DNA of 64,000 nt from an uncultured Porphyromonadaceae bacterium (GTDB lineage: Bacteria > Bacteroidota > Bacteroidia > Bacteroidales > Paludibacteraceae), in contig CASEAJ010000047.1 of the NCBI GenBank assembly GCA_949285425.1, positions 1 through 64,000 on the forward strand, written 5' to 3'. Numbering within the stretch: the stretch's first letter is position 1; each line of letters opens with the position of its first letter. The notes beneath the pieces were generated by a model. That model was given only the letters and a program-made list of their open reading frames with translations. It did not search any database and was not told where the DNA came from. Below, piece after piece: positions 1-64,000 of the stretch. Both the position numbers and the translations under genes were made by a program.

Positions 1-83
1 AACCCAATATAAACATAAGTCAAATCTGAGTCAACCTCTTTTATGCATTAAGATATTTTAAGTCAACCTTATTCGTTAAATGA

Positions 84-257
84 CACGATGTTTTCTTTTT
101 ATGCCGTCAAAGTTATCGTCCCACGTATGTGAGACACGTGTCTCACATATATGGGACACGTGTCCCACGGCCGTGATACACGTGTCCCACGGCTGTGGGA
201 CGATAACATGATGCCGTCAAACCGATAACATCGAAGGCATAAAAAGGGAACATCGTG
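84..257. repeat. Four-palindrome 22-bp array, element 1 (class A)
   Basis: Four 14-bp near-palindromes start at 120, 142, 164 and 186, exactly 22 bp apart: CCCACGTATGTGAG, CTCACATATATGGG, CCCACGGCCGTGAT and CCCACGGCTGTGGG. The three 8-bp spacers are all ACACGTGT, itself a palindrome. The array is enclosed by outer inverted arms: the left arm from 84 (CACGATG...) pairs with the right arm ending at 257 (...CATCGTG), interrupted on the right by an insertion near 207-225 that repeats ATGCCGTCAAA. Positions 84-131 are identical over 48 bases to 44479-44526. It is intergenic, upstream of the 515 gene. The rest of 1-514 shows no gene; the two short minus-strand ORFs there lack coding character. Confidence 0.85.
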
Positions 258-439
258 CTGTGGATAGCATGAAACCTGTTTATTCCTGTTAGAACTAAAC
301 CCCCATCGGTCATTGGATATGATGGGGTACGGACACCAAAGGGTACGGAAAATGCAGGTCTTACCGGTCGAAGCCGGTAGCAAGTTGGCCGAAACAAAGC
401 CGGCAAATGTCGAAAGAAAGGTATGAAAAAGGAGCTTTA

Positions 440-472
440 TTGCATATTGTTACTTGAAAATGTGTAATTTTG
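440..472 (+). promoter_or_regulatory. Putative Bacteroidota promoter of the 515 gene
   Basis: TAATTTTG at 465-472 fits the Bacteroidota -7 consensus TAnnTTTG. A TTG at 440-442 could be the -33 element, although the spacing of 22 is slightly long. The start codon lies 43 bases downstream. Confidence 0.5.
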
Positions 473-514
473 CAACTTTAATGTTGAATCATTATTTCAT
501 TTAACAATAAAATC

Positions 515-3500
515 ATGACAAATCAAATCTTGCGCAAAGTCCGCCTGTTGTTGCTCGCGGGCCTTTTATGTACAGGAAAAATGTGGGCCTCCAGTGGAGA
601 TGACGGAAAGGTCATGGCCAATGTTGCTCCGACCGATGCGGAAATAGGCGGTGCGGTCGCCTTGTCTGTCACCGTTGATGGAATGGGAAATGGAAATCCC
701 AATGGTAGCACTAAGTACTCCATTACCATTCCTGCCGAGTTGCTGCATGCAGATGGCAGTGAAGTGACCGAAAAAACAGTTTCGAACGATCTGACCGAAA
801 AAGGGGAAAACGGTAATGGGGAGTATCAGCATGGCTCATATACGGCGAACGTGCCGGGGGTCTACACTTTCGGGCTGAACGTGGAAACGGGTAGCAAAGA
901 GGGTAGCGATCCGTCTGTGACGTTCCATCCGTTGGTCCCGGCAGCACAACCGGCTACAGCTGTCGGTTTACGTGAATTTACCGCTTCCTGGCAGGCGGCC
1001 GAAGGGGCTGATGCTTATGAAGTAACCTTGACTGGTGATGGCGAAAATGTGCAGACCATTGACAATGTAACCGAACTGTCGCACACGTTTACCGACCTGA
1101 TACCGGGAACTGCCTACAGTTATACTGTACGTTCCAAGGCTATGGCATCCGGCATTTTTTCGCTGGCTTCATCCGAATCAATAGACGTGACCACTACACG
1201 TCCGGTGCTGACTTCTGATGATTATGAACCGTTTCCGGTGGTGACATTGGGACAAGAAGGGCGCACAACGGTTACTGTGGCAGGTACTGACCTTTTAGGC
1301 GACATACAGGTGCGAGTAGAACCGGCAGATGAAGTGTTTCGGGTGGATAAAGAATCCATTGGAAAGGATGATGAAAATAAGGAGTTTGAGGTGACGTTTG
1401 CTCCGAAGGTAGCAGGATTATCGACGGCCGAGTTGGTACTGAGTAGTGATTATGCCCTTGATTTGCGCATTCCGCTGTCCGCTACGGCTTCTTTAGGTAC
1501 ACCGACCGCTTTGGAGGCAACCGACGTGCAGGGTAGTGCCTTTACTGCTCAATGGGGAAGTGTTGATTTTGCAGAATCCTACCGTTTGACTGTTCTTGAT
1601 GCAACGGAAACGCCTTTGGAGGATTATGATGGGGTTGATGTTGGTAATGTGACGAGTTACAAAGTGGCCGGATTGTTGCCCAATACGACTTATACCTATG
1701 TGGTGGCTGCTGTTAATAATGGAGTGCTATCCGAAATGTCCAATTCCATCAAGGTCACAACACTTGATGGAGCGGTTATCACTCATAGCAAACTGGTTCC
1801 CTTTGTGCTCAATGTGAATGAAACGGCTGGCAAGACCATGCGTGTCAGCGGAAACAATCTTACCGGCAAAATCGCGCTTTCACTTTCCGATGATACTTAT
1901 TTCACCATTGACAAGAACGAGCTGGAGGCCGAAGGAGGAGAGGTGTACATTACTTATGCTCCGACCGCAGTAGGAGTGCATGAAGCTACGCTTACGCTGA
2001 GTTCTGAGTCGGCAGCCGATGTGACGGTGTTGTTGAATGGTTCGGCATTGCCTTTGGCTACCGTTGCTATGGATGCAACCGCTGTGACAGACAGTGCGTT
2101 TGTTGCCAATTGGGAAGCACGCGAAACGGCAGCCGATTATTTGTTTACATTGGTTTCAGGTACAGATACGCTTATAAACAACCGTTCGACCGGTTTGGTC
2201 ACTTCGCTTGTGGCCGATACACTTCAACCTGGCACTCTTTATCGTTATACGGTCAAGGTTGTTGAAGCTGGTTTGGTGTCGGCCGAGTCAAATGCTGTTG
2301 AAGTGTATACGCATGCCGCTCCCCAACCTGTATTTTATCCGGAACGCGATGCCATTCGTGTGACTTGGGCTGCTTTGCCTATGGCCGAAGCTTATCTTGT
2401 GTCGCTGTTTGCCGCCGATGCGGAAACCCCGCTCGAATCGTATAATCGGGTGCAGACCACCGCTACCGAATTTACATGTTCCGGTCTGGCCTTCAACACG
2501 GCTTATGTCTGTGAGGTGATAGCTGTGTTCGGTGAAAATGAATACACTTCGGGACGGATAGCGACTGCGACAACCGGATATTATGGGGCACAGTTGCGCA
2601 ATACCGATTTCGAGACATGGGACAACCTTGGTGCGAAAGAGGAAGAACCCACCAACTGGAATTCGTTTATGACTGCCGGAGGAAGTCAGGCTGGGGGCAT
2701 TACGGGAAGTTTTGTGAAAGTACAAAAAGTGAAATCGTCGAGCACGGTGTTGCGGCCGGGGACGAAAGGTTCAAACAGCGCTTCTTTCTGGTCGACGGAA
2801 ACAATGGGTATTATAGCAAACGGTAACCTGACCACCGGACAGATACAGGCCAATAGCACCACAGCGACTGACGTGAGCAATCATAACAAGACATTGACGG
2901 GCGATGATGCATTCCGTGCGCCGTTCACAGATGCACCAGATTCACTCACCATTTGGACCCGTTTTGTACCTAAAACCGAGGGCAGCGAAGCCCGTGTGTC
3001 GGCTGTGTTGCACGACAATTACGACTATCACGACCCGAACAAGGGTGATATAGAAAACCATGCTGTGTCCAAGGCAGTGCTTGACTATAAGGCTGCGCCT
3101 GGCAACAGTTGGCAACGTCTCAGCATTCCATTTGTGTCTACCGGATCAGGGGCTGTTCCGGCCTATATGTTGGTTTCTTTGACTACGAACAAAACTCCGG
3201 GTCAAGGTGCAGCCAATGACAGTGTGTACGTGGACGATATATTGATGGTATATAAACCTTCGGTACGCATAGAAAAAACCGACAAGAACAAATATGTGTT
3301 GGGTGATGTAATGAATGTATCATTTGAATTAAAAGGGACCATGTCTCCTTATAACTTGGATGCCGCACCCAATGTGGTTTATCTTGAACTGTCGGCAGCC
3401 GACGGAACCTTCGAACAGGCCCGCCGGTTGGCTGAACTGACAACCGATTACAGCGGTGTACTGACTGCGCAGTTACCGGAAGATCTGGAACCTTCAGCCA

Positions 3501-5200
3501 ATTATCGGGTGAGGGTTGTGACGACCAATTACCCCATGGTGTCTGCTCCGAGTGAGCCGCTGGCTGTGCGTCGTATGCCTGCCACGCCGGTAGCGTTGGA
3601 AGCAACTCAGGTGACCGCAGCTTCGTTTGTGGCCAACTGGCAACCGGCAGCCGATGCAACCGGGTATATGGTGACCGTTGCCGGCAAGGATTATGTGGCT
3701 GATGGAGCGGAAACGACTTCTTTGGAAATCAAAGGTCTGACTCCCGAAACGGAATATAGCTATGTGGTGAAGGCGACCGCCGATGAATTAGTATCACCTG
3801 CATCCAATGCCATTACGGTGAAAACGGCGAGCGGTGGTTCCATTATTGTCAGCGGTAACACAACCTTTGCCACTACGGTCGGAGAACAACAGTCGGAAGT
3901 GCTGGCTGTAACCGGTGTCGGTCTGATAGAAGATATTGCTGTAAGCCTGCTCGATAATGAAGCCGGACTCTTTGCCATTAATGCCGAGAAACTGGGGGTC
4001 GATGGTGGCAATGTTACTGTGACTTATACACCTCAATCCTTAGGAACGCATACAGCACGTTTGCTGTTGAAGTCGGCTTTTGTTGATAATGTCATGGTTG
4101 AATTGGTAGGCAACTGCTTGCCGGCATCTGTATCGGCGCTCGATGCAACCGATATTACACCGGTTTCCTTTACGGCTTGTTGGGAAGCCTCTTCCGAAAC
4201 AGACAGCTATCTGCTGAGTGTGTACCATGATGGACAGGCGCTTGCCGGCTACAACGGTAAGGAAATCAGCGGTCGTACAACGGAGCCTATTGATGGCTTG
4301 ACCCCGGGAGCAACCTATACGTATGATGTGTGTGTGAAATCGGGAGATTTGCAGTCGGCGCACTCCAATGAAATGAGTGTTATCTTGCCGCTCAAACCGC
4401 AGATTACAAACATAGATGATCCGGAAGCTGTGCAGATAGATTTGGGACAGGACACAGCGTTTCGCATACAGGTGCAGGCAACTGACTTGTTTGACCCGGC
4501 TATTAACGTTGTGTTGTCGCCGTATGGAGGCACGACTGATTTTGTCCTGAATACTCCCACCTTGGCAGCCGGCGAAGAACTGGTTGTTGCCTACCGGCCT
4601 ACTGAAGCGGGAGAAGACACTACGTTTGTTTCGCTTTCTTCTGTCTATGCCGATGAGGTGCAATTCATGCTGGTTGGCATTGCCCGTCCGTTGCCCCCTG
4701 TTGCATTGGATGCTACGGAAGTGACTTTTGAGTCGTTTGTTGCTCGCTGGGAAGCAACGGATGCGGATGCTTGTTTGCTTACAGTCAAAGACAGCCGTGA
4801 CCGGATTGTGAACGATTATGACCGGAAAGATGTGGGAACGGTTACTTCAGAGCCTATTTCCGGCTTGAAACGTTTGAACAACTACACTTATTATGTAGAG
4901 GTACGGAAAAACGGTGTGCTTTCACTCCCATCCAATGTAGTAGAGGTGCGTACGGTGCCGAGTCAGTCAGGAGTTTCATTATCCGGTGATGCTACCGTGG
5001 GACTTTATCCCAATCCAACTGAAACTCATTTGATTGTTACTGGAGTTCTGTTAAATCAGAATTATTTGATTTTGGACACGAAAGGCCTTGTGGTGACCGA
5101 TGGAATCATGCAGGGCAATGAAATCAGCGTAGAACATTTGCCTGCCGGCATATATATGCTGAAAACAGGTTCGTCATGCTTGCCGTTTATTAAGAAATAA
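515..5200 (+). CDS. T9SS-exported multi-Fn3 surface protein with internal PCMD domain
   Basis: This 1,561-residue protein begins with a signal peptide (hydrophobic LLLLAGLLC, cleavage probably after MWAS). By eye it alternates fibronectin type III-like modules (around 148-225, 333-415, 514-600, 600-690, 1025-1107, 1205-1290, 1388-1480) with Ig/ASH-like modules of the form 'VTFAPKVAG...LVLSS'. A PCMD-like domain (putative carbohydrate metabolism domain; NTDFETW, PDSLTIWTRFVP, YVDDILMVY) occupies about 689-912. The last 75 residues (GLYPNPTETHL ... LPAGIYMLKTG ... FIKK) form a T9SS type A sorting domain, so export through T9SS to the cell surface or medium is predicted. It stands alone, with its own promoter and a strong terminator. 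The ligand is unknown; a glycan-binding or adhesive role is inference. Confidence 0.85.
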   Translation: MTNQILRKVRLLLLAGLLCTGKMWASSGDDGKVMANVAPTDAEIGGAVALSVTVDGMGNGNPNGSTKYSITIPAELLHADGSEVTEKTVSNDLTEKGENGNGEYQHGSYTANVPGVYTFGLNVETGSKEGSDPSVTFHPLVPAAQPATAVGLREFTASWQAAEGADAYEVTLTGDGENVQTIDNVTELSHTFTDLIPGTAYSYTVRSKAMASGIFSLASSESIDVTTTRPVLTSDDYEPFPVVTLGQEGRTTVTVAGTDLLGDIQVRVEPADEVFRVDKESIGKDDENKEFEVTFAPKVAGLSTAELVLSSDYALDLRIPLSATASLGTPTALEATDVQGSAFTAQWGSVDFAESYRLTVLDATETPLEDYDGVDVGNVTSYKVAGLLPNTTYTYVVAAVNNGVLSEMSNSIKVTTLDGAVITHSKLVPFVLNVNETAGKTMRVSGNNLTGKIALSLSDDTYFTIDKNELEAEGGEVYITYAPTAVGVHEATLTLSSESAADVTVLLNGSALPLATVAMDATAVTDSAFVANWEARETAADYLFTLVSGTDTLINNRSTGLVTSLVADTLQPGTLYRYTVKVVEAGLVSAESNAVEVYTHAAPQPVFYPERDAIRVTWAALPMAEAYLVSLFAADAETPLESYNRVQTTATEFTCSGLAFNTAYVCEVIAVFGENEYTSGRIATATTGYYGAQLRNTDFETWDNLGAKEEEPTNWNSFMTAGGSQAGGITGSFVKVQKVKSSSTVLRPGTKGSNSASFWSTETMGIIANGNLTTGQIQANSTTATDVSNHNKTLTGDDAFRAPFTDAPDSLTIWTRFVPKTEGSEARVSAVLHDNYDYHDPNKGDIENHAVSKAVLDYKAAPGNSWQRLSIPFVSTGSGAVPAYMLVSLTTNKTPGQGAANDSVYVDDILMVYKPSVRIEKTDKNKYVLGDVMNVSFELKGTMSPYNLDAAPNVVYLELSAADGTFEQARRLAELTTDYSGVLTAQLPEDLEPSANYRVRVVTTNYPMVSAPSEPLAVRRMPATPVALEATQVTAASFVANWQPAADATGYMVTVAGKDYVADGAETTSLEIKGLTPETEYSYVVKATADELVSPASNAITVKTASGGSIIVSGNTTFATTVGEQQSEVLAVTGVGLIEDIAVSLLDNEAGLFAINAEKLGVDGGNVTVTYTPQSLGTHTARLLLKSAFVDNVMVELVGNCLPASVSALDATDITPVSFTACWEASSETDSYLLSVYHDGQALAGYNGKEISGRTTEPIDGLTPGATYTYDVCVKSGDLQSAHSNEMSVILPLKPQITNIDDPEAVQIDLGQDTAFRIQVQATDLFDPAINVVLSPYGGTTDFVLNTPTLAAGEELVVAYRPTEAGEDTTFVSLSSVYADEVQFMLVGIARPLPPVALDATEVTFESFVARWEATDADACLLTVKDSRDRIVNDYDRKDVGTVTSEPISGLKRLNNYTYYVEVRKNGVLSLPSNVVEVRTVPSQSGVSLSGDATVGLYPNPTETHLIVTGVLLNQNYLILDTKGLVVTDGIMQGNEISVEHLPAGIYMLKTGSSCLPFIKK

Positions 5201-5221
5201 GCAGGAAGATTCATGTTTTCC

Positions 5222-5268
5222 AAATGCAAAAAGCCGGAAGAATTTCTTCCGGCTTTTTGCATTTTTCG
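5222..5268 (+). terminator. Rho-independent terminator of the 515 gene
   Basis: A long perfect stem (AAAAAGCCGGAAGA / TCTTCCGGCTTTTT, extended by TGC/GCA) sits 22 bases after the stop codon and is followed by ATTTTT. From 5269 to 5651 I see no gene, promoter box or repeat. Confidence 0.9.
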
Positions 5269-5651
5269 GCTTGTGTTTTCTATTACTCTGATTTCGCTTT
5301 ATTGCTTGTGTCATGTTCTTTAGATGGGTTAATTCTCCGCCAGAAAAGCCCAAAAGCACAGATAAGGTAATTTATAGATTCTACTTTTATACTGTTTGTT
5401 TTGAGGTTTTTGCAGTAAAGAGTATTTTATATGGCAGGAATAACCTCCTTTTTGTAGAATGCTACCACAGCTAACTATCTGCTTGTGAAAAAGTGGGGTG
5501 GAGGAAGAGGAAAGGGGTAAAAAGGAAGAATGGATAAATAGGCAAAATGTGAATATGTTTGTCCTTGGGGCAGAACATGGGGCATGGCATCATTATCGGG
5601 CTTGCGTTTGAACAGAATCGTATAGGTGTACGTAGTGCAGTAATATAATAA

Positions 5652-5692
5652 AAAGCGGGGTTGATCCGTTTTTACGTGACCAACCCCGTTTT
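5652..5692 (-). terminator. Terminator of the minus-strand calycin/PCMD set
   Basis: Read on the minus strand, AACGGGGTTGG and TCAACCCCGCT pair around an inner ACG...CGG loop and are followed by TTTTTATTATATT. It lies 32 bases beyond the stop of the calycin-like gene. Confidence 0.8.
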
Positions 5693-5723
5693 CATTGTAG
5701 GAAAAACTACGAAGGTTTATGCT

Positions 5724-6407
5724 TTATTTCTTGATGAATTTGACGATGTGTGAATCGATTTTGGCAATGTAAATGCCACCTTTCAATCCGGCAATGTCAA
5801 TGTTGTTGTCAGTTATCAGACCATGCTGAACCATGGCACCGGCTGTGTTGAAAATGGTATAGTTGTTGGCTGTACCTGACACTTCAATGGTGTTTTCGTG
5901 TACGAAGAAAACAGGTTTGTCCGTTTCTGCCGAAGCAATGCCCGAGGCTTGTTTGGTGCCCGTGAATTCAACCAGAACGGTCATTATTTTTGTCTCCCCT
6001 GCATAGACATCAACATCGAGGGCCAATGCCAGTTCACCTTCATAAATATTGGTGTCTGACAGACTGAGTTTGGTTGTCATGCCTCCCACAACCGGGCCAT
6101 CAGTAGTTCCTTCTTTAGTGAGTATAATTGCTCCTGCTTCTTCTTGGGCTGTGATGCCAGGAACATTCAAATCACCTAATTCTAATTTGTCTTCACCTTC
6201 TCCGAATGCAAAGTTTTTAATGCCCAAAGCATAAGTTCCACCATCTTCTGCAATCAAGGAAACCGTTTCTGTGGTTACACTTGGTTTAGCGGCACCTGGA
6301 ACGGTTACAGAGAGTTCTCCGGTGTAGTTTCCGGCAATTTCAGTTTGTGCATAGCCGAAAGATACGGCTGCAGCCAGCAATGTGCATGCAAGTAATTGTT
6401 TCATCAT
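5724..6407 (-). CDS. Calycin-like domain protein with T9SS type A sorting domain
   Basis: This 227-residue protein has a signal peptide (MMKQLLACTLLAAAVSFGYAQ). Residues 22-150 (EIAGNYTGELSVTVPG...) resemble the lipocalin-related calycin-like domain common in secreted Bacteroidales proteins. The C-terminal 70 residues (ENTIEVSGTANNYTIFNTAGAMVQHG...GLKGGIYIAKI...VKFIKK) form a T9SS type A sorting signal. It is the last of three minus-strand genes (PCMD lipoprotein, barrel, this one); no TAnnTTTG box was found in the 86-bp gap upstream, so co-transcription is likely. The ligand is unknown; the calycin assignment is by visual similarity. Confidence 0.75.
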   Translation of the reverse strand: MMKQLLACTLLAAAVSFGYAQTEIAGNYTGELSVTVPGAAKPSVTTETVSLIAEDGGTYALGIKNFAFGEGEDKLELGDLNVPGITAQEEAGAIILTKEGTTDGPVVGGMTTKLSLSDTNIYEGELALALDVDVYAGETKIMTVLVEFTGTKQASGIASAETDKPVFFVHENTIEVSGTANNYTIFNTAGAMVQHGLITDNNIDIAGLKGGIYIAKIDSHIVKFIKK

Positions 6408-6493
6408 AATTGTTTTCTTTTTTATAATTAATAATCTGTTGAAAATTCGCTTGTTTAGTTAACAAAAACCATACCAAAAAGTTCGTTCTTGTA

Positions 6494-7330
6494 TCAGAAT
6501 GCGTACCCGAAGTTCAGGCGCAGATAAATGGGATACATGTTGAAAGCGATGGTTTCAAAATCTTTCTTGAACATGTCTTTCATTCCCCAGGTGAAATCGA
6601 GCCCAACCAACAGGTGTGGAAAAGCACGCCAGTCGGCCGCCAGTTGCAAGCCCCAGTCCCAACGGGATATTTCGTGCGAGAAATCATAATTGGCATAGGC
6701 TCCGTCTTTGAATTCTATTTTTTCGCCGATGGGGCTTCCTTCGCGCAGGTAACCGTCATATACTTTGCCCGAGAATTGCCGCCGCATAACGAATGAACCG
6801 TAGGGACCTATTTTCAAATCCCAGCGGGGCGACGGCTTCCACAGAAAGAGTACGGGTAGGGTGAGGTAGCTGTTGTTTACTTGGGTTTCCACCATACCCC
6901 ACCACACTCCTGACACTTCCTGGCCTCCATCGACCATGGACATGCTGTAGTTTTCGACGCGTGCATTGGTCGTCATGCCTTTCGTTTCGAGCCGTAACCC
7001 GGTGCTGAAGCCGATAGGCCCGTTGAAGTCCTGTACAAACTCGGCTTCAATGTTCAGGTTGAGGTGCGGGTCAAATCCTTTCACTTCTTGTATGTTGAGC
7101 GGTATGGGTAGAGGCGATGTCCCTCCGATGGCAACTCCGGCTTTGAGTCGGAACTCCATACCTACGGTGGCGGCTTTCAATATGCCTACCGTATAGTCCT
7201 TGATTCCTGTCCGTTTCTGTTTGGACGGTACTTGGGTCAACTCATCGGCAGCTATGGCCGGCAAGGCCATGATGGCGGCCATAGTGAGAATAAATGCTTT
7301 TTGTGCTATCGTTTTCATCTGTTTTTTCAA
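6494..7330 (-). CDS. Outer-membrane beta-barrel protein
   Basis: This 278-residue protein has a signal peptide ending MALPAIAA and a body of alternating hydrophobic and polar strands (VGMEFRLKAGVAIGG, LNLNIEAEF, WDWGLQLAADW, PIYLRLNFGYAF). It ends in Phe, as expected for a BAM-inserted barrel. It starts 7 bp after the PCMD lipoprotein stop, so the two are co-transcribed and may form one surface complex. No specific porin or receptor family can be named. Confidence 0.75.
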   Translation of the reverse strand: MKKQMKTIAQKAFILTMAAIMALPAIAADELTQVPSKQKRTGIKDYTVGILKAATVGMEFRLKAGVAIGGTSPLPIPLNIQEVKGFDPHLNLNIEAEFVQDFNGPIGFSTGLRLETKGMTTNARVENYSMSMVDGGQEVSGVWWGMVETQVNNSYLTLPVLFLWKPSPRWDLKIGPYGSFVMRRQFSGKVYDGYLREGSPIGEKIEFKDGAYANYDFSHEISRWDWGLQLAADWRAFPHLLVGLDFTWGMKDMFKKDFETIAFNMYPIYLRLNFGYAF

Positions 7331-7337
7331 TGCTTGG

Positions 7338-8528
7338 TTAGTCGTTTGCCGTTATTATTTTTACTTCATCTATCAAGAGTGTACTTCCCACAGCCCCTTC
7401 AAAGCTGGCACCTTTGGCACTCGATGAAAATACGATGGCAATGTTGTACTTTCCGTTTACCTGTTTGGTAGCATCGAACGGCAGCTTGGACTCGAATGGG
7501 ATGGTTACTTGTTTGTATGTGTCTTTTCCCAGGTCGTTCACCCGTATGCTTTCTGCCTGTTCGGCCGTCATGTCGGCTATGGCTATAATGTTGTCGGCTG
7601 TCTTTATGTTGGTACCATCCAACTGTATGGGGGTTCCTTTGGCATCCAGTTTGGGTTCGTAAAGTACGGCGTATATTTCAGGGCGGTCTGTTATTTCGAG
7701 CACATTGCCTGATGCATCTTTGTATTCCGGACCGGCCACGTATTTTGCCCAGAATGTCAGTTCCTTGGGTTCATCCATAACGGTGGTCACCCCGAATTTT
7801 GTTGCTTTCAACGCCCCGTTTCCCGGTAACATGGCATCGGTTAGGTTAAAATTACCCAAAAACAAGTTGCCGGCAGCTATGGGTTTGCCCATCATGGCTC
7901 CCAAACTGCCAGTGGAGCGGGTTACCAGTTTCGCTCCGTTGTCAACATAGCCTTTTGATGTCATGGCGGTCGGATATTCATCACCGGCAGCGTTTCCTGC
8001 CGTAATGGCAAATCCGGCATTGCCCGACGACCATACTTCTTGTTTGCCTAAATCTTTGTCCATTTCGAAAAACACGTAATAGGGCTTTGTGTCTGAATAG
8101 GTTTCGAAATGCTCGAAAGAAAATTCCGTCTTGTAGAACAGATTGCGGAAGAACGTGAATTCGTAATGTTTCTTCCATTGTCTGTCTTCTGAGGTGACGA
8201 TGTATTGTTGCGGGTAGTTGAAGTCGCCCCGTGTGGAGGGGTCGGTTGCATTTTCAATGGTTGCTCCCGGAGTGAGAATGAACTCGGGTTCGAGAGTCTT
8301 CAGCCGCTTCGACAATTCGGCTTCTGTGCCCGGTGTGATGGCCAGGTGGGGCACACGAACTCGTGTGTTGGTAATGCGTGCATCGCCTACTTTCAGTGAG
8401 TCGGGCATATCGGGTAGAATGACTTCAATGATATCTGCTTCGGAGTTGAGCAGTTCTCCCCGTTCGCAGGAGGAAATGAACAGGCAGAGCAGGCTTATGG
8501 CTGCTGTTTTAATACTTATTCGCAACAT
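7338..8528 (-). CDS. PCMD-domain lipoprotein
   Basis: This 396-residue protein has a lipobox (CLFISSC, lipidated Cys21), so it is an exported lipoprotein. The N-terminal 120 residues look like Ig-type domains. From about 135 to the end it resembles the PCMD domain: FSFEHFETY, AMMGKPIAAGNLFLGNF, MDEPKELTFWAKYVAGPEY, EIYAVLYEP, YKQVTIPF and a closing LLIDEVKI. The same domain is embedded in the large T9SS protein at 515-5200. It leads the three-gene minus-strand set and has a -7 box 30 bases upstream. A carbohydrate-related surface role is suggested by the family name only. Confidence 0.8.
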   Translation of the reverse strand: MLRISIKTAAISLLCLFISSCERGELLNSEADIIEVILPDMPDSLKVGDARITNTRVRVPHLAITPGTEAELSKRLKTLEPEFILTPGATIENATDPSTRGDFNYPQQYIVTSEDRQWKKHYEFTFFRNLFYKTEFSFEHFETYSDTKPYYVFFEMDKDLGKQEVWSSGNAGFAITAGNAAGDEYPTAMTSKGYVDNGAKLVTRSTGSLGAMMGKPIAAGNLFLGNFNLTDAMLPGNGALKATKFGVTTVMDEPKELTFWAKYVAGPEYKDASGNVLEITDRPEIYAVLYEPKLDAKGTPIQLDGTNIKTADNIIAIADMTAEQAESIRVNDLGKDTYKQVTIPFESKLPFDATKQVNGKYNIAIVFSSSAKGASFEGAVGSTLLIDEVKIITAND

Positions 8529-8557
8529 AATGTTAATAATTTGTATTTTTAACGGGG

Positions 8558-8565
8558 CAAAGATA
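8558..8565 (-). promoter_or_regulatory. -7 box of the PCMD lipoprotein operon
   Basis: TATCTTTG on the minus strand fits TAnnTTTG. It is 30 bases upstream of the ATG. No convincing -33 TTG was found. Confidence 0.45.
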
Positions 8566-8755
8566 CAAAAAATATAAAAATGAATGTTTTTTTTGCCTTA
8601 ATTAGCGGAAACCTTCCCGTTATTTATGCAAAAGTAATGTGGATGGACAGGATGCTGCCAATTATATAGACGAATGGGGCAAGTTTTTAGACGAATGTCT
8701 TTGGCTGTTTCGAATCAACCGCTTTGGGTTGAATGCCATTGTTGTCTTGTTTGCA

Positions 8756-8876
8756 TCAGCATAAAGTTCTTTTTTCACATAGGTGAAACATATTTTTCAC
8801 ATAGGTGAAACATGTTTTTCACATAGGTGAAACATGCTTTTCACATAGGTGAAAAGATAACTTTGAAAGCATAAAC
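8756..8876. repeat. Four-palindrome 22-bp array, element 2 (class B)
   Basis: Four identical copies of TTCACATAGGTGAA start at 8774, 8796, 8818 and 8840, exactly 22 bp apart. The 8-bp spacers vary slightly: ACATATTT, ACATGTTT, ACATGCTT. The left flank contains ATAAAGTTC and the right flank GATAACTTTGAAAGC, which are partly complementary outer arms. The last core plus right flank (8840-8876) matches 44581-44617 with two mismatches, and the left flank plus first core (8756-8788) matches the reverse complement of 57714-57746 exactly. It lies between the divergent PCMD and TolC operons; the rest of 8529-9146 holds only their promoters. Confidence 0.9.
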
Positions 8877-9089
8877 GCACTACTTTTTCGGTATGGGGCA
8901 GAATGGAGCCTCTTTTTCCCGGCTGGATACCTGACTATGTGCCGAACTGCATGTGATTTCCCTCTTCCGGCTTCAGTCTGCTTGTTCGCCCTTCCTTGTT
9001 TTTCGTTTTCCGTTCCTTTCATATTCCTCATTTGTCGAGAAATATGACGTTTTTGTCGAATAATTAGATGGAAAAACAGGAGTGCTTGT

Positions 9090-9097
9090 TATCTTTG
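9090..9097 (+). promoter_or_regulatory. -7 box of the RND efflux operon
   Basis: TATCTTTG fits TAnnTTTG and lies 50 bases before the TolC-like start. The -33 region is weak. Confidence 0.5.
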
Positions 9098-9146
9098 CCT
9101 CCGAAAACTGAAGGAGTGTAACTAATAAATTAGGAAAGAAAAAAGA

Positions 9147-10451
9147 ATGAAAACGATGAAAAGGAAAAGTTTGATTGTCATCTGTTGCCTGACAGCTTCT
9201 TTATGGCCGCTGGCAGCTCAGGAAGCTGACAGTACTCGGTTGGTACTTACGCTCGACTCGGCCCGGCAGGTGGCCATGGAGCATAACCGTACGTTGAAAA
9301 ACGCATCAATTGATGTGCAGAAGGCTGAAGCAACCCGCTGGCAAAGCATAGCGAGCATGTTGCCGCAGGTGAGTGCATCGGCCGATTACCAGAATATGTG
9401 TGGCTACAGAATGGCTATGGCCGGTTTTGACATTGCCATGCCTCCATCCGGAACGATTGGTATCAATGCAGCGGTGGCCATTAGCGGTGCCCAGGTGGTG
9501 GGAGCATATGTGAATACGCTTGCCATGCACATGATGGACATTACATTTAAAAAGACGGAACAGCAGATAGCCAATCAGGTGAAAAGCACCTATTATTCTA
9601 TTCTCGTCATGGAGCAGACGTTGGATTTGCTCCGCAAGAATTTGGTCAATCTGGAAAAACTGTATGAAACCACTCAGCAGTCGGTCAACGTAGGGGTAGC
9701 TGAACAGGTAGATGCCGACCAGCTTTCGGTACAGGTGGCTACCATGCAGACAACCATCAGTTCGACGGCCCGTTCGCTGGAAATGCTTTACAACTCCATG
9801 CGTCTGCAGTTGGGGGTACCTGCCAATCGGGAAATTGTATTGTCGCAAACTGTGGATGAACTGGTGAATGTGGAAAATGCCTTGGAATTGTTGGGCGAGA
9901 ACTTTATTCTGGAAAATAATTACGATTACCAACTTTTGAAGGAGAATGTGAAGTTGGCCAAGCAGCAGGTGAATTTGGCGGCTTGGAGCTATGGACCGAC
10001 ATTGAGCGCATATTACCAATATAGCGCAAAGAAATATTTCAGTGACGAAATGACAATGAACATGACTCCGCCGAACGCAGTGGGAATCAGTTTGAGTGTG
10101 CCTATTTTCTCGAGCGGAAAGAACCTGACAGCAGTGAAGGAGGCCAAGTTCGATTATCAGAAACAACTCAATACACTGGCCGATACGGAAGAAAGCCTGC
10201 GCATTCAGCACAGTCAGTTGCGGTATAACCTCAGTTCGGCGTTTGAAACGTATTCTACGCAAAGAAAAAACGTAGATGTCAGCCAGCGGGTGCTCACGAA
10301 TATTTCCAATAAATACGAGCACGGTTATGCTTCGAGCCTTGAGGTGACAGACGCCAGTACCAACCTGATTACGGCTCAAAGCAGTTATGTGCAGGCCCTG
10401 CTTGAATTGGTAACGGCCCAGATTGAACTGGAAGAGTTGTTGAACAAATAA
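9147..10451 (+). CDS. TolC-family outer-membrane efflux channel
   Basis: This 434-residue protein has a signal peptide ending SLWPLAAQ, then two similar halves rich in long helices (VAMEHNRTLKNASIDVQKAEATRW; LLKENVKLAKQQVNLAAWSYGPTLSAYYQY), as in outer-membrane efflux proteins. The Pro-x-Leu/Val-rich strands before each helical pair (MLPQVSASADY, YGPTLSAYY) are typical of the family. It opens a four-gene operon with adaptor, pump and small partner downstream, giving a complete tripartite efflux system. The exported substrate cannot be read from sequence. No regulator gene is adjacent. Confidence 0.92.
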   Translation: MKTMKRKSLIVICCLTASLWPLAAQEADSTRLVLTLDSARQVAMEHNRTLKNASIDVQKAEATRWQSIASMLPQVSASADYQNMCGYRMAMAGFDIAMPPSGTIGINAAVAISGAQVVGAYVNTLAMHMMDITFKKTEQQIANQVKSTYYSILVMEQTLDLLRKNLVNLEKLYETTQQSVNVGVAEQVDADQLSVQVATMQTTISSTARSLEMLYNSMRLQLGVPANREIVLSQTVDELVNVENALELLGENFILENNYDYQLLKENVKLAKQQVNLAAWSYGPTLSAYYQYSAKKYFSDEMTMNMTPPNAVGISLSVPIFSSGKNLTAVKEAKFDYQKQLNTLADTEESLRIQHSQLRYNLSSAFETYSTQRKNVDVSQRVLTNISNKYEHGYASSLEVTDASTNLITAQSSYVQALLELVTAQIELEELLNK

Positions 10452-10565
10452 AATTCATTGCAAACATTTTTTTGACACGACAGATTTCGGACAGGAAAAA
10501 GGCTTTGGCGGCATTTTTTTGACGGAACTTATATAGATTGGAATAATATAAAAGAAAAGAGACAT

Positions 10566-11618
10566 ATGGAAAAATTGACAGGTAAAATGACAATGCTCGT
10601 TTTGGCAGCCCTTTCGTTGGTTGCTTGTGGAAAAACGGGAAAGACGGATACCGCTTCGACCGAACGGGTGGAACGTGTACAGACACAAAAGCTGGAGAAA
10701 AGGGAAATTTCGAGAGACATCGAAATTTCGACCGTGCTGGAAGGCTATGATACACAAAATGTGGCTCCATCGCTCACGGGTATCATCGAACATATCTATG
10801 TGGAGGTCGGTTCGCGGGTGAAAGCAGGCGACATGCTGGTACGTATGGACCAGAATCAATATAAAACAACAAAACTGGCTTTCGGTAATCTGGCCATAGA
10901 AATGCAGCGGGTGGAGGCCCTGCGCGAAAGCGGAAGCATTTCGGAACAGACCTATGATCAGACCAAGTTGAGTTATGACCAGACCAAAGAGTCGCTTGAC
11001 TTTTTGGAAGTCAATACGTATGTAAAAGCGCCTTTTGAAGGAGTAATCGCTTCCAAAAATTACGAAGATGGCGAGTTGTATAGCGGGCAGGCCATTTTGG
11101 TGCTGACACAGTTGGATGTGTTGAAAGCCCATGTGAATATCCCGGAAACTTATTTCCCGTTGGTGAAACAGGGCATGAAGGTCATGCTGCAGTCCGACAT
11201 TTATCCGGGCGAAACATTCCCGGGAACGATTGAAATCGTATATCCTACGATAGATCCTACGACCCATACATTCCAGGTGAAGTTGCGGATACCGAATGCA
11301 AGCGAACGTTTGCGCCCGGGTATGTATGTGCGCACAACACTGTCGCTCGGACGGGTGGAAACGATTGTGGTTCCTTATCAGGCTGTATTGAAACTGCAAG
11401 GAGCAAACGACCGTTATGTGTTCCTGAACGATGGTGGCAAGGCCAAGCGTGTGCCTGTTCAGCTCGGACAACGTTTCGATGACCAGATTGAAATTCTGTC
11501 GGATGAAATTAAGGATGGTGATGAGTTGGTAGTAGGCGGTCAGGCACGTCTGGTAGGTGGTGTGAAACTGCAAGTGGTTGAAGGCTCGACGGCCGAACCT
11601 GTTTCACAAACTAAATGA
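10566..11618 (+). CDS. RND efflux periplasmic adaptor lipoprotein
   Basis: This 350-residue membrane-fusion protein has a lipobox (LSLVAC, Cys21), so it is anchored by lipid. A biotinyl/lipoyl-like hairpin is visible (VAPSLTGIIEHIYVEVGSRV, then VNTYVKAPFEGVIASKN), followed by beta-barrel and membrane-proximal parts (RPGMYVRTTLSLG). The helical hairpin between lipoyl halves is short. It bridges the TolC-like channel and the pump. The 114-bp gap before it contains an imperfect direct repeat (CATTTTTTTGAC at about 10464 and 10512) but no clear promoter. Confidence 0.92.
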   Translation: MEKLTGKMTMLVLAALSLVACGKTGKTDTASTERVERVQTQKLEKREISRDIEISTVLEGYDTQNVAPSLTGIIEHIYVEVGSRVKAGDMLVRMDQNQYKTTKLAFGNLAIEMQRVEALRESGSISEQTYDQTKLSYDQTKESLDFLEVNTYVKAPFEGVIASKNYEDGELYSGQAILVLTQLDVLKAHVNIPETYFPLVKQGMKVMLQSDIYPGETFPGTIEIVYPTIDPTTHTFQVKLRIPNASERLRPGMYVRTTLSLGRVETIVVPYQAVLKLQGANDRYVFLNDGGKAKRVPVQLGQRFDDQIEILSDEIKDGDELVVGGQARLVGGVKLQVVEGSTAEPVSQTK

Positions 11619-11653
11619 GAAGGAATAATAATATATAACGAACAGATAGAAAA

Positions 11654-14600
11654 ATGAGTATATACAAAACCGCCATTAACAAGCCCATTACCACACTGCT
11701 TATTTTTGTGGCAGTGATTATTCTGGGGCTTTTTTCGCTGGCACGACTGCCTATTGACCAAATGCCGGAGATTGACCCTCCTTATGTGTCAATCATGACC
11801 GTGTATGCCGGTGCCAACAGTAGTGAAATTGAAACGAATGTTACGGAGATACTGGAGAACTCGCTCAACTCGGTCGATGGGTTGAAGGAGATGACTTCAA
11901 CTTCGAAGGACAACATGTCAATCGTCATGCTGGAGTTTGAATGGGAGTACAATTTGGACGAGGCTACGAACGATATCCGTTCAGCCATAGACATGGTGGT
12001 GGATGACTTGCCGGATGGTTGTTCCACTCCGCTTATCTTCAAACTGAGTACCAGCATGATGCCTGTGTTGCAGTATGCCATTACAGCCAAGGAAAGTTAT
12101 CCGGGACTGGACAAAATACTGGACGACAACGTGGTGACCGTGTTGAACCGTATTGATGGTATAGGAAATATATCCCTTTCGGGTGCCCCTGAACGTTACA
12201 TTTATGTGGACCTGGATCCGCAAAAGCTCAATGCCTATGGCTTGAGCCTTGAAACGGTAGGAACTGCCATAAGCAACAACAACCTGAACATGGCTTCCGG
12301 TTCGGTGAAGATGGGTAAGGAACAATATCAGCTTCGGGTAGAAGGGGAGTATGTGGAAAGTTCGGAAATACGCGATATTGTGGTGACTACGGCCGCAGAT
12401 GGTCGTCAGGTATTTGTGCGTGACTTGGCGCAGGTGCGCGATACCATCAAGGATGTATCGGTGGAAGAAAAGGTAGATGGACAGGATGGTGTGCGCTTGA
12501 TGATAACCAAGCAGTCGGGAGCCAACTCGGTGCAGATAGCCAATGATGTGCGTAAACAGATGGAGGAAATCAAGAAAACGCTTCCTCCCGATATTGAGTT
12601 CAAGCTGATTTACGATTCGTCGGAGGATATTACCAATGCCATTCATGGATTGTCTGAAAGTATTTTCTATGCATTGCTGTTTGTGGTGTTGGTCGTGCTG
12701 TTCTTCCTTGGAAAATGGAGGGCGACAGTCATTATCGCTCTGACCATCCCGATTTCCTTGCTTACAGCCTTTATTTACCTGCTGGTGGCTGACAGTTCCA
12801 TCAACATCATATCGCTTTGTTCTCTGACAGTTGCTATCGGTATGGTGGTCGACGATGCCATTGTGGTACTTGAAAACATCACAAAGCACATTGAACGCGG
12901 TTCACGTCCGCGTGAGGCGGCCATATATGCTACGAACGAAGTGTGGGTGTCTGTTATCGCGACGACTTTGGTCATTGTGGCCGTGTTCATGCCGTTGACC
13001 ATGTTGCCGGGACAGGCCGGGGTGTTGTTCAAAGAGTTGGGATGGATTGTGACCATTGTAGTGTGTGTGTCTACAACCATTGCCATATCGCTTACCCCGA
13101 TGCTTTGTTCGAAACTGCTGAAGAGCAAGAAAGTGGAAGTGGATGCCGATGGCAACCTGGTGGAAATACAGCCTCGTATCAACTGGTATGACCGTTTTGT
13201 GGTGCAGGGATTCTTGGACCGACTGGACCGCGGATATGCCAAATTGTTACGCCTGTGTCTGGATCATAAAGCAATAACCATACTGGTGGTTTGTACTATG
13301 TTTGTGGTATCACTCATCCCAATGTTTACCGGAGCGATAGGTACAGACTATATGCAGCAGCAGGATAACGGACGTTTGAGCATCACGGTCGAATTGCAAC
13401 GGGGGACCCGTATTGAAGAAACTTCGCGTATAGCACGTTTGATAGAACAGCACATTGTAAGTTTGGTGCCCGAAACCCAGTTGATATCCACATCTTTGGG
13501 TTCGAGTGATGATGCCGGATTCTCGGCCATGTTCTCCAATACGAACAACAACAAGATAGAAATGACTTTGCGCACGACCAAAAAGTATGAACGTGAACGG
13601 AGTATATTTGATATAGCAGAAGTCATTCGTAAAGACCTTGCTACCATGCCTGAGGTGGTGACCTACAAGGTGGACAACTCAACGATGATGGGAGGTGGAA
13701 CCGGTGGCTCTACGGTTGATGTGGAAGTGTACGGACACTCTTTTGAGGAAACGAACCGGGTAGTTGCCGAGTTGACCCAGCGTGTGAGAAATATTCCCGG
13801 AGCAAGAGATATTGATGTCAGCCGTGAAGAAGACCGTGCGGAACTGCAGATTATCTTCGACAAGGAAAAACTGGCCCGTCACGGACTGAACGAAGCTACG
13901 GTGGCAGCTTACGTACGCAATCGGGTGAACGGTATGACTTGCGGTTACTTGAAGGAAGATGGTGAAGAGTACGACATTGTGGTTCGTTTGCAAGAAGAAT
14001 ATCGCAATAGCATCACCGATTTGGAAGAACTGCCCATCAATACTTCGGCCGGACAAATCATCAAACTGAAGGAACTGGCAAGAATTGAAGAGTATTGGTG
14101 TCCGCCTGAAATTGAACGCAAGAGCCGTCAGCGTATTGTCACGGTCAAAGTGACTCCTTATGGAACTTCCATGGGTGAATTGGCTGAAGCTATCCGGCAA
14201 GAAGTTGATCAAATGGAAATTCCGCAGGGAATCAACATTGATTTTGGCGGAAGCTATGAAGACCAGCAGGAAACCTTCGGTGACATGGGTATGTTGATGG
14301 CATTGATATTGATGTTGGTTTATGTGGTGATGGCTTCTCAGTTCGAATCGTTCTCCAAACCGTTTATCATCATGATGGCGATACCGTTTGCCATTACGGG
14401 GGTTATTATTGCCTTGCTGATAACGAATACATCGTTGGATATGATTGGTGCGTTGGGAGTTATATTGCTGGTTGGTATTGTTATCAAGAACGGTATTGTG
14501 CTGGTAGACTACATAAATCTGATGCGTGACCGTGGTTATGAGTTGAACGAAGCCATTGCTCTTTCGGGAGCTTCTCGTTTACGTCCGGTGCTGATGACGG

Positions 14601-14830
14601 CCATAACGACCATTCTCGGTATGGTGCCTATGGCATTGAGTACAAGTGAGGGTTCGGAAATGTGGATCCCGATGGGTATCGTTGTCATTGGTGGTGCTAC
14701 TGTCTCAACATTGATAACGTTGATTGTGGTGCCGGTACTTTATGCTGTCATGTCTCGTCATGGTGAACGCGACAAGGCGGAAAAAGAGAGAAAAGAATAT
14801 ATCTTCATGCAGATCAAGCCGAAAGATTAG
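11654..14830 (+). CDS. RND (HAE1-type) efflux pump permease
   Basis: The protein has 1,058 residues, normal for AcrB-type pumps, with TM1 at 10-30 and two clusters of membrane helices around 335-540 and 860-1035 separated by large periplasmic loops. TM4 carries the proton-relay pair in AIGMVVDDAIVVLENI. It couples proton import to drug or lipid export across the envelope, working with the adaptor and channel upstream. The gap to the adaptor is 35 bp, to the small downstream gene 24 bp. Confidence 0.95.
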   Translation: MSIYKTAINKPITTLLIFVAVIILGLFSLARLPIDQMPEIDPPYVSIMTVYAGANSSEIETNVTEILENSLNSVDGLKEMTSTSKDNMSIVMLEFEWEYNLDEATNDIRSAIDMVVDDLPDGCSTPLIFKLSTSMMPVLQYAITAKESYPGLDKILDDNVVTVLNRIDGIGNISLSGAPERYIYVDLDPQKLNAYGLSLETVGTAISNNNLNMASGSVKMGKEQYQLRVEGEYVESSEIRDIVVTTAADGRQVFVRDLAQVRDTIKDVSVEEKVDGQDGVRLMITKQSGANSVQIANDVRKQMEEIKKTLPPDIEFKLIYDSSEDITNAIHGLSESIFYALLFVVLVVLFFLGKWRATVIIALTIPISLLTAFIYLLVADSSINIISLCSLTVAIGMVVDDAIVVLENITKHIERGSRPREAAIYATNEVWVSVIATTLVIVAVFMPLTMLPGQAGVLFKELGWIVTIVVCVSTTIAISLTPMLCSKLLKSKKVEVDADGNLVEIQPRINWYDRFVVQGFLDRLDRGYAKLLRLCLDHKAITILVVCTMFVVSLIPMFTGAIGTDYMQQQDNGRLSITVELQRGTRIEETSRIARLIEQHIVSLVPETQLISTSLGSSDDAGFSAMFSNTNNNKIEMTLRTTKKYERERSIFDIAEVIRKDLATMPEVVTYKVDNSTMMGGGTGGSTVDVEVYGHSFEETNRVVAELTQRVRNIPGARDIDVSREEDRAELQIIFDKEKLARHGLNEATVAAYVRNRVNGMTCGYLKEDGEEYDIVVRLQEEYRNSITDLEELPINTSAGQIIKLKELARIEEYWCPPEIERKSRQRIVTVKVTPYGTSMGELAEAIRQEVDQMEIPQGINIDFGGSYEDQQETFGDMGMLMALILMLVYVVMASQFESFSKPFIIMMAIPFAITGVIIALLITNTSLDMIGALGVILLVGIVIKNGIVLVDYINLMRDRGYELNEAIALSGASRLRPVLMTAITTILGMVPMALSTSEGSEMWIPMGIVVIGGATVSTLITLIVVPVLYAVMSRHGERDKAEKERKEYIFMQIKPKD

Positions 14831-14854
14831 TAAACAAACGGAGAATTACGATAT

Positions 14855-15148
14855 ATGAAAGCAGTATTTATAGTATTCAATCAGGCCAATACTGAACGGG
14901 TGGAATATATATTCGACCAATTGAAAATCAGAGGTTTTACTCTTTTTGAACAGGTGCAGGGACGCGGAACAACCGATGGAGAGCCACATCGCGGTACGCA
15001 CACTTGGCCGGAAATGAACTCGGCAGTTATTACGGTAGTGGATGACGGACGGGTGGATGAGTTGCTGCAGACAGTGCACAAGCTGGACTGCCGTAACAAA
15101 GAAGTGGGTATCCGGGCTTTCGTGTGGAACATTGAAAGAACCATATAG
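14855..15148 (+). CDS. PG0541-like RND transporter-associated small protein
   Basis: This is a 97-residue soluble protein (MKAVFIVFNQANTERVEYIF...) of the family recurrently found as the last gene of Bacteroidota RND efflux operons; the fold looks PII-like (beta-alpha-beta with VDELLQTVHKLD). It has no signal peptide and must act in the cytoplasm, perhaps sensing or modulating the pump. It is followed directly by a terminator. The family name is from memory; no direct function is known to me. Confidence 0.75.
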   Translation: MKAVFIVFNQANTERVEYIFDQLKIRGFTLFEQVQGRGTTDGEPHRGTHTWPEMNSAVITVVDDGRVDELLQTVHKLDCRNKEVGIRAFVWNIERTI

Positions 15149-15170
15149 TACGGAGAAATAATGTGATAGG

Positions 15171-15205
15171 AAAGGGGGCTGTTCTTGGCCCCCTTTTGTC
15201 TTTTT
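15171..15205 (+). terminator. Terminator of the RND operon
   Basis: AAAGGGGGC and GCCCCCTTT form the stem, with an 8-base loop, followed by TGTCTTTTT. Confidence 0.85.
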
Positions 15206-15271
15206 CTGCTACTCATGCTATTCCTTTGCTAAAAAATGTTTTTTCCTTTCGTTCCAACAAGAAAGAACCTT

Positions 15272-15279
15272 TATCTTTG
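15272..15279 (+). promoter_or_regulatory. -7 box of the rRNA methyltransferase gene
   Basis: TATCTTTG lies 17 bases before the ATG at 15297, predicting a very short leader. Confidence 0.5.
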
Positions 15280-15296
15280 TTTCAGAAAACAATGAT

Positions 15297-16631
15297 ATGG
15301 AACAGTTACCTCTACCCTTTATCCAAACAATGCAGGATTTGTTGGGAACGGATTATCTGAAGTTCGAACAGGCCTTGTGCGATGCTCCTGTGGTGAGTGT
15401 TCGGGTGAATGACAAAGTGCAGTTGACGCCCTCCGACAGGCAGGTGCCTTGGTGTGATAAAGGCTATTATCTGGACAGACGTCCGTCGTTTACGCTTGAT
15501 CCGCTACTGCATGGAGGAGCCTATTATGTGCAGGAAGCTAGTTCCATGTTTTTGGTACAAGCGTTGCAACAGTATTTCTCCCATGCATCCCGGGTACTTG
15601 ATTTGTGTGCTGCCCCCGGAGGTAAATCAACGCTGTTGGCACAGTATTTGCCTGACAGTTCGTTACTTGTAAGCAATGAAATCATACGTACAAGAGCCAA
15701 TATTCTGATGGAAAATGTGCAGAAATGGGGGTGTTCCAATGTAGTGGTAACCAATAATCGTCCGGAGGATTTTGCCGTATTGGAAGGCTGGTTCGATGTA
15801 CTTGTGGTAGATGCTCCCTGTTCGGGCGAAGGCATGTTCAGAAAGGATGCCCAAGCAGTGAGCGAATGGTCTCCGCAGAATGTTGATATGTGTGCAAGCC
15901 GGCAACGGGATATTCTTTCTGCTGTATGGAACGCATTGAAGCCCGGCGGTGTGCTGGTGTACAGCACTTGTACATATAACCGCAAGGAGAATGAGGACAA
16001 TGTGCAGTGGGTGTGTCGTGAACTGGGAGCGGAACGCTTGCCTTTGGACTTGCAGGGCAATGCAGATATTACGCAGACCGAAGGAGGCTATCATTTTTAT
16101 CCGCACAAGACATGCGGAGAAGGCTTTTTCCTTTCGGTAATGAAGAAGTTGGACGCTCGGCCGGCCGAATGTCTTTCTGGGAAAAGCAGAAAAAGAGACG
16201 TACGCGAACAGTTGTGGCGCGAAGCGATGCCCTTTGCTCTTCGTAATCCCGACCGTTGGGTCATGATACGTGAAAATGATAGGGTAAATGCCTATCCGGC
16301 AGAATTGAAAGAGGCCATGCGGCTGTTGGAACGCGAGTTGAGGGTGCTTCATGCCGGGGTGCCGTTGGGGTTGATGAAAGGAAAGGACTTTATTCCGGAC
16401 GCGGCTGCCGCCTTGTCGAAAGCGCTGGACAAAGAAACAGTGACGTGTGTGGACCTGGACCGCGACAAGGCCATAGCGTATCTGAAGCGTGAAAACCTGT
16501 TCTTGCCTGACGCCCCCAAAGGGTATTTGCTGGCATGCTATGATGGCTTGCCACTTGGATGGCTGAAAAACCTGGGTAACCGCTGCAACAACCTCTATCC
16601 ACAGGAGTGGCGCATCCGTATGAAGGCGTGA
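15297..16631 (+). CDS. RsmF-like rRNA cytosine-C5 methyltransferase
   Basis: This 444-residue protein belongs to the NOL1/NOP2/Sun family. The SAM-binding motif DLCAAPGGKS is at about 102, motif IV DAPCSGEGMFR at about 171 and motif VI YSTCTYN at about 221, so both family cysteines are present. The C-terminal region (GYLLACYDGLPLGWLKNL...LYPQEWRIRM) matches the extra PUA-like RNA-binding domain of RsmF-type enzymes. It methylates cytosine in rRNA using S-adenosylmethionine; the exact site (16S C1407 in E. coli RsmF) is not deducible here. A metallo-hydrolase gene follows after 39 bp. Confidence 0.9.
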   Translation: MEQLPLPFIQTMQDLLGTDYLKFEQALCDAPVVSVRVNDKVQLTPSDRQVPWCDKGYYLDRRPSFTLDPLLHGGAYYVQEASSMFLVQALQQYFSHASRVLDLCAAPGGKSTLLAQYLPDSSLLVSNEIIRTRANILMENVQKWGCSNVVVTNNRPEDFAVLEGWFDVLVVDAPCSGEGMFRKDAQAVSEWSPQNVDMCASRQRDILSAVWNALKPGGVLVYSTCTYNRKENEDNVQWVCRELGAERLPLDLQGNADITQTEGGYHFYPHKTCGEGFFLSVMKKLDARPAECLSGKSRKRDVREQLWREAMPFALRNPDRWVMIRENDRVNAYPAELKEAMRLLERELRVLHAGVPLGLMKGKDFIPDAAAALSKALDKETVTCVDLDRDKAIAYLKRENLFLPDAPKGYLLACYDGLPLGWLKNLGNRCNNLYPQEWRIRMKA

Positions 16632-16670
16632 ACGGAATGGATAAGAAAACAACAGGACAAGACAAGCATC

Positions 16671-17429
16671 ATGAACAGAATTTTGTTTCTTGGAACCGGT
16701 ACTTCTACCGGAGTGCCGCAGATAGGATGTCAGTGTGAAGTGTGCCGCTCGACCGATACGCATGACCAGCGTTTGCGTACATCGGCACTGATTGAATTGA
16801 ACGGAACACGTTTGCTGATAGACTGCGGGCCTGATTTCCGCCGGCAGATGCTGACATACGACATACGGCAGTTGTCGGCGGTGCTGCTCACCCACGAGCA
16901 TTACGACCACATGGGAGGATTGGATGACCTGCGTCCGTTCGGCAACGTGGATGTCTATGCCGAAACGCGTGTGCTCGATGCAGTGAAGCGTGTGATGCCC
17001 TATTGTTTTGCCGAACAACCCTATCCGGGAGCACCCCGCATGGCGCTGCACGACATACAGCCCTATAGGCCGTTCGATGTGTGCGGCCTGCCGGTCGTGC
17101 CCATCCGCCTGATGCATGCCCGGCTGCCGATACTGGGATTCCGCGTGAACCGGCTGGCCTATCTCACCGATGTGAAGACCATGGACCGGCAGGCCCGGCA
17201 GGCTTTGGCCGGAGTGGACGTGCTGGTGCTCAACGCCCTGCGCAAGACCGAACACCCTTCGCACCAGACACTCGACGACGCCCTGGCACTGGTGCGCGAA
17301 ATCAAGCCCGCAACAACCTGGCTCATCCACATGAGCCACGACATGGGCCTGCACCGTGTGGTGCAGGACGAACTCCCCGCCGGAGTGCACCTGGCCTATG
17401 ATGGACTGGAAGTGCCTCTTGACTTTTAA
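16671..17429 (+). CDS. PhnP-like MBL-fold metallo-hydrolase
   Basis: This 252-residue protein has the metallo-beta-lactamase motif HEHYDH near residue 75, with further metal ligands in LIDCGPDFR and LIHMSHDMG. The N-terminal GTGTSTGVPQIGCQCEVC carries the Cys cluster seen in the PhnP subgroup (cyclic phosphodiesterases). There is no phosphonate gene nearby, so a PhnP reaction is not implied; a phosphodiesterase activity is the best guess. It lies between the methyltransferase and the DUF6340 gene (24-bp gap), all plus strand. Confidence 0.85.
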   Translation: MNRILFLGTGTSTGVPQIGCQCEVCRSTDTHDQRLRTSALIELNGTRLLIDCGPDFRRQMLTYDIRQLSAVLLTHEHYDHMGGLDDLRPFGNVDVYAETRVLDAVKRVMPYCFAEQPYPGAPRMALHDIQPYRPFDVCGLPVVPIRLMHARLPILGFRVNRLAYLTDVKTMDRQARQALAGVDVLVLNALRKTEHPSHQTLDDALALVREIKPATTWLIHMSHDMGLHRVVQDELPAGVHLAYDGLEVPLDF

Positions 17430-17453
17430 AGTGAAAATGATAACGGAAAGGAT

Positions 17454-18497
17454 ATGGACATGAAGAAAACCCTCCTCCTCTCGCTGGCGGCGCTGCTGTT
17501 AGGCTCGTGCAAGACCGCCATGCTCTATACCACGCTCGACATCCTGCGCCCGGCACAAGTCGGGTTTGACGATGGCGTCAATCATCTGCTCATCGTGAAC
17601 AATTCGGCCATCCAGCCCGAGGTGCTCGGTCACACCACCCGCCTGCTCAACGGGCAACCGAAACAGGTGGCGGTGCCGGCCGACAGCATCGCCCTGTTCG
17701 GACTGAGCGTGCTGGCTGAGGAAATGGAAGCCACCGGCTTTTTCCGCTCCATAGACCTGCAGCTCGAACCTGTCAGTCCGGGACGCAGTTTCGATGATAT
17801 CGTTCCTTTGCAACACGACCAGGTGAAGCAGCTGTGCGAAGCCTACGATGCCGATGCCGTGCTCGCACTCGACCACATGGCGGTAAAGGATGATTTGGGT
17901 GAATATTACGACTATGAGTGGGGAACGTACCTCGCCGCCCTTGATGTACGCATAGAATCGTTGTGGAGCCTGCACTATCCCGACCGGATGGAAGTTGCGG
18001 CACTGCATTTCAAGGACTCTCTTTTTTGGGAGTCTGATGGCTATATCCGCCAGGAAGCCATCGACCGCCTCCCTCAGCGGCAGGATGCCATCATCGATGC
18101 CGCCCTTTGGGTGGGACAGAATTCGGCCAAGCGTTTCATCCCTTATTGGGAGCAGGCCGACCGTTATTTTTTTGACCCGGACAACGCCCTGATGAAGCAG
18201 GGGATGGATTCAGTCTATGTGCGCAACTGGTCGGCCGCCGCCCGCCTGTGGCAGCAGGCCTACGACACGGCCGGCAAGCCGAAGCTCAAGGCCCAGGCCG
18301 CCAACAACCTGGCCATTGCCCATGAGATTATGGGCGATTACGACACAGCCTACGTGTATGCCGACCGGGCCTTCAATCTGTTTGCCGAAAGAGCCTTTAT
18401 TGACAGTGAAACCCTTTTCCGTCTGGCCAACTACATGAATGCGCTCAACCGGCGGAAGAAGGAAGTCAAACTATTGGATGAACAAATGGGCGAGTGA
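17454..18497 (+). CDS. DUF6340-type lipoprotein with TPR-like C-terminus
   Basis: This 347-residue protein has a lipobox (ALLLGSC, Cys19 counted from the first Met; Met3 is an equally good start). The middle part (VNHLLIVNNS, DADAVLALDHMAV, VRIESLWSLHYPD) fits the Bacteroidales lipoprotein family DUF6340 as I remember it. The C-terminal 110 residues contain TPR-like helices (WSAAARLWQQAYDTA, AQAANNLAIAHEIMGDYDTAYVYADRAF). The function is unknown; protein-protein contact in the periplasm is inferred from the TPR part. Confidence 0.75.
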   Translation: MDMKKTLLLSLAALLLGSCKTAMLYTTLDILRPAQVGFDDGVNHLLIVNNSAIQPEVLGHTTRLLNGQPKQVAVPADSIALFGLSVLAEEMEATGFFRSIDLQLEPVSPGRSFDDIVPLQHDQVKQLCEAYDADAVLALDHMAVKDDLGEYYDYEWGTYLAALDVRIESLWSLHYPDRMEVAALHFKDSLFWESDGYIRQEAIDRLPQRQDAIIDAALWVGQNSAKRFIPYWEQADRYFFDPDNALMKQGMDSVYVRNWSAAARLWQQAYDTAGKPKLKAQAANNLAIAHEIMGDYDTAYVYADRAFNLFAERAFIDSETLFRLANYMNALNRRKKEVKLLDEQMGE

Positions 18498-18527
18498 CAT
18501 CCGGCCCCGACCCTTCACCCCGAAACG

Positions 18528-18571
18528 AACGAACGGAACGCCCCCACGCAGGGAAGCGTTCCGTTCGTTTT
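18528..18571. terminator. Bidirectional terminator between convergent genes
   Basis: AACGAACGGAACGC pairs with GCGTTCCGTTCGTT, with a 13-base loop; T-rich on both outer sides. It serves the DUF6340 gene and the broken peptide transporter. Confidence 0.8.
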
Positions 18572-18589
18572 GCCATAGTCGCAGCGGCT

Positions 18590-20151
18590 CTACCGTGCCA
18601 CCCGTTCCAGCCAGCGCACCATAGCCAGCATCACAATCATCGAAAGCCCCGTGGCCGCGGCAAATACCAGCCAGCAGCTCCAGATGGGCACGCTCGTGTA
18701 AAGCAGTCCGCCAATGAACAGCAGCGAGTTGCCCACCGCCGTGGCCGCCAGCCAGCAGCCCTGCATCAGCCCCTGCAAATGAGGCGGCGCCACCTTCGAC
18801 ACGAACGACAGGCCCAGCGGCGAGATAAACAGTTCGGCCACAGTGAGTATAAAATAGAGAATCACCATGACCCACGGCGTCACCCGCATGGCTTCGAGTT
18901 CGGCTGCACTCATACCTGCCAAAGCTTCTTTTGATGGCAGAGCAAACGAGAATACCATGAGAAACAAATAAGCCAGTGAAGCAATGCCCATGCCGATGGC
19001 AATCTTCATGGGGGTAGATGGCTCCTTGTCTTTCCGTTTCAAAGCTCCGAACAGCCACATGATAAGTGGGGTCAGTGTGACTACAAATATCGGGTTCACG
19101 CTTTGGAATATCTCCGCTCCCTTGATGCTCGTAAAGCCCAAATCAATGTTGATGACATCCAGATTCACATAGTCGCGTGCGAAATAGGTCAGCGAGTATC
19201 CGTTCTGATGGAACGAAAGCAGAAGAATATCACCACGCCGAACACGGCGAACAAGGCATAAATGCGTTGTCTTACCTCCTGTGCACTCATTTGTATTTCT
19301 TCTTTCGATACCTTGGCACCGCCCTTTTCCCCCGCGGCAGCCTTCAGTGCCGGGTCGGGGAAGCGTTTCTTGTTCACCACATAAATGGCCAGCGAGATGA
19401 GCATCGCCACGATGGCCGCCGCAAAGGCATACTGGAATCCACGGTTGAAAACATCGAGATAGTTGCCTGCAAAAGCCTGCAAATCTGTCACGGCACTGCC
19501 GTCGAGCATGGCTTTGCCTGCATATTCAGTCAGGCGGCTGAGCGACTCGGCGGGCATGGCCGTCCCCTGGCCCAGATACTGGTGGCACAGCTCGGGCAGC
19601 GCGGCGTTGTAGTCGAAGCCGTTCGCCTTCAGCCACCAGTTGCGCACGCCGATGGCAATGAACGGTGCGAACATGGCCCCCACGTTGATGAACATGTAGA
19701 ATATCTGGAAGCCCGCATCGCGGCGGTCGGCGTAGCGCGGGTCGTCATACATTTGCCCCACCAAAGCCTGCAGGTTGCCCTTGAACAGGCCGTTGCCGAA
19801 CGAGATGACCAGCAAGCCGAGGCATGTCAGGGCAAGGTAGAGCCCCTTGTCGGGCACCGGCGTGGGCGTGGGGATGGCAATGATGAGATAGCCGGCGGCC
19901 ATGAGCACGATACCCGCCATGATGGTGCCCTTGTAGTTCTTCGTGCGGTCGGCGATAAGACCTCCGACCAGAGCCAACAGGTAGATGGAAGCATAAAATG
20001 CTGAATAGATAAGTCCGGTGGTGGTTTCCGACAGGCCGAACTTCGACGAGATGAACAGGGTGAGGATGGCCATCATGATGTAGAACCCGAAGCGTTCGCC
20101 CATGTTGGCGAGCGCGGCGGCCAGCAGCCCCTTGGGATGGTTTTTGAACAT
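18590..20151 (-). pseudogene. Peptide MFS (POT family) transporter, frameshifted
   Basis: Two minus-strand reading frames together make one proton-dependent oligopeptide transporter of about 520 residues. The first starts at 20151 (MFKNHPKGLLAAALANMGERFGFY) and runs to FAVFGVVIFFCF, then leaves frame at about 19216-19218. The second frame continues without loss: FHQNGYSLTYFARDYVNLDV...EIFQSVNPIFVV to the stop at 18590. Adding one T (an A on the plus strand) to the TTT run at 19216-19218 restores the frame, giving FFCFSFHQNGYS. All helices of the family seem present on either side. It is either a sequencing error in a short homopolymer or a recent inactivation. Confidence 0.85.
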
Positions 20152-20217
20152 AAGACAATAAGTTATAAATGAATGAATAAATGATTTCCCTCCGCCTCGT
20201 GCGGAGCTTTCCGCCTG

Positions 20218-20250
20218 CAAATATACGATTTGCGGACGGAATGCGGGCAA
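20218..20250 (-). promoter_or_regulatory. Promoter of the peptide transporter
   Basis: On the minus strand TATATTTG (20218-20225) fits TAnnTTTG, and a TTG lies 22 bases upstream (20248-20250). The start codon is 67 bases downstream. Confidence 0.5.
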
Positions 20251-20359
20251 CATCCGCCCGCAAATTTTCCGTGCGCAGGGAGATTTCGTAACTATTCGGC
20301 GGATAATTATCTATGGTCTTTTTGTGCTTCTATCCTTGTGTGGACTTCTTGTTCCTCTC

Positions 20360-20517
20360 TTCATACCCCCACCCCGCTTTGCGGTACTCCCCCTACCTTA
20401 GGGGGAGAGTGAGAAATGAACTGTATGGCAAGACATTGAAGCCTAAGCAAGTGTTGGTAATCCCTTTCTCCCCCTAAGGTAGGGGGAGTACCCTCGAAGA
20501 GGGGGTAGGGGTATGAA
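20360..20517. repeat. Nested inverted-repeat element (CCCCCTACCTTAGGGGG type)
   Basis: Two arms of about 50 bp, 20360-20409 and 20467-20517, are imperfect reverse complements (TTCATACCCC... / ...GGGGTATGAA). Each arm contains its own palindrome CTCCCCCTACCTTAGGGGGAG-like core at 20387-20407 and 20468-20488. The 57-bp centre has no obvious content. The layout resembles a miniature inverted-repeat element or a very strong hairpin; it carries no gene. Confidence 0.75.
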
Positions 20518-20638
20518 CAAGGCAAGAAAAAGAAAAAAGGCCTGTTTTTATTGGCTGAATAGTTACGGAGGTTTTCGTACGGTCATTGCAAATGGAGGTG
20601 GTTGGGCTTTTTTCTGTCAGTACGCATTGCCCACATAA

Positions 20639-20759
20639 ACGATGCGCATCACTTGGGTCAAATGATGCGCATCATTGGGGGTAAGTGATGCGCATCATTC
20701 GGGCAAACGATGCGCATCATTTTGCCCGTCGATGCGCATCACCTGCCCCGGACGATGCG
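20639..20759. repeat. GATGCGCATC palindrome array (class D)
   Basis: The perfect 10-bp palindrome GATGCGCATC occurs at 20641, 20664, 20687, 20709 and 20731, with a half copy (GATGCG) at 20754. The spacings are 23, 23, 22, 22 and 23 bp. Spacers differ and are G/C-richer than in the class A-C arrays. It lies between the start of the peptide transporter and the end of the PEP-synthase-like gene. Confidence 0.85.
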
Positions 20760-20792
20760 AACCGGCCCTACAGAGCCTGTAGGGCCGGTTTT
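20760..20792. terminator. Strong GC-rich hairpin with T-run on plus strand
   Basis: AACCGGCCCTACAG pairs perfectly with CTGTAGGGCCGGTT around AGC. TTTT follows on the plus strand only, although the nearest gene end (20835) is on the minus strand, so its use as a terminator is uncertain. It abuts the palindrome array directly. Confidence 0.5.
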
Positions 20793-20834
20793 GTGGGTCC
20801 GACGGCACATCTGCCACATGTTGGTAGGCAGGTT

Positions 20835-23825
20835 TCATTCCCCGTCGTTACCAACAGGTTTCAGTATCACCCCCTTGTTTTTCCGTCCGTCTACCTTCAC
20901 CACGATGGGGCGGTCGAAGCGCACGTGCCGGATGTATTCCGTCTCCGTCTCGGCCGGCAGGCTGTTCAGGTAGGCCGTGTCATAGCTGCCGTCGCCGATG
21001 AAGGGGTTCACCGTGAAGTACGATACGCCGAACGAGGTCAGGTTCTGGAAAAAATGCGTGCCCTGGCTGGGGTCGATGCGGTACTGTTCCAGGCCCGACT
21101 CCACAATGACCCGGGCCTGGCTGATGTGAGGCCACTTCACCGGTATGCCCAGCCACGGGTCCGACGAGCCCCAACGTCCCGGCCCCACCAGCACGTAGTG
21201 CCGTCCTTCGGCAATCATCTGTTTGTTCAGTTTCTCGATTTCATACATGATAAGCTGGTTCTTCGAGGCGCTGAAGGCTTCGGGCTTCACATAGATGATG
21301 TCGGCAATGTCGCTCGTGATGCCGTGCCCCAGCGCACTGTTGCACGTGATGATGGCGTTCTCGGACGGAATGCTGCCTATGTCTTCGGCGATGACCTCCT
21401 TGGTGTCGACAATGGGCCTTATCTGCAGCAGGTAGAAGGTGTGCTGTCCGTGTCCGCTGTAGTCCAGGTTGACGGCGAACTCTATCTCTATCGGACGGCC
21501 CATTTCCCGCTGTGAGATGCGCAGAATCGACTTCAGGATTTCAGCCAATGGAAATACGTTGTGCTTGAGAATGTTGGCGAAGGTAATGACCTTGCGTCCG
21601 CCCTCGTACAGGCTGTCGTACAGCACCTGGTCGTGCACATCGAAGGTTGAAGCCACGTAACGCAGCGTGCCGTCGCCCAGCGCGTCCTGCACGTTTATCT
21701 TCAGCAGGTTGAAGCCATCATCCACCTTCGGCACAAAGCTCATGTGGCTCAGGTCGAGGGCGTTGAAATAAGTCTGCGTCTCGCGCAGGGCGTATTCCAG
21801 CGTGCTCGTCTGCAGCACGTTCTCCGGATAGGCCGGCGAAAAGCGCAGCGTCGTGCCCCCATCCACGATGTATTTGCCCAACCCCATGGCCACGTTCGCG
21901 ATGCCGTCCTCGGGCGTTTCGGCTCCGATAGGGTAGTAGTTGAGCGAACGTGCCACACCGGCGAACGAAGGGTAGTAGCGGTTGCCGTAGGCGTTGCCCA
22001 CGATTTCCTGCAGCACGATACCCATTTTCTCCTCATCGATGACATTCTGCGTGGCCGTCATGTAGGCTTTGCTGTCGTGGTAATAAACCGAGGCATACAC
22101 CGCCTTGATGGCTTCGCACACCATGTGCAGCGTGTTGGCATGGCTCGAAGGGTCGTAGGGAACCATGTAAGTCGAATATATCCCCGCAAAAGGTTGGTAG
22201 TGCGAGTCCTCCAGCAGACTCGACGAGCGCACGGCCACCGGTGCTTTGATGGCGCTGAGGAACACGGACACATCGGCCACCAGGTTCTCGGGCAGGCGGG
22301 CTTGCAGGAAGTGCTCCAGAATCTCCTCGTCCGGACGGTCGGACAGAGCGATGGGGTAGAGCCGGTTGCGTTCCATGAACTCGGTGAAGTTGTCGGTACA
22401 CAGCACCACCGTCTTCGGTATGGTGATTTGAACCTTTTCGAAGTCCTCGAACTGGTCCTCGTTGCGCTTGAGCATGGCATCTATGAAGGCCAGTCCACGT
22501 CCCTTGCCACCCATGGAGCCATCGCCTATTCGGGCAAAATTGGAATATTTGTCGAACCGGTCGCGCTGGAACACGGCCACCACCCCGCGGTTCTTTATGC
22601 GGCGGTACTGCACAATGGCGTCGAGGATGAACTGGCGTATGCGGTTCATGTCCACGTTTTCCGCCCCTTCGGGAACCGTGACGCTTTTCAGGAACTCGGC
22701 CAGCGGAAACATGGCCCGCGAGTAGAGCCAGCGCGAGATGTCGTTGCGCGACACGTGGTAGAGCAGGCTTTCGTCGCTGATATTGTACAGATTTTCCTGC
22801 AGTCCCCTGAGGTTGTGTATGCGGCATTCCACTTGGCGCGTGTCCGGATTTACGAACACAAAATCGCCGAAACCGAAATTCTCGGTTATCTTCTCCTTCA
22901 CCTCGTTGTGCATGTTTTTCGATGTCTTGCTTACGAAGGTTGCACGCGGAATACGCTCGACGGCCTCGCGGTTTTCCGCCTCGGTCGACTGTACGATGAT
23001 GGGCAGGTAGCGGTCCTGTTCGCGTATGGCCTGTGCCAGCTTGATGCCGGCTTTCTTGTCTTTTTCTCCATCTTTCGGGAAACTCACGTCGGTAATGATG
23101 CCGAGCATGTTGCGCTTGTATTTTGCGTAAATGCTCATAGCTTCTTCGTAGGACCGTGCCAGCAGAATTTTGGGCCGTCCGCGCATGCGCAGCATTTGTT
23201 CGTGGTCGTTCAAAGCCTCGGTCATGAACGAGCGTGACTGGGTAAATACATACTTGTACAGACGTGGAATAAGCGACGAGTAGAAATGGATGGCATCTTC
23301 CACCACGAGGATGACTTGTACGCCTACCGATTCTACGTCTTCCTGCACGTTCATTTTATCCTCAATCAGTTTGATAATGGCCAGCAAGATGTCGGCATTG
23401 CCCAACCAGCTGAATACGTAGTCAATGGCACTCAGGTCTTCGTTGGCGATGCGTTGTGAAACCGATTTGGAGAACGGAGTCAGCACTACGATAGGTATGT
23501 TGGGGTTCTCGTGTTTGATTTTCTTCGCCCATTCGAATGGGTTGATGCTGTCTCCGCTCGGCATGGAGATGATGAGGTCGAACGAGTGCTCGCGCAACTC
23601 TTCGTTGGCTTCTTCCTCGGTCGACACAAGCGTAAAGCGGGGTGCATAGCGCAGGTTAAGCGCAGTGTATTCCTTGAAAAGCTGTTCGTCTATTCGTCCA
23701 TCCTCTTCCAGTGCAAACGCATCGTATTTGCTGGCATAAAGCAGTACGTTGTAAATACGGTGCATCATGAGCTTGGCAAACGAAGTGTCCTTGAAATACA
23801 GTTTCTTAATGCTCAATGTGTTCAT
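20835..23825 (-). CDS. Response-regulator-like / PEP-synthase ATP-grasp protein
   Basis: This 996-residue protein is often annotated phosphoenolpyruvate synthase in Bacteroidales. Residues 60-160 and 170-320 look like two receiver-type domains (DLIISMPSGDSINPFEW, IPIVVLTPF; ILVVEDAIHFY, LGIITDVSFP, LPIIVQST). The PPDK/PEP-synthase N-terminal ATP-grasp domain runs from about 425 to 810 (IGDGSMGGKGRGLAF, PVAVRSSSLLEDS, YLLQIRPI). The swivelling phosphohistidine domain and the C-terminal PEP/pyruvate barrel of a full synthase are not seen; the tail (VGPGRWGSSDPWLGIPV) is different. A nucleotide-dependent phosphotransfer or signalling role is more cautious than PEP synthesis. Confidence 0.8.
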   Translation of the reverse strand: MNTLSIKKLYFKDTSFAKLMMHRIYNVLLYASKYDAFALEEDGRIDEQLFKEYTALNLRYAPRFTLVSTEEEANEELREHSFDLIISMPSGDSINPFEWAKKIKHENPNIPIVVLTPFSKSVSQRIANEDLSAIDYVFSWLGNADILLAIIKLIEDKMNVQEDVESVGVQVILVVEDAIHFYSSLIPRLYKYVFTQSRSFMTEALNDHEQMLRMRGRPKILLARSYEEAMSIYAKYKRNMLGIITDVSFPKDGEKDKKAGIKLAQAIREQDRYLPIIVQSTEAENREAVERIPRATFVSKTSKNMHNEVKEKITENFGFGDFVFVNPDTRQVECRIHNLRGLQENLYNISDESLLYHVSRNDISRWLYSRAMFPLAEFLKSVTVPEGAENVDMNRIRQFILDAIVQYRRIKNRGVVAVFQRDRFDKYSNFARIGDGSMGGKGRGLAFIDAMLKRNEDQFEDFEKVQITIPKTVVLCTDNFTEFMERNRLYPIALSDRPDEEILEHFLQARLPENLVADVSVFLSAIKAPVAVRSSSLLEDSHYQPFAGIYSTYMVPYDPSSHANTLHMVCEAIKAVYASVYYHDSKAYMTATQNVIDEEKMGIVLQEIVGNAYGNRYYPSFAGVARSLNYYPIGAETPEDGIANVAMGLGKYIVDGGTTLRFSPAYPENVLQTSTLEYALRETQTYFNALDLSHMSFVPKVDDGFNLLKINVQDALGDGTLRYVASTFDVHDQVLYDSLYEGGRKVITFANILKHNVFPLAEILKSILRISQREMGRPIEIEFAVNLDYSGHGQHTFYLLQIRPIVDTKEVIAEDIGSIPSENAIITCNSALGHGITSDIADIIYVKPEAFSASKNQLIMYEIEKLNKQMIAEGRHYVLVGPGRWGSSDPWLGIPVKWPHISQARVIVESGLEQYRIDPSQGTHFFQNLTSFGVSYFTVNPFIGDGSYDTAYLNSLPAETETEYIRHVRFDRPIVVKVDGRKNKGVILKPVGNDGE

Positions 23826-24130
23826 GTCATATAACTTTTTTTGTCGGTTCTGGAAACAAACCGTCTGCTGGGTTGTTATAATAGCAAACGGTACGAATTG
23901 GTTTCCGAACCGGCTTGTAAATAAAGTGTTATGAAAATTTGTTCAAAAATACGTCAAAATGTTTGATTATGCAGAATAAAAAACATAAACTTGCAGTGTC
24001 GGACAAAATGATACTTCAAATGGAATTTTTCTGGTTTTGTTGAGTGTTTTGTTGCGATGTTTTTATTTGTTTATGTTTGTTTTTCTATCAAAAAGACAAA
24101 GAATGATACTAACCATTAAATAATGAGCAT
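23826..24130. other. Divergent intergenic region, PEP-synthase-like / gdhA
   Basis: This AT-rich stretch of 305 bp holds the gdhA promoter. For the minus-strand gene only a poor -7 candidate (TATTTTTG on the minus strand, 23944-23951) was found. No ORF or repeat. Confidence 0.6.
24052..24079 (+). promoter_or_regulatory. Promoter of gdhA
   Basis: TTG at 24052-24054 and TATGTTTG at 24072-24079, separated by 17 bases, fit the Bacteroidota -33/-7 pattern. The start codon is 52 bases downstream. Confidence 0.55.
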
Positions 24131-25465
24131 ATGAATATCGAAAAGCTAATCCAGTCGCTTGAAGCGAAACACCCGGGTGAAAAAGAGTATTTGCAAGCGG
24201 TACGCGAAGTTTTGTCCACCATCGAAGAAGAATACAATAAACATCCTGAGTTTGAAAAAGCCAAAATTGCAGAACGTTTGGTCGAACCGGACCGTATTTT
24301 TACATTTAAGGTGCCTTGGGTAGATGATAAAGGAGAAGTGCAGGTAAACCTTGGATATCGCATTCAGTTCAATAATGCCATTGGCCCTTATAAGGGAGGA
24401 GTGCGTTTTCATGCTTCGGTGAACCTTTCTATATTGAAGTTCCTCGGTTTTGAACAGATATTCAAGAATGCACTCACAACCTTGCCTATGGGAGGGGCAA
24501 AGGGTGGATCCGACTTCAACCCGCGCGGCAAATCCGATGCCGAAGTGATGCGTTTCTGCCAGTCCTTTATGTTGGAATTGTGGCGTCACATAGGAGCCGA
24601 CACGGACGTTCCGGCCGGTGATATCGGTGTTGGAGCCCGTGAAGTGGGGTACATGTATGGCATGTATAAGAAGTTGGCCCGTGAAAATACAGGGGTGTTC
24701 ACCGGTAAAAACCTGGAATTTGGCGGTTCGCTCATCCGTCCCGAAGCGACCGGTTTTGGAGGGCTCTATTTTGTGAAGCAGATGCTTGAAACGGCCGGAT
24801 ATGACATAAAAGGAAAGACTGTGGCCATTTCCGGTTTCGGTAATGTGGCTTGGGGAGCAGCCAAAAAGGCGACGGAATTGGGAGCAAAAGTCGTTACCAT
24901 TTCCGGTCCCGACGGCTATATATATGATGCAGACGGAGTGTCGGGAGAAAAGATTGACTATATGCTTGAATTACGGGCATCTTGTAATGATGTAGTACGC
25001 CCTTATGCCGAAAAATACGGTGTGCCGTTCTTTGAAGGCCGGCGTCCTTGGGAAGTCAAGGTTGACATAGCTTTGCCGTGCGCAACTCAGAATGAATTGA
25101 ATGGGGAAGATGCCCGCCGGTTGCTTGACAATGGCGTGATTTGTGTCGGTGAAATCTCTAATATGGGTTGTACGCCCGAAGCCATCGATCTCTTTATATC
25201 CAACAAGGTGATGTATGGGCCAGGTAAAGCAGTGAATGCAGGTGGTGTGGCTACATCAGGATTGGAAATGACCCAAAATGCCATGCACATTTCATGGACA
25301 GCCGAGGAAGTGGATGCCAAACTGCATCAAATCATGAGCGATATCCATGCACAGTGTGTGAAGTACGGTCGTGAAGCCGATGGTTACATTAATTATATGA
25401 AAGGTGCAAACATTGCCGGATTCCTCAAAGTGGCGAAAGCTATGTTGGCACAAGGTGTGTTGTAA
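24131..25465 (+). CDS. gdhA: Glutamate dehydrogenase
   Basis: This 444-residue enzyme is of normal length for the hexameric small GDH. The catalytic motif LPMGGAKGGSDFNP is at about 118, substrate residues in GYRIQFNNAIGPYKGGVRFH at about 76, and the Rossmann loop GFGNVAWGAA at about 235. It interconverts 2-oxoglutarate plus ammonia and glutamate; sequence similarity to the anabolic E. coli type suggests NADPH, but cofactor choice is not certain by eye. It is monocistronic, with its own promoter and terminator. Confidence 0.95.
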   Translation: MNIEKLIQSLEAKHPGEKEYLQAVREVLSTIEEEYNKHPEFEKAKIAERLVEPDRIFTFKVPWVDDKGEVQVNLGYRIQFNNAIGPYKGGVRFHASVNLSILKFLGFEQIFKNALTTLPMGGAKGGSDFNPRGKSDAEVMRFCQSFMLELWRHIGADTDVPAGDIGVGAREVGYMYGMYKKLARENTGVFTGKNLEFGGSLIRPEATGFGGLYFVKQMLETAGYDIKGKTVAISGFGNVAWGAAKKATELGAKVVTISGPDGYIYDADGVSGEKIDYMLELRASCNDVVRPYAEKYGVPFFEGRRPWEVKVDIALPCATQNELNGEDARRLLDNGVICVGEISNMGCTPEAIDLFISNKVMYGPGKAVNAGGVATSGLEMTQNAMHISWTAEEVDAKLHQIMSDIHAQCVKYGREADGYINYMKGANIAGFLKVAKAMLAQGVL

Positions 25466-25534
25466 ACATTAGGAATAAAAAAAAACAGGCAGTAGCGTGC
25501 GATAGCAGTGGTTTGCACGTGTCCTGTAACGGTT

Positions 25535-25573
25535 GAAAGGGAATGTATCGAATTACATTCCCTTTCTTTTTTT
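25535..25573 (+). terminator. Terminator of gdhA
   Basis: GAAAGGGAATGTA and TACATTCCCTTTC form a 13-bp stem with a six-base loop, followed by seven T. Confidence 0.9.
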
Positions 25574-25633
25574 GCAATGCAGAAGGAGTATTTTGTTTTT
25601 TCTTGGCTTACATTCCTTGTTTTCTTGGTGTAT

Positions 25634-25731
25634 ATTCTACGACCCACTATTATGGGTTGTATAACTCACCGTTATGGGTCGTATAACTCACTATAGTGGG
25701 TTGTATAACCCATAATAGTGGGTCGTAGAAT
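25634..25731. repeat. Four-palindrome 22-bp array, element 4 (class C)
   Basis: Cores start at 25643, 25665, 25687 and 25709, exactly 22 bp apart: CCCACTATTATGGG, CTCACCGTTATGGG, CTCACTATAGTGGG, CCCATAATAGTGGG. Spacers are TTGTATAA, TCGTATAA, TTGTATAA. The outer arms 25634-25658 and 25707-25731 are perfect 25-bp reverse complements, so the whole 98 bp can fold as one hairpin. It lies between the gdhA terminator and the promoter of the 26-kb locus. No gene is seen in 25574-26084. Confidence 0.9.
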
Positions 25732-25955
25732 TTTTGCTGTTGAAACAACAAATTTCTGTGCTCAAAATGGAAAACAAATACTTGTTGAAAAATGAAAGTC
25801 TGTGCTCTTTCGGAGAGAAGAATACTTTTTCTTCCATTTGCGGTTTTTGCTTTGTTTTGTTTGGTTTTGTTGCATAAATATGATTGTTTTATAATTTCAC
25901 TTGCCGGTATGTGAAAAAAAATATAATTTGTCCCTGTTTAAATTGTAAAAAATGT

Positions 25956-25984
25956 TTGTTTGTGTTTCGTTTTTATTAATTTTG
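25956..25984 (+). promoter_or_regulatory. Promoter of the surface-protein locus
   Basis: TTG at 25956-25958 and TAATTTTG at 25977-25984 (18-base spacer) fit the Bacteroidota promoter. The following leader of about 95 bases contains two similar stretches, CATGTGATAAAAATG (25987) and ACATGTGTGATAAAAAG (about 26014), that could be regulatory. Confidence 0.6.
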
Positions 25985-26084
25985 CATCATGTGATAAAAA
26001 TGATAAATTATAGCACATGTGTGATAAAAAGTGTATAAGTGTAAAATTATTTTTTTCGGATAGGTTGGATTGTAAAAAATAAAC

Positions 26085-26960
26085 ATGTCATTGAGATGCG
26101 TTTGGATGTTGGTGCTGTTCCCGTTTTGTGTGGAAATTGTGTTGGCTCAACCTCGGGAGAGTCAACATCATGTAGCCATATGGGGAATGGGAGGCGGAAG
26201 TGCTTTTTTTGAAGATGCAGGTCAGATACGTTCTGGAATATGTGGAACTGGAGGCTTGGGAGTCGGATATGAATGGGCAAGGAAACATTTTATACTGCAG
26301 ACGGGACTTGATTTTTCATGTCTGAGAGGAAATCTGCAAATGGATGATTTTGTCCATGAGGTGCCTATGGTTGATACGGAAGGGCAGGAATACACCGGCA
26401 GGTATTATTTCAATGAGAATGAGGATGTATATTCGTTAGGTTACTTACAGATTCCAATATTGGCAGGGGCGCGTTTTGGAAAATTCTATTTTTTAGCAGG
26501 AGGAAAAATAGGTGTGAACTTGTATGGAACGAGCAATGTTGAAAATCTGGTCAAATCTACCGGACAGTATGATGAATTTATAGGGGAATTTGAAAATATG
26601 CCCAATCACGGTTTTGAAACATGTGAGGCAAAAGCGGACTATTCTGTAAAGACTGGTTTAAATTGTGCTGCTTCCTTGGAAATGGGCTGGCAGTTGCTTG
26701 AGTCGGAAAAGAAATTCCCTTGGATGTGCCGTTTGGGAATTGTGTGCGATTATGGAATATTGGACATACATACAGATTCTTACTCTGAACCTTTGATAAA
26801 AGAAGTGTCGGGAATGCCTTACTATTGGCCGGCAATGAACAGCTTGGTACGTAGCGATTTTTTTTCAGGAAAATCACTGCGTCCTTTGTTTGTGGGGGTA
26901 AAGTTCACCGTCTTGTTTGCATTACCAAAGAAGTATGATTGTCATTGTGATTGGAATTGA
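26085..26960 (+). CDS. Outer-membrane beta-barrel protein of the surface locus
   Basis: This 291-residue protein has a signal peptide ending EIVLAQ. The body shows barrel strands (AIWGMGGGSAFFED, GGLGVGYEWARKHFILQTGLDFS, LGYLQIPILAGARFGKFYFLAGGKIGVNLYG). The last two motifs recur in the N-terminal barrel of the OmpA-fusion protein at the far end of the locus (RAGYVNIPLLFGMKFDRYYAMIG, KIGLNLFG), so the two barrels are related. It opens an all-plus-strand set of five genes and may help anchor or display the following T9SS proteins; that role is inference. It does not look like PorP/SprF by eye. Confidence 0.75.
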   Translation: MSLRCVWMLVLFPFCVEIVLAQPRESQHHVAIWGMGGGSAFFEDAGQIRSGICGTGGLGVGYEWARKHFILQTGLDFSCLRGNLQMDDFVHEVPMVDTEGQEYTGRYYFNENEDVYSLGYLQIPILAGARFGKFYFLAGGKIGVNLYGTSNVENLVKSTGQYDEFIGEFENMPNHGFETCEAKADYSVKTGLNCAASLEMGWQLLESEKKFPWMCRLGIVCDYGILDIHTDSYSEPLIKEVSGMPYYWPAMNSLVRSDFFSGKSLRPLFVGVKFTVLFALPKKYDCHCDWN

Positions 26961-27008
26961 ACATAGAACATTGAATATTGGATTATGATACATATACAAC
27001 ATTATCGT

Positions 27009-30000
27009 ATGAGCAAAAGGTTACGTGTTGTGCGGGCTTGTCTTTTGGGCTTTTTCTTGTTGAGTATGCCAATGTCTGCCCAACAGTTAATTCAGATTCC
27101 TTATAATTGCGGGTTTGAAGATGTGGCGGAATATACCCAATGGGTGTTGAATTATGGACCGGATGGTGCAAATTGTGCAGAAAGATGGATGGTGGGCAAT
27201 GCGGCCCGAAGCGAAGGCCGTTCCGGATTGTATATATCAAATGATGGCTTTTCTGCCGCGTTCGGAGCAAATGCCAATATCGTAATAGCCTATCGTGAGT
27301 TTTCTGTGCCAACACACATCCCTTATGATATTTCGTTTGACTGGAAGTCGATGGGACGTCAGGGAGAATCGGATTTGTATGTGTTGTTGTTGCGTGAGAG
27401 CGATGCAATACCTGTGTCGAATGCTTCTTCTGGTATGGCAGGAAATGACATATTAAGTAACAGGAGATTTCGTTTGTCCAATTCTTCCCGTTGGCAAAAC
27501 GAATCGTTTCAGGAAACACTTCAGCCGAATGAACGCTATCGTTTGGTGTTTGCCTGGGTAAACAACAATCGTGATACGACCAATGTAGGTATGTCGGGAG
27601 CTTGTATTGATAATATACAAATTGTGTCTACCAAATGTCGTAAACCGGATCGGCTTACGGTAGATGCATCGTGTGATACGACATTTATTTCCTGGTCTGG
27701 TTCTTCCGAACAGTATGAGTTGGAATACAAGTCAATGTCCGACATGCGATGGAGTAAGTTGGGAGTCATTTCAGAAAGAAAATATGAGTTATTTGGTTTG
27801 GCAGAAGGGTCGTATGCGTTTCGTGTGAGAGGTATTTGCGATGCCGATACCAGTGCTTATGTGACAGTGAATGCCGTGTCTGTGTTTTGTCCGGAGGAGC
27901 ATTGCATTAATTACGTGGCGTTGGGAGACAATAATGTGGTACAGGCAATGATAGGAACAGCTTCGAACCAGTTCCAGATACAGCAATTAGTTGATTATGG
28001 TTCGGATGATATACGAAGCCGTCATACGGTGAATTGGATTCCTGATGAATTTGACCCCCGGACCGGAAACAGACTTCGGACTATACCGGAAAACGAAGTG
28101 GCATCGGTGCGTTTGGGAAATTGGGATAATGGAAATGAAGGCGAAGGTCTGGTGTTTCCTTATTTGGTCGATCCGGATATGAGTTTGTTGTTGTTGCGTT
28201 ATGCCGTAGTATTGCAAGACCCTGAACATAATGAAGCTGCTCAGCCTGGATTTTTGTTGGAAATTACCGATGCATCTGGTACTCCGATTGATCCGACTTG
28301 CGGGCGTGCGGAGTTTTATGCCGATCATACGGCCGAAGGGTGGCATGTGGTAGGTTCCGGTTCAAACATGGTGGTATGGAAAGACTGGACCACGGTTGGG
28401 TTGGATTTGTCACCTTATGCAGGAAAATTACTTTATATTCGTTTGTCGACTTGGGACTGTACGATGGGGGCGCATTATGGATATGCCTATTTTACATTAA
28501 ACTGTGCATCGGCAACCATTCGAACCAATAGTTGTGGAGACAATCCGGTAGCGACCATCGAGGCACCGGAAGGCTTTGTTTATGAATGGTATAATCCGCA
28601 TTATCCTGACAGTCTGTGGACGACCCCAAGTATAGAAATTCCAGCTACAGATACGACTACTTACTATTGCGATGTACGTTATATGGAAGACACTACTTGT
28701 GGTTTTACGCTTTCCACACAGGCTTATCCGCGTTTTCCGATTGCTGATTTTGAATATGAATATGTTGTGAACAATTGCCAGAATATAATTCGTATGAAGA
28801 ACAAGAGTCATATCATGACCATGTATGACGGTAATATAGAACATACCGATGAACCCTGCGAACAATATTTTTGGGAAGTACGTGATGCAGACGGTAAAGT
28901 TTTGGCAAATTCGTCAAAAACCAATCCTGAATTTGTTTGTCCGAATGAGGGAGGAATGTTCGATGTGTTTTTGTCTGCCTATATTGCTGAACGACAATGT
29001 TCTGCAGATACATTTTTAACGGTTACGTTACCGGCTATCGGTACAAAATACGACACGTTGCGGGTTGAAATATGCCAAAACAGACTTCCTTATATTTTTG
29101 GGGAAATGTATATTATGCAAGGAGGCTCCTATTGTGATACGGTACCGAGTTTGTTGACAGGATGTGATAGTATTACGACTTTGGAGCTAGTGGTTCATGA
29201 TCAATATGACATGCCGGTCGTTGTGGATACTATCTGTTTTGGAGATACTTATTCTTTTGCAGGTAAAACTTATGACAGAACAATGAAAGATGAGGTTTGG
29301 TTGAAGTCGGTCTATGGATGTGATAGCGTGGTAAGTCTGGATTTGTATGTGCGGGATGAAGTTACTTTTGATGCTGTCCCTACAGATGTGTTGGAAGGCC
29401 CGAATAGCGGACGTATTGACTTGCAAAATGTGTCGGTCTCAGACTATACTTATTCGTTGAACGGGGTGATGAATGCTCCATTAGTCGGATTAGCGGGTGG
29501 AGAATATACAGTAGTGGTATATAATGAATTTGGATGTGCCAGTAATCCGCAAACGGTGAACATTAACCAGGATTGTCTTGAAATTGAATTTGGTGAGGTA
29601 CCGGCGGTTTGTGGTGACGAACCGAATTTTAGTTTGGATTATACCATAGGGAAAGGGTTTGCTACGACTTACGATGTGTTGTTTGATAATCGGGCGAAAG
29701 AAGCCGGATTTACGGATATGGTTGGGGTCGTTGCCGATGGTGCCGTGTTGCAGGTACCTTTGCCTGCCGGTGTTCGACCAGGTTATTATACCATGACACT
29801 TTTGTTTGAAGATTTGTTGTGTGATACAATAGTTCATTCGGTTGATTTCACAGTGTTGTATCCTTCGACAGTTTTGGCTCAAAAATGGAATGATGTGATA
29901 GCCATACGTAATGCTGACAATAATGGTGGCTATGAATTTACGGCTTTCCAATGGTACAAGGATGGAGTACCTATTGATGGAGAAACGGGCTCTTATTTGT

Positions 30001-30344
30001 ATATACGAGACGGACAGTTGGATACAACGTCCGAATATGCAGTATTACTGACGCGGGCAGACGATGGGGAAGCTATTTTTACATGTTCTTTGATACCCGA
30101 AAAAAGGGCCGAGACCGACCTTTATCCCACTGTGGTGCAAACGGGGATGCCTGTTACAATTGATTTGACGGAAACTTCAACGGTGATGGTGTATGATGCA
30201 TTGGGACTTTGTCAACGGGTGGTGACTTTAACGGCTGGTGGAGGGCATCGTTTGGAAATAGCAGACACGCCAGGATATTATTTTGTACATGTCAGTCAGG
30301 AAAACGGAAATTCCCACTTGTTTAAGGTGGCAGTAGTGGAGTGA
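27009..30344 (+). CDS. T9SS surface protein with jelly-roll, Fn3 and CDS-type repeats (paralogue A)
   Basis: From the preferred start at 27009 the protein has 1,111 residues; an in-frame ATG at 26985 would add eight residues but lengthen the signal peptide n-region. After the signal peptide (LLGFFLLSMPMSAQQ) come a MAM/jelly-roll-like domain (32-200), an Fn3 module (211-294), a second beta-sandwich (299-504), a degenerate PKD-like domain (about 578-680, ending PNEGGMFDVFLSAYI), and adhesin repeats with the pattern IC-x-G...GCDS-(I/V)-V-x-L-x-L (681-785). The C-terminus (VMVYDALG...PGYYFVHV...FKVAVVE) is a T9SS type A sorting domain. It starts 48 bp after the barrel gene. Its domain order matches the 39350 gene. 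Confidence 0.8.
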   Translation: MSKRLRVVRACLLGFFLLSMPMSAQQLIQIPYNCGFEDVAEYTQWVLNYGPDGANCAERWMVGNAARSEGRSGLYISNDGFSAAFGANANIVIAYREFSVPTHIPYDISFDWKSMGRQGESDLYVLLLRESDAIPVSNASSGMAGNDILSNRRFRLSNSSRWQNESFQETLQPNERYRLVFAWVNNNRDTTNVGMSGACIDNIQIVSTKCRKPDRLTVDASCDTTFISWSGSSEQYELEYKSMSDMRWSKLGVISERKYELFGLAEGSYAFRVRGICDADTSAYVTVNAVSVFCPEEHCINYVALGDNNVVQAMIGTASNQFQIQQLVDYGSDDIRSRHTVNWIPDEFDPRTGNRLRTIPENEVASVRLGNWDNGNEGEGLVFPYLVDPDMSLLLLRYAVVLQDPEHNEAAQPGFLLEITDASGTPIDPTCGRAEFYADHTAEGWHVVGSGSNMVVWKDWTTVGLDLSPYAGKLLYIRLSTWDCTMGAHYGYAYFTLNCASATIRTNSCGDNPVATIEAPEGFVYEWYNPHYPDSLWTTPSIEIPATDTTTYYCDVRYMEDTTCGFTLSTQAYPRFPIADFEYEYVVNNCQNIIRMKNKSHIMTMYDGNIEHTDEPCEQYFWEVRDADGKVLANSSKTNPEFVCPNEGGMFDVFLSAYIAERQCSADTFLTVTLPAIGTKYDTLRVEICQNRLPYIFGEMYIMQGGSYCDTVPSLLTGCDSITTLELVVHDQYDMPVVVDTICFGDTYSFAGKTYDRTMKDEVWLKSVYGCDSVVSLDLYVRDEVTFDAVPTDVLEGPNSGRIDLQNVSVSDYTYSLNGVMNAPLVGLAGGEYTVVVYNEFGCASNPQTVNINQDCLEIEFGEVPAVCGDEPNFSLDYTIGKGFATTYDVLFDNRAKEAGFTDMVGVVADGAVLQVPLPAGVRPGYYTMTLLFEDLLCDTIVHSVDFTVLYPSTVLAQKWNDVIAIRNADNNGGYEFTAFQWYKDGVPIDGETGSYLYIRDGQLDTTSEYAVLLTRADDGEAIFTCSLIPEKRAETDLYPTVVQTGMPVTIDLTETSTVMVYDALGLCQRVVTLTAGGGHRLEIADTPGYYFVHVSQENGNSHLFKVAVVE

Positions 30345-30422
30345 TGAAAATTTAACGATGGTTCAAAGTATATGAGACTTCTATTTATATTCATATATTA
30401 TTAATTCTAAAAACATTTTTTT

Positions 30423-33400
30423 ATGAAAAAAGCTTACTATTTGGGGATAGTAATGGTTTTGTTTCTGTGGGGAACAGGAACCATTGTGTCTCAAACGATG
30501 GAGTATGCTCTGAATGAAAGTTTTGAGCAAGGGTTACCAGTTGGTTGGACACAGGAACATGTGTCCGGCAGTGTCGATTGGATAGCTGAAGCAGGAGGAG
30601 AATTCCCTTCTGGGGCAGCTGATGGAAATATGCGGATGGCATTACGCAATGAAACAGATCAGACGCAGGGTTTTGTAACTCGGTTGATTACTCCTGTGTT
30701 GGATTTGAAAGACATGTTTCAGCCAATCTTGATTTTTTCGCATGCCCAGGAACATAATTTGGGCGATGTGGATGAATTGCGTGTATATTACCGTACGTCA
30801 GCCTCTTCGCCTTGGGTACTATATGAAGAAGATGGAGTTTTCACAGATAGAATACGGACATGGCAGTCGGATACGATTATTTTGACAGCTGTAAGCAAAA
30901 CGTATCAACTGGCATTTGAAGCAAAAGACAATTTTGGACGTGGAGTGGTGCTTGACAAGGTGCAAGTACGGCCTATGCCGACATGTACGGATCCGATTAT
31001 TACATTGGTCGACATGGCAACAGCTTCTACTTTCCGGGTGAATTGGCGGGCTAGTTTCGACTCCGAAGATTATGCAGTGAAGGTATCTGCTTCCGTATTG
31101 GATGACCCGGAAACGGCAACCGGGGATGTGCTTTTAGTGGACACGGTGGTTGATACAGAGTCGTTATTAGTGGAAAATCTGGATGTAAATACGACCTATT
31201 ATGCTTACGTGAAGGCTAACTGTCCGGGTGAGTCGTCCGGGTGGACCGGAACCAGTTATCGGACAAACGCAAGTGTTGAATTGCCGCATACAGAACGTTT
31301 TAACTTGCCTGCATTGGATGGTTATTTGGATCGTGTCGATACATGGACTTGGGGTAATACTTGGGAAGACCGTGGTTCGGGAACGTTTTCTCCTTTTGTA
31401 AATACAAACACATCGGTTGGTACCTTGTATTATTATTCTCCTGACTCTACGAGGACCGTGGTATTTGCAGGCGCAAACAGTGTGACTACTCCGGTAGATC
31501 CGGGTGAGGCATGTTGGTTGATTTCTCCTGAATTGTTGGTAGATGATATTCGCAAAGTGCAAGTATCTTTTTGGGGTGGATGTTGGATTTATTATAAAAG
31601 GTATGAGCAGGAAGAATATGCCTCTTCATTAATTGTGGGCGTTATGGAAGATCCTACTGAAATTAATTCGTTTGTTCCTATTGATACGGTGAGTCCTTCC
31701 CGTTATAAATTTTTCGATGAATTTATTGTGCCGTTCGACCGTTATGAGGGTGCGGGAAAATATGTGGCTTTCGTATCGGCTTTCGACCAACAGAATCTTT
31801 TTTATTTAGACAATGTGACTTTCGATTATATACCGGCTTGTCCTAAAATAGAAAAAGTAGAGGTCGTGCCTTTCTTTACGTCAGCAAAAGTCACTGTGGA
31901 TAAAAAGGGGGCTGCTCAATGGGAAATTGTTGTGACGGACAAAGCGGTTTCTAATCCGGCAACAGTTTCAAGTCCGGTTTTCAAACAGACTAATATTACC
32001 GGAGATACCATAACGGTTACCGGATTATCCTCTATGAAAGACTATTATGTGTATGCACGTACTTTGGGTTCAGGCGAAGGTGGTGTATGGAGTAATGTGG
32101 TACAGTGTTGGACGTTTCCCACAGTAGAATTACCTATGATGACCAGTTTTGAAGCGGACGAACCGAGTGTTAGCATCCAGCAATATAATAAGTTTTGGGG
32201 CAGTAGTTATAAGCTTCCGGAAGTGGTGAGACCCTATCTTTTTGGAACAGGTACCGGTCCTCATAATCAGGCAAATGCTTCTTATTCTATCCCGCATACT
32301 GGGAATCAATCTCTGTATATCGCTCGAAATCTTCTTTCTGATGATAGCCCAGAAGATGGTGATGATGCTTGGGTGGCACTTCCCCCAGTGGATGATGTAA
32401 AACAGGTGCAATTGACGTTTTGGATGCGTTTGTATGGCTCGTCTGATACTTATTTAGGCACGTCTAAATTGGTCGTTGGGGTAATGGATAATCCGGCGGA
32501 CCTTTCTACGTTTGATACGATAGCCGTATTTGAGGCTGAAAGTTATGAGAAATATGAGAAATGTCAGGTTTATTTTGATGAATACAAAGGGGATGGTAAG
32601 TTTATAGCCTTGTGGGAACAAGAAAAATATACTTTAATCGATGATGTGGAACTTTCGTTGCTTCCGTCTTGTCCGGTTGCTTCTAATTTGCAGGCGACTC
32701 CGTTGGATGATGGACGGTCCGTACGTTTGGATTGGAATGGTAAAGGTGCGGAAAAATTCCGGATTTTAATCGATGAATTTGATATGACCGATACGTTGGC
32801 TATGGAAAATACGCCTTATGTGGCGATGATTGACACAGTGGTGGAAAATATATCTTCTTTGACAATAGATGGGTTAGAATTGATTACGAATTATTTTGTG
32901 ACCATCCGTTCCGAGTGTACGGATGATGTAAGTAGTCCGTGGTGGCCGCCGGTAGAGTTCAGGACGAGTTGTGTACCTATGCCGCTACCTTACGAAATGA
33001 ATTTTGACCAGTATCAGGAAGAGGAAATAGGAAGTAGTGTGAAAAAAGTTCCTGACTGTTGGGATACACAATGGGCTTCATATTCTTATTCGGGTTCGAC
33101 AAGCTATTATCCTTATATTTCTCAATCGACAACAATAGCATTTAGTCCGAAGAATTATTTGAATTTGAGTGGTGGATCTGGTAGTCCACGTCATCGCGAT
33201 TATGTGGTACTTCCCGAAATGGATGCCGATTTGTCGGAATTGCAGATATCGTTTATGATACAGCAATCGGGGCAGGCCTATGAGTTGTTGGTAGGTGTAT
33301 TACCCGATGAAACGGATACAACCACGTTTGTTCCTGTAGATACGATACGTTTGACCTCGTTAGAACATAGAAACAAATGGAGAGAAGTAGTGGTATCGTT

Positions 33401-36400
33401 CGATGGATATGTAGATTTGCCTCAGCGTGCACGTATCATGCTTCGATCTTCAAAATATGCATTAGAGTACAATTATATCGATGATGTGGTAGTGGATTAT
33501 ATAGCCACTTGCAATAAACCGGATGATTTGAAGGTTAAGAATGTTTCAAGTGATGAGGCTACCTTGTATTGGAGTAAGGGTGGTAACGAAACCAAGTGGG
33601 ATGTGATGGTACTTAAGACCGAAGATGTATTGCCTACAGAAGCGAAAGAAGAAGACATTGTACTTCATCGGGTTCACGAGGGTAATCCTGAAATGACTAT
33701 TACGGATGCGGATGGTTTGGATATCAATACCCTATATTGGTATTATTTGCGAGCCATTTGTTCGGAAAATGATACGACCGGTTGGACTATGTTGCCAGGT
33801 TCGTTCCGTACGGGTTGTGTTCCGTTGACTGCGGATGAACTGGGTGTGGAAACCTTTGAAAAGGATGCTAACAATTTTGATTGTTGGATTGTAGGTTCAG
33901 CAGAGGGTGAAAGTCCGCTTATACCCAATATGACTTCTTTATCTGGAACGAATAATACGACACCCGCATTGCACATGTGGACAAGCACCAAGTCGAACAG
34001 TCCTTATGCCATCATGCCGGAGGTGTTGGTGGATGACATATCTACCATGGAAGTGTCGTTTGATGCGACAAGGAATGGTGATGATATTCCGTTGGTGGTT
34101 GGTATCATTACACAGCCGGGAGATTTGACCACTTTTGTTCCGTTGGATACGATAGTGACGGAATTCAAGGATTACTTGCGCTATGTGGTTCGCTTTAACC
34201 GTTATCAGGGCGATTCATATGGAGATAAAGGGAAAAACGTAATGTTTTTGGCCTATTCTTCGGAAAGTGGAGAACACATATATGTGGATAATGTTAAGGT
34301 AGATACAATACCTTCTTGCTTAAGTCCGACAAAGGTGTATGCTGAAAATGTGACTGACACATCGGCCGATATCCAATGGGAAGATACGGGTGCGGGGTCG
34401 TACCGTGTATTCGTTAGTACAGAGCCGATCGAGGAAGATGGTACATTGCCGGAAAGTCCAGTGTACGATCAAACTCGGCCTGCCGGAACTGTATCGCTGA
34501 CCAATTTGTCTTCGTTGACTACTTATTACATGTATGTGCAGGCTGCTTGCGGAGGTGATGACCCAAGCGACTGGTCGTTCGAACGGAAGTTTACTACCAC
34601 ATGTCCGCCGAATTTTGCTTTACCTTATGAAGAAAAATTCGATGATTATGATACGGGTGGGCAAGCCATGCCGTGTTGGAACTATTTCTATTCAAGCGGT
34701 ACGGGCTATCCGAGTATCAATGCAACTTATAATAACACAGTAGATGGAAAGGCTTCCTTGTATCTTTATACTGGATCTACAAGCAAGTATTATTGTATGG
34801 CGGTATCACCCGAAATAGATGTGGAAGACATGTCTGCTTTGAGGCTATCGTTTGATGTTTTGCAGGCTTCGGCCATTACGCAATATCCTCGCCTTGTTGT
34901 AGGTGTAACACAATATCCTGATAGCTTGACACTCGACTCGTTTGTGCCGGTGGATACGATTTGTATTCCGGTTGACCAAGTGGATCCTATAACGAAAGTG
35001 TGGTATGCTTACCAATATGATTTGACTGCCATAGCTGCACTCGAAGGGAAAGAAAATTACAAACATGTGGTGTTGGCTGTGTCGCGCGATTTGAACCGTA
35101 GCTCAGCAACTGCTACGACGGGAACTAGTGGCGGTTTGTATGTAGACAATTTGAGATTGGATTTCATTCCTACTTGTGAACCCCCAGTGGATGTGATAGC
35201 AACCGATTATACAGAAGATGGCTTCACGTTGTCTTGGATAAATCCGGGAGTGGCGACACAATGGAATGTACAGTATGGACCGGTAGGCTTCGTTTTGGGC
35301 GAAGGGACGACGGTACAGACCAATGATACGGTGAAAGTACTTGAAGGCTTGCAACCGAACATGGAATATGATGTGTACGTACAAGCGGTTTGTGATGAAA
35401 ATGATGCCAGTGACTGGGTTTTTGTTCGGGGACGTACCATAGGGCAGCCTGTGACGGTTTTTCCTTATGAATGTGGATTTGAAGATGAAACGGAAAATGC
35501 CGCATGGTGGGCTGTAAATGGTGAAGCTACCAATAAATGGTATGTAGGAAAAGCGATTGCCAAGGATGGAGAAGGTTCACTTTACGTATCGAATGATGGT
35601 GGTGTGAGTGCGGTTTATACTGTGAGCTCGACAACGCCTCATAACGGTTCGAACTGGATGGCACGTACGTTGAAACTGGACAAGGGAGAATATACCGTTA
35701 CTTTTGATTGGACTTGTTATGGTAACACTTCGAGTGACTTTATGCGGGTAGGTTTGTTGCCGGGTGATGTAACCTTCGAACCAAGTGTTGGCTCTACCCA
35801 AGGCAAGGTACAGAATCTTGATGGTACGACTACGACGATGAGTGCTCTTTCTGGCGGGACTCCGTTGGATTGGATTGCTTTGGAAGGTGTGGATGAAGAT
35901 GGTGATCCGCTTTACCGTTTGACCGGTGTGGATACGACCGGTGTGGATATTGACTGGCGCACGAATGTGGTAAGGTTTACTATCGGTGAAGAGGCGGCGG
36001 GTTATTATAACCTGGTGTTTTATTGGCGTAATTCTTCAACAACGTCCAAACATCCGGAGCCATCAGCGGTGGTAGATAATGTGAAAGTTGAAAAAAGTAG
36101 TTGTCCGGTTGTCGTTGACTTACAAATGACCCAAATAGGAGACACAACTGTCAGTCTCGCCTGGACCGCTTTGGATGATACGCAAACTTCATGGAATATT
36201 AAGGTGCTTGACACCGAATGGGGTGTCGATAGTGTCTCGACGGCTCCGGACAGTGTTGTGGTGAAAACTATGGAAGCTACAGCCACGACATGGACCATTG
36301 ACGGATTGCAACCTTATACGCAGTATTATATTTATGTGCAGGGTGTTTGCGGTGGTAATTGGGCACGTTTGGATGTGAAGACTACTTGTTCGCCTGCGGA

Positions 36401-39113
36401 AACCGGTTATGTCTGGACCTTTGAGGAAGAGGGTGGTTACCAAACAGGGACAAATGCCTCTTATATAGCACCAGACTGCTGGATGGTTGGTAATAAAAAA
36501 TCCACTTCTTATACTTATATTCCTTATAAGATAAAGAATACAAATAGTTATACGTACAGTATGTCGAATGGAAAAGATGAAAACCATGCATTGAAATTGT
36601 ATTCCACAACCACAAATAATGGATCCTATGCCATTATGCCGGCCTTCGATGGTAATCCCGATACTTTGCAGTTACGTTTCTATGCACGGGCAGGTCATGC
36701 ATCGGCAACTTACACCCCATCGGAAGGAGGCTATAAAATTTCAACACAATATACTAGCACTACATATGCACGTTCTATCATTGTAGGTACGGTGACCGAT
36801 CCGTATGATATCGGAACTTTCCAGGCTTTGGATACGGTACAAATGAGAACGTTGACTACGTCAATGTATGCAAATGCTGATAATAACTGGCTGTTTGATG
36901 AATTTACCGTATCGTTGGAAAATGCGCAAGGACGTTATGTGACATTCTTGTCTGAATTTGACAAAAATAATTATGCTTACATAGATAATGTGACGATAGA
37001 GTCGCTTAGTGGCTGTGTTCGTCCGTCTGATGTGTCAGTTGATATGGTATATGCGGATGGTGCGGATGTGTCTTGGGTTAGCCGTGGTGAAGCGGCACAA
37101 TGGATTGTCAAGGCGGCTACAGATGTTGCTATGGAAAATGTGGTATATACTGATACGGTTACGGAAACAAATCATCACATTATCGGTTTGCAAAGCGGAA
37201 CACTTTATTACGTAGGCGTACAGTCAGACTGTGAAAGTGAACAGAGCGATATGTCGATAGCTGTGGAACTTCGTACGGCACATGTACCATTGTATCACGA
37301 AACGTTCTCTTTACAGGTTGATAATCCGGAAGGTTGGGAACGTTATAAATGCTTGTTTGATGCTGATATGCTGGCCTTGGAAGATTTGGGAGCACAGCAG
37401 ACCGTTACAGGTTCAACAGCAGGATGGGTATTCGATGGAGATGTGAGTGGGCACCAATATGTGACACTTGAACATGATGATTCTTATTATTGGTTCATAT
37501 CTCCTGCTGTCGAATTACCGGCAACCGGCAGTTTGGATGAAAATGAAAAATTGTGGTTGACTTTTGAAGTTGCATTGACTGAATATAATAGTTTCAACCC
37601 GATTTCTGGAACCGAACCGAACGATGACGACCGTTTCTTAGTGGTGATTTCAGAAGATGCGGGAAAAACTTGGAGGAAGAGTAATGCGACTGTTTGGGAT
37701 AATGCAGTACAAGGTATACATGTGTTGAATGATATTCCCGCGCGGTTTGACAGGAATCAGATTGATTTGACACCCTATGCAGGTAAAGTCATTAAAGTGG
37801 CTTTCTATGCTGAGTCGACCGTTGAAAATGCTCGTTATGACTTGCATGTGGATGATGTGCGCGTGAATCGTTATGTGGAAGAAAACGAACAGACAGCCGT
37901 ATGCGAGGGCTATGATTATGAAGGTAATGGTTTCTATTTGCCCTACGATGATTTGCAACCGGGTATAATGACATATAGCCGTACAGTCCTTTCGACTTCT
38001 CCTACTGTGGCAGACTCTGTCGTTAACTTGGAACTGACTGTGTCGCCGATGAAACGTTACGAAATACCGGCCACCACTTGTGAAGGAGAACCTTACGAAG
38101 CATATGATTTTGTTGTGGCTGAAGGAGCACAAGGGGAATATAAGCGTAAATTGCAGTCCGCTTCCGGTTGTGATAGTGTGGCAATTCTTAAGTTATCTAT
38201 AACACCGACCATTCGTGTGCAGATGTTTGATACGATATGCCAAGGAGGTCATTATCAATTTGGAGGTATGGAATTGAGACGTACAGGAGTGTATGCAGAT
38301 ACCATACAATCAGCGGTGACCTTGTGCGACAGTATTACAACGCTTTATCTGACAGTGAATGAAGCTTTACGCTCTACAGAAGAAAAAGTGATTTGCTTCG
38401 GTGAAACTTTTGACTTCAATGGAACCTTGCTGAGTGAAACGGGAACTTATGTAGATACATTGTCAGCGGGTGGTTGCGACAGTATTGTGACTTTGAACTT
38501 GTTGGTTCGGGAAGAAATCATGCCAACAAGAATTTACGGATATGTATGTCCGGAAGAAACCTATACCGGAAATGGATTTGTGGGGGTTCCTGCGCAAAAC
38601 GGAGAATATGAACTGCCATTGCATTCGATATGGGGTAATTGTGATAGTCTTGTGGTACTTGATTTGACTGTCCTTGATGATGATACGGTATATTGCAAGA
38701 AACAGATTGAAACTGCCGATTTGCCGTTTACCTATCATGGAACGTTGTATGATGAGTCGACTGAAGAAGGCGTTTATACACAAAGTTCTATTGTCATGAG
38801 TGAAAGCGGACAATGTACAGCCGTATTGGTAGCCACTTTGCAGGTAGGTGAAAGTTCAGCTTTAATGCAAACGTTCGATGACCAGTTGACCATTATGCCG
38901 AACTTTATTTCTTGTGGCGGCAAGGTACGTGTTTCCGCTCCGGTATCGGAACTTGGAATAAGAGTGTATGATATGTCGGGTCGATTGGTTTACGAACGAG
39001 ACAGGCAGGCCTTACCATTTGAACTTGATGTGTTCGAAGTCTCAGGAGTATACACGATAAAGGCTTGCGATGCACAAGGTAATATTAAGTATGGTCGTGT
39101 GGTTGTGAAATGA
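30423..39113 (+). CDS. Giant T9SS adhesin-like protein (2,896 residues)
   Basis: After a signal peptide (GIVMVLFLWGTGTIVSQ) the protein alternates about nine MAM/jelly-roll-like modules, the first at 25-180, with eight Fn3 modules starting near 187, 470, 747, 1027, 1297, 1583, 1892 and 2195. Most Fn3 modules open with C-x-x-P and close with TTYYAYVKANC-like strands, and most sandwiches end with a VDDV-type strand. Residues 2480-2800 hold four to five adhesin repeats (TICQGGHYQFGG ... CDSITTLYLTV). The tail (LGIRVYDMSGRLVYERD ... YTIKACDAQG) is a T9SS type A sorting domain. It has no promoter box in the 78-bp gap upstream and ends in a terminator. A large surface adhesin is the likely role; the ligand is unknown. 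Confidence 0.85.
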   Translation: MKKAYYLGIVMVLFLWGTGTIVSQTMEYALNESFEQGLPVGWTQEHVSGSVDWIAEAGGEFPSGAADGNMRMALRNETDQTQGFVTRLITPVLDLKDMFQPILIFSHAQEHNLGDVDELRVYYRTSASSPWVLYEEDGVFTDRIRTWQSDTIILTAVSKTYQLAFEAKDNFGRGVVLDKVQVRPMPTCTDPIITLVDMATASTFRVNWRASFDSEDYAVKVSASVLDDPETATGDVLLVDTVVDTESLLVENLDVNTTYYAYVKANCPGESSGWTGTSYRTNASVELPHTERFNLPALDGYLDRVDTWTWGNTWEDRGSGTFSPFVNTNTSVGTLYYYSPDSTRTVVFAGANSVTTPVDPGEACWLISPELLVDDIRKVQVSFWGGCWIYYKRYEQEEYASSLIVGVMEDPTEINSFVPIDTVSPSRYKFFDEFIVPFDRYEGAGKYVAFVSAFDQQNLFYLDNVTFDYIPACPKIEKVEVVPFFTSAKVTVDKKGAAQWEIVVTDKAVSNPATVSSPVFKQTNITGDTITVTGLSSMKDYYVYARTLGSGEGGVWSNVVQCWTFPTVELPMMTSFEADEPSVSIQQYNKFWGSSYKLPEVVRPYLFGTGTGPHNQANASYSIPHTGNQSLYIARNLLSDDSPEDGDDAWVALPPVDDVKQVQLTFWMRLYGSSDTYLGTSKLVVGVMDNPADLSTFDTIAVFEAESYEKYEKCQVYFDEYKGDGKFIALWEQEKYTLIDDVELSLLPSCPVASNLQATPLDDGRSVRLDWNGKGAEKFRILIDEFDMTDTLAMENTPYVAMIDTVVENISSLTIDGLELITNYFVTIRSECTDDVSSPWWPPVEFRTSCVPMPLPYEMNFDQYQEEEIGSSVKKVPDCWDTQWASYSYSGSTSYYPYISQSTTIAFSPKNYLNLSGGSGSPRHRDYVVLPEMDADLSELQISFMIQQSGQAYELLVGVLPDETDTTTFVPVDTIRLTSLEHRNKWREVVVSFDGYVDLPQRARIMLRSSKYALEYNYIDDVVVDYIATCNKPDDLKVKNVSSDEATLYWSKGGNETKWDVMVLKTEDVLPTEAKEEDIVLHRVHEGNPEMTITDADGLDINTLYWYYLRAICSENDTTGWTMLPGSFRTGCVPLTADELGVETFEKDANNFDCWIVGSAEGESPLIPNMTSLSGTNNTTPALHMWTSTKSNSPYAIMPEVLVDDISTMEVSFDATRNGDDIPLVVGIITQPGDLTTFVPLDTIVTEFKDYLRYVVRFNRYQGDSYGDKGKNVMFLAYSSESGEHIYVDNVKVDTIPSCLSPTKVYAENVTDTSADIQWEDTGAGSYRVFVSTEPIEEDGTLPESPVYDQTRPAGTVSLTNLSSLTTYYMYVQAACGGDDPSDWSFERKFTTTCPPNFALPYEEKFDDYDTGGQAMPCWNYFYSSGTGYPSINATYNNTVDGKASLYLYTGSTSKYYCMAVSPEIDVEDMSALRLSFDVLQASAITQYPRLVVGVTQYPDSLTLDSFVPVDTICIPVDQVDPITKVWYAYQYDLTAIAALEGKENYKHVVLAVSRDLNRSSATATTGTSGGLYVDNLRLDFIPTCEPPVDVIATDYTEDGFTLSWINPGVATQWNVQYGPVGFVLGEGTTVQTNDTVKVLEGLQPNMEYDVYVQAVCDENDASDWVFVRGRTIGQPVTVFPYECGFEDETENAAWWAVNGEATNKWYVGKAIAKDGEGSLYVSNDGGVSAVYTVSSTTPHNGSNWMARTLKLDKGEYTVTFDWTCYGNTSSDFMRVGLLPGDVTFEPSVGSTQGKVQNLDGTTTTMSALSGGTPLDWIALEGVDEDGDPLYRLTGVDTTGVDIDWRTNVVRFTIGEEAAGYYNLVFYWRNSSTTSKHPEPSAVVDNVKVEKSSCPVVVDLQMTQIGDTTVSLAWTALDDTQTSWNIKVLDTEWGVDSVSTAPDSVVVKTMEATATTWTIDGLQPYTQYYIYVQGVCGGNWARLDVKTTCSPAETGYVWTFEEEGGYQTGTNASYIAPDCWMVGNKKSTSYTYIPYKIKNTNSYTYSMSNGKDENHALKLYSTTTNNGSYAIMPAFDGNPDTLQLRFYARAGHASATYTPSEGGYKISTQYTSTTYARSIIVGTVTDPYDIGTFQALDTVQMRTLTTSMYANADNNWLFDEFTVSLENAQGRYVTFLSEFDKNNYAYIDNVTIESLSGCVRPSDVSVDMVYADGADVSWVSRGEAAQWIVKAATDVAMENVVYTDTVTETNHHIIGLQSGTLYYVGVQSDCESEQSDMSIAVELRTAHVPLYHETFSLQVDNPEGWERYKCLFDADMLALEDLGAQQTVTGSTAGWVFDGDVSGHQYVTLEHDDSYYWFISPAVELPATGSLDENEKLWLTFEVALTEYNSFNPISGTEPNDDDRFLVVISEDAGKTWRKSNATVWDNAVQGIHVLNDIPARFDRNQIDLTPYAGKVIKVAFYAESTVENARYDLHVDDVRVNRYVEENEQTAVCEGYDYEGNGFYLPYDDLQPGIMTYSRTVLSTSPTVADSVVNLELTVSPMKRYEIPATTCEGEPYEAYDFVVAEGAQGEYKRKLQSASGCDSVAILKLSITPTIRVQMFDTICQGGHYQFGGMELRRTGVYADTIQSAVTLCDSITTLYLTVNEALRSTEEKVICFGETFDFNGTLLSETGTYVDTLSAGGCDSIVTLNLLVREEIMPTRIYGYVCPEETYTGNGFVGVPAQNGEYELPLHSIWGNCDSLVVLDLTVLDDDTVYCKKQIETADLPFTYHGTLYDESTEEGVYTQSSIVMSESGQCTAVLVATLQVGESSALMQTFDDQLTIMPNFISCGGKVRVSAPVSELGIRVYDMSGRLVYERDRQALPFELDVFEVSGVYTIKACDAQGNIKYGRVVVK

Positions 39114-39142
39114 TGATTTCTGAAAGTTGATGTATAGATAAG

Positions 39143-39187
39143 AAGAGGGTATGCCCGTTTTGCGGACATGCCCTCTTTGGCTGTTTA
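39143..39187 (+). terminator. Terminator after the giant adhesin gene
   Basis: AAGAGGGTATGCCCG pairs with CGGACATGCCCTCTT with two weak positions, followed by TGGCTGTTT. The T-run is modest, so read-through is possible. Confidence 0.65.
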
Positions 39188-39258
39188 AAATCCTTAATGA
39201 AATGACAAAATTATTCCTTTAACGTGAAAATGGTGTAGGAATGGATATGAATCTATAT

Positions 39259-39287
39259 TTGTTTCTCCAAATAAAATGTTACATTTG
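39259..39287 (+). promoter_or_regulatory. Promoter of the second half of the surface locus
   Basis: TTG at 39259-39261 and TACATTTG at 39280-39287 with an 18-base spacer are a very good match. The longest ORF would start at an ATG inside this -7 box, which argues for the start at 39350 instead. Confidence 0.65.
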
Positions 39288-39349
39288 TGGCCGGTTATGC
39301 GGGGGCTTTTCGCATTTATTTGTCTTTCAGTAAAAAAGTAAAAGAGAAA

Positions 39350-42300
39350 ATGAAAAAACGTGCTTTTGGCTTATTGTTCATAAGTGTATGGGTGGTATCC
39401 TTGTCATCGTTGTGGGGACAAACCCATTATAGTTGCGATTTTGAGAATGAATCCGAGTGTTCTCAATGGAGTTTGAATCCAATCTGTAATCCAGCTTGGG
39501 GTTTGAAAGATTTAGGGGCTCCTTGGTATATTGGATCTGCTATTAATAACGGAGGAACAAAAAGTCTTTATGTGTCGAAAGATGCAGGCCTGACAGCTTC
39601 CAGTGGAAATGGATGTACGGTGTATGCATATCGTGATGTTGCTTTGGATGCAGGGCATTACGAGCTGTCGTTTGATTGGTTGACAGGAGCAGCGGGGAAT
39701 AGAGATGTGCTTTTTGTGGCTTGGATTCCGGCAGAAAATATTCCAGAAACTCGTTTGTGTTGTTTGCAGGGGGCCTTGGCACGTCCGGCTTTTTTGGATC
39801 AGTATGGATTGCGTGCAATAGGGTCAAAGACCGATTCGTTGAGTTCAACTTCATGGAGAACATCCGTTTTTTCTTTCGAATCCGATGGACAGCCGGGGCG
39901 TTTGGTGTTCACGTGGTTGAGCAAAGGCACAAATGTATCTATAAAAGGGGCTTGTGTAGATAACATCTATATCAAACCGGAAGGAGGGTGTCCGATGCCG
40001 ACAGATTTGACCACCACGATTATAGATAATACAATTGTATTTGATTGGCAAGGCGATTCCGATGCCTTGTATGATGTTAAATGTTATTCTTATGCTACCG
40101 ATACGTGGCAACAGGCCCAGGGAGTGAAAGGCTTGACTTATACATTTTATGGATTGCAACCGGGTCAAACTGATTTCTATGTCCGGACTACTTGTGGCGA
40201 TGAAAACAGCCATTGGGTACAGATATCTGATTTACTCTATTTTGCAGAGGAAGGCTGTGTGAATTATTTACATTTGGCCGATGAGAATTGTTATACGGGC
40301 GAACACGGAGGAAATCGAACGTTTGTTAATCGTGCTCGTGGAAAGGTGGATTTTGGACCCGGTGATATGGAAAACAGTCGCCATACTGTGCATATGACTC
40401 AAGGAGAATATGATGCAAATACAAATTATTTGTTGCCAACCATTCCACCTGGAGAATTGGCGGCGGTACGTTTGGGAAATTGGGATGTTGGTGCGGAGGC
40501 TGAAATGATAGAGTATGAATTTGTAGTCGATGCAGAATATGCTTCCGTATTGTTAATGAAATATGCCGTAGTGATGGATGAACCTACAACTCCTCATGAT
40601 GAAGAAACACAATCAGCTTTTACGTTACAAATACTTCATCGGGGTGTGCCTATTGATTGTGCATCGGCATCGTTTTCAGCTAATTATGGGACACAAGATA
40701 ATACATGGCATCAGAATTCGGCATCACGTGGTACCATTTGGTGGAAAGAATGGACTACTATTGGCGTTAACTTGGAAGACTATGATGGAGAGACCTTGAC
40801 TGTGCGAGTATGTACATTCGATTGTACGGCAAGCGGACATGCCTGCTATGCTTATTTTACTCTGGAATGCACTTCAGGAGAAATGGATGGCATTACTTGT
40901 GGTGAAAATCTCACAAATGAGTTTATCGCTCCGGAAGGGTTTAACTATCGTTGGTATTTGCCGGATGAACCAGACCGTATATTAGGCACAGAGAGAACTT
41001 TTGAGGTAGATGGAACTAAAGATACGTTGACTTATTATTGTGATGTAATATTCCCGAGTAATAAAAATTGTTATTTTACACTGACTGCCAGTGCTATTCC
41101 TCGTTTCCCGGTGGCCGAAGCAACCTATAAAGTGGATATTGCAGATTGTCGGAATTTGGTCTCGTTTACGAATTTGAGTCACATATTGACTAGAAACCAA
41201 ATAACTACAGATTCTACCCATACTCCCTTGCCTTGTGAAACGATTTATTGGGATTTTGGAGATGGAACGTCAAGTTATGAAACGAATCCGACGCACGAAT
41301 TCCCGCAAGAAGGCGGAACATTTGATGTAACATTGCGGGCCGGTATTTCAGATGATTTGTGTACGGATGAGGTAACCTATACGATTACTTTGCCTCGTTT
41401 GGGTACGATGTATGATACGATACCTATGTATGGTTGTACGGGAACACCTTTACAGTTGCCCGATGGTAGGTTTGTATATAGCGATGGAATATATCAAGCT
41501 GACGGAAGCAATTTGTCACAGTATGGCTGTGACAGTATTGTGGTGTATGATGTGAAGTTTAATGATCAAGTGACCGTAGAATTGTTTGATACGATTTGTT
41601 CAAATGAAAGTTATTATTTTGATGGAGAGGCAAGGACTGAGAGTGGTGTTTATACGGCGAAAGATGTCAGTGTGGGAGGATGTGACAGTACCACCGTGTT
41701 AAATCTGACCGTGTTTGATGACTTGCAGGTGGAGATTGTTGCGCAACCTTATGCATGTGCGGATGAGAGGGTGCTTAGTGTGGATTATTCTGTCGTGTCA
41801 GGTGCGGTTGATGAGTTTATTTTCGACTTTGATGCATTAGCGGAAGCTGTTCATTTTACAGACACAGTGGGGCATACAGGAGCATCTCCTTTGTCCATTG
41901 CTTTACCAGATAATGTGCGTCCGGGACTTTATACGTCCGATGTTATATTTGTGAATACAGATTGTGGAAACGATACCTTGGAACTCGCTTTCACCATTTA
42001 TTATCCCTCTTCCATTGTTACCCAGCGTTGGAATGATGTGTTGTTCCTGCAGAATGCAGAATACAACGGCGGATATAGCTTCTCGGCTTATCAATGGTAC
42101 AAGAACGATGAGGCTATAGCCGGTGAAACGGGTTCCTATCTGTACGTGCCCGAGGGTTTGGACCGTACGGCGGAATATCGCGTGGAGGTCACCCGTTCCG
42201 ACGATGGTGTGACAACCTTTACTTGTCCGGTTGTTCCTTATGATGCCGGTGGGGCGAGTCTGACCTTGTCGCCCAATGTGCTGGCGAAAGGTGCAGTCAT

Positions 42301-42487
42301 GAAACTGGGCTCACCGGAAAAAGGGCGTGTGAGCGTGTATGGCGTAAGCGGTGTGCTGGTGGAACAACATGAATTGTCCGAAGGAACGAACTTGCTGCAG
42401 GCACCGGCCCAGACCGGCTATTACTTGCTTAAAGTGAACCTGGATAACGGCATGGTCAGAACTTTCCATTTGCAGGTTGTGGAATAA
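39350..42487 (+). CDS. T9SS surface protein (paralogue B) with PKD domain
   Basis: The start at 39350 gives 1,045 residues with a clean signal peptide (MKKRAFGLLFISVWVVSLSSLWGQ). Domain order copies the 27009 protein: jelly-roll (25-205), Fn3 (214-294), second sandwich (302-511, sharing VRLGNWD and the alternating YAVV strand), Ig-like part, PKD domain (627-681, YWDFGDGTSSYETNPTHEF), CDS-type adhesin repeats (687-791) and T9SS type A tail (969-1045). Its PKD motif is intact, unlike the paralogue. Base composition changes inside the gene near 42,030: the 5' part is AT-rich like the giant gene, the last 450 bp are clearly richer in GC like the OmpA gene downstream. Confidence 0.8.
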   Translation: MKKRAFGLLFISVWVVSLSSLWGQTHYSCDFENESECSQWSLNPICNPAWGLKDLGAPWYIGSAINNGGTKSLYVSKDAGLTASSGNGCTVYAYRDVALDAGHYELSFDWLTGAAGNRDVLFVAWIPAENIPETRLCCLQGALARPAFLDQYGLRAIGSKTDSLSSTSWRTSVFSFESDGQPGRLVFTWLSKGTNVSIKGACVDNIYIKPEGGCPMPTDLTTTIIDNTIVFDWQGDSDALYDVKCYSYATDTWQQAQGVKGLTYTFYGLQPGQTDFYVRTTCGDENSHWVQISDLLYFAEEGCVNYLHLADENCYTGEHGGNRTFVNRARGKVDFGPGDMENSRHTVHMTQGEYDANTNYLLPTIPPGELAAVRLGNWDVGAEAEMIEYEFVVDAEYASVLLMKYAVVMDEPTTPHDEETQSAFTLQILHRGVPIDCASASFSANYGTQDNTWHQNSASRGTIWWKEWTTIGVNLEDYDGETLTVRVCTFDCTASGHACYAYFTLECTSGEMDGITCGENLTNEFIAPEGFNYRWYLPDEPDRILGTERTFEVDGTKDTLTYYCDVIFPSNKNCYFTLTASAIPRFPVAEATYKVDIADCRNLVSFTNLSHILTRNQITTDSTHTPLPCETIYWDFGDGTSSYETNPTHEFPQEGGTFDVTLRAGISDDLCTDEVTYTITLPRLGTMYDTIPMYGCTGTPLQLPDGRFVYSDGIYQADGSNLSQYGCDSIVVYDVKFNDQVTVELFDTICSNESYYFDGEARTESGVYTAKDVSVGGCDSTTVLNLTVFDDLQVEIVAQPYACADERVLSVDYSVVSGAVDEFIFDFDALAEAVHFTDTVGHTGASPLSIALPDNVRPGLYTSDVIFVNTDCGNDTLELAFTIYYPSSIVTQRWNDVLFLQNAEYNGGYSFSAYQWYKNDEAIAGETGSYLYVPEGLDRTAEYRVEVTRSDDGVTTFTCPVVPYDAGGASLTLSPNVLAKGAVMKLGSPEKGRVSVYGVSGVLVEQHELSEGTNLLQAPAQTGYYLLKVNLDNGMVRTFHLQVVE

Positions 42488-42540
42488 AGGACGTGATAAA
42501 AAAAGGATTATTATAGAACACAAAATTGATATAAAACGAT

Positions 42541-44298
42541 ATGTTTGCTGTAAAAAGACAGATATTGGTTTTAGCCTTGGGCCTGTTTGGAGGCTGTCTG
42601 ATGGTACCGGGCCAGACACGTCACTATTTGGATGTGTGGGCGGGTGGCGGATATGATGCCTTGCTGCACGGGATGGATTATACGAAGGTGCCGGGTGGCG
42701 GCGGATTCAATGCCGGTTTGGGTTATGAACTGAACATAAACAGATTCCTGTTTCAGACAGGTGCTGAATTCCAGTATTGGGGTTCCAAAACAAGATTGGT
42801 GGATTATTCGGAAGATTATGTCTTTCGCTATGATGATGGGTTTTCGCAGTCAGATCTGCTGTATCATTACAACTTTCTTGACTATGCAGAGAAACAGCGT
42901 GCGGGTTATGTGAATATACCCCTGTTGTTCGGTATGAAATTCGACCGCTATTATGCCATGATTGGAAGCAAGATAGGTCTGAACCTGTTCGGTAATTATC
43001 GTTCGGAAACGCAGGTGCACGCTACTGTAACCGATCCCACAGCCATAGAGGACATAACGCGCAAATATGACCCGTTTCCCGTGAATAGGGAAGGAGCTTT
43101 GGCGCTCGGCCTCAACGTGACGGCTTCGGCCGAAGTGGGAGTTGTCCTGGATGAATGGTTGCCCCGTAACATGACCCGCTTGAACAACCGCCGTCGCAGT
43201 CCGGTGTCTTATCGTGCCGGTCTTTTTGTCGATTACGGTCTGCCCAATCTGAACACTGCAGCTACAACATCAGCGTTGGCTACTCCCCGAACAGAGAACG
43301 GTGTGGTATCCGATCCGCTTTCTTTGGATTACGCCCATTTGGAAATGAGCCGTCTGGCCGACGGTCATCGTTTCTCGAATCTCTATGCGGGAGTGAAACT
43401 GACGGTCCAATTCCAGATGAATCGTGAACGCCGTACGCCTTCTCGTACGACCAGCGAACCGATGTGGTTCTATGCCCACGTGACAGATGCTCAGACGCAA
43501 GAGAACGTATCGGCAGAAGTTACTGCCCGTTACGGTAGCCGACAGGCTTTCAAGAAGACGACAGATGCAGATGGTATGGTATCGCATGAACTGCGTCGCG
43601 GACGTTATGTGCTGAGTGTGCAGGCTGATGGTTACAAGAACTATCGTAAGTCAGTTTCCCATTATCGGGAAGATACATTGGAAATAGCCTTGACCAGACT
43701 GCCAAAGTATGCGGTACGTGTGTTAGACTCGGTTTCTGGCTCGTTCATACCGAATGCCGGGGTTACGCTTTACCGCACAACGGATGACAAGGAAATGCAG
43801 AAAGGGGTTACGGATCCGGCAGGAGTATTGTCTTGCGATGCATTGACGGCAGGGGGCTATCGCGCATTTGTGGAAGCAGAAGGATATCTGTACCGTGAGC
43901 AACTGTTGACATTTGCCAACACCGACACGATAGACATTATGCTTCACCCGATAGAAAAAGATATGAAGGTGGTTCTTCATAATCTGTTCTTCGAACTGAA
44001 TAAGGCCGATATAAAGCCAGAATCCGAACCAGTGTTGAACGAACTGTATCAGTTCCTGGTGGCGAATCCGGATGTGAAGATTCACATAGTTGGGCATACG
44101 GACAATACGGGAACGCGCCGTTACAATATGGAATTGTCTGAAGCACGTGCCGAAGCTGTATATAAAGCGATTGTGGAAAGAGGCATATCGGCTGACCGGA
44201 TAACCTTCGAAGGTAAAGGACCGGATGAGCCTGTGGCGACCAACGATACGGAAGAAGGGCGTGCAATGAACCGTAGGGTTGAATTTGTAATTAAATAA
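42541..44298 (+). CDS. Beta-barrel / carboxypeptidase-regulatory-like / OmpA-domain fusion
   Basis: This 585-residue protein has a signal peptide ending GGCLMVPGQ. Residues 25-300 look like a barrel related to the 26085 product. Two carboxypeptidase-regulatory-like beta domains follow (about 307-387, KKTTDADGMVSHELRRGRYVLSVQADGY; about 388-470, VTDPAGVLSCDALTAGGYRAFVEAEGY). The OmpA C-terminal domain is at 477-585 (NLFFELNKADIKPES, IVGHTDNTGTRRYNMELSEARA, GRAMNRRVEFVIK) with the peptidoglycan-binding Asp and Arg positions visible. It should tie the outer membrane to peptidoglycan. It starts 53 bp after the T9SS gene with no promoter box between, so the two are probably co-transcribed. Confidence 0.85.
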   Translation: MFAVKRQILVLALGLFGGCLMVPGQTRHYLDVWAGGGYDALLHGMDYTKVPGGGGFNAGLGYELNINRFLFQTGAEFQYWGSKTRLVDYSEDYVFRYDDGFSQSDLLYHYNFLDYAEKQRAGYVNIPLLFGMKFDRYYAMIGSKIGLNLFGNYRSETQVHATVTDPTAIEDITRKYDPFPVNREGALALGLNVTASAEVGVVLDEWLPRNMTRLNNRRRSPVSYRAGLFVDYGLPNLNTAATTSALATPRTENGVVSDPLSLDYAHLEMSRLADGHRFSNLYAGVKLTVQFQMNRERRTPSRTTSEPMWFYAHVTDAQTQENVSAEVTARYGSRQAFKKTTDADGMVSHELRRGRYVLSVQADGYKNYRKSVSHYREDTLEIALTRLPKYAVRVLDSVSGSFIPNAGVTLYRTTDDKEMQKGVTDPAGVLSCDALTAGGYRAFVEAEGYLYREQLLTFANTDTIDIMLHPIEKDMKVVLHNLFFELNKADIKPESEPVLNELYQFLVANPDVKIHIVGHTDNTGTRRYNMELSEARAEAVYKAIVERGISADRITFEGKGPDEPVATNDTEEGRAMNRRVEFVIK

Positions 44299-44326
44299 CA
44301 GTCCGGTTTATAACGAGGTATGATTT

Positions 44327-44367
44327 CGGCGGGATATTGTGGTGAAACAATGTCCCGCCGACTTTTT
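44327..44367 (+). terminator. Terminator of the OmpA-fusion gene
   Basis: CGGCGGGA and TCCCGCCG close a hairpin whose inside also pairs (ATTGT / ACAAT), followed by ACTTTTTA. Confidence 0.85.
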
Positions 44368-44478
44368 ATGCTTTGGACAGTCCATTCATTTTTATATGTC
44401 GACAAACAGGAAATTCAACTATGCAGGCTTTGTCATTTTATTACGTGAGTTCGGCATAACGGTTTTATGCGCCAACAG

Positions 44479-44618
44479 CACGATGTTTTCTTTTTATGCC
44501 GTCAAAGTTATCGTCCCACGTATGTGGGACACGTGTATCACATATATGGGACACGTGTCCCATATACGTGGGACGTTCTTTTCACATAGGTGAAAAGATA
44601 ACTTTAAAGGCATAAACA
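44479..44618. repeat. Four-palindrome 22-bp array, element 5 (chimeric A/B)
   Basis: Cores start at 44515, 44537, 44559 and 44581, exactly 22 bp apart. The first three are class A (CCCACGTATGTGGG, ATCACATATATGGG, CCCATATACGTGGG, spacer ACACGTGT); the fourth is the class B core TTCACATAGGTGAA after the spacer ACGTTCTT. The left flank and half core (44479-44526) equal 84-131; the fourth core and right flank (44581-44617) equal 8840-8876 except for two bases. The outer arms, TTATGCCGTCAAAGTTATC and GATAACTTTAAAGGCATAA, are inverted repeats. It lies between convergent genes; the 84-residue ORF across it is only the repeat read in frame. The remainder of 44299-44934 shows no gene. Confidence 0.9.
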
Positions 44619-44853
44619 TACGACATCATGCCGATGGACCGATGACATTTTCCTTTTCCCTGAACTTGTTTCCGGCCAAGTGTTTGACTTCAGGTAGCTT
44701 TTCTCTGCCCGCATTCATAAGAATGTATCACCATACATCCTACATTTATTGTTATACAGCTAATATCCAATGAAATATTGTATCTTATGCCGAACTCGCG
44801 TATGGCTTGGAGACATTGGAATGTATGTGGATGTATGCTTTGATAAGCAACAA

Positions 44854-44894
44854 CGGGGCTGATTCGAAAATGAAAAACTTTCGAATCAGCCCCG
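44854..44894 (-). terminator. Terminator of metY
   Basis: On the minus strand CGGGGCTGATTCGAAA pairs perfectly with TTTCGAATCAGCCCCG around a nine-base loop and is followed by TTGTTGCTT. Confidence 0.8.
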
Positions 44895-44934
44895 TTATTG
44901 TTTGCCGTTACCGGTTTAGGGAGAATGGGTTTGT

Positions 44935-46218
44935 TTACGCTTTCTCCAAAGCCTGTTCTATGTCGGCAATGATGTCATTGACATTTTCTATCCCGACGGA
45001 AAAGCGTATGAGGTCGGGTTGTACGCCGGCAGCAATGAGTTGTTCGTCGGTTAGCTGGCGGTGGGTGTGACTGGCCGGGTGAAGCACGCAGGTGCGGGCA
45101 TCGGCCACATGGGTGACTATGGCAGCCAATTCAAGGGAGTCCATGAAACGTATGGCCGTTTCTCGTCCGCCTTTCAGACCGAATGTGACTACTCCGCACG
45201 AACCGTTAGGCATGTATTTTTGAGCCAGTGTGTGGTACTTGTCATTGGGAAGACCGCTGTAGTTTACCCAAGCCACTTTTTTGTGCTGTGAGAGATATTC
45301 GGCAACGGCTTGTGCGTTGCGGCAGTGTTGCTGCATGCGTAGATGCAGCGTTTCCAGCCCGATATTGAGCAGAAATGCGTTCTGTGGGGACTGTATGCTA
45401 CCAAGATCGCGCATGAGTTGTGCCGTTGCTTTTGTTATGTAGGCCATTTTTCCAAACGATTGGGTATAGGTCAGGCCATGATATGATTCATCGGGGGTAC
45501 ACAAGCCGGGAAATTTGTCGGCATTGGCTTCCCAATCGAAATTTCCACTGTCGATGATGGCTCCACCTACCGAGGTGGCATGTCCATCCATATATTTGGT
45601 AGTTGAATGTACAACAATGTCGGCACCCCATTCAAACGGGCGGCAATTGATGGGAGTCGGGAAGGTGTTGTCGACAATCAGTGGAACGCCATGTTTGTGA
45701 GCAATGCGGGCAAACTTTTCGATGTCGAGTATCTCTAACGTAGGATTGGAGATACTTTCGCCAAACAAGGCTTTGGTGTTGGGGCGGAATGCGGCATCGA
45801 TTTCATCTTCCGAAGCATCAGGGTTGACAAAACTGACCTCAATTCCCAGTTTTTTGAGTGTCACGGCAAAGAGGTTGAACGTGCCTCCATATATACATGA
45901 TGAACTGATGAAGTGATCACCAGCCTGGCAGATGTTGAAGATGGCGTAGAAATTGGCTGCTTGTCCGCTTGAGGTCAGCATGCCGGCTATGCCTCCTTCC
46001 AAGGCGGCTATTTTGGCGGCTACGGCATCGTTCGTCGGGTTTTGCAGGCGGGTGTAGAAATATCCGCTGTCTTCGAGGTCGAATAGTCTGGCCATCTGTT
46101 CACTGGTTTCATATTTGAATGTGGTACTTTGGTATATGGGCAATACGCGTGGTTCGCCTTTCTTGGGCTGCCAGCCTGCTTGTACGCAAAGCGTTTCTTT
46201 GCTCGGTTGTCTCTTCAT
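44935..46218 (-). CDS. metY: O-acetylhomoserine sulfhydrylase / aminocarboxypropyltransferase
   Basis: The start at 46218 (MKRQPSKETLCVQAGW) gives 427 residues, the usual length; the longer ORF upstream adds a sequence unlike the family. The PLP lysine lies in STTKYMDGHATSVGG near residue 207, with the YSTTKY-type context of Cys/Met metabolism PLP enzymes and LLNIGLETLHLRMQQH near 315. It replaces the acetyl group of O-acetylhomoserine with sulfide to make homocysteine. MetA at 49.1-50.0 kb, predicted to use acetyl-CoA, would supply the substrate. It ends convergently with the OmpA locus. Confidence 0.92.
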   Translation of the reverse strand: MKRQPSKETLCVQAGWQPKKGEPRVLPIYQSTTFKYETSEQMARLFDLEDSGYFYTRLQNPTNDAVAAKIAALEGGIAGMLTSSGQAANFYAIFNICQAGDHFISSSCIYGGTFNLFAVTLKKLGIEVSFVNPDASEDEIDAAFRPNTKALFGESISNPTLEILDIEKFARIAHKHGVPLIVDNTFPTPINCRPFEWGADIVVHSTTKYMDGHATSVGGAIIDSGNFDWEANADKFPGLCTPDESYHGLTYTQSFGKMAYITKATAQLMRDLGSIQSPQNAFLLNIGLETLHLRMQQHCRNAQAVAEYLSQHKKVAWVNYSGLPNDKYHTLAQKYMPNGSCGVVTFGLKGGRETAIRFMDSLELAAIVTHVADARTCVLHPASHTHRQLTDEQLIAAGVQPDLIRFSVGIENVNDIIADIEQALEKA

Positions 46219-46313
46219 AACGTTGCTAATGATTAATTGATAATAATATCCGTTGTCTTTTTTTCTAAATAGCAAATTTGTGTCCAACGGATGTCTATTG
46301 AAAATAATAACAA

Positions 46314-46365
46314 AATAGCTAACACTTAATAGGGGATAAATGTTCACTATTAGGTGTCAGCTATT
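46314..46365 (-). terminator. Terminator-like hairpin after the AspT/YidE-type gene
   Basis: On the minus strand AATAGCTGACACCTAATAG pairs with CTATTAAGTGTTAGCTATT (two G-U type positions), followed by TTGTTATTATTTT. It also lies in the leader region of metY, where it could act on transcription. Confidence 0.65.
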
Positions 46366-46396
46366 CTGTTTTCGTCTCTTTTTCTGTTGAATTATC

Positions 46397-48049
46397 CTAC
46401 AGGGTTATCAATACAAATATCTGTGCCAATAAAACCCGGAGGAACATAGTGAGCGGATATACCGTTGCGTAAGCGGTCGATTGTGCTTGTACGGGAGCAA
46501 GACCGTTGGCGAATTCCAATGCAGGAGGGTCGGTCATGGAGCCTGCTATACATCCGCATATCTTCAGATAGTTCATTTTCAGCAATCGTCCTATTATACT
46601 GGCCAGCATGATGGGGATGAATGTGATAAGCATTCCGTAGAGCATCCATTGTACACCTCCGTTCATGATGGTTTCGACAAATTTGCCCCCTGAAAGCAGT
46701 CCTACGCACGAGAGGAAAAGGATGATTCCCAATTCGCGCATGAAAAGGTTGGCACCTGGAGTCATGTAAAAATTAATCTTTCCGATTCTTCCTTTGTAGC
46801 CCAAAAGAATGGCAACCAATAGAGGTCCTCCGGCCAACCCCAATTTGGCGGGGGCTGGAAGTCCGGGCAGGAAGATAGGAATGCTGCCCAATATAACCCC
46901 CAGGAATATACCTAAGAACGTAGAGCTGATATTGGGTTTGGCAAGTTCTTTGATAGAATCGCCCAACTCTTGCCGTACATCTTCCAACACATCTTTCTGG
47001 CCGACGATTTTTACTGTATCACCCAATTCGAGTGTTGTGTGTAAGGTGGGGAGTATCTTTATGGCATTACGGTATATCCGGGTGATATTGGCCGGATAAC
47101 GACGGTAAATACCAATTTGTTCTATGGTTTTTCCTGCAATGTTATGTTTGGTTACGAGAACATTTATGGCAGCCAGGGGACCGCTTACTTCAACTTTATC
47201 CAATACTTGGACCTTGCCGATTTTTATTTCCAGATTCTTGATCATTTTTTCGGAAGAAACCCCGAAAAGGATATCTCCTTCTTGCAACACTTCCGAACCC
47301 GATGCAATGACTTCGCGCCCGTTCTTTCTCCGAATACGGGACACGGCCAATTCGCTGTCCATGATGTGGATGATGTGGTCAATATCTTGTCCTATCAGGT
47401 TGGAATTGGTTACTGTTATCTCAACGTTTTGCAATTGGGTGTCACCTCCTCCCAGTGCTTCGTTGTATTCTTTGACCTCCTTGTCAACTTTGATGCGGAA
47501 AAACAGGCGTACTAGCAACATTGTGAAAATAATGCCGATTACACCGAAAGGATAGGCCATGGCATAGGCCATACCGGTTTCGGCAGAAGAAACACCCTGT
47601 TCGGCCAATACAGACTGAGCGGCACCCAAACTTGGGGTGTTGGTTACAGCACCACTGAGTATGCCGACAACGACCGATGAAGGCAAGTCGGAAAACCTGT
47701 AAATTAAGTAGGCAATGGCGAAACCGCCCAATACGATACCTGCGGCCAACATGTTGAGTGTAAGCCCATCTTTCTTGAAGGAAGAAAGGAAGCGGGGACC
47801 CATGTCTATACCGATGCTGTAGACAAACAATATCAGTCCGAACTCTTGTACAAAATGTAGCACGTGTTCATCGATGGGAGCCCCCAAGTGAGTGATTAAT
47901 AGCCCACTGAACAAAACACCGGCAATGCCGAGCTTGATTTTTGCAATCTTCACTTTCCCTATCAAGACACCTAAAAACGCGGCCAGGCATAGGAAAATCA
48001 CCGTAGATGCGATGCTTTGCGTAGTGAAGAGGGTTTGTAAGAAATCCAT
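46397..48049 (-). CDS. AspT/YidE/YbjL-type transporter with TrkA-C domains
   Basis: This 550-residue membrane protein has two blocks of five to six hydrophobic helices (about 5-190 and 385-550) flanking two cytoplasmic TrkA-C-like domains (about 205-375; LQNVEITVTNSNLIGQ, EVLQEGDILFGVSS, TLELGDTVKIVGQ). This is the layout of the aspartate-alanine antiporter superfamily. Repeated helices (GAVTNTPSLGAAQ, AGSMTDPPALEFANG) are the family's duplicated motif. The transported solute is not determined by sequence. It has its own -7 box far upstream. Confidence 0.85.
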   Translation of the reverse strand: MDFLQTLFTTQSIASTVIFLCLAAFLGVLIGKVKIAKIKLGIAGVLFSGLLITHLGAPIDEHVLHFVQEFGLILFVYSIGIDMGPRFLSSFKKDGLTLNMLAAGIVLGGFAIAYLIYRFSDLPSSVVVGILSGAVTNTPSLGAAQSVLAEQGVSSAETGMAYAMAYPFGVIGIIFTMLLVRLFFRIKVDKEVKEYNEALGGGDTQLQNVEITVTNSNLIGQDIDHIIHIMDSELAVSRIRRKNGREVIASGSEVLQEGDILFGVSSEKMIKNLEIKIGKVQVLDKVEVSGPLAAINVLVTKHNIAGKTIEQIGIYRRYPANITRIYRNAIKILPTLHTTLELGDTVKIVGQKDVLEDVRQELGDSIKELAKPNISSTFLGIFLGVILGSIPIFLPGLPAPAKLGLAGGPLLVAILLGYKGRIGKINFYMTPGANLFMRELGIILFLSCVGLLSGGKFVETIMNGGVQWMLYGMLITFIPIMLASIIGRLLKMNYLKICGCIAGSMTDPPALEFANGLAPVQAQSTAYATVYPLTMFLRVLLAQIFVLITL

Positions 48050-48491
48050 TTGTTTATAATAACAGTTTAAATTTTATATTAGTTCTATTTGTCGTATGTT
48101 TTTCGGGGTTGTGTCTTTATTTGTCTTGGTTTGTATGGCAAAAACACCTTTTTTACAAGAAAGGCAAAAAATGTTTTGTATACAAGCTTTATTTTCAATA
48201 AATTGTTCTTAATTTATCCTGTTTTTTAATGATTTGCAAAGGTACATTCTTACGTTGGAAAAAAAAAGTATTTCAATAAAAACATTGTGGGAATTTTACA
48301 ATACAATTTGTTCGTTTTTCTATGTAGTTGTTTTGTCATCAGGGATGGTTGCGAAGATTATCTTGAAAGAAAACGTTTTTGATAGAAGTTGTATGATGAA
48401 TTATAAGACTTGGGTGAGGTGCAAATCTGGAATAGGAGAGGATGAACCGGTTTTTACGGTTTTGTAAGGCCGTGAATGTTTGTTGTGATGT
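48050..48491. other. AT-rich intergenic region
   Basis: The region carries a -7 box TACCTTTG on the minus strand at 48237-48244, which would give the transporter gene a leader of about 190 bases. The 77-residue plus-strand ORF at 48234-48467 lacks a promoter and family resemblance and is not called. No hairpin or array seen. Confidence 0.5.
48237..48244 (-). promoter_or_regulatory. -7 box of the AspT/YidE-type gene
   Basis: TACCTTTG on the minus strand fits TAnnTTTG; no -33 TTG at the right distance. Confidence 0.4.
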
Positions 48492-49085
48492 TTAGCGTTG
48501 TACGTCTTTATCGGAAGTCTGTTTTGCTTGATTTCTCCCAGCCGATAACCGTTGCATGCTGAATTCGCAACCGCAGTATTGTTGGTTGTAAAATCTGTTT
48601 TCGGCCAGCAGAATACGGCGGCGTTCGCTCAAACCGTCCTTACGCCAGTCCTTTTCCCAAAATTCCACATCGGGGAAAAGTGCTGCGGCTGCATGTCCGG
48701 CTTCTGCAATCTGGTCCAGACTTTTCCAGCGGGAGGATGCCAGTGTGGTGGCAAATCGGCGGAAACCGTTTTCGTGTGCGTAGCGGGCTGTGGCCGACAG
48801 CCGCATTTGGAAACATTGCAGGCAACGCTTGCCCCGTTCGGGTTCTTGTTCCAAGCCAGTGGTGCATTCAAGCCATTTTCCGTGATTGTAGTCGGCATCG
48901 ACCATCTCCAGACCTAATGAGCGGGCATAACGCGAACATTCCGACTTGCGGATTTCATATTCTTCCAATGGAAAAATGTTCGGATTGTAATAAAACAGGG
49001 TAGGGCGGATGTCGTTGGCCAACAGCCATTCTATAATGGCTGCGGAGCAAGGCGCGCAACAGGTATGTAACAACAGGGTTTGCAT
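48492..49085 (-). CDS. queH: Epoxyqueuosine reductase QueH
   Basis: This 197-residue protein has the Cys pattern of QueH (former DUF208): HTCCAPCS at residue 7, RGKRCLQCFQMRL near 83 and YCGCEFS near 172, expected to hold an iron-sulfur cluster and a second metal. It reduces epoxyqueuosine to queuosine in tRNA. It ends the apparent porin - solute-binding protein - metA - queH operon, starting 15 bp after metA. Confidence 0.9.
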   Translation of the reverse strand: MQTLLLHTCCAPCSAAIIEWLLANDIRPTLFYYNPNIFPLEEYEIRKSECSRYARSLGLEMVDADYNHGKWLECTTGLEQEPERGKRCLQCFQMRLSATARYAHENGFRRFATTLASSRWKSLDQIAEAGHAAAALFPDVEFWEKDWRKDGLSERRRILLAENRFYNQQYCGCEFSMQRLSAGRNQAKQTSDKDVQR

Positions 49086-49100
49086 GTGATGGACGTTTTT

Positions 49101-50018
49101 TTATTTGATATCCTCCAACTTGTAGGGTGTTTCCTGATAGACAAAGTAATTGAGCCAGTTGGTAAACAACAGATTGGCATGGCTTCGCCAGCGTACCAGC
49201 GGCTTGTTGTCGGGGTTGTCGTCCCGATAGTAGTTGCATGGAGGGTCAATAGGCAGTCCCTTTTGCAGGTCGCGCTTGTATTCCGTATCGAGTGTGTAGG
49301 GGGAGTATTCGGAGTGTCCGGTGATGAAAAATTCGCGCCCGTTCCGTCCCATGACCATGTACACACCAGCTTCCGGTGACTCGGACAAAAGAGTAAGTGC
49401 TTTTACCTGGCGAATGTCGCTGGCCTTGACTTCGCTGTGACGGCTGTGAGGTACATAGAAAACATCATCGAATCCACGGAATATAGGATTTAACGGTGTG
49501 AGAATCGTGTGTTGGAATACACCGAACATCTTTTTTTCAAGCGGATATTTCGGGATGCCGTAGTAATGGTATAATCCCGCTTGTGCAGCCCAGCAAATAT
49601 ACATGGTTGAAGTGACATGTGTGCGTGCCCAGTCGAAAGTGACGGTAAGTTCATTCCAATAATTAACCTCTTCGAAGTCCAGTTGTTCAACAGGTGCACC
49701 GGTGATAATCATGCCATCATAATTACAGTGTTTTATTTGTTCGAAAGTCTTGTAGAATGTGAGCATGTGTTCTATCGGGGTGTTTTTCGACTGATGGCTT
49801 CCCATTTGCAGAAAATCTATTTCTATCTGTAAAGGTGAGTTTGACAGCAACCGTATCAAATCGGTTTCCGTCATGATTTTTAATGGCATGAGGTTGAGAA
49901 CGAGTAATTTCAGCGGACGGATGTCTTGTCCGGATGCACGTTCGGAGTCCATGACGAAAATGTTCTCTTTTCGCAAGATTTCAACGGCGGGCAATTTTTT
50001 GGGTATATTTACCGGCAT
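49101..50018 (-). CDS. metA: Homoserine O-acyltransferase MetA (acetyl type predicted)
   Basis: This 305-residue protein is of normal MetA length. The catalytic Cys142 is in YICWAAQ, His near 235 in GHSEYSP and Glu nearby complete the family's active site. Position 111 is Glu (GAPVEQLDFEEVNYW); in bacterial MetA proteins Glu111 marks acetyl-CoA use and Gly111 succinyl-CoA use. O-acetylhomoserine made here fits the O-acetylhomoserine sulfhydrylase MetY encoded nearby. Automatic annotation would usually call it homoserine O-succinyltransferase. Confidence 0.92.
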   Translation of the reverse strand: MPVNIPKKLPAVEILRKENIFVMDSERASGQDIRPLKLLVLNLMPLKIMTETDLIRLLSNSPLQIEIDFLQMGSHQSKNTPIEHMLTFYKTFEQIKHCNYDGMIITGAPVEQLDFEEVNYWNELTVTFDWARTHVTSTMYICWAAQAGLYHYYGIPKYPLEKKMFGVFQHTILTPLNPIFRGFDDVFYVPHSRHSEVKASDIRQVKALTLLSESPEAGVYMVMGRNGREFFITGHSEYSPYTLDTEYKRDLQKGLPIDPPCNYYRDDNPDNKPLVRWRSHANLLFTNWLNYFVYQETPYKLEDIK

Positions 50019-50042
50019 AGTTGCTTGTTGTTTATAAGTGTG

Positions 50043-50870
50043 TCAATAATACTTTCTGTATAACGTCCAGTAGTCGTTGCTACCGATAAACTTGTCGAGA
50101 AAATTGTTGAGTTGTTCCAACAAGGCTGTCGAATGTGAATTGACAACCCAGCTGTAGGGTTGTTGCAGGCTGACTGGGAGCGATACATCGATATTCTGAT
50201 ATTGCATTCTCAGCTTGCGGGCCTGTTGTTCCATGCAGATGGTCTGCTTTATTGTCCCTTCGGAAACTTGTGCAACGAGTCTTTCGGGAGTTGTGTTGTC
50301 TGTTTCGAAAATGTGTATGGTGCCGGCTATTTCATCCGATAAATGCAGCAGACGCATGCGATGGGGTGAGTGGGTGGGTATAAAAATGGAGTCTCCAGCC
50401 AGTTCGTATTGTTTTTTGACAAGGGTGTTGGCCGTTGGGCCAATGCGCTGTACAAGCATTTGTCGTGAGTGAAGCAACGGTTGGGTAAAGGAAACCTTTC
50501 CCGACCATTGTGTGGTGACAGGCGTGTATTCGGCAATGAGGTCATAGCGTCCGGCCATGAGTCCGGTGATGCAATGCAGAAAATCGTTGTTCAGTGTGAT
50601 ATCTAGTTTGACTCCGACACTGTCGGCGAATGCTTTGAGAATTTCATATTGCAAACCGGTGAGGGAGTCGTTCCCTATGCGGGTAATGCCGAGAGTACTG
50701 TTTTCCGATACGATTCGCAACGTGCCTTTTTGTATGATTTCATCCAGTGTCCTGAAACCATGCCTGCTGTTGTGTGTGACCGTCACTTGTATCAGGACAA
50801 TCGACAGCAACAGGAGCAGGCCTCCGATGGTGAATGCAGTTGTGTGTTGGCGGATTTTCATAGGACTCAA
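50043..50870 (-). CDS. Periplasmic solute-binding (SBP_bac_3-like) protein
   Basis: This 275-residue protein has one N-terminal hydrophobic segment (GGLLLLLSIVLIQV) serving as signal peptide or membrane anchor, then an amino-acid-binding fold: LDEIIQKGTLRIVSENS, GLQYEILKAFADSVGVKLDI, LMAGRYDLIAEYTPVT, VSFTQPLL. It resembles the N-terminal half of MltF but has no lytic transglycosylase domain. No ABC permease or ATPase is adjacent. It overlaps the porin gene by 4 bp and precedes metA by 24 bp. It may sense or present a small ligand; function is open. Confidence 0.8.
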   Translation of the reverse strand: MSPMKIRQHTTAFTIGGLLLLLSIVLIQVTVTHNSRHGFRTLDEIIQKGTLRIVSENSTLGITRIGNDSLTGLQYEILKAFADSVGVKLDITLNNDFLHCITGLMAGRYDLIAEYTPVTTQWSGKVSFTQPLLHSRQMLVQRIGPTANTLVKKQYELAGDSIFIPTHSPHRMRLLHLSDEIAGTIHIFETDNTTPERLVAQVSEGTIKQTICMEQQARKLRMQYQNIDVSLPVSLQQPYSWVVNSHSTALLEQLNNFLDKFIGSNDYWTLYRKYY

Positions 50871-52777
50871 TTATAAAAATTCCACGAGATACCTATGCGG
50901 AAAGTTGCTGGGTTAATCGGGTAGTTTGGCATGGAGAAATAATCTCCTTCCATGAACAGCTGGTTGAAGTGATAGTATTTTATGAAGAAACGTACTTGCT
51001 TCAGATGAAAATTCAAGTAAGCGTTCATAACCGGATAGTTACCTATCTTAACATCATCTTGTATGAAAAACAGTCCGGTGGCTGGCATGTAACTGGGGGC
51101 ATAGTAGGCGGTGTGGTAACGCAGGTCGACTCCGAACTGCACATCGAGCACTTTGAACCATTGGTCCAGATAGTAAAGATTGTGATATAGCGTCAGCGTG
51201 GGCAACGGCAGTATCTCGGGACGGGAACTGAGTTGGTACACTACATTGTTTTCCAGAAAAAACTTGCCAAGCCGGAAATCTTGTCGCAGGTTGGCGGCAA
51301 GCACCTGGATACTGCCATCGGCTTGGCGCGGCATGCCTTCCAGGTCGTAGTAAATGTGGTTGCTTACGTTTTCAAACGTAACATCCAAATGGGTTCGTTT
51401 GGTTGGAATAGCGAGTGTTCCTCCTATCTGGGTCCGGTAAGTCCGGTTGAAGTCATTGTTCCAGCGGAAATGGTTTGAACTGTATTGTTGCTGGAAGAAC
51501 GAAGGACTTTCGTTGCTCATGGCTCCTTTGGCAGTAATGGTTACACTGTCGCGCCACAGGCGGAAAAAGCCGCTGAGATTGCCGGTCAGTTTGAAATCGC
51601 CTGCCTGAGCTCCCAATACATCCAGTTCGGCGTTGATGTTGTATTTGATGTGCGTACCCTGCTGTTTGGACAAAACTCCTCCTACTTTCGTGCGGCTGCG
51701 GTTGACCCGTTGCAATGTCGAGGAATCGCTCATGAGGGTATAGCGTTCGATGTCATTTGACAAATAGGCTGTAAGTCCGAATTGCATCCATTTGTTGAAT
51801 TCTTCCTCGATACTTACAGATACGGTGTTCGAAATGGTTTGCAGGGCGGCAGTGTCGCGGGTTGTTGTCGCGGAATAATAAGTGTTGGTGTAAAAGGCTG
51901 TATCGGCGGTTTGTTCCAGATAGCGTTTCCGCTCGTCAGACAGTTTCAAGGTATGGGCAAAACGTGTAACGGGAACGAAGTCGACCCGAACCGAATCTTC
52001 GCTCACCTGTACCTTCCGTTCGAATCCGAGGCTGTAGCTGTGGTTGTATATAAATGCGTTGTAGCGGTAGCCGGAATAGCCAGGACCTTGCAGGCGGGTA
52101 GGGAGTGTCTTGGGATCGTTCAGGTTGTTGTTATGCAAATCGGCGGCATTCAGCAACCCTCCGTTTTCATAGTTATCCATTTTGTTGAACATGATGGCTC
52201 CCGATGCGCTGTACCGGCGGCCATCGTAACTGGCGAACACGTTTCCCGACAATCGTTTGGTGGACTGGTTCTCATATTCTCCAATGGCTCGTGTGTAATC
52301 CAGTTTGGCACCGAAGTTCAGCCGTTTGTTAGCATTGGCAGTAAAGAGAAACTTGACGTTGTCCTCGTCACGGAAGTTGACCGCTACGCCTCCCAAATAC
52401 TCGAGCATGCTGTAAGGCCCTTTTGTGTTGTAAAAAGTCACGTTCTCGGGGCGCGTAATGTACGGATCATACGCATCGGCAAAGATAAAAGGGGTATTGA
52501 ATGGACGTGTAAAGTACAACTTTGACTGTAGGGGCGAGCCCAGGTTGCCGTTGAACGAATTGGCAATGCTGTAACGGTCGATTGTGTTTACGTCTTGAAA
52601 ATTGACATGTGCCGTGTCGGTAGGAATGGTATCGGCGATGGCAATAGGCGACACGACATGCCATGCTTTGATATCGTGCCCCGTATTCTTTTTGATGGAT
52701 GTAGGGGCAGGTTCTTGTGCCAAGGCCGAAACCACGGCGACACACATGCATATGTATAGTAATGACAATTTCTTCAC
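50867..52777 (-). CDS. Bacteroidota putative porin
   Basis: This 636-residue protein has a signal peptide ending VVSALAQ and long beta-rich sequence typical of the Bacteroidota 'putative porin' family (NSFNGNLGSPLQSKLYFTRP, TFYNTKGPYSMLEYLGG, ANANKRLNFGAKLDYTRAIGEY; end FRIGISWNFYN). The final aromatic residues suit insertion by BAM. It leads the operon with the solute-binding protein, metA and queH. Its solute is unknown. Confidence 0.85.
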   Translation of the reverse strand: MKKLSLLYICMCVAVVSALAQEPAPTSIKKNTGHDIKAWHVVSPIAIADTIPTDTAHVNFQDVNTIDRYSIANSFNGNLGSPLQSKLYFTRPFNTPFIFADAYDPYITRPENVTFYNTKGPYSMLEYLGGVAVNFRDEDNVKFLFTANANKRLNFGAKLDYTRAIGEYENQSTKRLSGNVFASYDGRRYSASGAIMFNKMDNYENGGLLNAADLHNNNLNDPKTLPTRLQGPGYSGYRYNAFIYNHSYSLGFERKVQVSEDSVRVDFVPVTRFAHTLKLSDERKRYLEQTADTAFYTNTYYSATTTRDTAALQTISNTVSVSIEEEFNKWMQFGLTAYLSNDIERYTLMSDSSTLQRVNRSRTKVGGVLSKQQGTHIKYNINAELDVLGAQAGDFKLTGNLSGFFRLWRDSVTITAKGAMSNESPSFFQQQYSSNHFRWNNDFNRTYRTQIGGTLAIPTKRTHLDVTFENVSNHIYYDLEGMPRQADGSIQVLAANLRQDFRLGKFFLENNVVYQLSSRPEILPLPTLTLYHNLYYLDQWFKVLDVQFGVDLRYHTAYYAPSYMPATGLFFIQDDVKIGNYPVMNAYLNFHLKQVRFFIKYYHFNQLFMEGDYFSMPNYPINPATFRIGISWNFYN

Positions 52778-52785
52778 AACGGGGA

Positions 52786-52793
52786 CAAAGATA
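52786..52793 (-). promoter_or_regulatory. -7 box immediately before the porin start
   Basis: TATCTTTG on the minus strand lies only eight bases before the ATG, so the mRNA would have almost no leader. Direct repeats GAGTTAC at 52806 and 52813 lie just upstream. Confidence 0.45.
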
Positions 52794-52879
52794 GTAAATA
52801 GTTATGAGTTACGAGTTACGAGCCGTGAGATTTCTGTTGGGCAGTTCGTTGCTTGGGCAATAGGAACATATATGAAAGT

Positions 52880-52924
52880 ACAAGGGTCGTCAGGCGAATT
52901 TAATTTCACTTTGACGACCCTTGT
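52880..52924. terminator. Hairpin terminator after lgt
   Basis: ACAAGGGTCGTCA and TGACGACCCTTGT form a perfect 13-bp stem with a 19-base loop; the T-run on the minus side is weak (ACTTTCAT). Confidence 0.6.
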
Positions 52925-52942
52925 GCATTATGTTTTTGGGGG

Positions 52943-53851
52943 TTATTTCTTCCTCTCGGTGCTTGTTGTCTTTTCGTCGGTCATTTTCTTTCGGCTGTTC
53001 CGCACAATTAGCCACACTCCCCAGATAATGAACGGTACACTGAGCCATTGCCCCATGTTGAGCAACATGTTGTCTTCGAAAGTTTCCTGGTTCCATTTGA
53101 TGAATTCAAGCAGGAAGCGTGTGCCGAAAATGCCGATAAGGAATACACCGAAAATCATTCCGGGTTTCTTGGCCGCATTCGTCTTCCAATACATTCGCCA
53201 AATGATGACAAACGTTATGATGCAGTATAGCATTTCATATATTTGCGTGGGATGGCAGGGCAATTCGCCGGCTCCTCCCTGGTCGAGAGGCAAATGCCAT
53301 TGGTAGTCTCGGATGAAATTGAAGCCCCACGGCATGGTGGTCGGCCCGCCGTATATTTCCGAATTCATCAGATTGCCCAACCGGATGAAAGCTCCACCGA
53401 TGGCAACTCCTATCACAAGACGGTCGAGTATGTACAGATAACCGGTGTGCGTTACCCGGGTGTTGTACAAGTACATGGCTATGAGCAGACCAAACGCACC
53501 TCCATGACTGGAGAGTCCTCCATGCCAAATGTAAAGCAGCTCCCACGGATGTGTGAGGTATGGATTGCCATAGCGGAACGTGATGCCCAGCAGTTTGACC
53601 GGTTCTTCAAGCAGATGCCATTCGTAGAAGAAACAGTGACCGAGACGTGCTCCCACTATCAGTCCGATAGTACCGTACATGAACAACTTGTCGGCCCACG
53701 CTTCGGGACGGTTTTCGTGCTTGTATGTCTTTTTGACGATTTCCCAAGCTACCAGAATGGCGGTCGCCCACAGCAGACCGTACCAGCGTACGGATAGCGG
53801 TCCGATGCTGAATATTTCCGGATCGACGTTCCAGGTTATAAAGTTTATCAT
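52943..53851 (-). CDS. lgt: Prolipoprotein diacylglyceryl transferase
   Basis: This 302-residue membrane protein has about seven hydrophobic helices and the Lgt signature region (FIRLGNLMNSEIYGGPT), plus the conserved GARLGHCFFYEW. It transfers diacylglycerol from phosphatidylglycerol to the lipobox Cys of prolipoproteins, such as the several lipoproteins encoded in this window. It follows secA on the minus strand after a 72-bp gap that contains a perfect 36-bp palindrome. The tail is basic (KKMTDEKTTSTERKK). Confidence 0.95.
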   Translation of the reverse strand: MINFITWNVDPEIFSIGPLSVRWYGLLWATAILVAWEIVKKTYKHENRPEAWADKLFMYGTIGLIVGARLGHCFFYEWHLLEEPVKLLGITFRYGNPYLTHPWELLYIWHGGLSSHGGAFGLLIAMYLYNTRVTHTGYLYILDRLVIGVAIGGAFIRLGNLMNSEIYGGPTTMPWGFNFIRDYQWHLPLDQGGAGELPCHPTQIYEMLYCIITFVIIWRMYWKTNAAKKPGMIFGVFLIGIFGTRFLLEFIKWNQETFEDNMLLNMGQWLSVPFIIWGVWLIVRNSRKKMTDEKTTSTERKK

Positions 53852-53881
53852 TGCGGAGTTAATAGGTTGTTTTGTTGTTTA

Positions 53882-53917
53882 CCATTCGGCCATTTGCCGC
53901 GGCAAATGGCCGAATGG
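53882..53917. repeat. Perfect 36-bp palindrome between secA and lgt
   Basis: CCATTCGGCCATTTGCC is followed by GC and its exact reverse complement. There is no T-run on either side, so it is not a standard terminator; it could still be a transcription end, an attenuating hairpin or a protein-binding site. Confidence 0.75.
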
Positions 53918-53923
53918 GCTGTA

Positions 53924-56900
53924 TTACATATTTGCGCCGTGGCAGTTTTTGTACTTTTTGCCGCTTCCACAAGGGCAGGGATCGTTGCGTCCGATTTTCT
54001 TTTCCTGACGCACTATCGGTTCCGGATGTTGCCGTTCGCGGGTATCCTGCTTGGTCGGGTCGTTGGCCGATGCAGGACCTCTGCCCAGTTCATCTTTTTG
54101 TGTACGGTACCGGCTGTAATCCTGACGCCGTTCTTGTTGTGCTTCGCGTACATGGTCGGGTTCGCGCATCGGTATCTGTCCGCGCATGAGAATGGAAAGC
54201 ACTTTGCGGTTCATTGATTCAAGCATTTTCTTGAACAGGCCGAACGACTCGAGTTTGTATATCAGCAACGGGTCTTTTTGTTCGTAGCTGGCATTCTGCA
54301 CCGAGTTGCGCAATTCGTCCAGTTGGCGCAGGTGTTCTTTCCATTCATCGTCGATGACATAGAGCAACGTCTGTTTTTCGAATACCTTGACTATTTCTTT
54401 CGATTCCGTCTTGTAGGCATCTTCCAGTTTCACGGCCACGTTGTACATGCGCTTGCCATCGGTAATGGGGATGAGGATATTTTCATACTGGCTGCCACGG
54501 GTTTCGTACACCTGTTTGATGACCGGATTGGCTACGGTGGCCAGTTTGTCCATTTTGCGTTTGAAGCTTTCGATGGCCGATTCGGCAATCTTGTCGCTCA
54601 TTTCCTTTGCCTTGAGCGAACGCAGTTCGCTTTCGCTGAAAGGAACATCCATGGCGAAGGTTTTCATTATTTCTTCCTGCAGGAATGCATAGTCATCGGA
54701 TGCGTTTTCAACGATGCTTTCAGCCGTGTCGTATATCATGTTGGTGATATCCACACCGATACGTTCTCCCATGAGGGCATGGCGGCGTTTCGAGTATATG
54801 ACTTCACGTTGTGAGTTCATGACATCATCATATTCAAGCAGGCGTTTGCGAATGCCGAAGTTGTTTTCTTCGACTTTCTTCTGCGCCCGTTCGATAGATT
54901 TTGAAATCATGGGGTGCTCAATCATTTCGCCTTCTTCGAAGCCCATTTTGGTCATGAGTCCGGAAATGCGTTCCGAACCGAACAGACGCATGAGGTCATC
55001 TTCAAGTGATACGTAGAATACTGATGAGCCCGGGTCACCCTGACGGCCGGAACGTCCGCGCAACTGACGGTCCACACGACGGCTTTCATGCCGCTCCGTA
55101 CCGATGATGGCCAGCCCGCCGGCGGCCTTCACTTCGGGACTCAGCTTGATGTCGGTACCACGGCCGGCCATGTTGGTGGCAATGGTTACCGTGCTTCGCT
55201 GACCGGCTTCGGCCACAATGTCGGCTTCGCGCTGATGCAGTTTTGCATTCAGTACATTGTGTTTTATCTTGCGTCCGGTGAGCATACGGCTCAACAATTC
55301 CGATACTTCCACCGAGGTGGTACCTACCAGTACCGGACGTCCGTTTTCGGACAATTGTATGATCTCTTCAATGACGGCATTGTATTTTTCGCGTTTGGTG
55401 CGGTACACGCGGTCGTCCATGTCGTTGCGGGCAATGGGGCGGTTGGTCGGAATGACCACTACGTCGAGTTTGTAGATGTCCCAGAATTCGCCGGCTTCCG
55501 TTTCGGCTGTACCGGTCATACCGGCAAGTTTGTGGTACATGCGGAAGTAGTTTTGCAACGTAATGGTGGCAAATGTCTGTGTGGCGGCTTCCACGGTGAC
55601 CCGTTCCTTGGCTTCAATGGCCTGGTGCAGTCCGTCGGAGTAGCGGCGGCCTTCCATGATACGGCCGGTTTGCTCGTCTACGATTTTTACCTTGTTGTCA
55701 ATCACCACATATTCCACATCCTTTTCAAAAAGGGTATAGGCTTTCAGCAATTGGTTTACCGTGTGCACACGTTCTGACTTCACGGCGTAGTTTTGCAGCA
55801 GTTCGTCTTTCTTGGCTTGTTTTTCTTCTGAAGAGAGAGACTGCTTTTCCAGTTCGGCTATTTCGCTTCCCACATCGGGCAATACGAAGAATTCCGAATC
55901 CTCCGAACTTTCCGTAATGGCATCGATACCTTTATCGGTCAGCTCAATGGAGTTGTTCTTTTCGTCGATAATGAAGTAGAGCGGATCGGTGGCAATGTGC
56001 ATGTTGCGGTTGTTTTCCTGCATGTAGAACTCTTCTGTTTTCAGCAGGATGGGCTTGATGCCCTGTTCGCTCAGGTATTTGATGAGAGCCTTGTTTTTGG
56101 GCATACCCTTATACGAGCGGAACAAGGCCAAAGCGCCTTCTTCGCGCACTTTCTCGTCTTCCGATTTCAGTTTGTTGCGGGCATCGGCCAGGTATTCGGT
56201 AGTCAGTTTCTTTTGCAGGTTCACCAGACGTTCCACGCGGGGACGCAGGTCTTCGAACAACTGGTCATCGCCTTTGGGCACCGGTCCGGAAATGATGAGC
56301 GGGGTACGTGCGTCGTCAATCAGCACCGAGTCCACTTCATCGACAATGGCGTAGTTGTGCTTGCGCTGTACCAGGTCGAGCGGACTGGTGGCCATGTTGT
56401 CGCGCAGGTAGTCGAACCCGAATTCGTTGTTCGTACCGAAGGTAATGTCGGCCATGTAGGCGCGGCGGCGTTCTTCCGAGTTGGGGCGGTGCTTGTCTAT
56501 GCAGTCGACACTCAGACCGTGGAACATGTAGAGCGGTCCCATCCATTCCGAGTCACGCTTGGCCAGATAGTCGTTCACCGTCACTACGTGCACTCCGTTG
56601 CGTGTCAAGGCGTTCAGAAATACCGGGAGGGTGGCTACGAGGGTTTTTCCTTCACCGGTTGCCATTTCAGCTATTTTCCCTTTGTGCAGCACGACGCCCC
56701 CGAACAGCTGTACGTCGTAGTGTACCATTTCCCATTTGTGCAGGTTGCCGCCGGCTACCCATTCGTTCTTGTAGTGGGCCTGGTCGCCTTCTATGTAGAC
56801 GAAATCGTGCTTGGCCGCCAGATCGCGGTCGAAGTCGTTGACCGTAACCACCACTTCGCTGTTTTCGGTGAAGCGGCGTGCCGTGTCTTTCATAATGGCG

Positions 56901-57232
56901 AACACTTCGGGCAGCACTTCTTCCAGCACTTTTTCGTATTTGTCGGTGATTTCCTTTTCAAGCCGGTCTATTTCATCGTATATCTTTTCGCGCTGGTTTA
57001 TTTCGGTCGACTCTATGCCCGCTTTCAGTTCGGCTATGCGGTCGCGTTCGGCCTGCACATAGTCCTGGATATGTTTTTTTATACTTTCCGTGCGTTCGCG
57101 TAGCTCATCATTGCTCAGTTTTTCTATTTTGCTGTATGCCTGTTTTATTTTTTCCACATACGGCTCAATTTCCTTCAGGTCGCGCTGGGCCTTGTTGCCG
57201 AAGAGCTTTTTCAATACATCGTTAAATCCCAT
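53924..57232 (-). CDS. secA: Preprotein translocase ATPase SecA
   Basis: This 1,102-residue protein is of the long Bacteroidota type. Walker A is in [14 protein letters not shown] near 190, the DEAD-like motif in [18 protein letters not shown] near 300, motif [10 protein letters not shown] near 720, and the C-terminal zinc-binding SEC-C motif [14 protein letters not shown] at the end. It drives export through SecYEG, the first step for all signal-peptide proteins in this window, including the T9SS clients. A good promoter lies upstream. Confidence 0.97.
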
Positions 57233-57250
57233 TATGATAAGTGTTTTTGC

Positions 57251-57282
57251 TTTGTTTATGTTTTGTTTATGTTTTGTTTATG
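57251..57282. repeat. 11-bp tandem repeat in the secA leader
   Basis: Three consecutive TTTTGTTTATG units (the first lacking one T) lie in the predicted secA leader, 19 to 50 bases before the start codon. Confidence 0.7.
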
Positions 57283-57340
57283 TTGGCATGCCCGCCCCCA
57301 TTGGAAAAAAACAGGACGGGCTGTTTTGTTAAAAACCGGA

Positions 57341-57369
57341 CAAAGATAATGTTTTTGCCGTTATTACAA
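57341..57369 (-). promoter_or_regulatory. Promoter of secA
   Basis: On the minus strand TATCTTTG (57341-57348) with TTG 18 bases upstream (57367-57369) fits the Bacteroidota promoter well. The leader is about 100 bases. Confidence 0.6.
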
Positions 57370-57603
57370 ATGTTTTGTTGGTATAATTTAACCCAAAGGT
57401 CATTAGAATGTTCGGCCGTCGTTGTCCTTGTCACGTCGGCACTTTTTGCCGGTTTTCGTTTTCTGCCGGTGCCTTTTCGTCCCGTCTTTGGGCGTATAGC
57501 CCGCTATGCATCTGCAACACGGAACTACAAATCCCTCGTCAGAAAAGCAAAAACCAATGCAAAATCCAATGACCGATTGGGGCTTGACAGGAAAGGGTCG
57601 CTG

Positions 57604-57746
57604 TTTTATGCCGACAAAGTCGTGTGCCCTTGCCGATAAAGTTCTTTTTTCACCTATATGAAAAAAGCTTTTCACCTATGTGAAAAATATGTTTCACCTA
57701 TGTGAAAAATGCTTTTCACCTATGTGAAAAAAGAACTTTATGCTGA
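57604..57746. repeat. Four-palindrome 22-bp array, element 6 (class B, inverted)
   Basis: Cores start at 57649, 57671, 57693 and 57715, exactly 22 bp apart: TTCACCTATATGAA once and TTCACCTATGTGAA three times (the reverse complement of the class B core). Spacers are AAAAGCTT, AAATATGT and AAATGCTT. Outer arms ATAAAGTTCTTTTTTCAC and its exact reverse complement enclose the array. An ATGCCGACAAAGTCG stretch at 57609 recalls the left flank of elements 1 and 5. It lies between secA and the GT4 gene. The ORFs crossing 57241-57675 are not called. Confidence 0.9.
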
Positions 57747-57809
57747 AGGATGCACGAACCCCCTTGGAAAAGAAAAGGAAAAGGTGCTTGAAAACAATCG
57801 GTGAAAGCT

Positions 57810-58994
57810 TCAATGTTTTTTCCGCCTGATGAGACTCAGGTAGCGGTCGAGCACTTCTTCCTGCACAATGCTTTCCCACGAGCGGGCAATGGTGTGCGAA
57901 GCGTTGTGGCCCGCTTCCTTTATCAGAGCAGGGTTTTGCATCAAGTGCTGCAGTTTGTCGGCCAATGATTGCGGGGTGTTTTCGATGAGAAAACCGTTGA
58001 CTTGCTCCGTCAGTATTTCGGCGGCGGTTGATCCGGCCACCATGATGGAGGGTGTGCCCAGGGCTCCCGCTTCGCGGACCACGAGCGGGGCATTGTCGTA
58101 TATTGACGGGAAGAGGAACAGGTCGGCGGCCGCATAGTAAGTCTTTATCTGTTCGCGGTCGGTGACGGTGCCTACGAAACTGACCTTGTCGCTCAATCCG
58201 TATTCCTGCACCAGACGTTTCATTTCATCGGCTGCATAACCGGTCCCTACGAAGAACATGCGGAACGGCAAGGCCTTTATGAGTGCCAGCGACTCGATAA
58301 TGAGCCGTGTGTTCTTCTCCCAAATATGTTGTCCGACAAACAGCAACACGCGTTCGTCGGGTGTGAGTCCGAGGTGTTCGCGGGCAGCCTGCTTGATGGG
58401 TTCCAAAGGTTCGTTTGTGGCAAAATCGTTACCGTTGTCCACCACCTCTATGTTGCCTTTGTACCCGTATTCGCGCAAGGTTTCCTCCACCGCTTTTTGG
58501 GGCACCCACACTTCATCGGCTTTCTCGTAAAACCAAATGACTTCCTTGAGCATGAGGTTGGCGATTTTCCGGCTGCGGGTGGCACGCTGGAAATCGTCGC
58601 GGTATTTCGAGTGGAACGTGGCTACAAAAGGTACGTTCTGATCTTTGGCTATGCGTGCGGCCAGCAGTCCGGCCGAAAAGGGGGAATGGGCATGGACCAG
58701 TTCGAATTTTATGTTTTGAGATGCTGTGTGAAGTGCCAGGTCGAATTCGGGCAGTCCCAACCGGTAGGGTTTGCGCATGGTGACGGGAATGGATGTGTAG
58801 CGGTAGACCGGATAGGGTTCGTTGTCCTTGTAGCCCGGTACGCGGGGAGTGACGACACATGAGTTGTAACCTTTTTCGTGAAGCCAATAGGCGTAGTTTC
58901 GTACAGCCAGTGCCACTCCGTCCATAATGGGTGGATAACTTTCGTTGAACAGACCGAATGTGCCGCTGAGCAGCGCAGACTCTTTTTCCATCAT
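57810..58994 (-). CDS. GT4 family glycosyltransferase
   Basis: This 394-residue protein has the two-Rossmann layout of GT-B enzymes: FNESYPPIMDGVALAVRNYAYWL at the N-terminus, HAHSPFSAGLLAARIA near 100, and the C-terminal donor site (VLLFVGQHIWEKNTRLIIESL; SIYDNAPLVVREAGALGTPSIM near 295). Similarity is to glycosyltransferases that glucosylate diacylglycerol or phosphatidylinositol, which fits the divergent cardiolipin synthase next to it; the acceptor is inference. Met2 is an equally possible start. Confidence 0.85.
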   Translation of the reverse strand: MMEKESALLSGTFGLFNESYPPIMDGVALAVRNYAYWLHEKGYNSCVVTPRVPGYKDNEPYPVYRYTSIPVTMRKPYRLGLPEFDLALHTASQNIKFELVHAHSPFSAGLLAARIAKDQNVPFVATFHSKYRDDFQRATRSRKIANLMLKEVIWFYEKADEVWVPQKAVEETLREYGYKGNIEVVDNGNDFATNEPLEPIKQAAREHLGLTPDERVLLFVGQHIWEKNTRLIIESLALIKALPFRMFFVGTGYAADEMKRLVQEYGLSDKVSFVGTVTDREQIKTYYAAADLFLFPSIYDNAPLVVREAGALGTPSIMVAGSTAAEILTEQVNGFLIENTPQSLADKLQHLMQNPALIKEAGHNASHTIARSWESIVQEEVLDRYLSLIRRKKH

Positions 58995-59057
58995 TTGTTG
59001 TTTGTATATGCGTGTTATATGCAGGCTTCAACACTATGGGTTGAAGAAAAACTCCTG

Positions 59058-59065
59058 CAAAGTTA
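59058..59065 (-). promoter_or_regulatory. -7 box of the GT4 gene
   Basis: TAACTTTG on the minus strand, 64 bases before the start codon. Confidence 0.45.
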
Positions 59066-59118
59066 AGACAAAACAATTGGAACTGCATAAATGTTTTTCA
59101 AAACCGGAAAGATATTCT

Positions 59119-59126
59119 TAAATTTG
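59119..59126 (+). promoter_or_regulatory. -7 box of cardiolipin synthase
   Basis: TAAATTTG, 36 bases before the start codon; -33 not clear. Confidence 0.45.
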
Positions 59127-59161
59127 ACGGTTACTTTAAAAAAATTAAAGAATAAAAATGT

Positions 59162-60577
59162 ATGGAGGTATTGTCCGTTCTGCGTATTGTCATTGAAGTG
59201 GCCTATGTGCTGACCATTGTAGGGACCATTTTGGTCGTGATTGCCGAAAATCAAAATCCTTTCCGCACGTTGGCCTGGCTGCTGGTTCTGTTGTTTGTGC
59301 CCTTGTTCGGCCTGTTCATTTATTATTTGTTGGGACAGGACACGAGGCGTAAAAAATACTTCAGGGAAAATAAGAAAAAGACTTTCACTGATTTTCCGGC
59401 CGAACCATCTTTGGCGGAGAATGCCGCTTGTGTGGCTCCGGCATATCATGCTTTGGTGTCATTGCTGAGTCGGGGCGTCAATTCGTGGGTGCTCAAAGGC
59501 AGTCGGGTGGAAGTGCTGACTTCGGGCGAGCAGAAAATGGCCGCGCTTATGGCCGATTTGAGACGGGCCAAACGGCATATCCACATGGAATATTTCCTTT
59601 TCAACAATGATGAAACCGGCCGTGAAGTGAAGAATATCCTGATGCAAAAGGCCGCGGAGGGAGTGGAAGTGCGTTTTGTTTATGAAAATGTGGCTAATGT
59701 CACTGTGCCCCGGCGTTTTTATCTGGAAATGGAACAAAGCGGGGTGAAGGTGTCGGCGTTCAGCAAAATGAGGCTTCCGCGTATCCGTCATACGGTGAAT
59801 TATCGTAACCACCGCAAGGTGGCGGTTATTGACGGCGAGGTGGGATACATAGGTGGCATGAATATAGGCGATGAGTATCGTCGCACCCAATGGCGTGATA
59901 CGCATCTGCGCATTGAGGGGCAGGGGGTATATGGCTTGCAGGCCAATTTTTTGTGTGACTGGCAGTCTTCCGGAGAAGCGCTTCCGGCGGATTGTGCGGC
60001 TTGTTTCCCCGCAATGCCGGTCTGTACGGATAATTTAATGCAGATTGTGTCGGGCGGACCCGATATGGAACAGCCTGTGTTAATGCATGCCACGATACGA
60101 ATCATCAACGAAAGTCGCCGTTATGTCTATATCCAGACTCCTTATTTTCTTCCTACCGAGCCGTTGGTAGAGGCGCTTTATTCGGCGGCTGTTTCGGGGG
60201 TGGATGTACGGCTTATGGTGTCGGCACATTCCGATACGTGTTACGTTGACCCGGCAGCACGTTCTTATTACGAGGATTTACTGGCTGCCGGTATGAGAAT
60301 ATATGAGCATCAGACTAAATTTGTACATGCAAAGACCATGGTGTGCGATGATTATGTGTCTATGATTGGTTCGACTAACATGGATTTCCGCAGTTTTGAG
60401 GCTAGTTTTGAGATGAACTGCTATTTGTATGATGCCCGGCTTGCAGCACAGAATAAAGCCATTTTCATGGAAGACTTGAAGGAGTGTAAGGAAATAGTCC
60501 TGTCTGAGTGGGAACGGCGTCCACGGCGGAAAAGGTTTGTGGAGTCGTTCATGCGTCTGTTTGCTCCGTTGATGTAG
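59162..60577 (+). CDS. cls: Cardiolipin synthase
   Basis: This 471-residue protein has two N-terminal membrane helices (about 5-60, VVIAENQNPFRTLAWLLVLLFVPLFGL region) and two phospholipase-D HKD motifs: HRKVAVID near 216 and HAKTMVCD near 389. It joins two phosphatidylglycerol molecules, or a related donor pair, into cardiolipin at the inner membrane. Length and layout are typical of ClsA-type enzymes. It is divergent from the GT4 gene and convergent with the GH88/105-like gene. Confidence 0.93.
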   Translation: MEVLSVLRIVIEVAYVLTIVGTILVVIAENQNPFRTLAWLLVLLFVPLFGLFIYYLLGQDTRRKKYFRENKKKTFTDFPAEPSLAENAACVAPAYHALVSLLSRGVNSWVLKGSRVEVLTSGEQKMAALMADLRRAKRHIHMEYFLFNNDETGREVKNILMQKAAEGVEVRFVYENVANVTVPRRFYLEMEQSGVKVSAFSKMRLPRIRHTVNYRNHRKVAVIDGEVGYIGGMNIGDEYRRTQWRDTHLRIEGQGVYGLQANFLCDWQSSGEALPADCAACFPAMPVCTDNLMQIVSGGPDMEQPVLMHATIRIINESRRYVYIQTPYFLPTEPLVEALYSAAVSGVDVRLMVSAHSDTCYVDPAARSYYEDLLAAGMRIYEHQTKFVHAKTMVCDDYVSMIGSTNMDFRSFEASFEMNCYLYDARLAAQNKAIFMEDLKECKEIVLSEWERRPRRKRFVESFMRLFAPLM

Positions 60578-60619
60578 GGAAACAGCTACCGGCAATCGGC
60601 CGGCACAGAAGTACAACTT

Positions 60620-61756
60620 CTATAATTCACTTTTGTCCAGTTCAATGGCGGCCAGAATGAAGGCGGCGACGGCATCGGGCTCGTTATTTGTTCGTGGCAG
60701 GCTGATGTAGTACCCTCGTGTGCCGTTTTCATTGGGTGAACTGGCATCGGTAGTGGTTCCGGTAATATTCAGTGTGCCGTCTTGTTGTGTTGTGTTATGG
60801 GCCAATAGCCCTTCAAAGGCTTTTTTGGCAGCATTCAGTTGTTTCTTGGGCAGATAACCGTTATTCACCCCTTTGGCAATGGCGTAGGCAAACATGGCCG
60901 TTGCCGTCGGTTCCGGATGATTGCCTTCTGCTTTGGGTTGGTCGGGTACTTGCAGCCACATTCCCGTTTTGGGTTGTTGGCATTTTATCAAGGCAGAAGT
61001 CAGACTGTTCAGCTTCATAATCAGATTCCCCCTGTAAGGATGGTCCAGCGGGAAATAATCGAGCAGGTCTACAAGTGCCATCATGTAGAAACCGATGCTT
61101 TTGGCAAAAAGGGCCGATGGGCTTCCGTGTTCGCTCCAGGCCTGATAGTTCAGCCCGGAATTCTTGTCTTGTGTGTATTTGTCGGTTTGGTCAAACTGCA
61201 GGGCAATGTCACCGAAAACTTTTGCTTCGTCGAACATGGAAGCATACATGCAGTAGAAAGGCATGGCCATGTAAAGAGCTTCTATCTGTATGCCTTCTGC
61301 TTGTGTGCCGTTGAACAGGAATACCCTGTCTTGGGTGCGGGGTTGTGTGTACAGCTGTTTTCGTAGCATCATTTGTGCGTTCAAATATTTGCTGCCACCG
61401 CGGTTTTGTGTGTACAGGTTGTATAGGAATGCTCCGAAGCACATGTTTCGCAAGTCGTAGCTTTTAGCCTCGTATTCACGCAGGTGTCCATCTTCGCTAA
61501 TCCAGGCATCGGCAACGGCTTTTGCGTGCAGGAAGCAGGTGCTGTCTTCCGACGCCAGAGACAGACTAAGGAAGGCATTGTTCAGTAGTGCTGTTTTGTA
61601 ATTCCACATGTATGGTTGTTCTGCATGCCGTTTTATAGCTCCTTCTGCTGCATCTTGGGCCAGCTTTATGTAATTGACCGGTGTCTTTTTTGCAATGAGC
61701 GGAGAGGCAAAAAAGAGAGCGGGGATTAAAAAGAGTGGAAATAAGACCTGTTTCAT
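60620..61756 (-). CDS. Divergent GH88/GH105-like exported protein
   Basis: This 378-residue protein has a signal peptide (LIPALFFASPLIA) and an alpha/alpha-barrel sequence like unsaturated glucuronyl/rhamnogalacturonyl hydrolases (WNYKTALLNNAFLSLS, EALYMAMPFYCMYA near 160, MMALVDLLDYFPLDHPYR near 225, MWLQVPDQP near 275, end DAVAAFILAAIEL). Motifs usually holding the catalytic Asp (WxDxLYM) and the W-G/A-R-x-x-GW signature read QIEALYM and FAKSIGF here, and the usual GLxxH reads GLNYQ. The family fold seems sure; hydrolase activity does not. No polysaccharide utilization locus genes surround it. Confidence 0.75.
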   Translation of the reverse strand: MKQVLFPLFLIPALFFASPLIAKKTPVNYIKLAQDAAEGAIKRHAEQPYMWNYKTALLNNAFLSLSLASEDSTCFLHAKAVADAWISEDGHLREYEAKSYDLRNMCFGAFLYNLYTQNRGGSKYLNAQMMLRKQLYTQPRTQDRVFLFNGTQAEGIQIEALYMAMPFYCMYASMFDEAKVFGDIALQFDQTDKYTQDKNSGLNYQAWSEHGSPSALFAKSIGFYMMALVDLLDYFPLDHPYRGNLIMKLNSLTSALIKCQQPKTGMWLQVPDQPKAEGNHPEPTATAMFAYAIAKGVNNGYLPKKQLNAAKKAFEGLLAHNTTQQDGTLNITGTTTDASSPNENGTRGYYISLPRTNNEPDAVAAFILAAIELDKSEL

Positions 61757-61843
61757 TCTGTTTCTTTGATTTTATGGCGCAACCGGATGCCGCTTGCATA
61801 GACTTGTGGGCTGATTTCCGGTGTTGACCGATTGTATTTCCTG

Positions 61844-61877
61844 CAAAGATAATGCAAACGAACGCAAAATCCATCAA
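61844..61877 (-). promoter_or_regulatory. Promoter of the GH88/105-like gene
   Basis: TATCTTTG on the minus strand (61844-61851) with TTG at 61875-61877 (23-base spacer). Confidence 0.45.
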
Positions 61878-62018
61878 ACATGCTTGAATGGTTTTGCCGA
61901 TCGCCGCTTGTTTAATGAAAAAATAATGTAAATAAACAGTGAAACAAGCAAATTGAATGGGATGTTTTTTTGTGGAACGGCATGTGGTAGTGAGATATTT
62001 TGAGATATTTGGAATTAC

Positions 62019-62051
62019 TTGTGTTCTTTTTGGGCATTTTTATTACCTTTG
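62019..62051 (+). promoter_or_regulatory. Promoter of fabD
   Basis: TTG at 62019-62021 and TACCTTTG at 62044-62051 (22-base spacer), 73 bases before the start codon. Confidence 0.5.
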
Positions 62052-62123
62052 CAATCCGTATGCCCTGTATGAGGGCTCATTGTCTTGTTTGAGAAAGAAT
62101 AGTAGAATATAAACATATATATA

Positions 62124-62996
62124 ATGAAAGCATTTGTATTTCCCGGACAGGGAGCACAGTTTGTAGGAATGGGACAGGACTTGTACAACCAGTCGGCCCT
62201 TGCAAAAGAATATTTTGAAAAAGCGAATGAGATATTGGGATTTCGCATCACCGATTTAATGTTTAACGGTACAGCTGAAGATCTTCGTCAGACCAAAGTG
62301 ACTCAACCGGCAGTGTTTTTGCATTCGGTCATTTCTGCCATAGTGTTGGGCGATGAGTTCCAGCCCGACATGGTTGCCGGACATTCGTTGGGTGAGTTGT
62401 CGGCTTTGGTAGCAGCAAAGGCATTGACTTTTGAAGATGGCTTGAAATTGGTATCAAAACGTGCCATGGCCATGCAGAAGGCTTGTGAATTGGAAGAGTC
62501 GACCATGGCTGCCGTGTTGGGATTGCCGGATGATGTGGTTGAGGAAGTTTGCGATTCCATTTCGGGTTGTGTGGTGGTGCCCGCCAATTATAACTGTCCG
62601 GGACAGATTGTGATTTCAGGTGACATTGCCGGTGTAGACAAAGCTTGCGAATTGCTGAAGGAAAAAGGAGCAAAACGGGCTATCCGTTTGAGCGTAGGAG
62701 GGGCATTCCACTCGCCGTTGATGCGTCCGGCAGCAGAAGAATTGCAGGCGGCCATTGATGAAACAGTGTTTAGCCATCCGGTTTGTCCTATTTATCAGAA
62801 CGTAAATGCTTATCCACAAACCGACCCGGAAGCCATTAAGGAAAATCTCAAGGCACAGTTGACGGCTCCGGTACGCTGGACGCAGACCGTCAAGAACATG
62901 ATTACCGATGGCGCTACCGAATTTGTAGAACTCGGCCCCGGCGATGTGCTGAAGGGACTTATCAAAAAAGTAAGCTCGGAAGTGACCGTTCATTGA
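62124..62996 (+). CDS. fabD: Malonyl-CoA:ACP transacylase
   Basis: This 290-residue protein is of normal FabD length. The nucleophile Ser is in GHSLGELSAL near 90, the catalytic His in GGAFHSPLM near 195, and FPGQGAQFVGMG opens the protein. It loads malonyl groups onto acyl carrier protein for fatty-acid synthesis. It has its own promoter and terminator and no other fab gene next to it in this window. Confidence 0.96.
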   Translation: MKAFVFPGQGAQFVGMGQDLYNQSALAKEYFEKANEILGFRITDLMFNGTAEDLRQTKVTQPAVFLHSVISAIVLGDEFQPDMVAGHSLGELSALVAAKALTFEDGLKLVSKRAMAMQKACELEESTMAAVLGLPDDVVEEVCDSISGCVVVPANYNCPGQIVISGDIAGVDKACELLKEKGAKRAIRLSVGGAFHSPLMRPAAEELQAAIDETVFSHPVCPIYQNVNAYPQTDPEAIKENLKAQLTAPVRWTQTVKNMITDGATEFVELGPGDVLKGLIKKVSSEVTVH

Positions 62997-63059
62997 CACA
63001 CAAGTAGACGACCGGATGTCTGCAGCCTGTTTCCGTGAGGCAAGAGTCTCCAAGAAGTT

Positions 63060-63090
63060 GTAAAGCAACCCATCGGTTGCTTTACTTTTT
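63060..63090 (+). terminator. Terminator of fabD
   Basis: GTAAAGCAACC and GGTTGCTTTAC form the stem around CATC, followed by five T. Confidence 0.9.
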
Positions 63091-63160
63091 CGGATAAAGA
63101 TGGTTGGACGCTACTGCAGTCCGGTCACAAAATCGCTAAAATATTAATTGCTATATAATT

Positions 63161-64000
63161 ATGCTTAGAACACATACTTGCGGCGAACTTCGCTTAGCTA
63201 ATGCAGGAGAAAATGTGACATTGTCCGGGTGGGTGCAACGCTCACGTAAGATGGGCGGCATGACGTTTGTTGACATTCGCGACCGTTACGGCATAACCCA
63301 GCTGGTATTCAATCAGGAATCGGATGCCGCGCTTTGCGAGCGTGCCAACGAGCTCGGACGTGAATTTGTCATCCGTGTGACAGGAACCGTTGCGGAACGC
63401 AGCAACAAGAACAGAAATCTGGAAACGGGTGACATAGAAATACTCGTTACCGAGCTTGAGGTGCTGAACAAGGCCAAGACACCGCCGTTTACGATAGAGG
63501 ACAACACCGACGGAGGCGATGACCTGCGCATGAAATACCGTTATCTCGACTTGCGCCGCAAGGTGGTGCGCGACAACCTCATGTTGCGTCATAAGATGGC
63601 GTTCGAAATCCGTCGCTATCTCGACCAGTTGGGATTCCTTGAAGTGGAAACACCTATTCTGGTAGGTTCTACGCCTGAAGGGGCACGCGACTTTGTGGTG
63701 CCTTCGCGCATGAATCCCGGTGAATTCTACGCATTGCCTCAGTCACCCCAGCTGTTCAAGCAGCTGCTGATGGTATCGGGTTTCGACCGCTACTTCCAGA
63801 TTGCCAAATGTTTCCGCGACGAGGACCTGCGAGCCGACCGTCAGCCCGAGTTTACCCAGATAGACTGCGAAATGTCGTTCGTTGAGCAGGAAGACGTGCT
63901 GAACATATTTGAGGGCATGGTGAAGCACCTGTTCAAGTTTGTGAAGAATATTGACTTCAAGGACCCGTTCCCGCGGATGACCTGGGCCGACGCCATGAAG
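63161..64000 (+). CDS. aspS: Aspartyl-tRNA synthetase, N-terminal part
   Basis: The gene runs off the right edge; 280 codons are present. The N-terminal OB-fold anticodon-binding domain covers about 1-105 ([26 protein letters not shown] region, [18 protein letters not shown]). Class II motif 1 (FLEVETPIL) and motif 2 ([18 protein letters not shown] near 220) follow. It charges tRNA-Asp with aspartate. The ATG at 63161 gives the expected N-terminus; no clear -7 box was found in the 70 bases after the fabD terminator. Confidence 0.96.

Follow-up and report, generated by a model that had tools for sequence, protein, structure and literature searches.

Four-palindrome 22-bp arrays of Bacteroidales as predicted binding platforms of HU-wHTH proteins, dispersed by MITE-like elements

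A modular array inside a MITE-like element

What holds four short palindromes of two sequence classes in strict register between genes of an uncultured Bacteroidales bacterium, and to what larger unit do they belong? The question arises at 44.5 kb of the window—the whole stretch of DNA analysed here, 64,000 nucleotides of a draft genome that is 89% complete—where a preliminary description recognised three class A modules and one class B module, and read them as a chimera joining the left end of one array class to the right end of another. Much of that account holds: the order A-A-A-B and the exact 22-bp register (44513-44596) are as given, positions 44479-44526 equal 84-131 in 48 of 48 bases, a match that goes no further in either direction, and 44581-44617 differ from 8840-8876 by two mismatches in 37. 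Bases 84-85 belong to an IS end, and the array-bearing element resumes at 86. The limits of the feature, drawn at 44479-44618, were too narrow; the real unit is a 359-bp element with outer inverted repeats ACGTGAGTTCGGSATAA (Table 1), which sits in a 636-bp intergenic stretch between two convergent ORFs.

About 45 places in the same genome match 44442-44802 wholly or largely, at 71-90% identity (BLAST of the locus), and with its terminal inverted repeats and dispersed noncoding copies—no ORF of at least 100 aa lies inside 44443-44801—the element has the hallmarks of a MITE. TSDs of 6-8 bp and of the form A...T flank the copies at C47:77680 and on contigs C67, C108 and C122, as well as related short elements on C33 and C38; sequences seen on several copies are AAATAAT, AGTTAAT, AAGGTTT, ATTGGCTT and AGGAATAT. 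The 44.5-kb copy has no matching TSD, nor did we find an empty site for it: in sister species G001 the gene upstream is a different one and the neighbouring gene order differs, and genome G003 gave no match. Between the outer repeats, the paired inner repeats stand 104 bp apart in most copies and 38, 60, 82 or 126 bp apart in others, all of which equal 16+22n, bearing out the suggestion that these elements vary by modules of 22 bp.

A search of the genome with the terminal inverted repeats recovered short elements and broken copies, the draft assembly losing multi-copy IS at contig ends, and no autonomous partner of the element was found in this draft. A second MITE of 203 bp (contigs C33, C38 and C103) has the outer repeat ACGTSAGTTCGGGATAA in common with it and contains no 22-bp array; its copies on C33 and C38 carry TSDs of 6-7 bp. 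Separately, another array of about 22 bp (GGGAGACYCTCTCCCAAAGCC) adjoins the orthologue of the 44935-46347 gene in G001.

Table 1. Features of the 44.5-kb element and related features of the window
Feature	Position	Strand	Basis or relation
Full MITE-like element with array, 359 bp	44443..44801	+	Genome-wide copies, outer terminal inverted repeats (ACGTGAGTTCGG)
Left outer terminal inverted repeat ACGTGAGTTCGGCATAA	44443..44459	+	Terminal inverted repeat search of own genome
Left inner inverted repeat TTTATGCCGTCAAAGTTATC	44493..44512	+	64 matches in own genome (at most 2 mismatches), paired at 16+22n
Module A1	44513..44530	.	GTCCCACGTATGTGGGAC; class also found before HU-wHTH gene C45:28785 of this genome
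Module A2	44535..44552	.	Class A
Module A3	44557..44574	.	Pairs with A1, 21/21 complementary at best covarying pair
Module B	44579..44596	.	TTTTCACATAGGTGAAAA; class also found before HU-wHTH gene C97:63553 of this genome
Right inner inverted repeat GATAACTTTAAAGGCATAAA	44597..44616	+	Same repeat search and pairing
Right outer terminal inverted repeat ACGCGAGTTCGGCATAA	44785..44801	-	Terminal inverted repeat search of own genome
IS end, TGTCATTTAACGAATAAGGTTGACT with repeated GTTGACT motifs	1..85	-	Inserted 36 bp (14+22) from last array core
All-A array, AAAA plus extra 22-bp GATAAC module, left cut by IS	86..243	+	Related to the 44.5-kb array
Pure class-B four-module array	8771..8876	+	Matches the operator of own gene HU-B best
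22-bp array, core GATGCGCATC	20637..20759	+	
Class-C four-module array, ACCCAC N4 GTGGGT, TATA-type linkers	25633..25735	+	
Pure class-B four-module array, opposite orientation	57647..57733	-	Sequence pattern

Four-module arrays across Bacteroidales

The ladder pattern (CACN4GTG N12)x3 has 178 matches in the genome against none for the reversed pattern, and the 22-bp register is therefore not a product of chance. The N4 centres of the palindromes are often palindromic themselves. We rejected a CRISPR array, since the modules number four and are separated by 4-bp linkers instead of unique spacers, as well as a structured RNA, no Rfam covariance model having scored above its gathering threshold in the window.

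Ladders of the CAC class occur in sister species G001 and G002, are absent from G003 and were found in just two further genomes among 300 of the family; 22-bp ladders (CACTTTCGTGAGCGAAGCGAAC) were noticed in G279 and G291, which belong to a different genus of that family. When public genomes were scanned for exact matches, with a search pattern biased to the CAC class, at least 80 ladder loci came up, 71 of those listed being in Bacteroidales, and among these listed matches exactly four modules were present at 59 of the 71 loci. The 15 genomes reached from these loci hold between 7 and 114 ladder matches each (control, 0). Array sequence is specific to each lineage, and what the lineages share is confined to the core and the 22-bp period. 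Genes around the listed arrays were arranged in tandem in 28 cases, divergently in 21 and convergently in 15; with no preference for convergent or divergent intergenes, a role as terminator or promoter was rejected.

Four arrays were read in Bacteroides xylanisolvens, and repeated GGCTGACAATAA / TTATTGTCAG motifs, perhaps the end of another transposon, flank or follow three of them within about 150-250 bp. Comparison of a B. xylanisolvens locus with its near relative G359 revealed a 15.6-kb stretch of genes inserted nearby, with the array outside it.

HU-wHTH genes lie downstream of arrays

When the gene neighbours of the 71 listed arrays were compared all against all, a clustering made without prior hypothesis, one family emerged (8 loci in 8 genomes), and at all eight it lay beside the array and downstream of it. 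Its members are HU-HIG proteins (PF18291, profile E-values of 1e-20 to 1e-33) with a C-terminal winged helix. An AlphaFold2 model (pLDDT 84) places an HU fold at about residues 33-118 and a wHTH at 137-196, and Foldseek matched it to 4fmr, 6n2l and 5eka, the nearest being 4fmr (from Bacteroides vulgatus) and HU/IHF; by both profile and fold, the array-adjacent genes thus encode members of the HU/IHF superfamily. PF18291 matches were present in 41 of 41 genomes searched, the array-less G003 having three weak ones only, and HU-HIG/wHTH proteins occur in many copies per genome in the Bacteroidales examined. Our literature search returned no DNA site or function for the HU-HIG/wHTH family and nothing on 22-bp arrays of this kind. 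Burroughs et al. reportedly proposed in 2017 that HU-HIG proteins act against mobile elements, with no site named.

We fetched 100 HU-HIG genes, of which 84 were first classed as long; recalculating protein length from the start codon gave 70 long genes (HU plus wHTH) and 30 short ones. CAC ladders stood upstream of 29 of the 84 genes first classed as long and downstream of none of the 84, as would suit an auto-operator, and reversed sequence gave 0. Counting any 22-bp palindrome ladder, many of the further ones having cores like GACN4GTC or AACN4GTT, the upstream regions of 47/70 long genes carried one, compared with 5/30 short genes (Fisher p = 3e-6). Among periods from 12 to 40, 22 was the unique best upstream of 37 of 66 genes, the next best periods reaching two genes each, and it was not among the best periods listed for the downstream control.

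Within the genome under study, HU-A (C45:28785) and HU-B (C97:63553) each follow a pure four-module array, of class A 54 bp before the start and of class B 50 bp before the start, respectively. The class C array has counterparts 209-212 bp upstream of an HU-wHTH gene in G001 and G002, and another array with the GATGCGCATC core precedes one of the genome's own short HU-HIG genes (C63:12502) by about 236 bp. Counting against a simple pairing, 23 of the 70 long genes fail the ladder criterion, most dispersed arrays do not lie near an HU gene, and three short genes of the studied genome carry ladders and lack a wHTH, so that something besides the wHTH may read the arrays. Short HU-HIG genes on C16 and C45 have strong upstream 22-bp ladders of the GGTATATCGGAAAAATATTT type.

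Dispersed arrays match operators of their own genome

Of 28 operators compared, that of HU-A was the best match for the A array at 122 and for the AAA block of the 44.5-kb element, and that of HU-B for the B array at 8776. More widely, 17 of 25 dispersed arrays in 14 genomes matched an operator of their own genome best (permutation mean 1.7, maximum 10 in 5000), and the misses went mostly to the corresponding operator of a close relative.

The highest of about 1600 protein/DNA column pairs joined HU-A residue 171, in the recognition helix, to the C of CAC (z 7.3), and an Arg in that helix accompanied 26/28 CAC cases and 3/19 others (p = 8e-8), in tests that cover 47 gene/array pairs with statistics that ignore phylogeny. 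Because phylogeny is uncorrected and many HU-domain columns score as well, and given exceptions to the helix/core link, we regard the Arg/CAC covariation across these sequences as supportive, not as proof of contact. That four-module arrays beside HU-wHTH genes come back throughout Bacteroidales, an order of gut bacteria, suggests an undescribed DNA recognition code.

Binding platform or structural core

We consider it probable, from comparison of sequences, that the arrays are binding platforms—auto-operators, where they precede the gene—of HU-wHTH proteins, and that MITEs copied them around the genome. The four-palindrome 22-bp array would serve as a cooperative platform for one HU-wHTH protein (PF18291 plus C-terminal winged helix), with the wHTH reading the palindrome half-site and HU dimers, one for each two helical turns (22 bp), bending the DNA into one nucleoprotein unit. 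Where an array stands before its own HU-wHTH gene it would most likely be an autoregulatory operator, and MITEs with terminal inverted repeats ACGTGAGTTCGG would carry copies elsewhere. At these dispersed copies the protein may silence, assist transposition or organise the DNA. Binding, bending, autoregulation and occupancy in vivo are what we infer; what we observe is that the element has MITE-like copies, some of them with TSDs, that arrays adjoin the genes and match operators, that helix and core covary, and that an IS inserts in phase.

The chief competitor is that the array is merely the structural core of a MITE, a foldback or minisatellite whose palindromes and 22-bp period come from hairpins or slippage with no dedicated protein. 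The elements are indeed bounded by terminal inverted repeats, several with 6-8 bp TSDs, and the A block behaves as one structure: among A-A-A-B copies covariation is strongest between A1 and A3 (positions sum to 101), describing a long hairpin, and the folding energy of the block is -74 kcal/mol. A separate local hairpin in each A module is ruled out by the arms of A2, which anti-covary in the same copies. However, the copy number of a minisatellite should vary freely, in contrast to the four modules of 59/71 listed Bacteroidales loci; palindromic N4 centres fit recognition of a duplex, not hairpin loops; and these arrays lie upstream of HU-wHTH genes, match the operator of their own genome and covary with the recognition helix. 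We therefore consider a structural core unlikely, if the most serious of the alternatives.

REP/BIME, ERIC, Correia and BOX are short intergenic palindromic repeats, some of them modular (BOX) and some IS targets. The arrays described here differ in their strict ladder of four sites at 22 bp and in their association with a cognate HU-wHTH gene. A closer precedent for a structural core is BrickBuilt of Porphyromonas gingivalis, an intergenic MITE with 1-23 repeats of 23 nt, the terminal inverted repeat GAGACCTTTGCA and about 20 copies per genome (PMC4596501). Both are intergenic and TIR-bounded, with tandem repeats inside whose unit spans about two helical turns, but the 22-bp repeat and the different TIR led us to reject an identity with BrickBuilt (PMC4596501 table 2), for which neither the four-palindrome constraint nor a link to an HU-type gene is reported. 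The outer TIR is instead near-identical to that of P. gingivalis MITE239 / ISPg3, ACGTGAGTTCGATATAAAGGAA there and ACGTGAGTTCGGGATAAAGG here, a comparison made by TIR alone (PMC4596501 table 2).

As binding platforms, the arrays would account for a class of dispersed intergenic repeats as putative protein-binding sites, and would give HU-HIG/wHTH proteins a proposed site class: four palindromes at 22 bp, with the half-site core [CG]AC in most classes. The proposal also points to one residue of the recognition helix as likely to set specificity and to a probable regulator for each array class, which makes the whole family testable.

An IS inserts in phase with the arrays

Many contigs of the genome end in an IS whose own ends read TGTCATTTAACGAATAAGG, and 21 of 22 exact IS ends have an array within 200 bp. 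The distance from the last core to the IS was 13-15 bp in 12 cases, 26 bp in one and 35-38 bp in eight, that is, 14 or 14+22, with insertions strongly phased on 22 bp (Rayleigh R 0.89, p about 6e-8). Because the junction sequences of the 36-bp cases differ from one another, it is distance, and not local sequence, that fixes the site. Such phase-locking is best explained as the trace of a protein or structure that occupies the array in vivo; the phase could also come from hairpin structure rather than a bound protein.

The same 21 of 22 ends, phase-locked at 14 or 36 bp, would fit arrays that the IS itself recognises as its targets; the IS would then be a site-specific transposon, and the spread of the arrays a by-product. 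We find this very improbable, as arrays stand upstream of HU genes in other genomes, the IS abuts several array classes and its end was absent from the plasmid and viral collections searched. A search of the assembled genome for an IS21 transposase gave none above the cut-off. Tn5053/Tn402 'res site hunter' transposons aim their insertion at a protein-occupied multi-site array. Insertion at a multi-site array is the point of likeness to that family (named in PMC7765201), although the array here is not a resolvase site and the IS is known from its ends alone.

Combining platforms and phased insertion, we offer a wider picture tentatively and with some doubt: Bacteroidales may possess sequence-specific histone-like proteins that form a diversifying family, each member having a class of four palindromes at 22 bp to itself. 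Spread by MITEs, such sites would nucleate HU-type nucleoprotein units by which mobile DNA is silenced, insulated or marked, and other transposons would land on them in phase.

Origin of the composite A-A-A-B core

The preliminary description had allowed that, should class A and class B flanks never occur in pure form elsewhere, the mixed array would be ancestral, and it proposed counting hybrids and mapping their breakpoints. AAAA and BBBB arrays both exist in the same genome, the former for example at the C45 HU operator and on C59, the latter at the C97 HU operator and at about a dozen further places among the matches listed, mostly as BBBB with other flanks. A-A-A-B is therefore a composite, and that part of the recombinant claim stands. 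The part that made the 44.5-kb copy the event itself does not: A-A-A-B is the commonest form of the element, with 21 distinct copies, all of which share one identical A/B junction with the linker GTTC before the B module, the A modules being joined by ACGT. Hence a fresh recombination between neighbouring arrays, for which the pure arrays, the missing TSD match and the different upstream gene in G001 might speak as expected outcomes, is contradicted as the origin of AAAB by that junction in 21 copies and an element at about 45 places, and is scarcely credible, an exchange of flanks at the 44.5-kb copy being possible.

Nor are the two classes interchangeable, as had been suggested. Every hybrid has a single B module, placed last and beside the right inner repeat, and neither ABAB nor BBBA order was met among the copies read. 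The element at 44443-44801 would offer three sites for HU-A (C45:28785) and one for HU-B (C97:63553), and its AAAB core arose once and was then multiplied, probably by transposition. The modules evolve as one hairpin and presumably as targets of two different proteins, rather than as neutral units free to be exchanged. At C108:5288-5631, a BBBB core lies within an outer MITE that elsewhere holds AAAB, with the TSD AAATAAT, an exchange of cores between element types.
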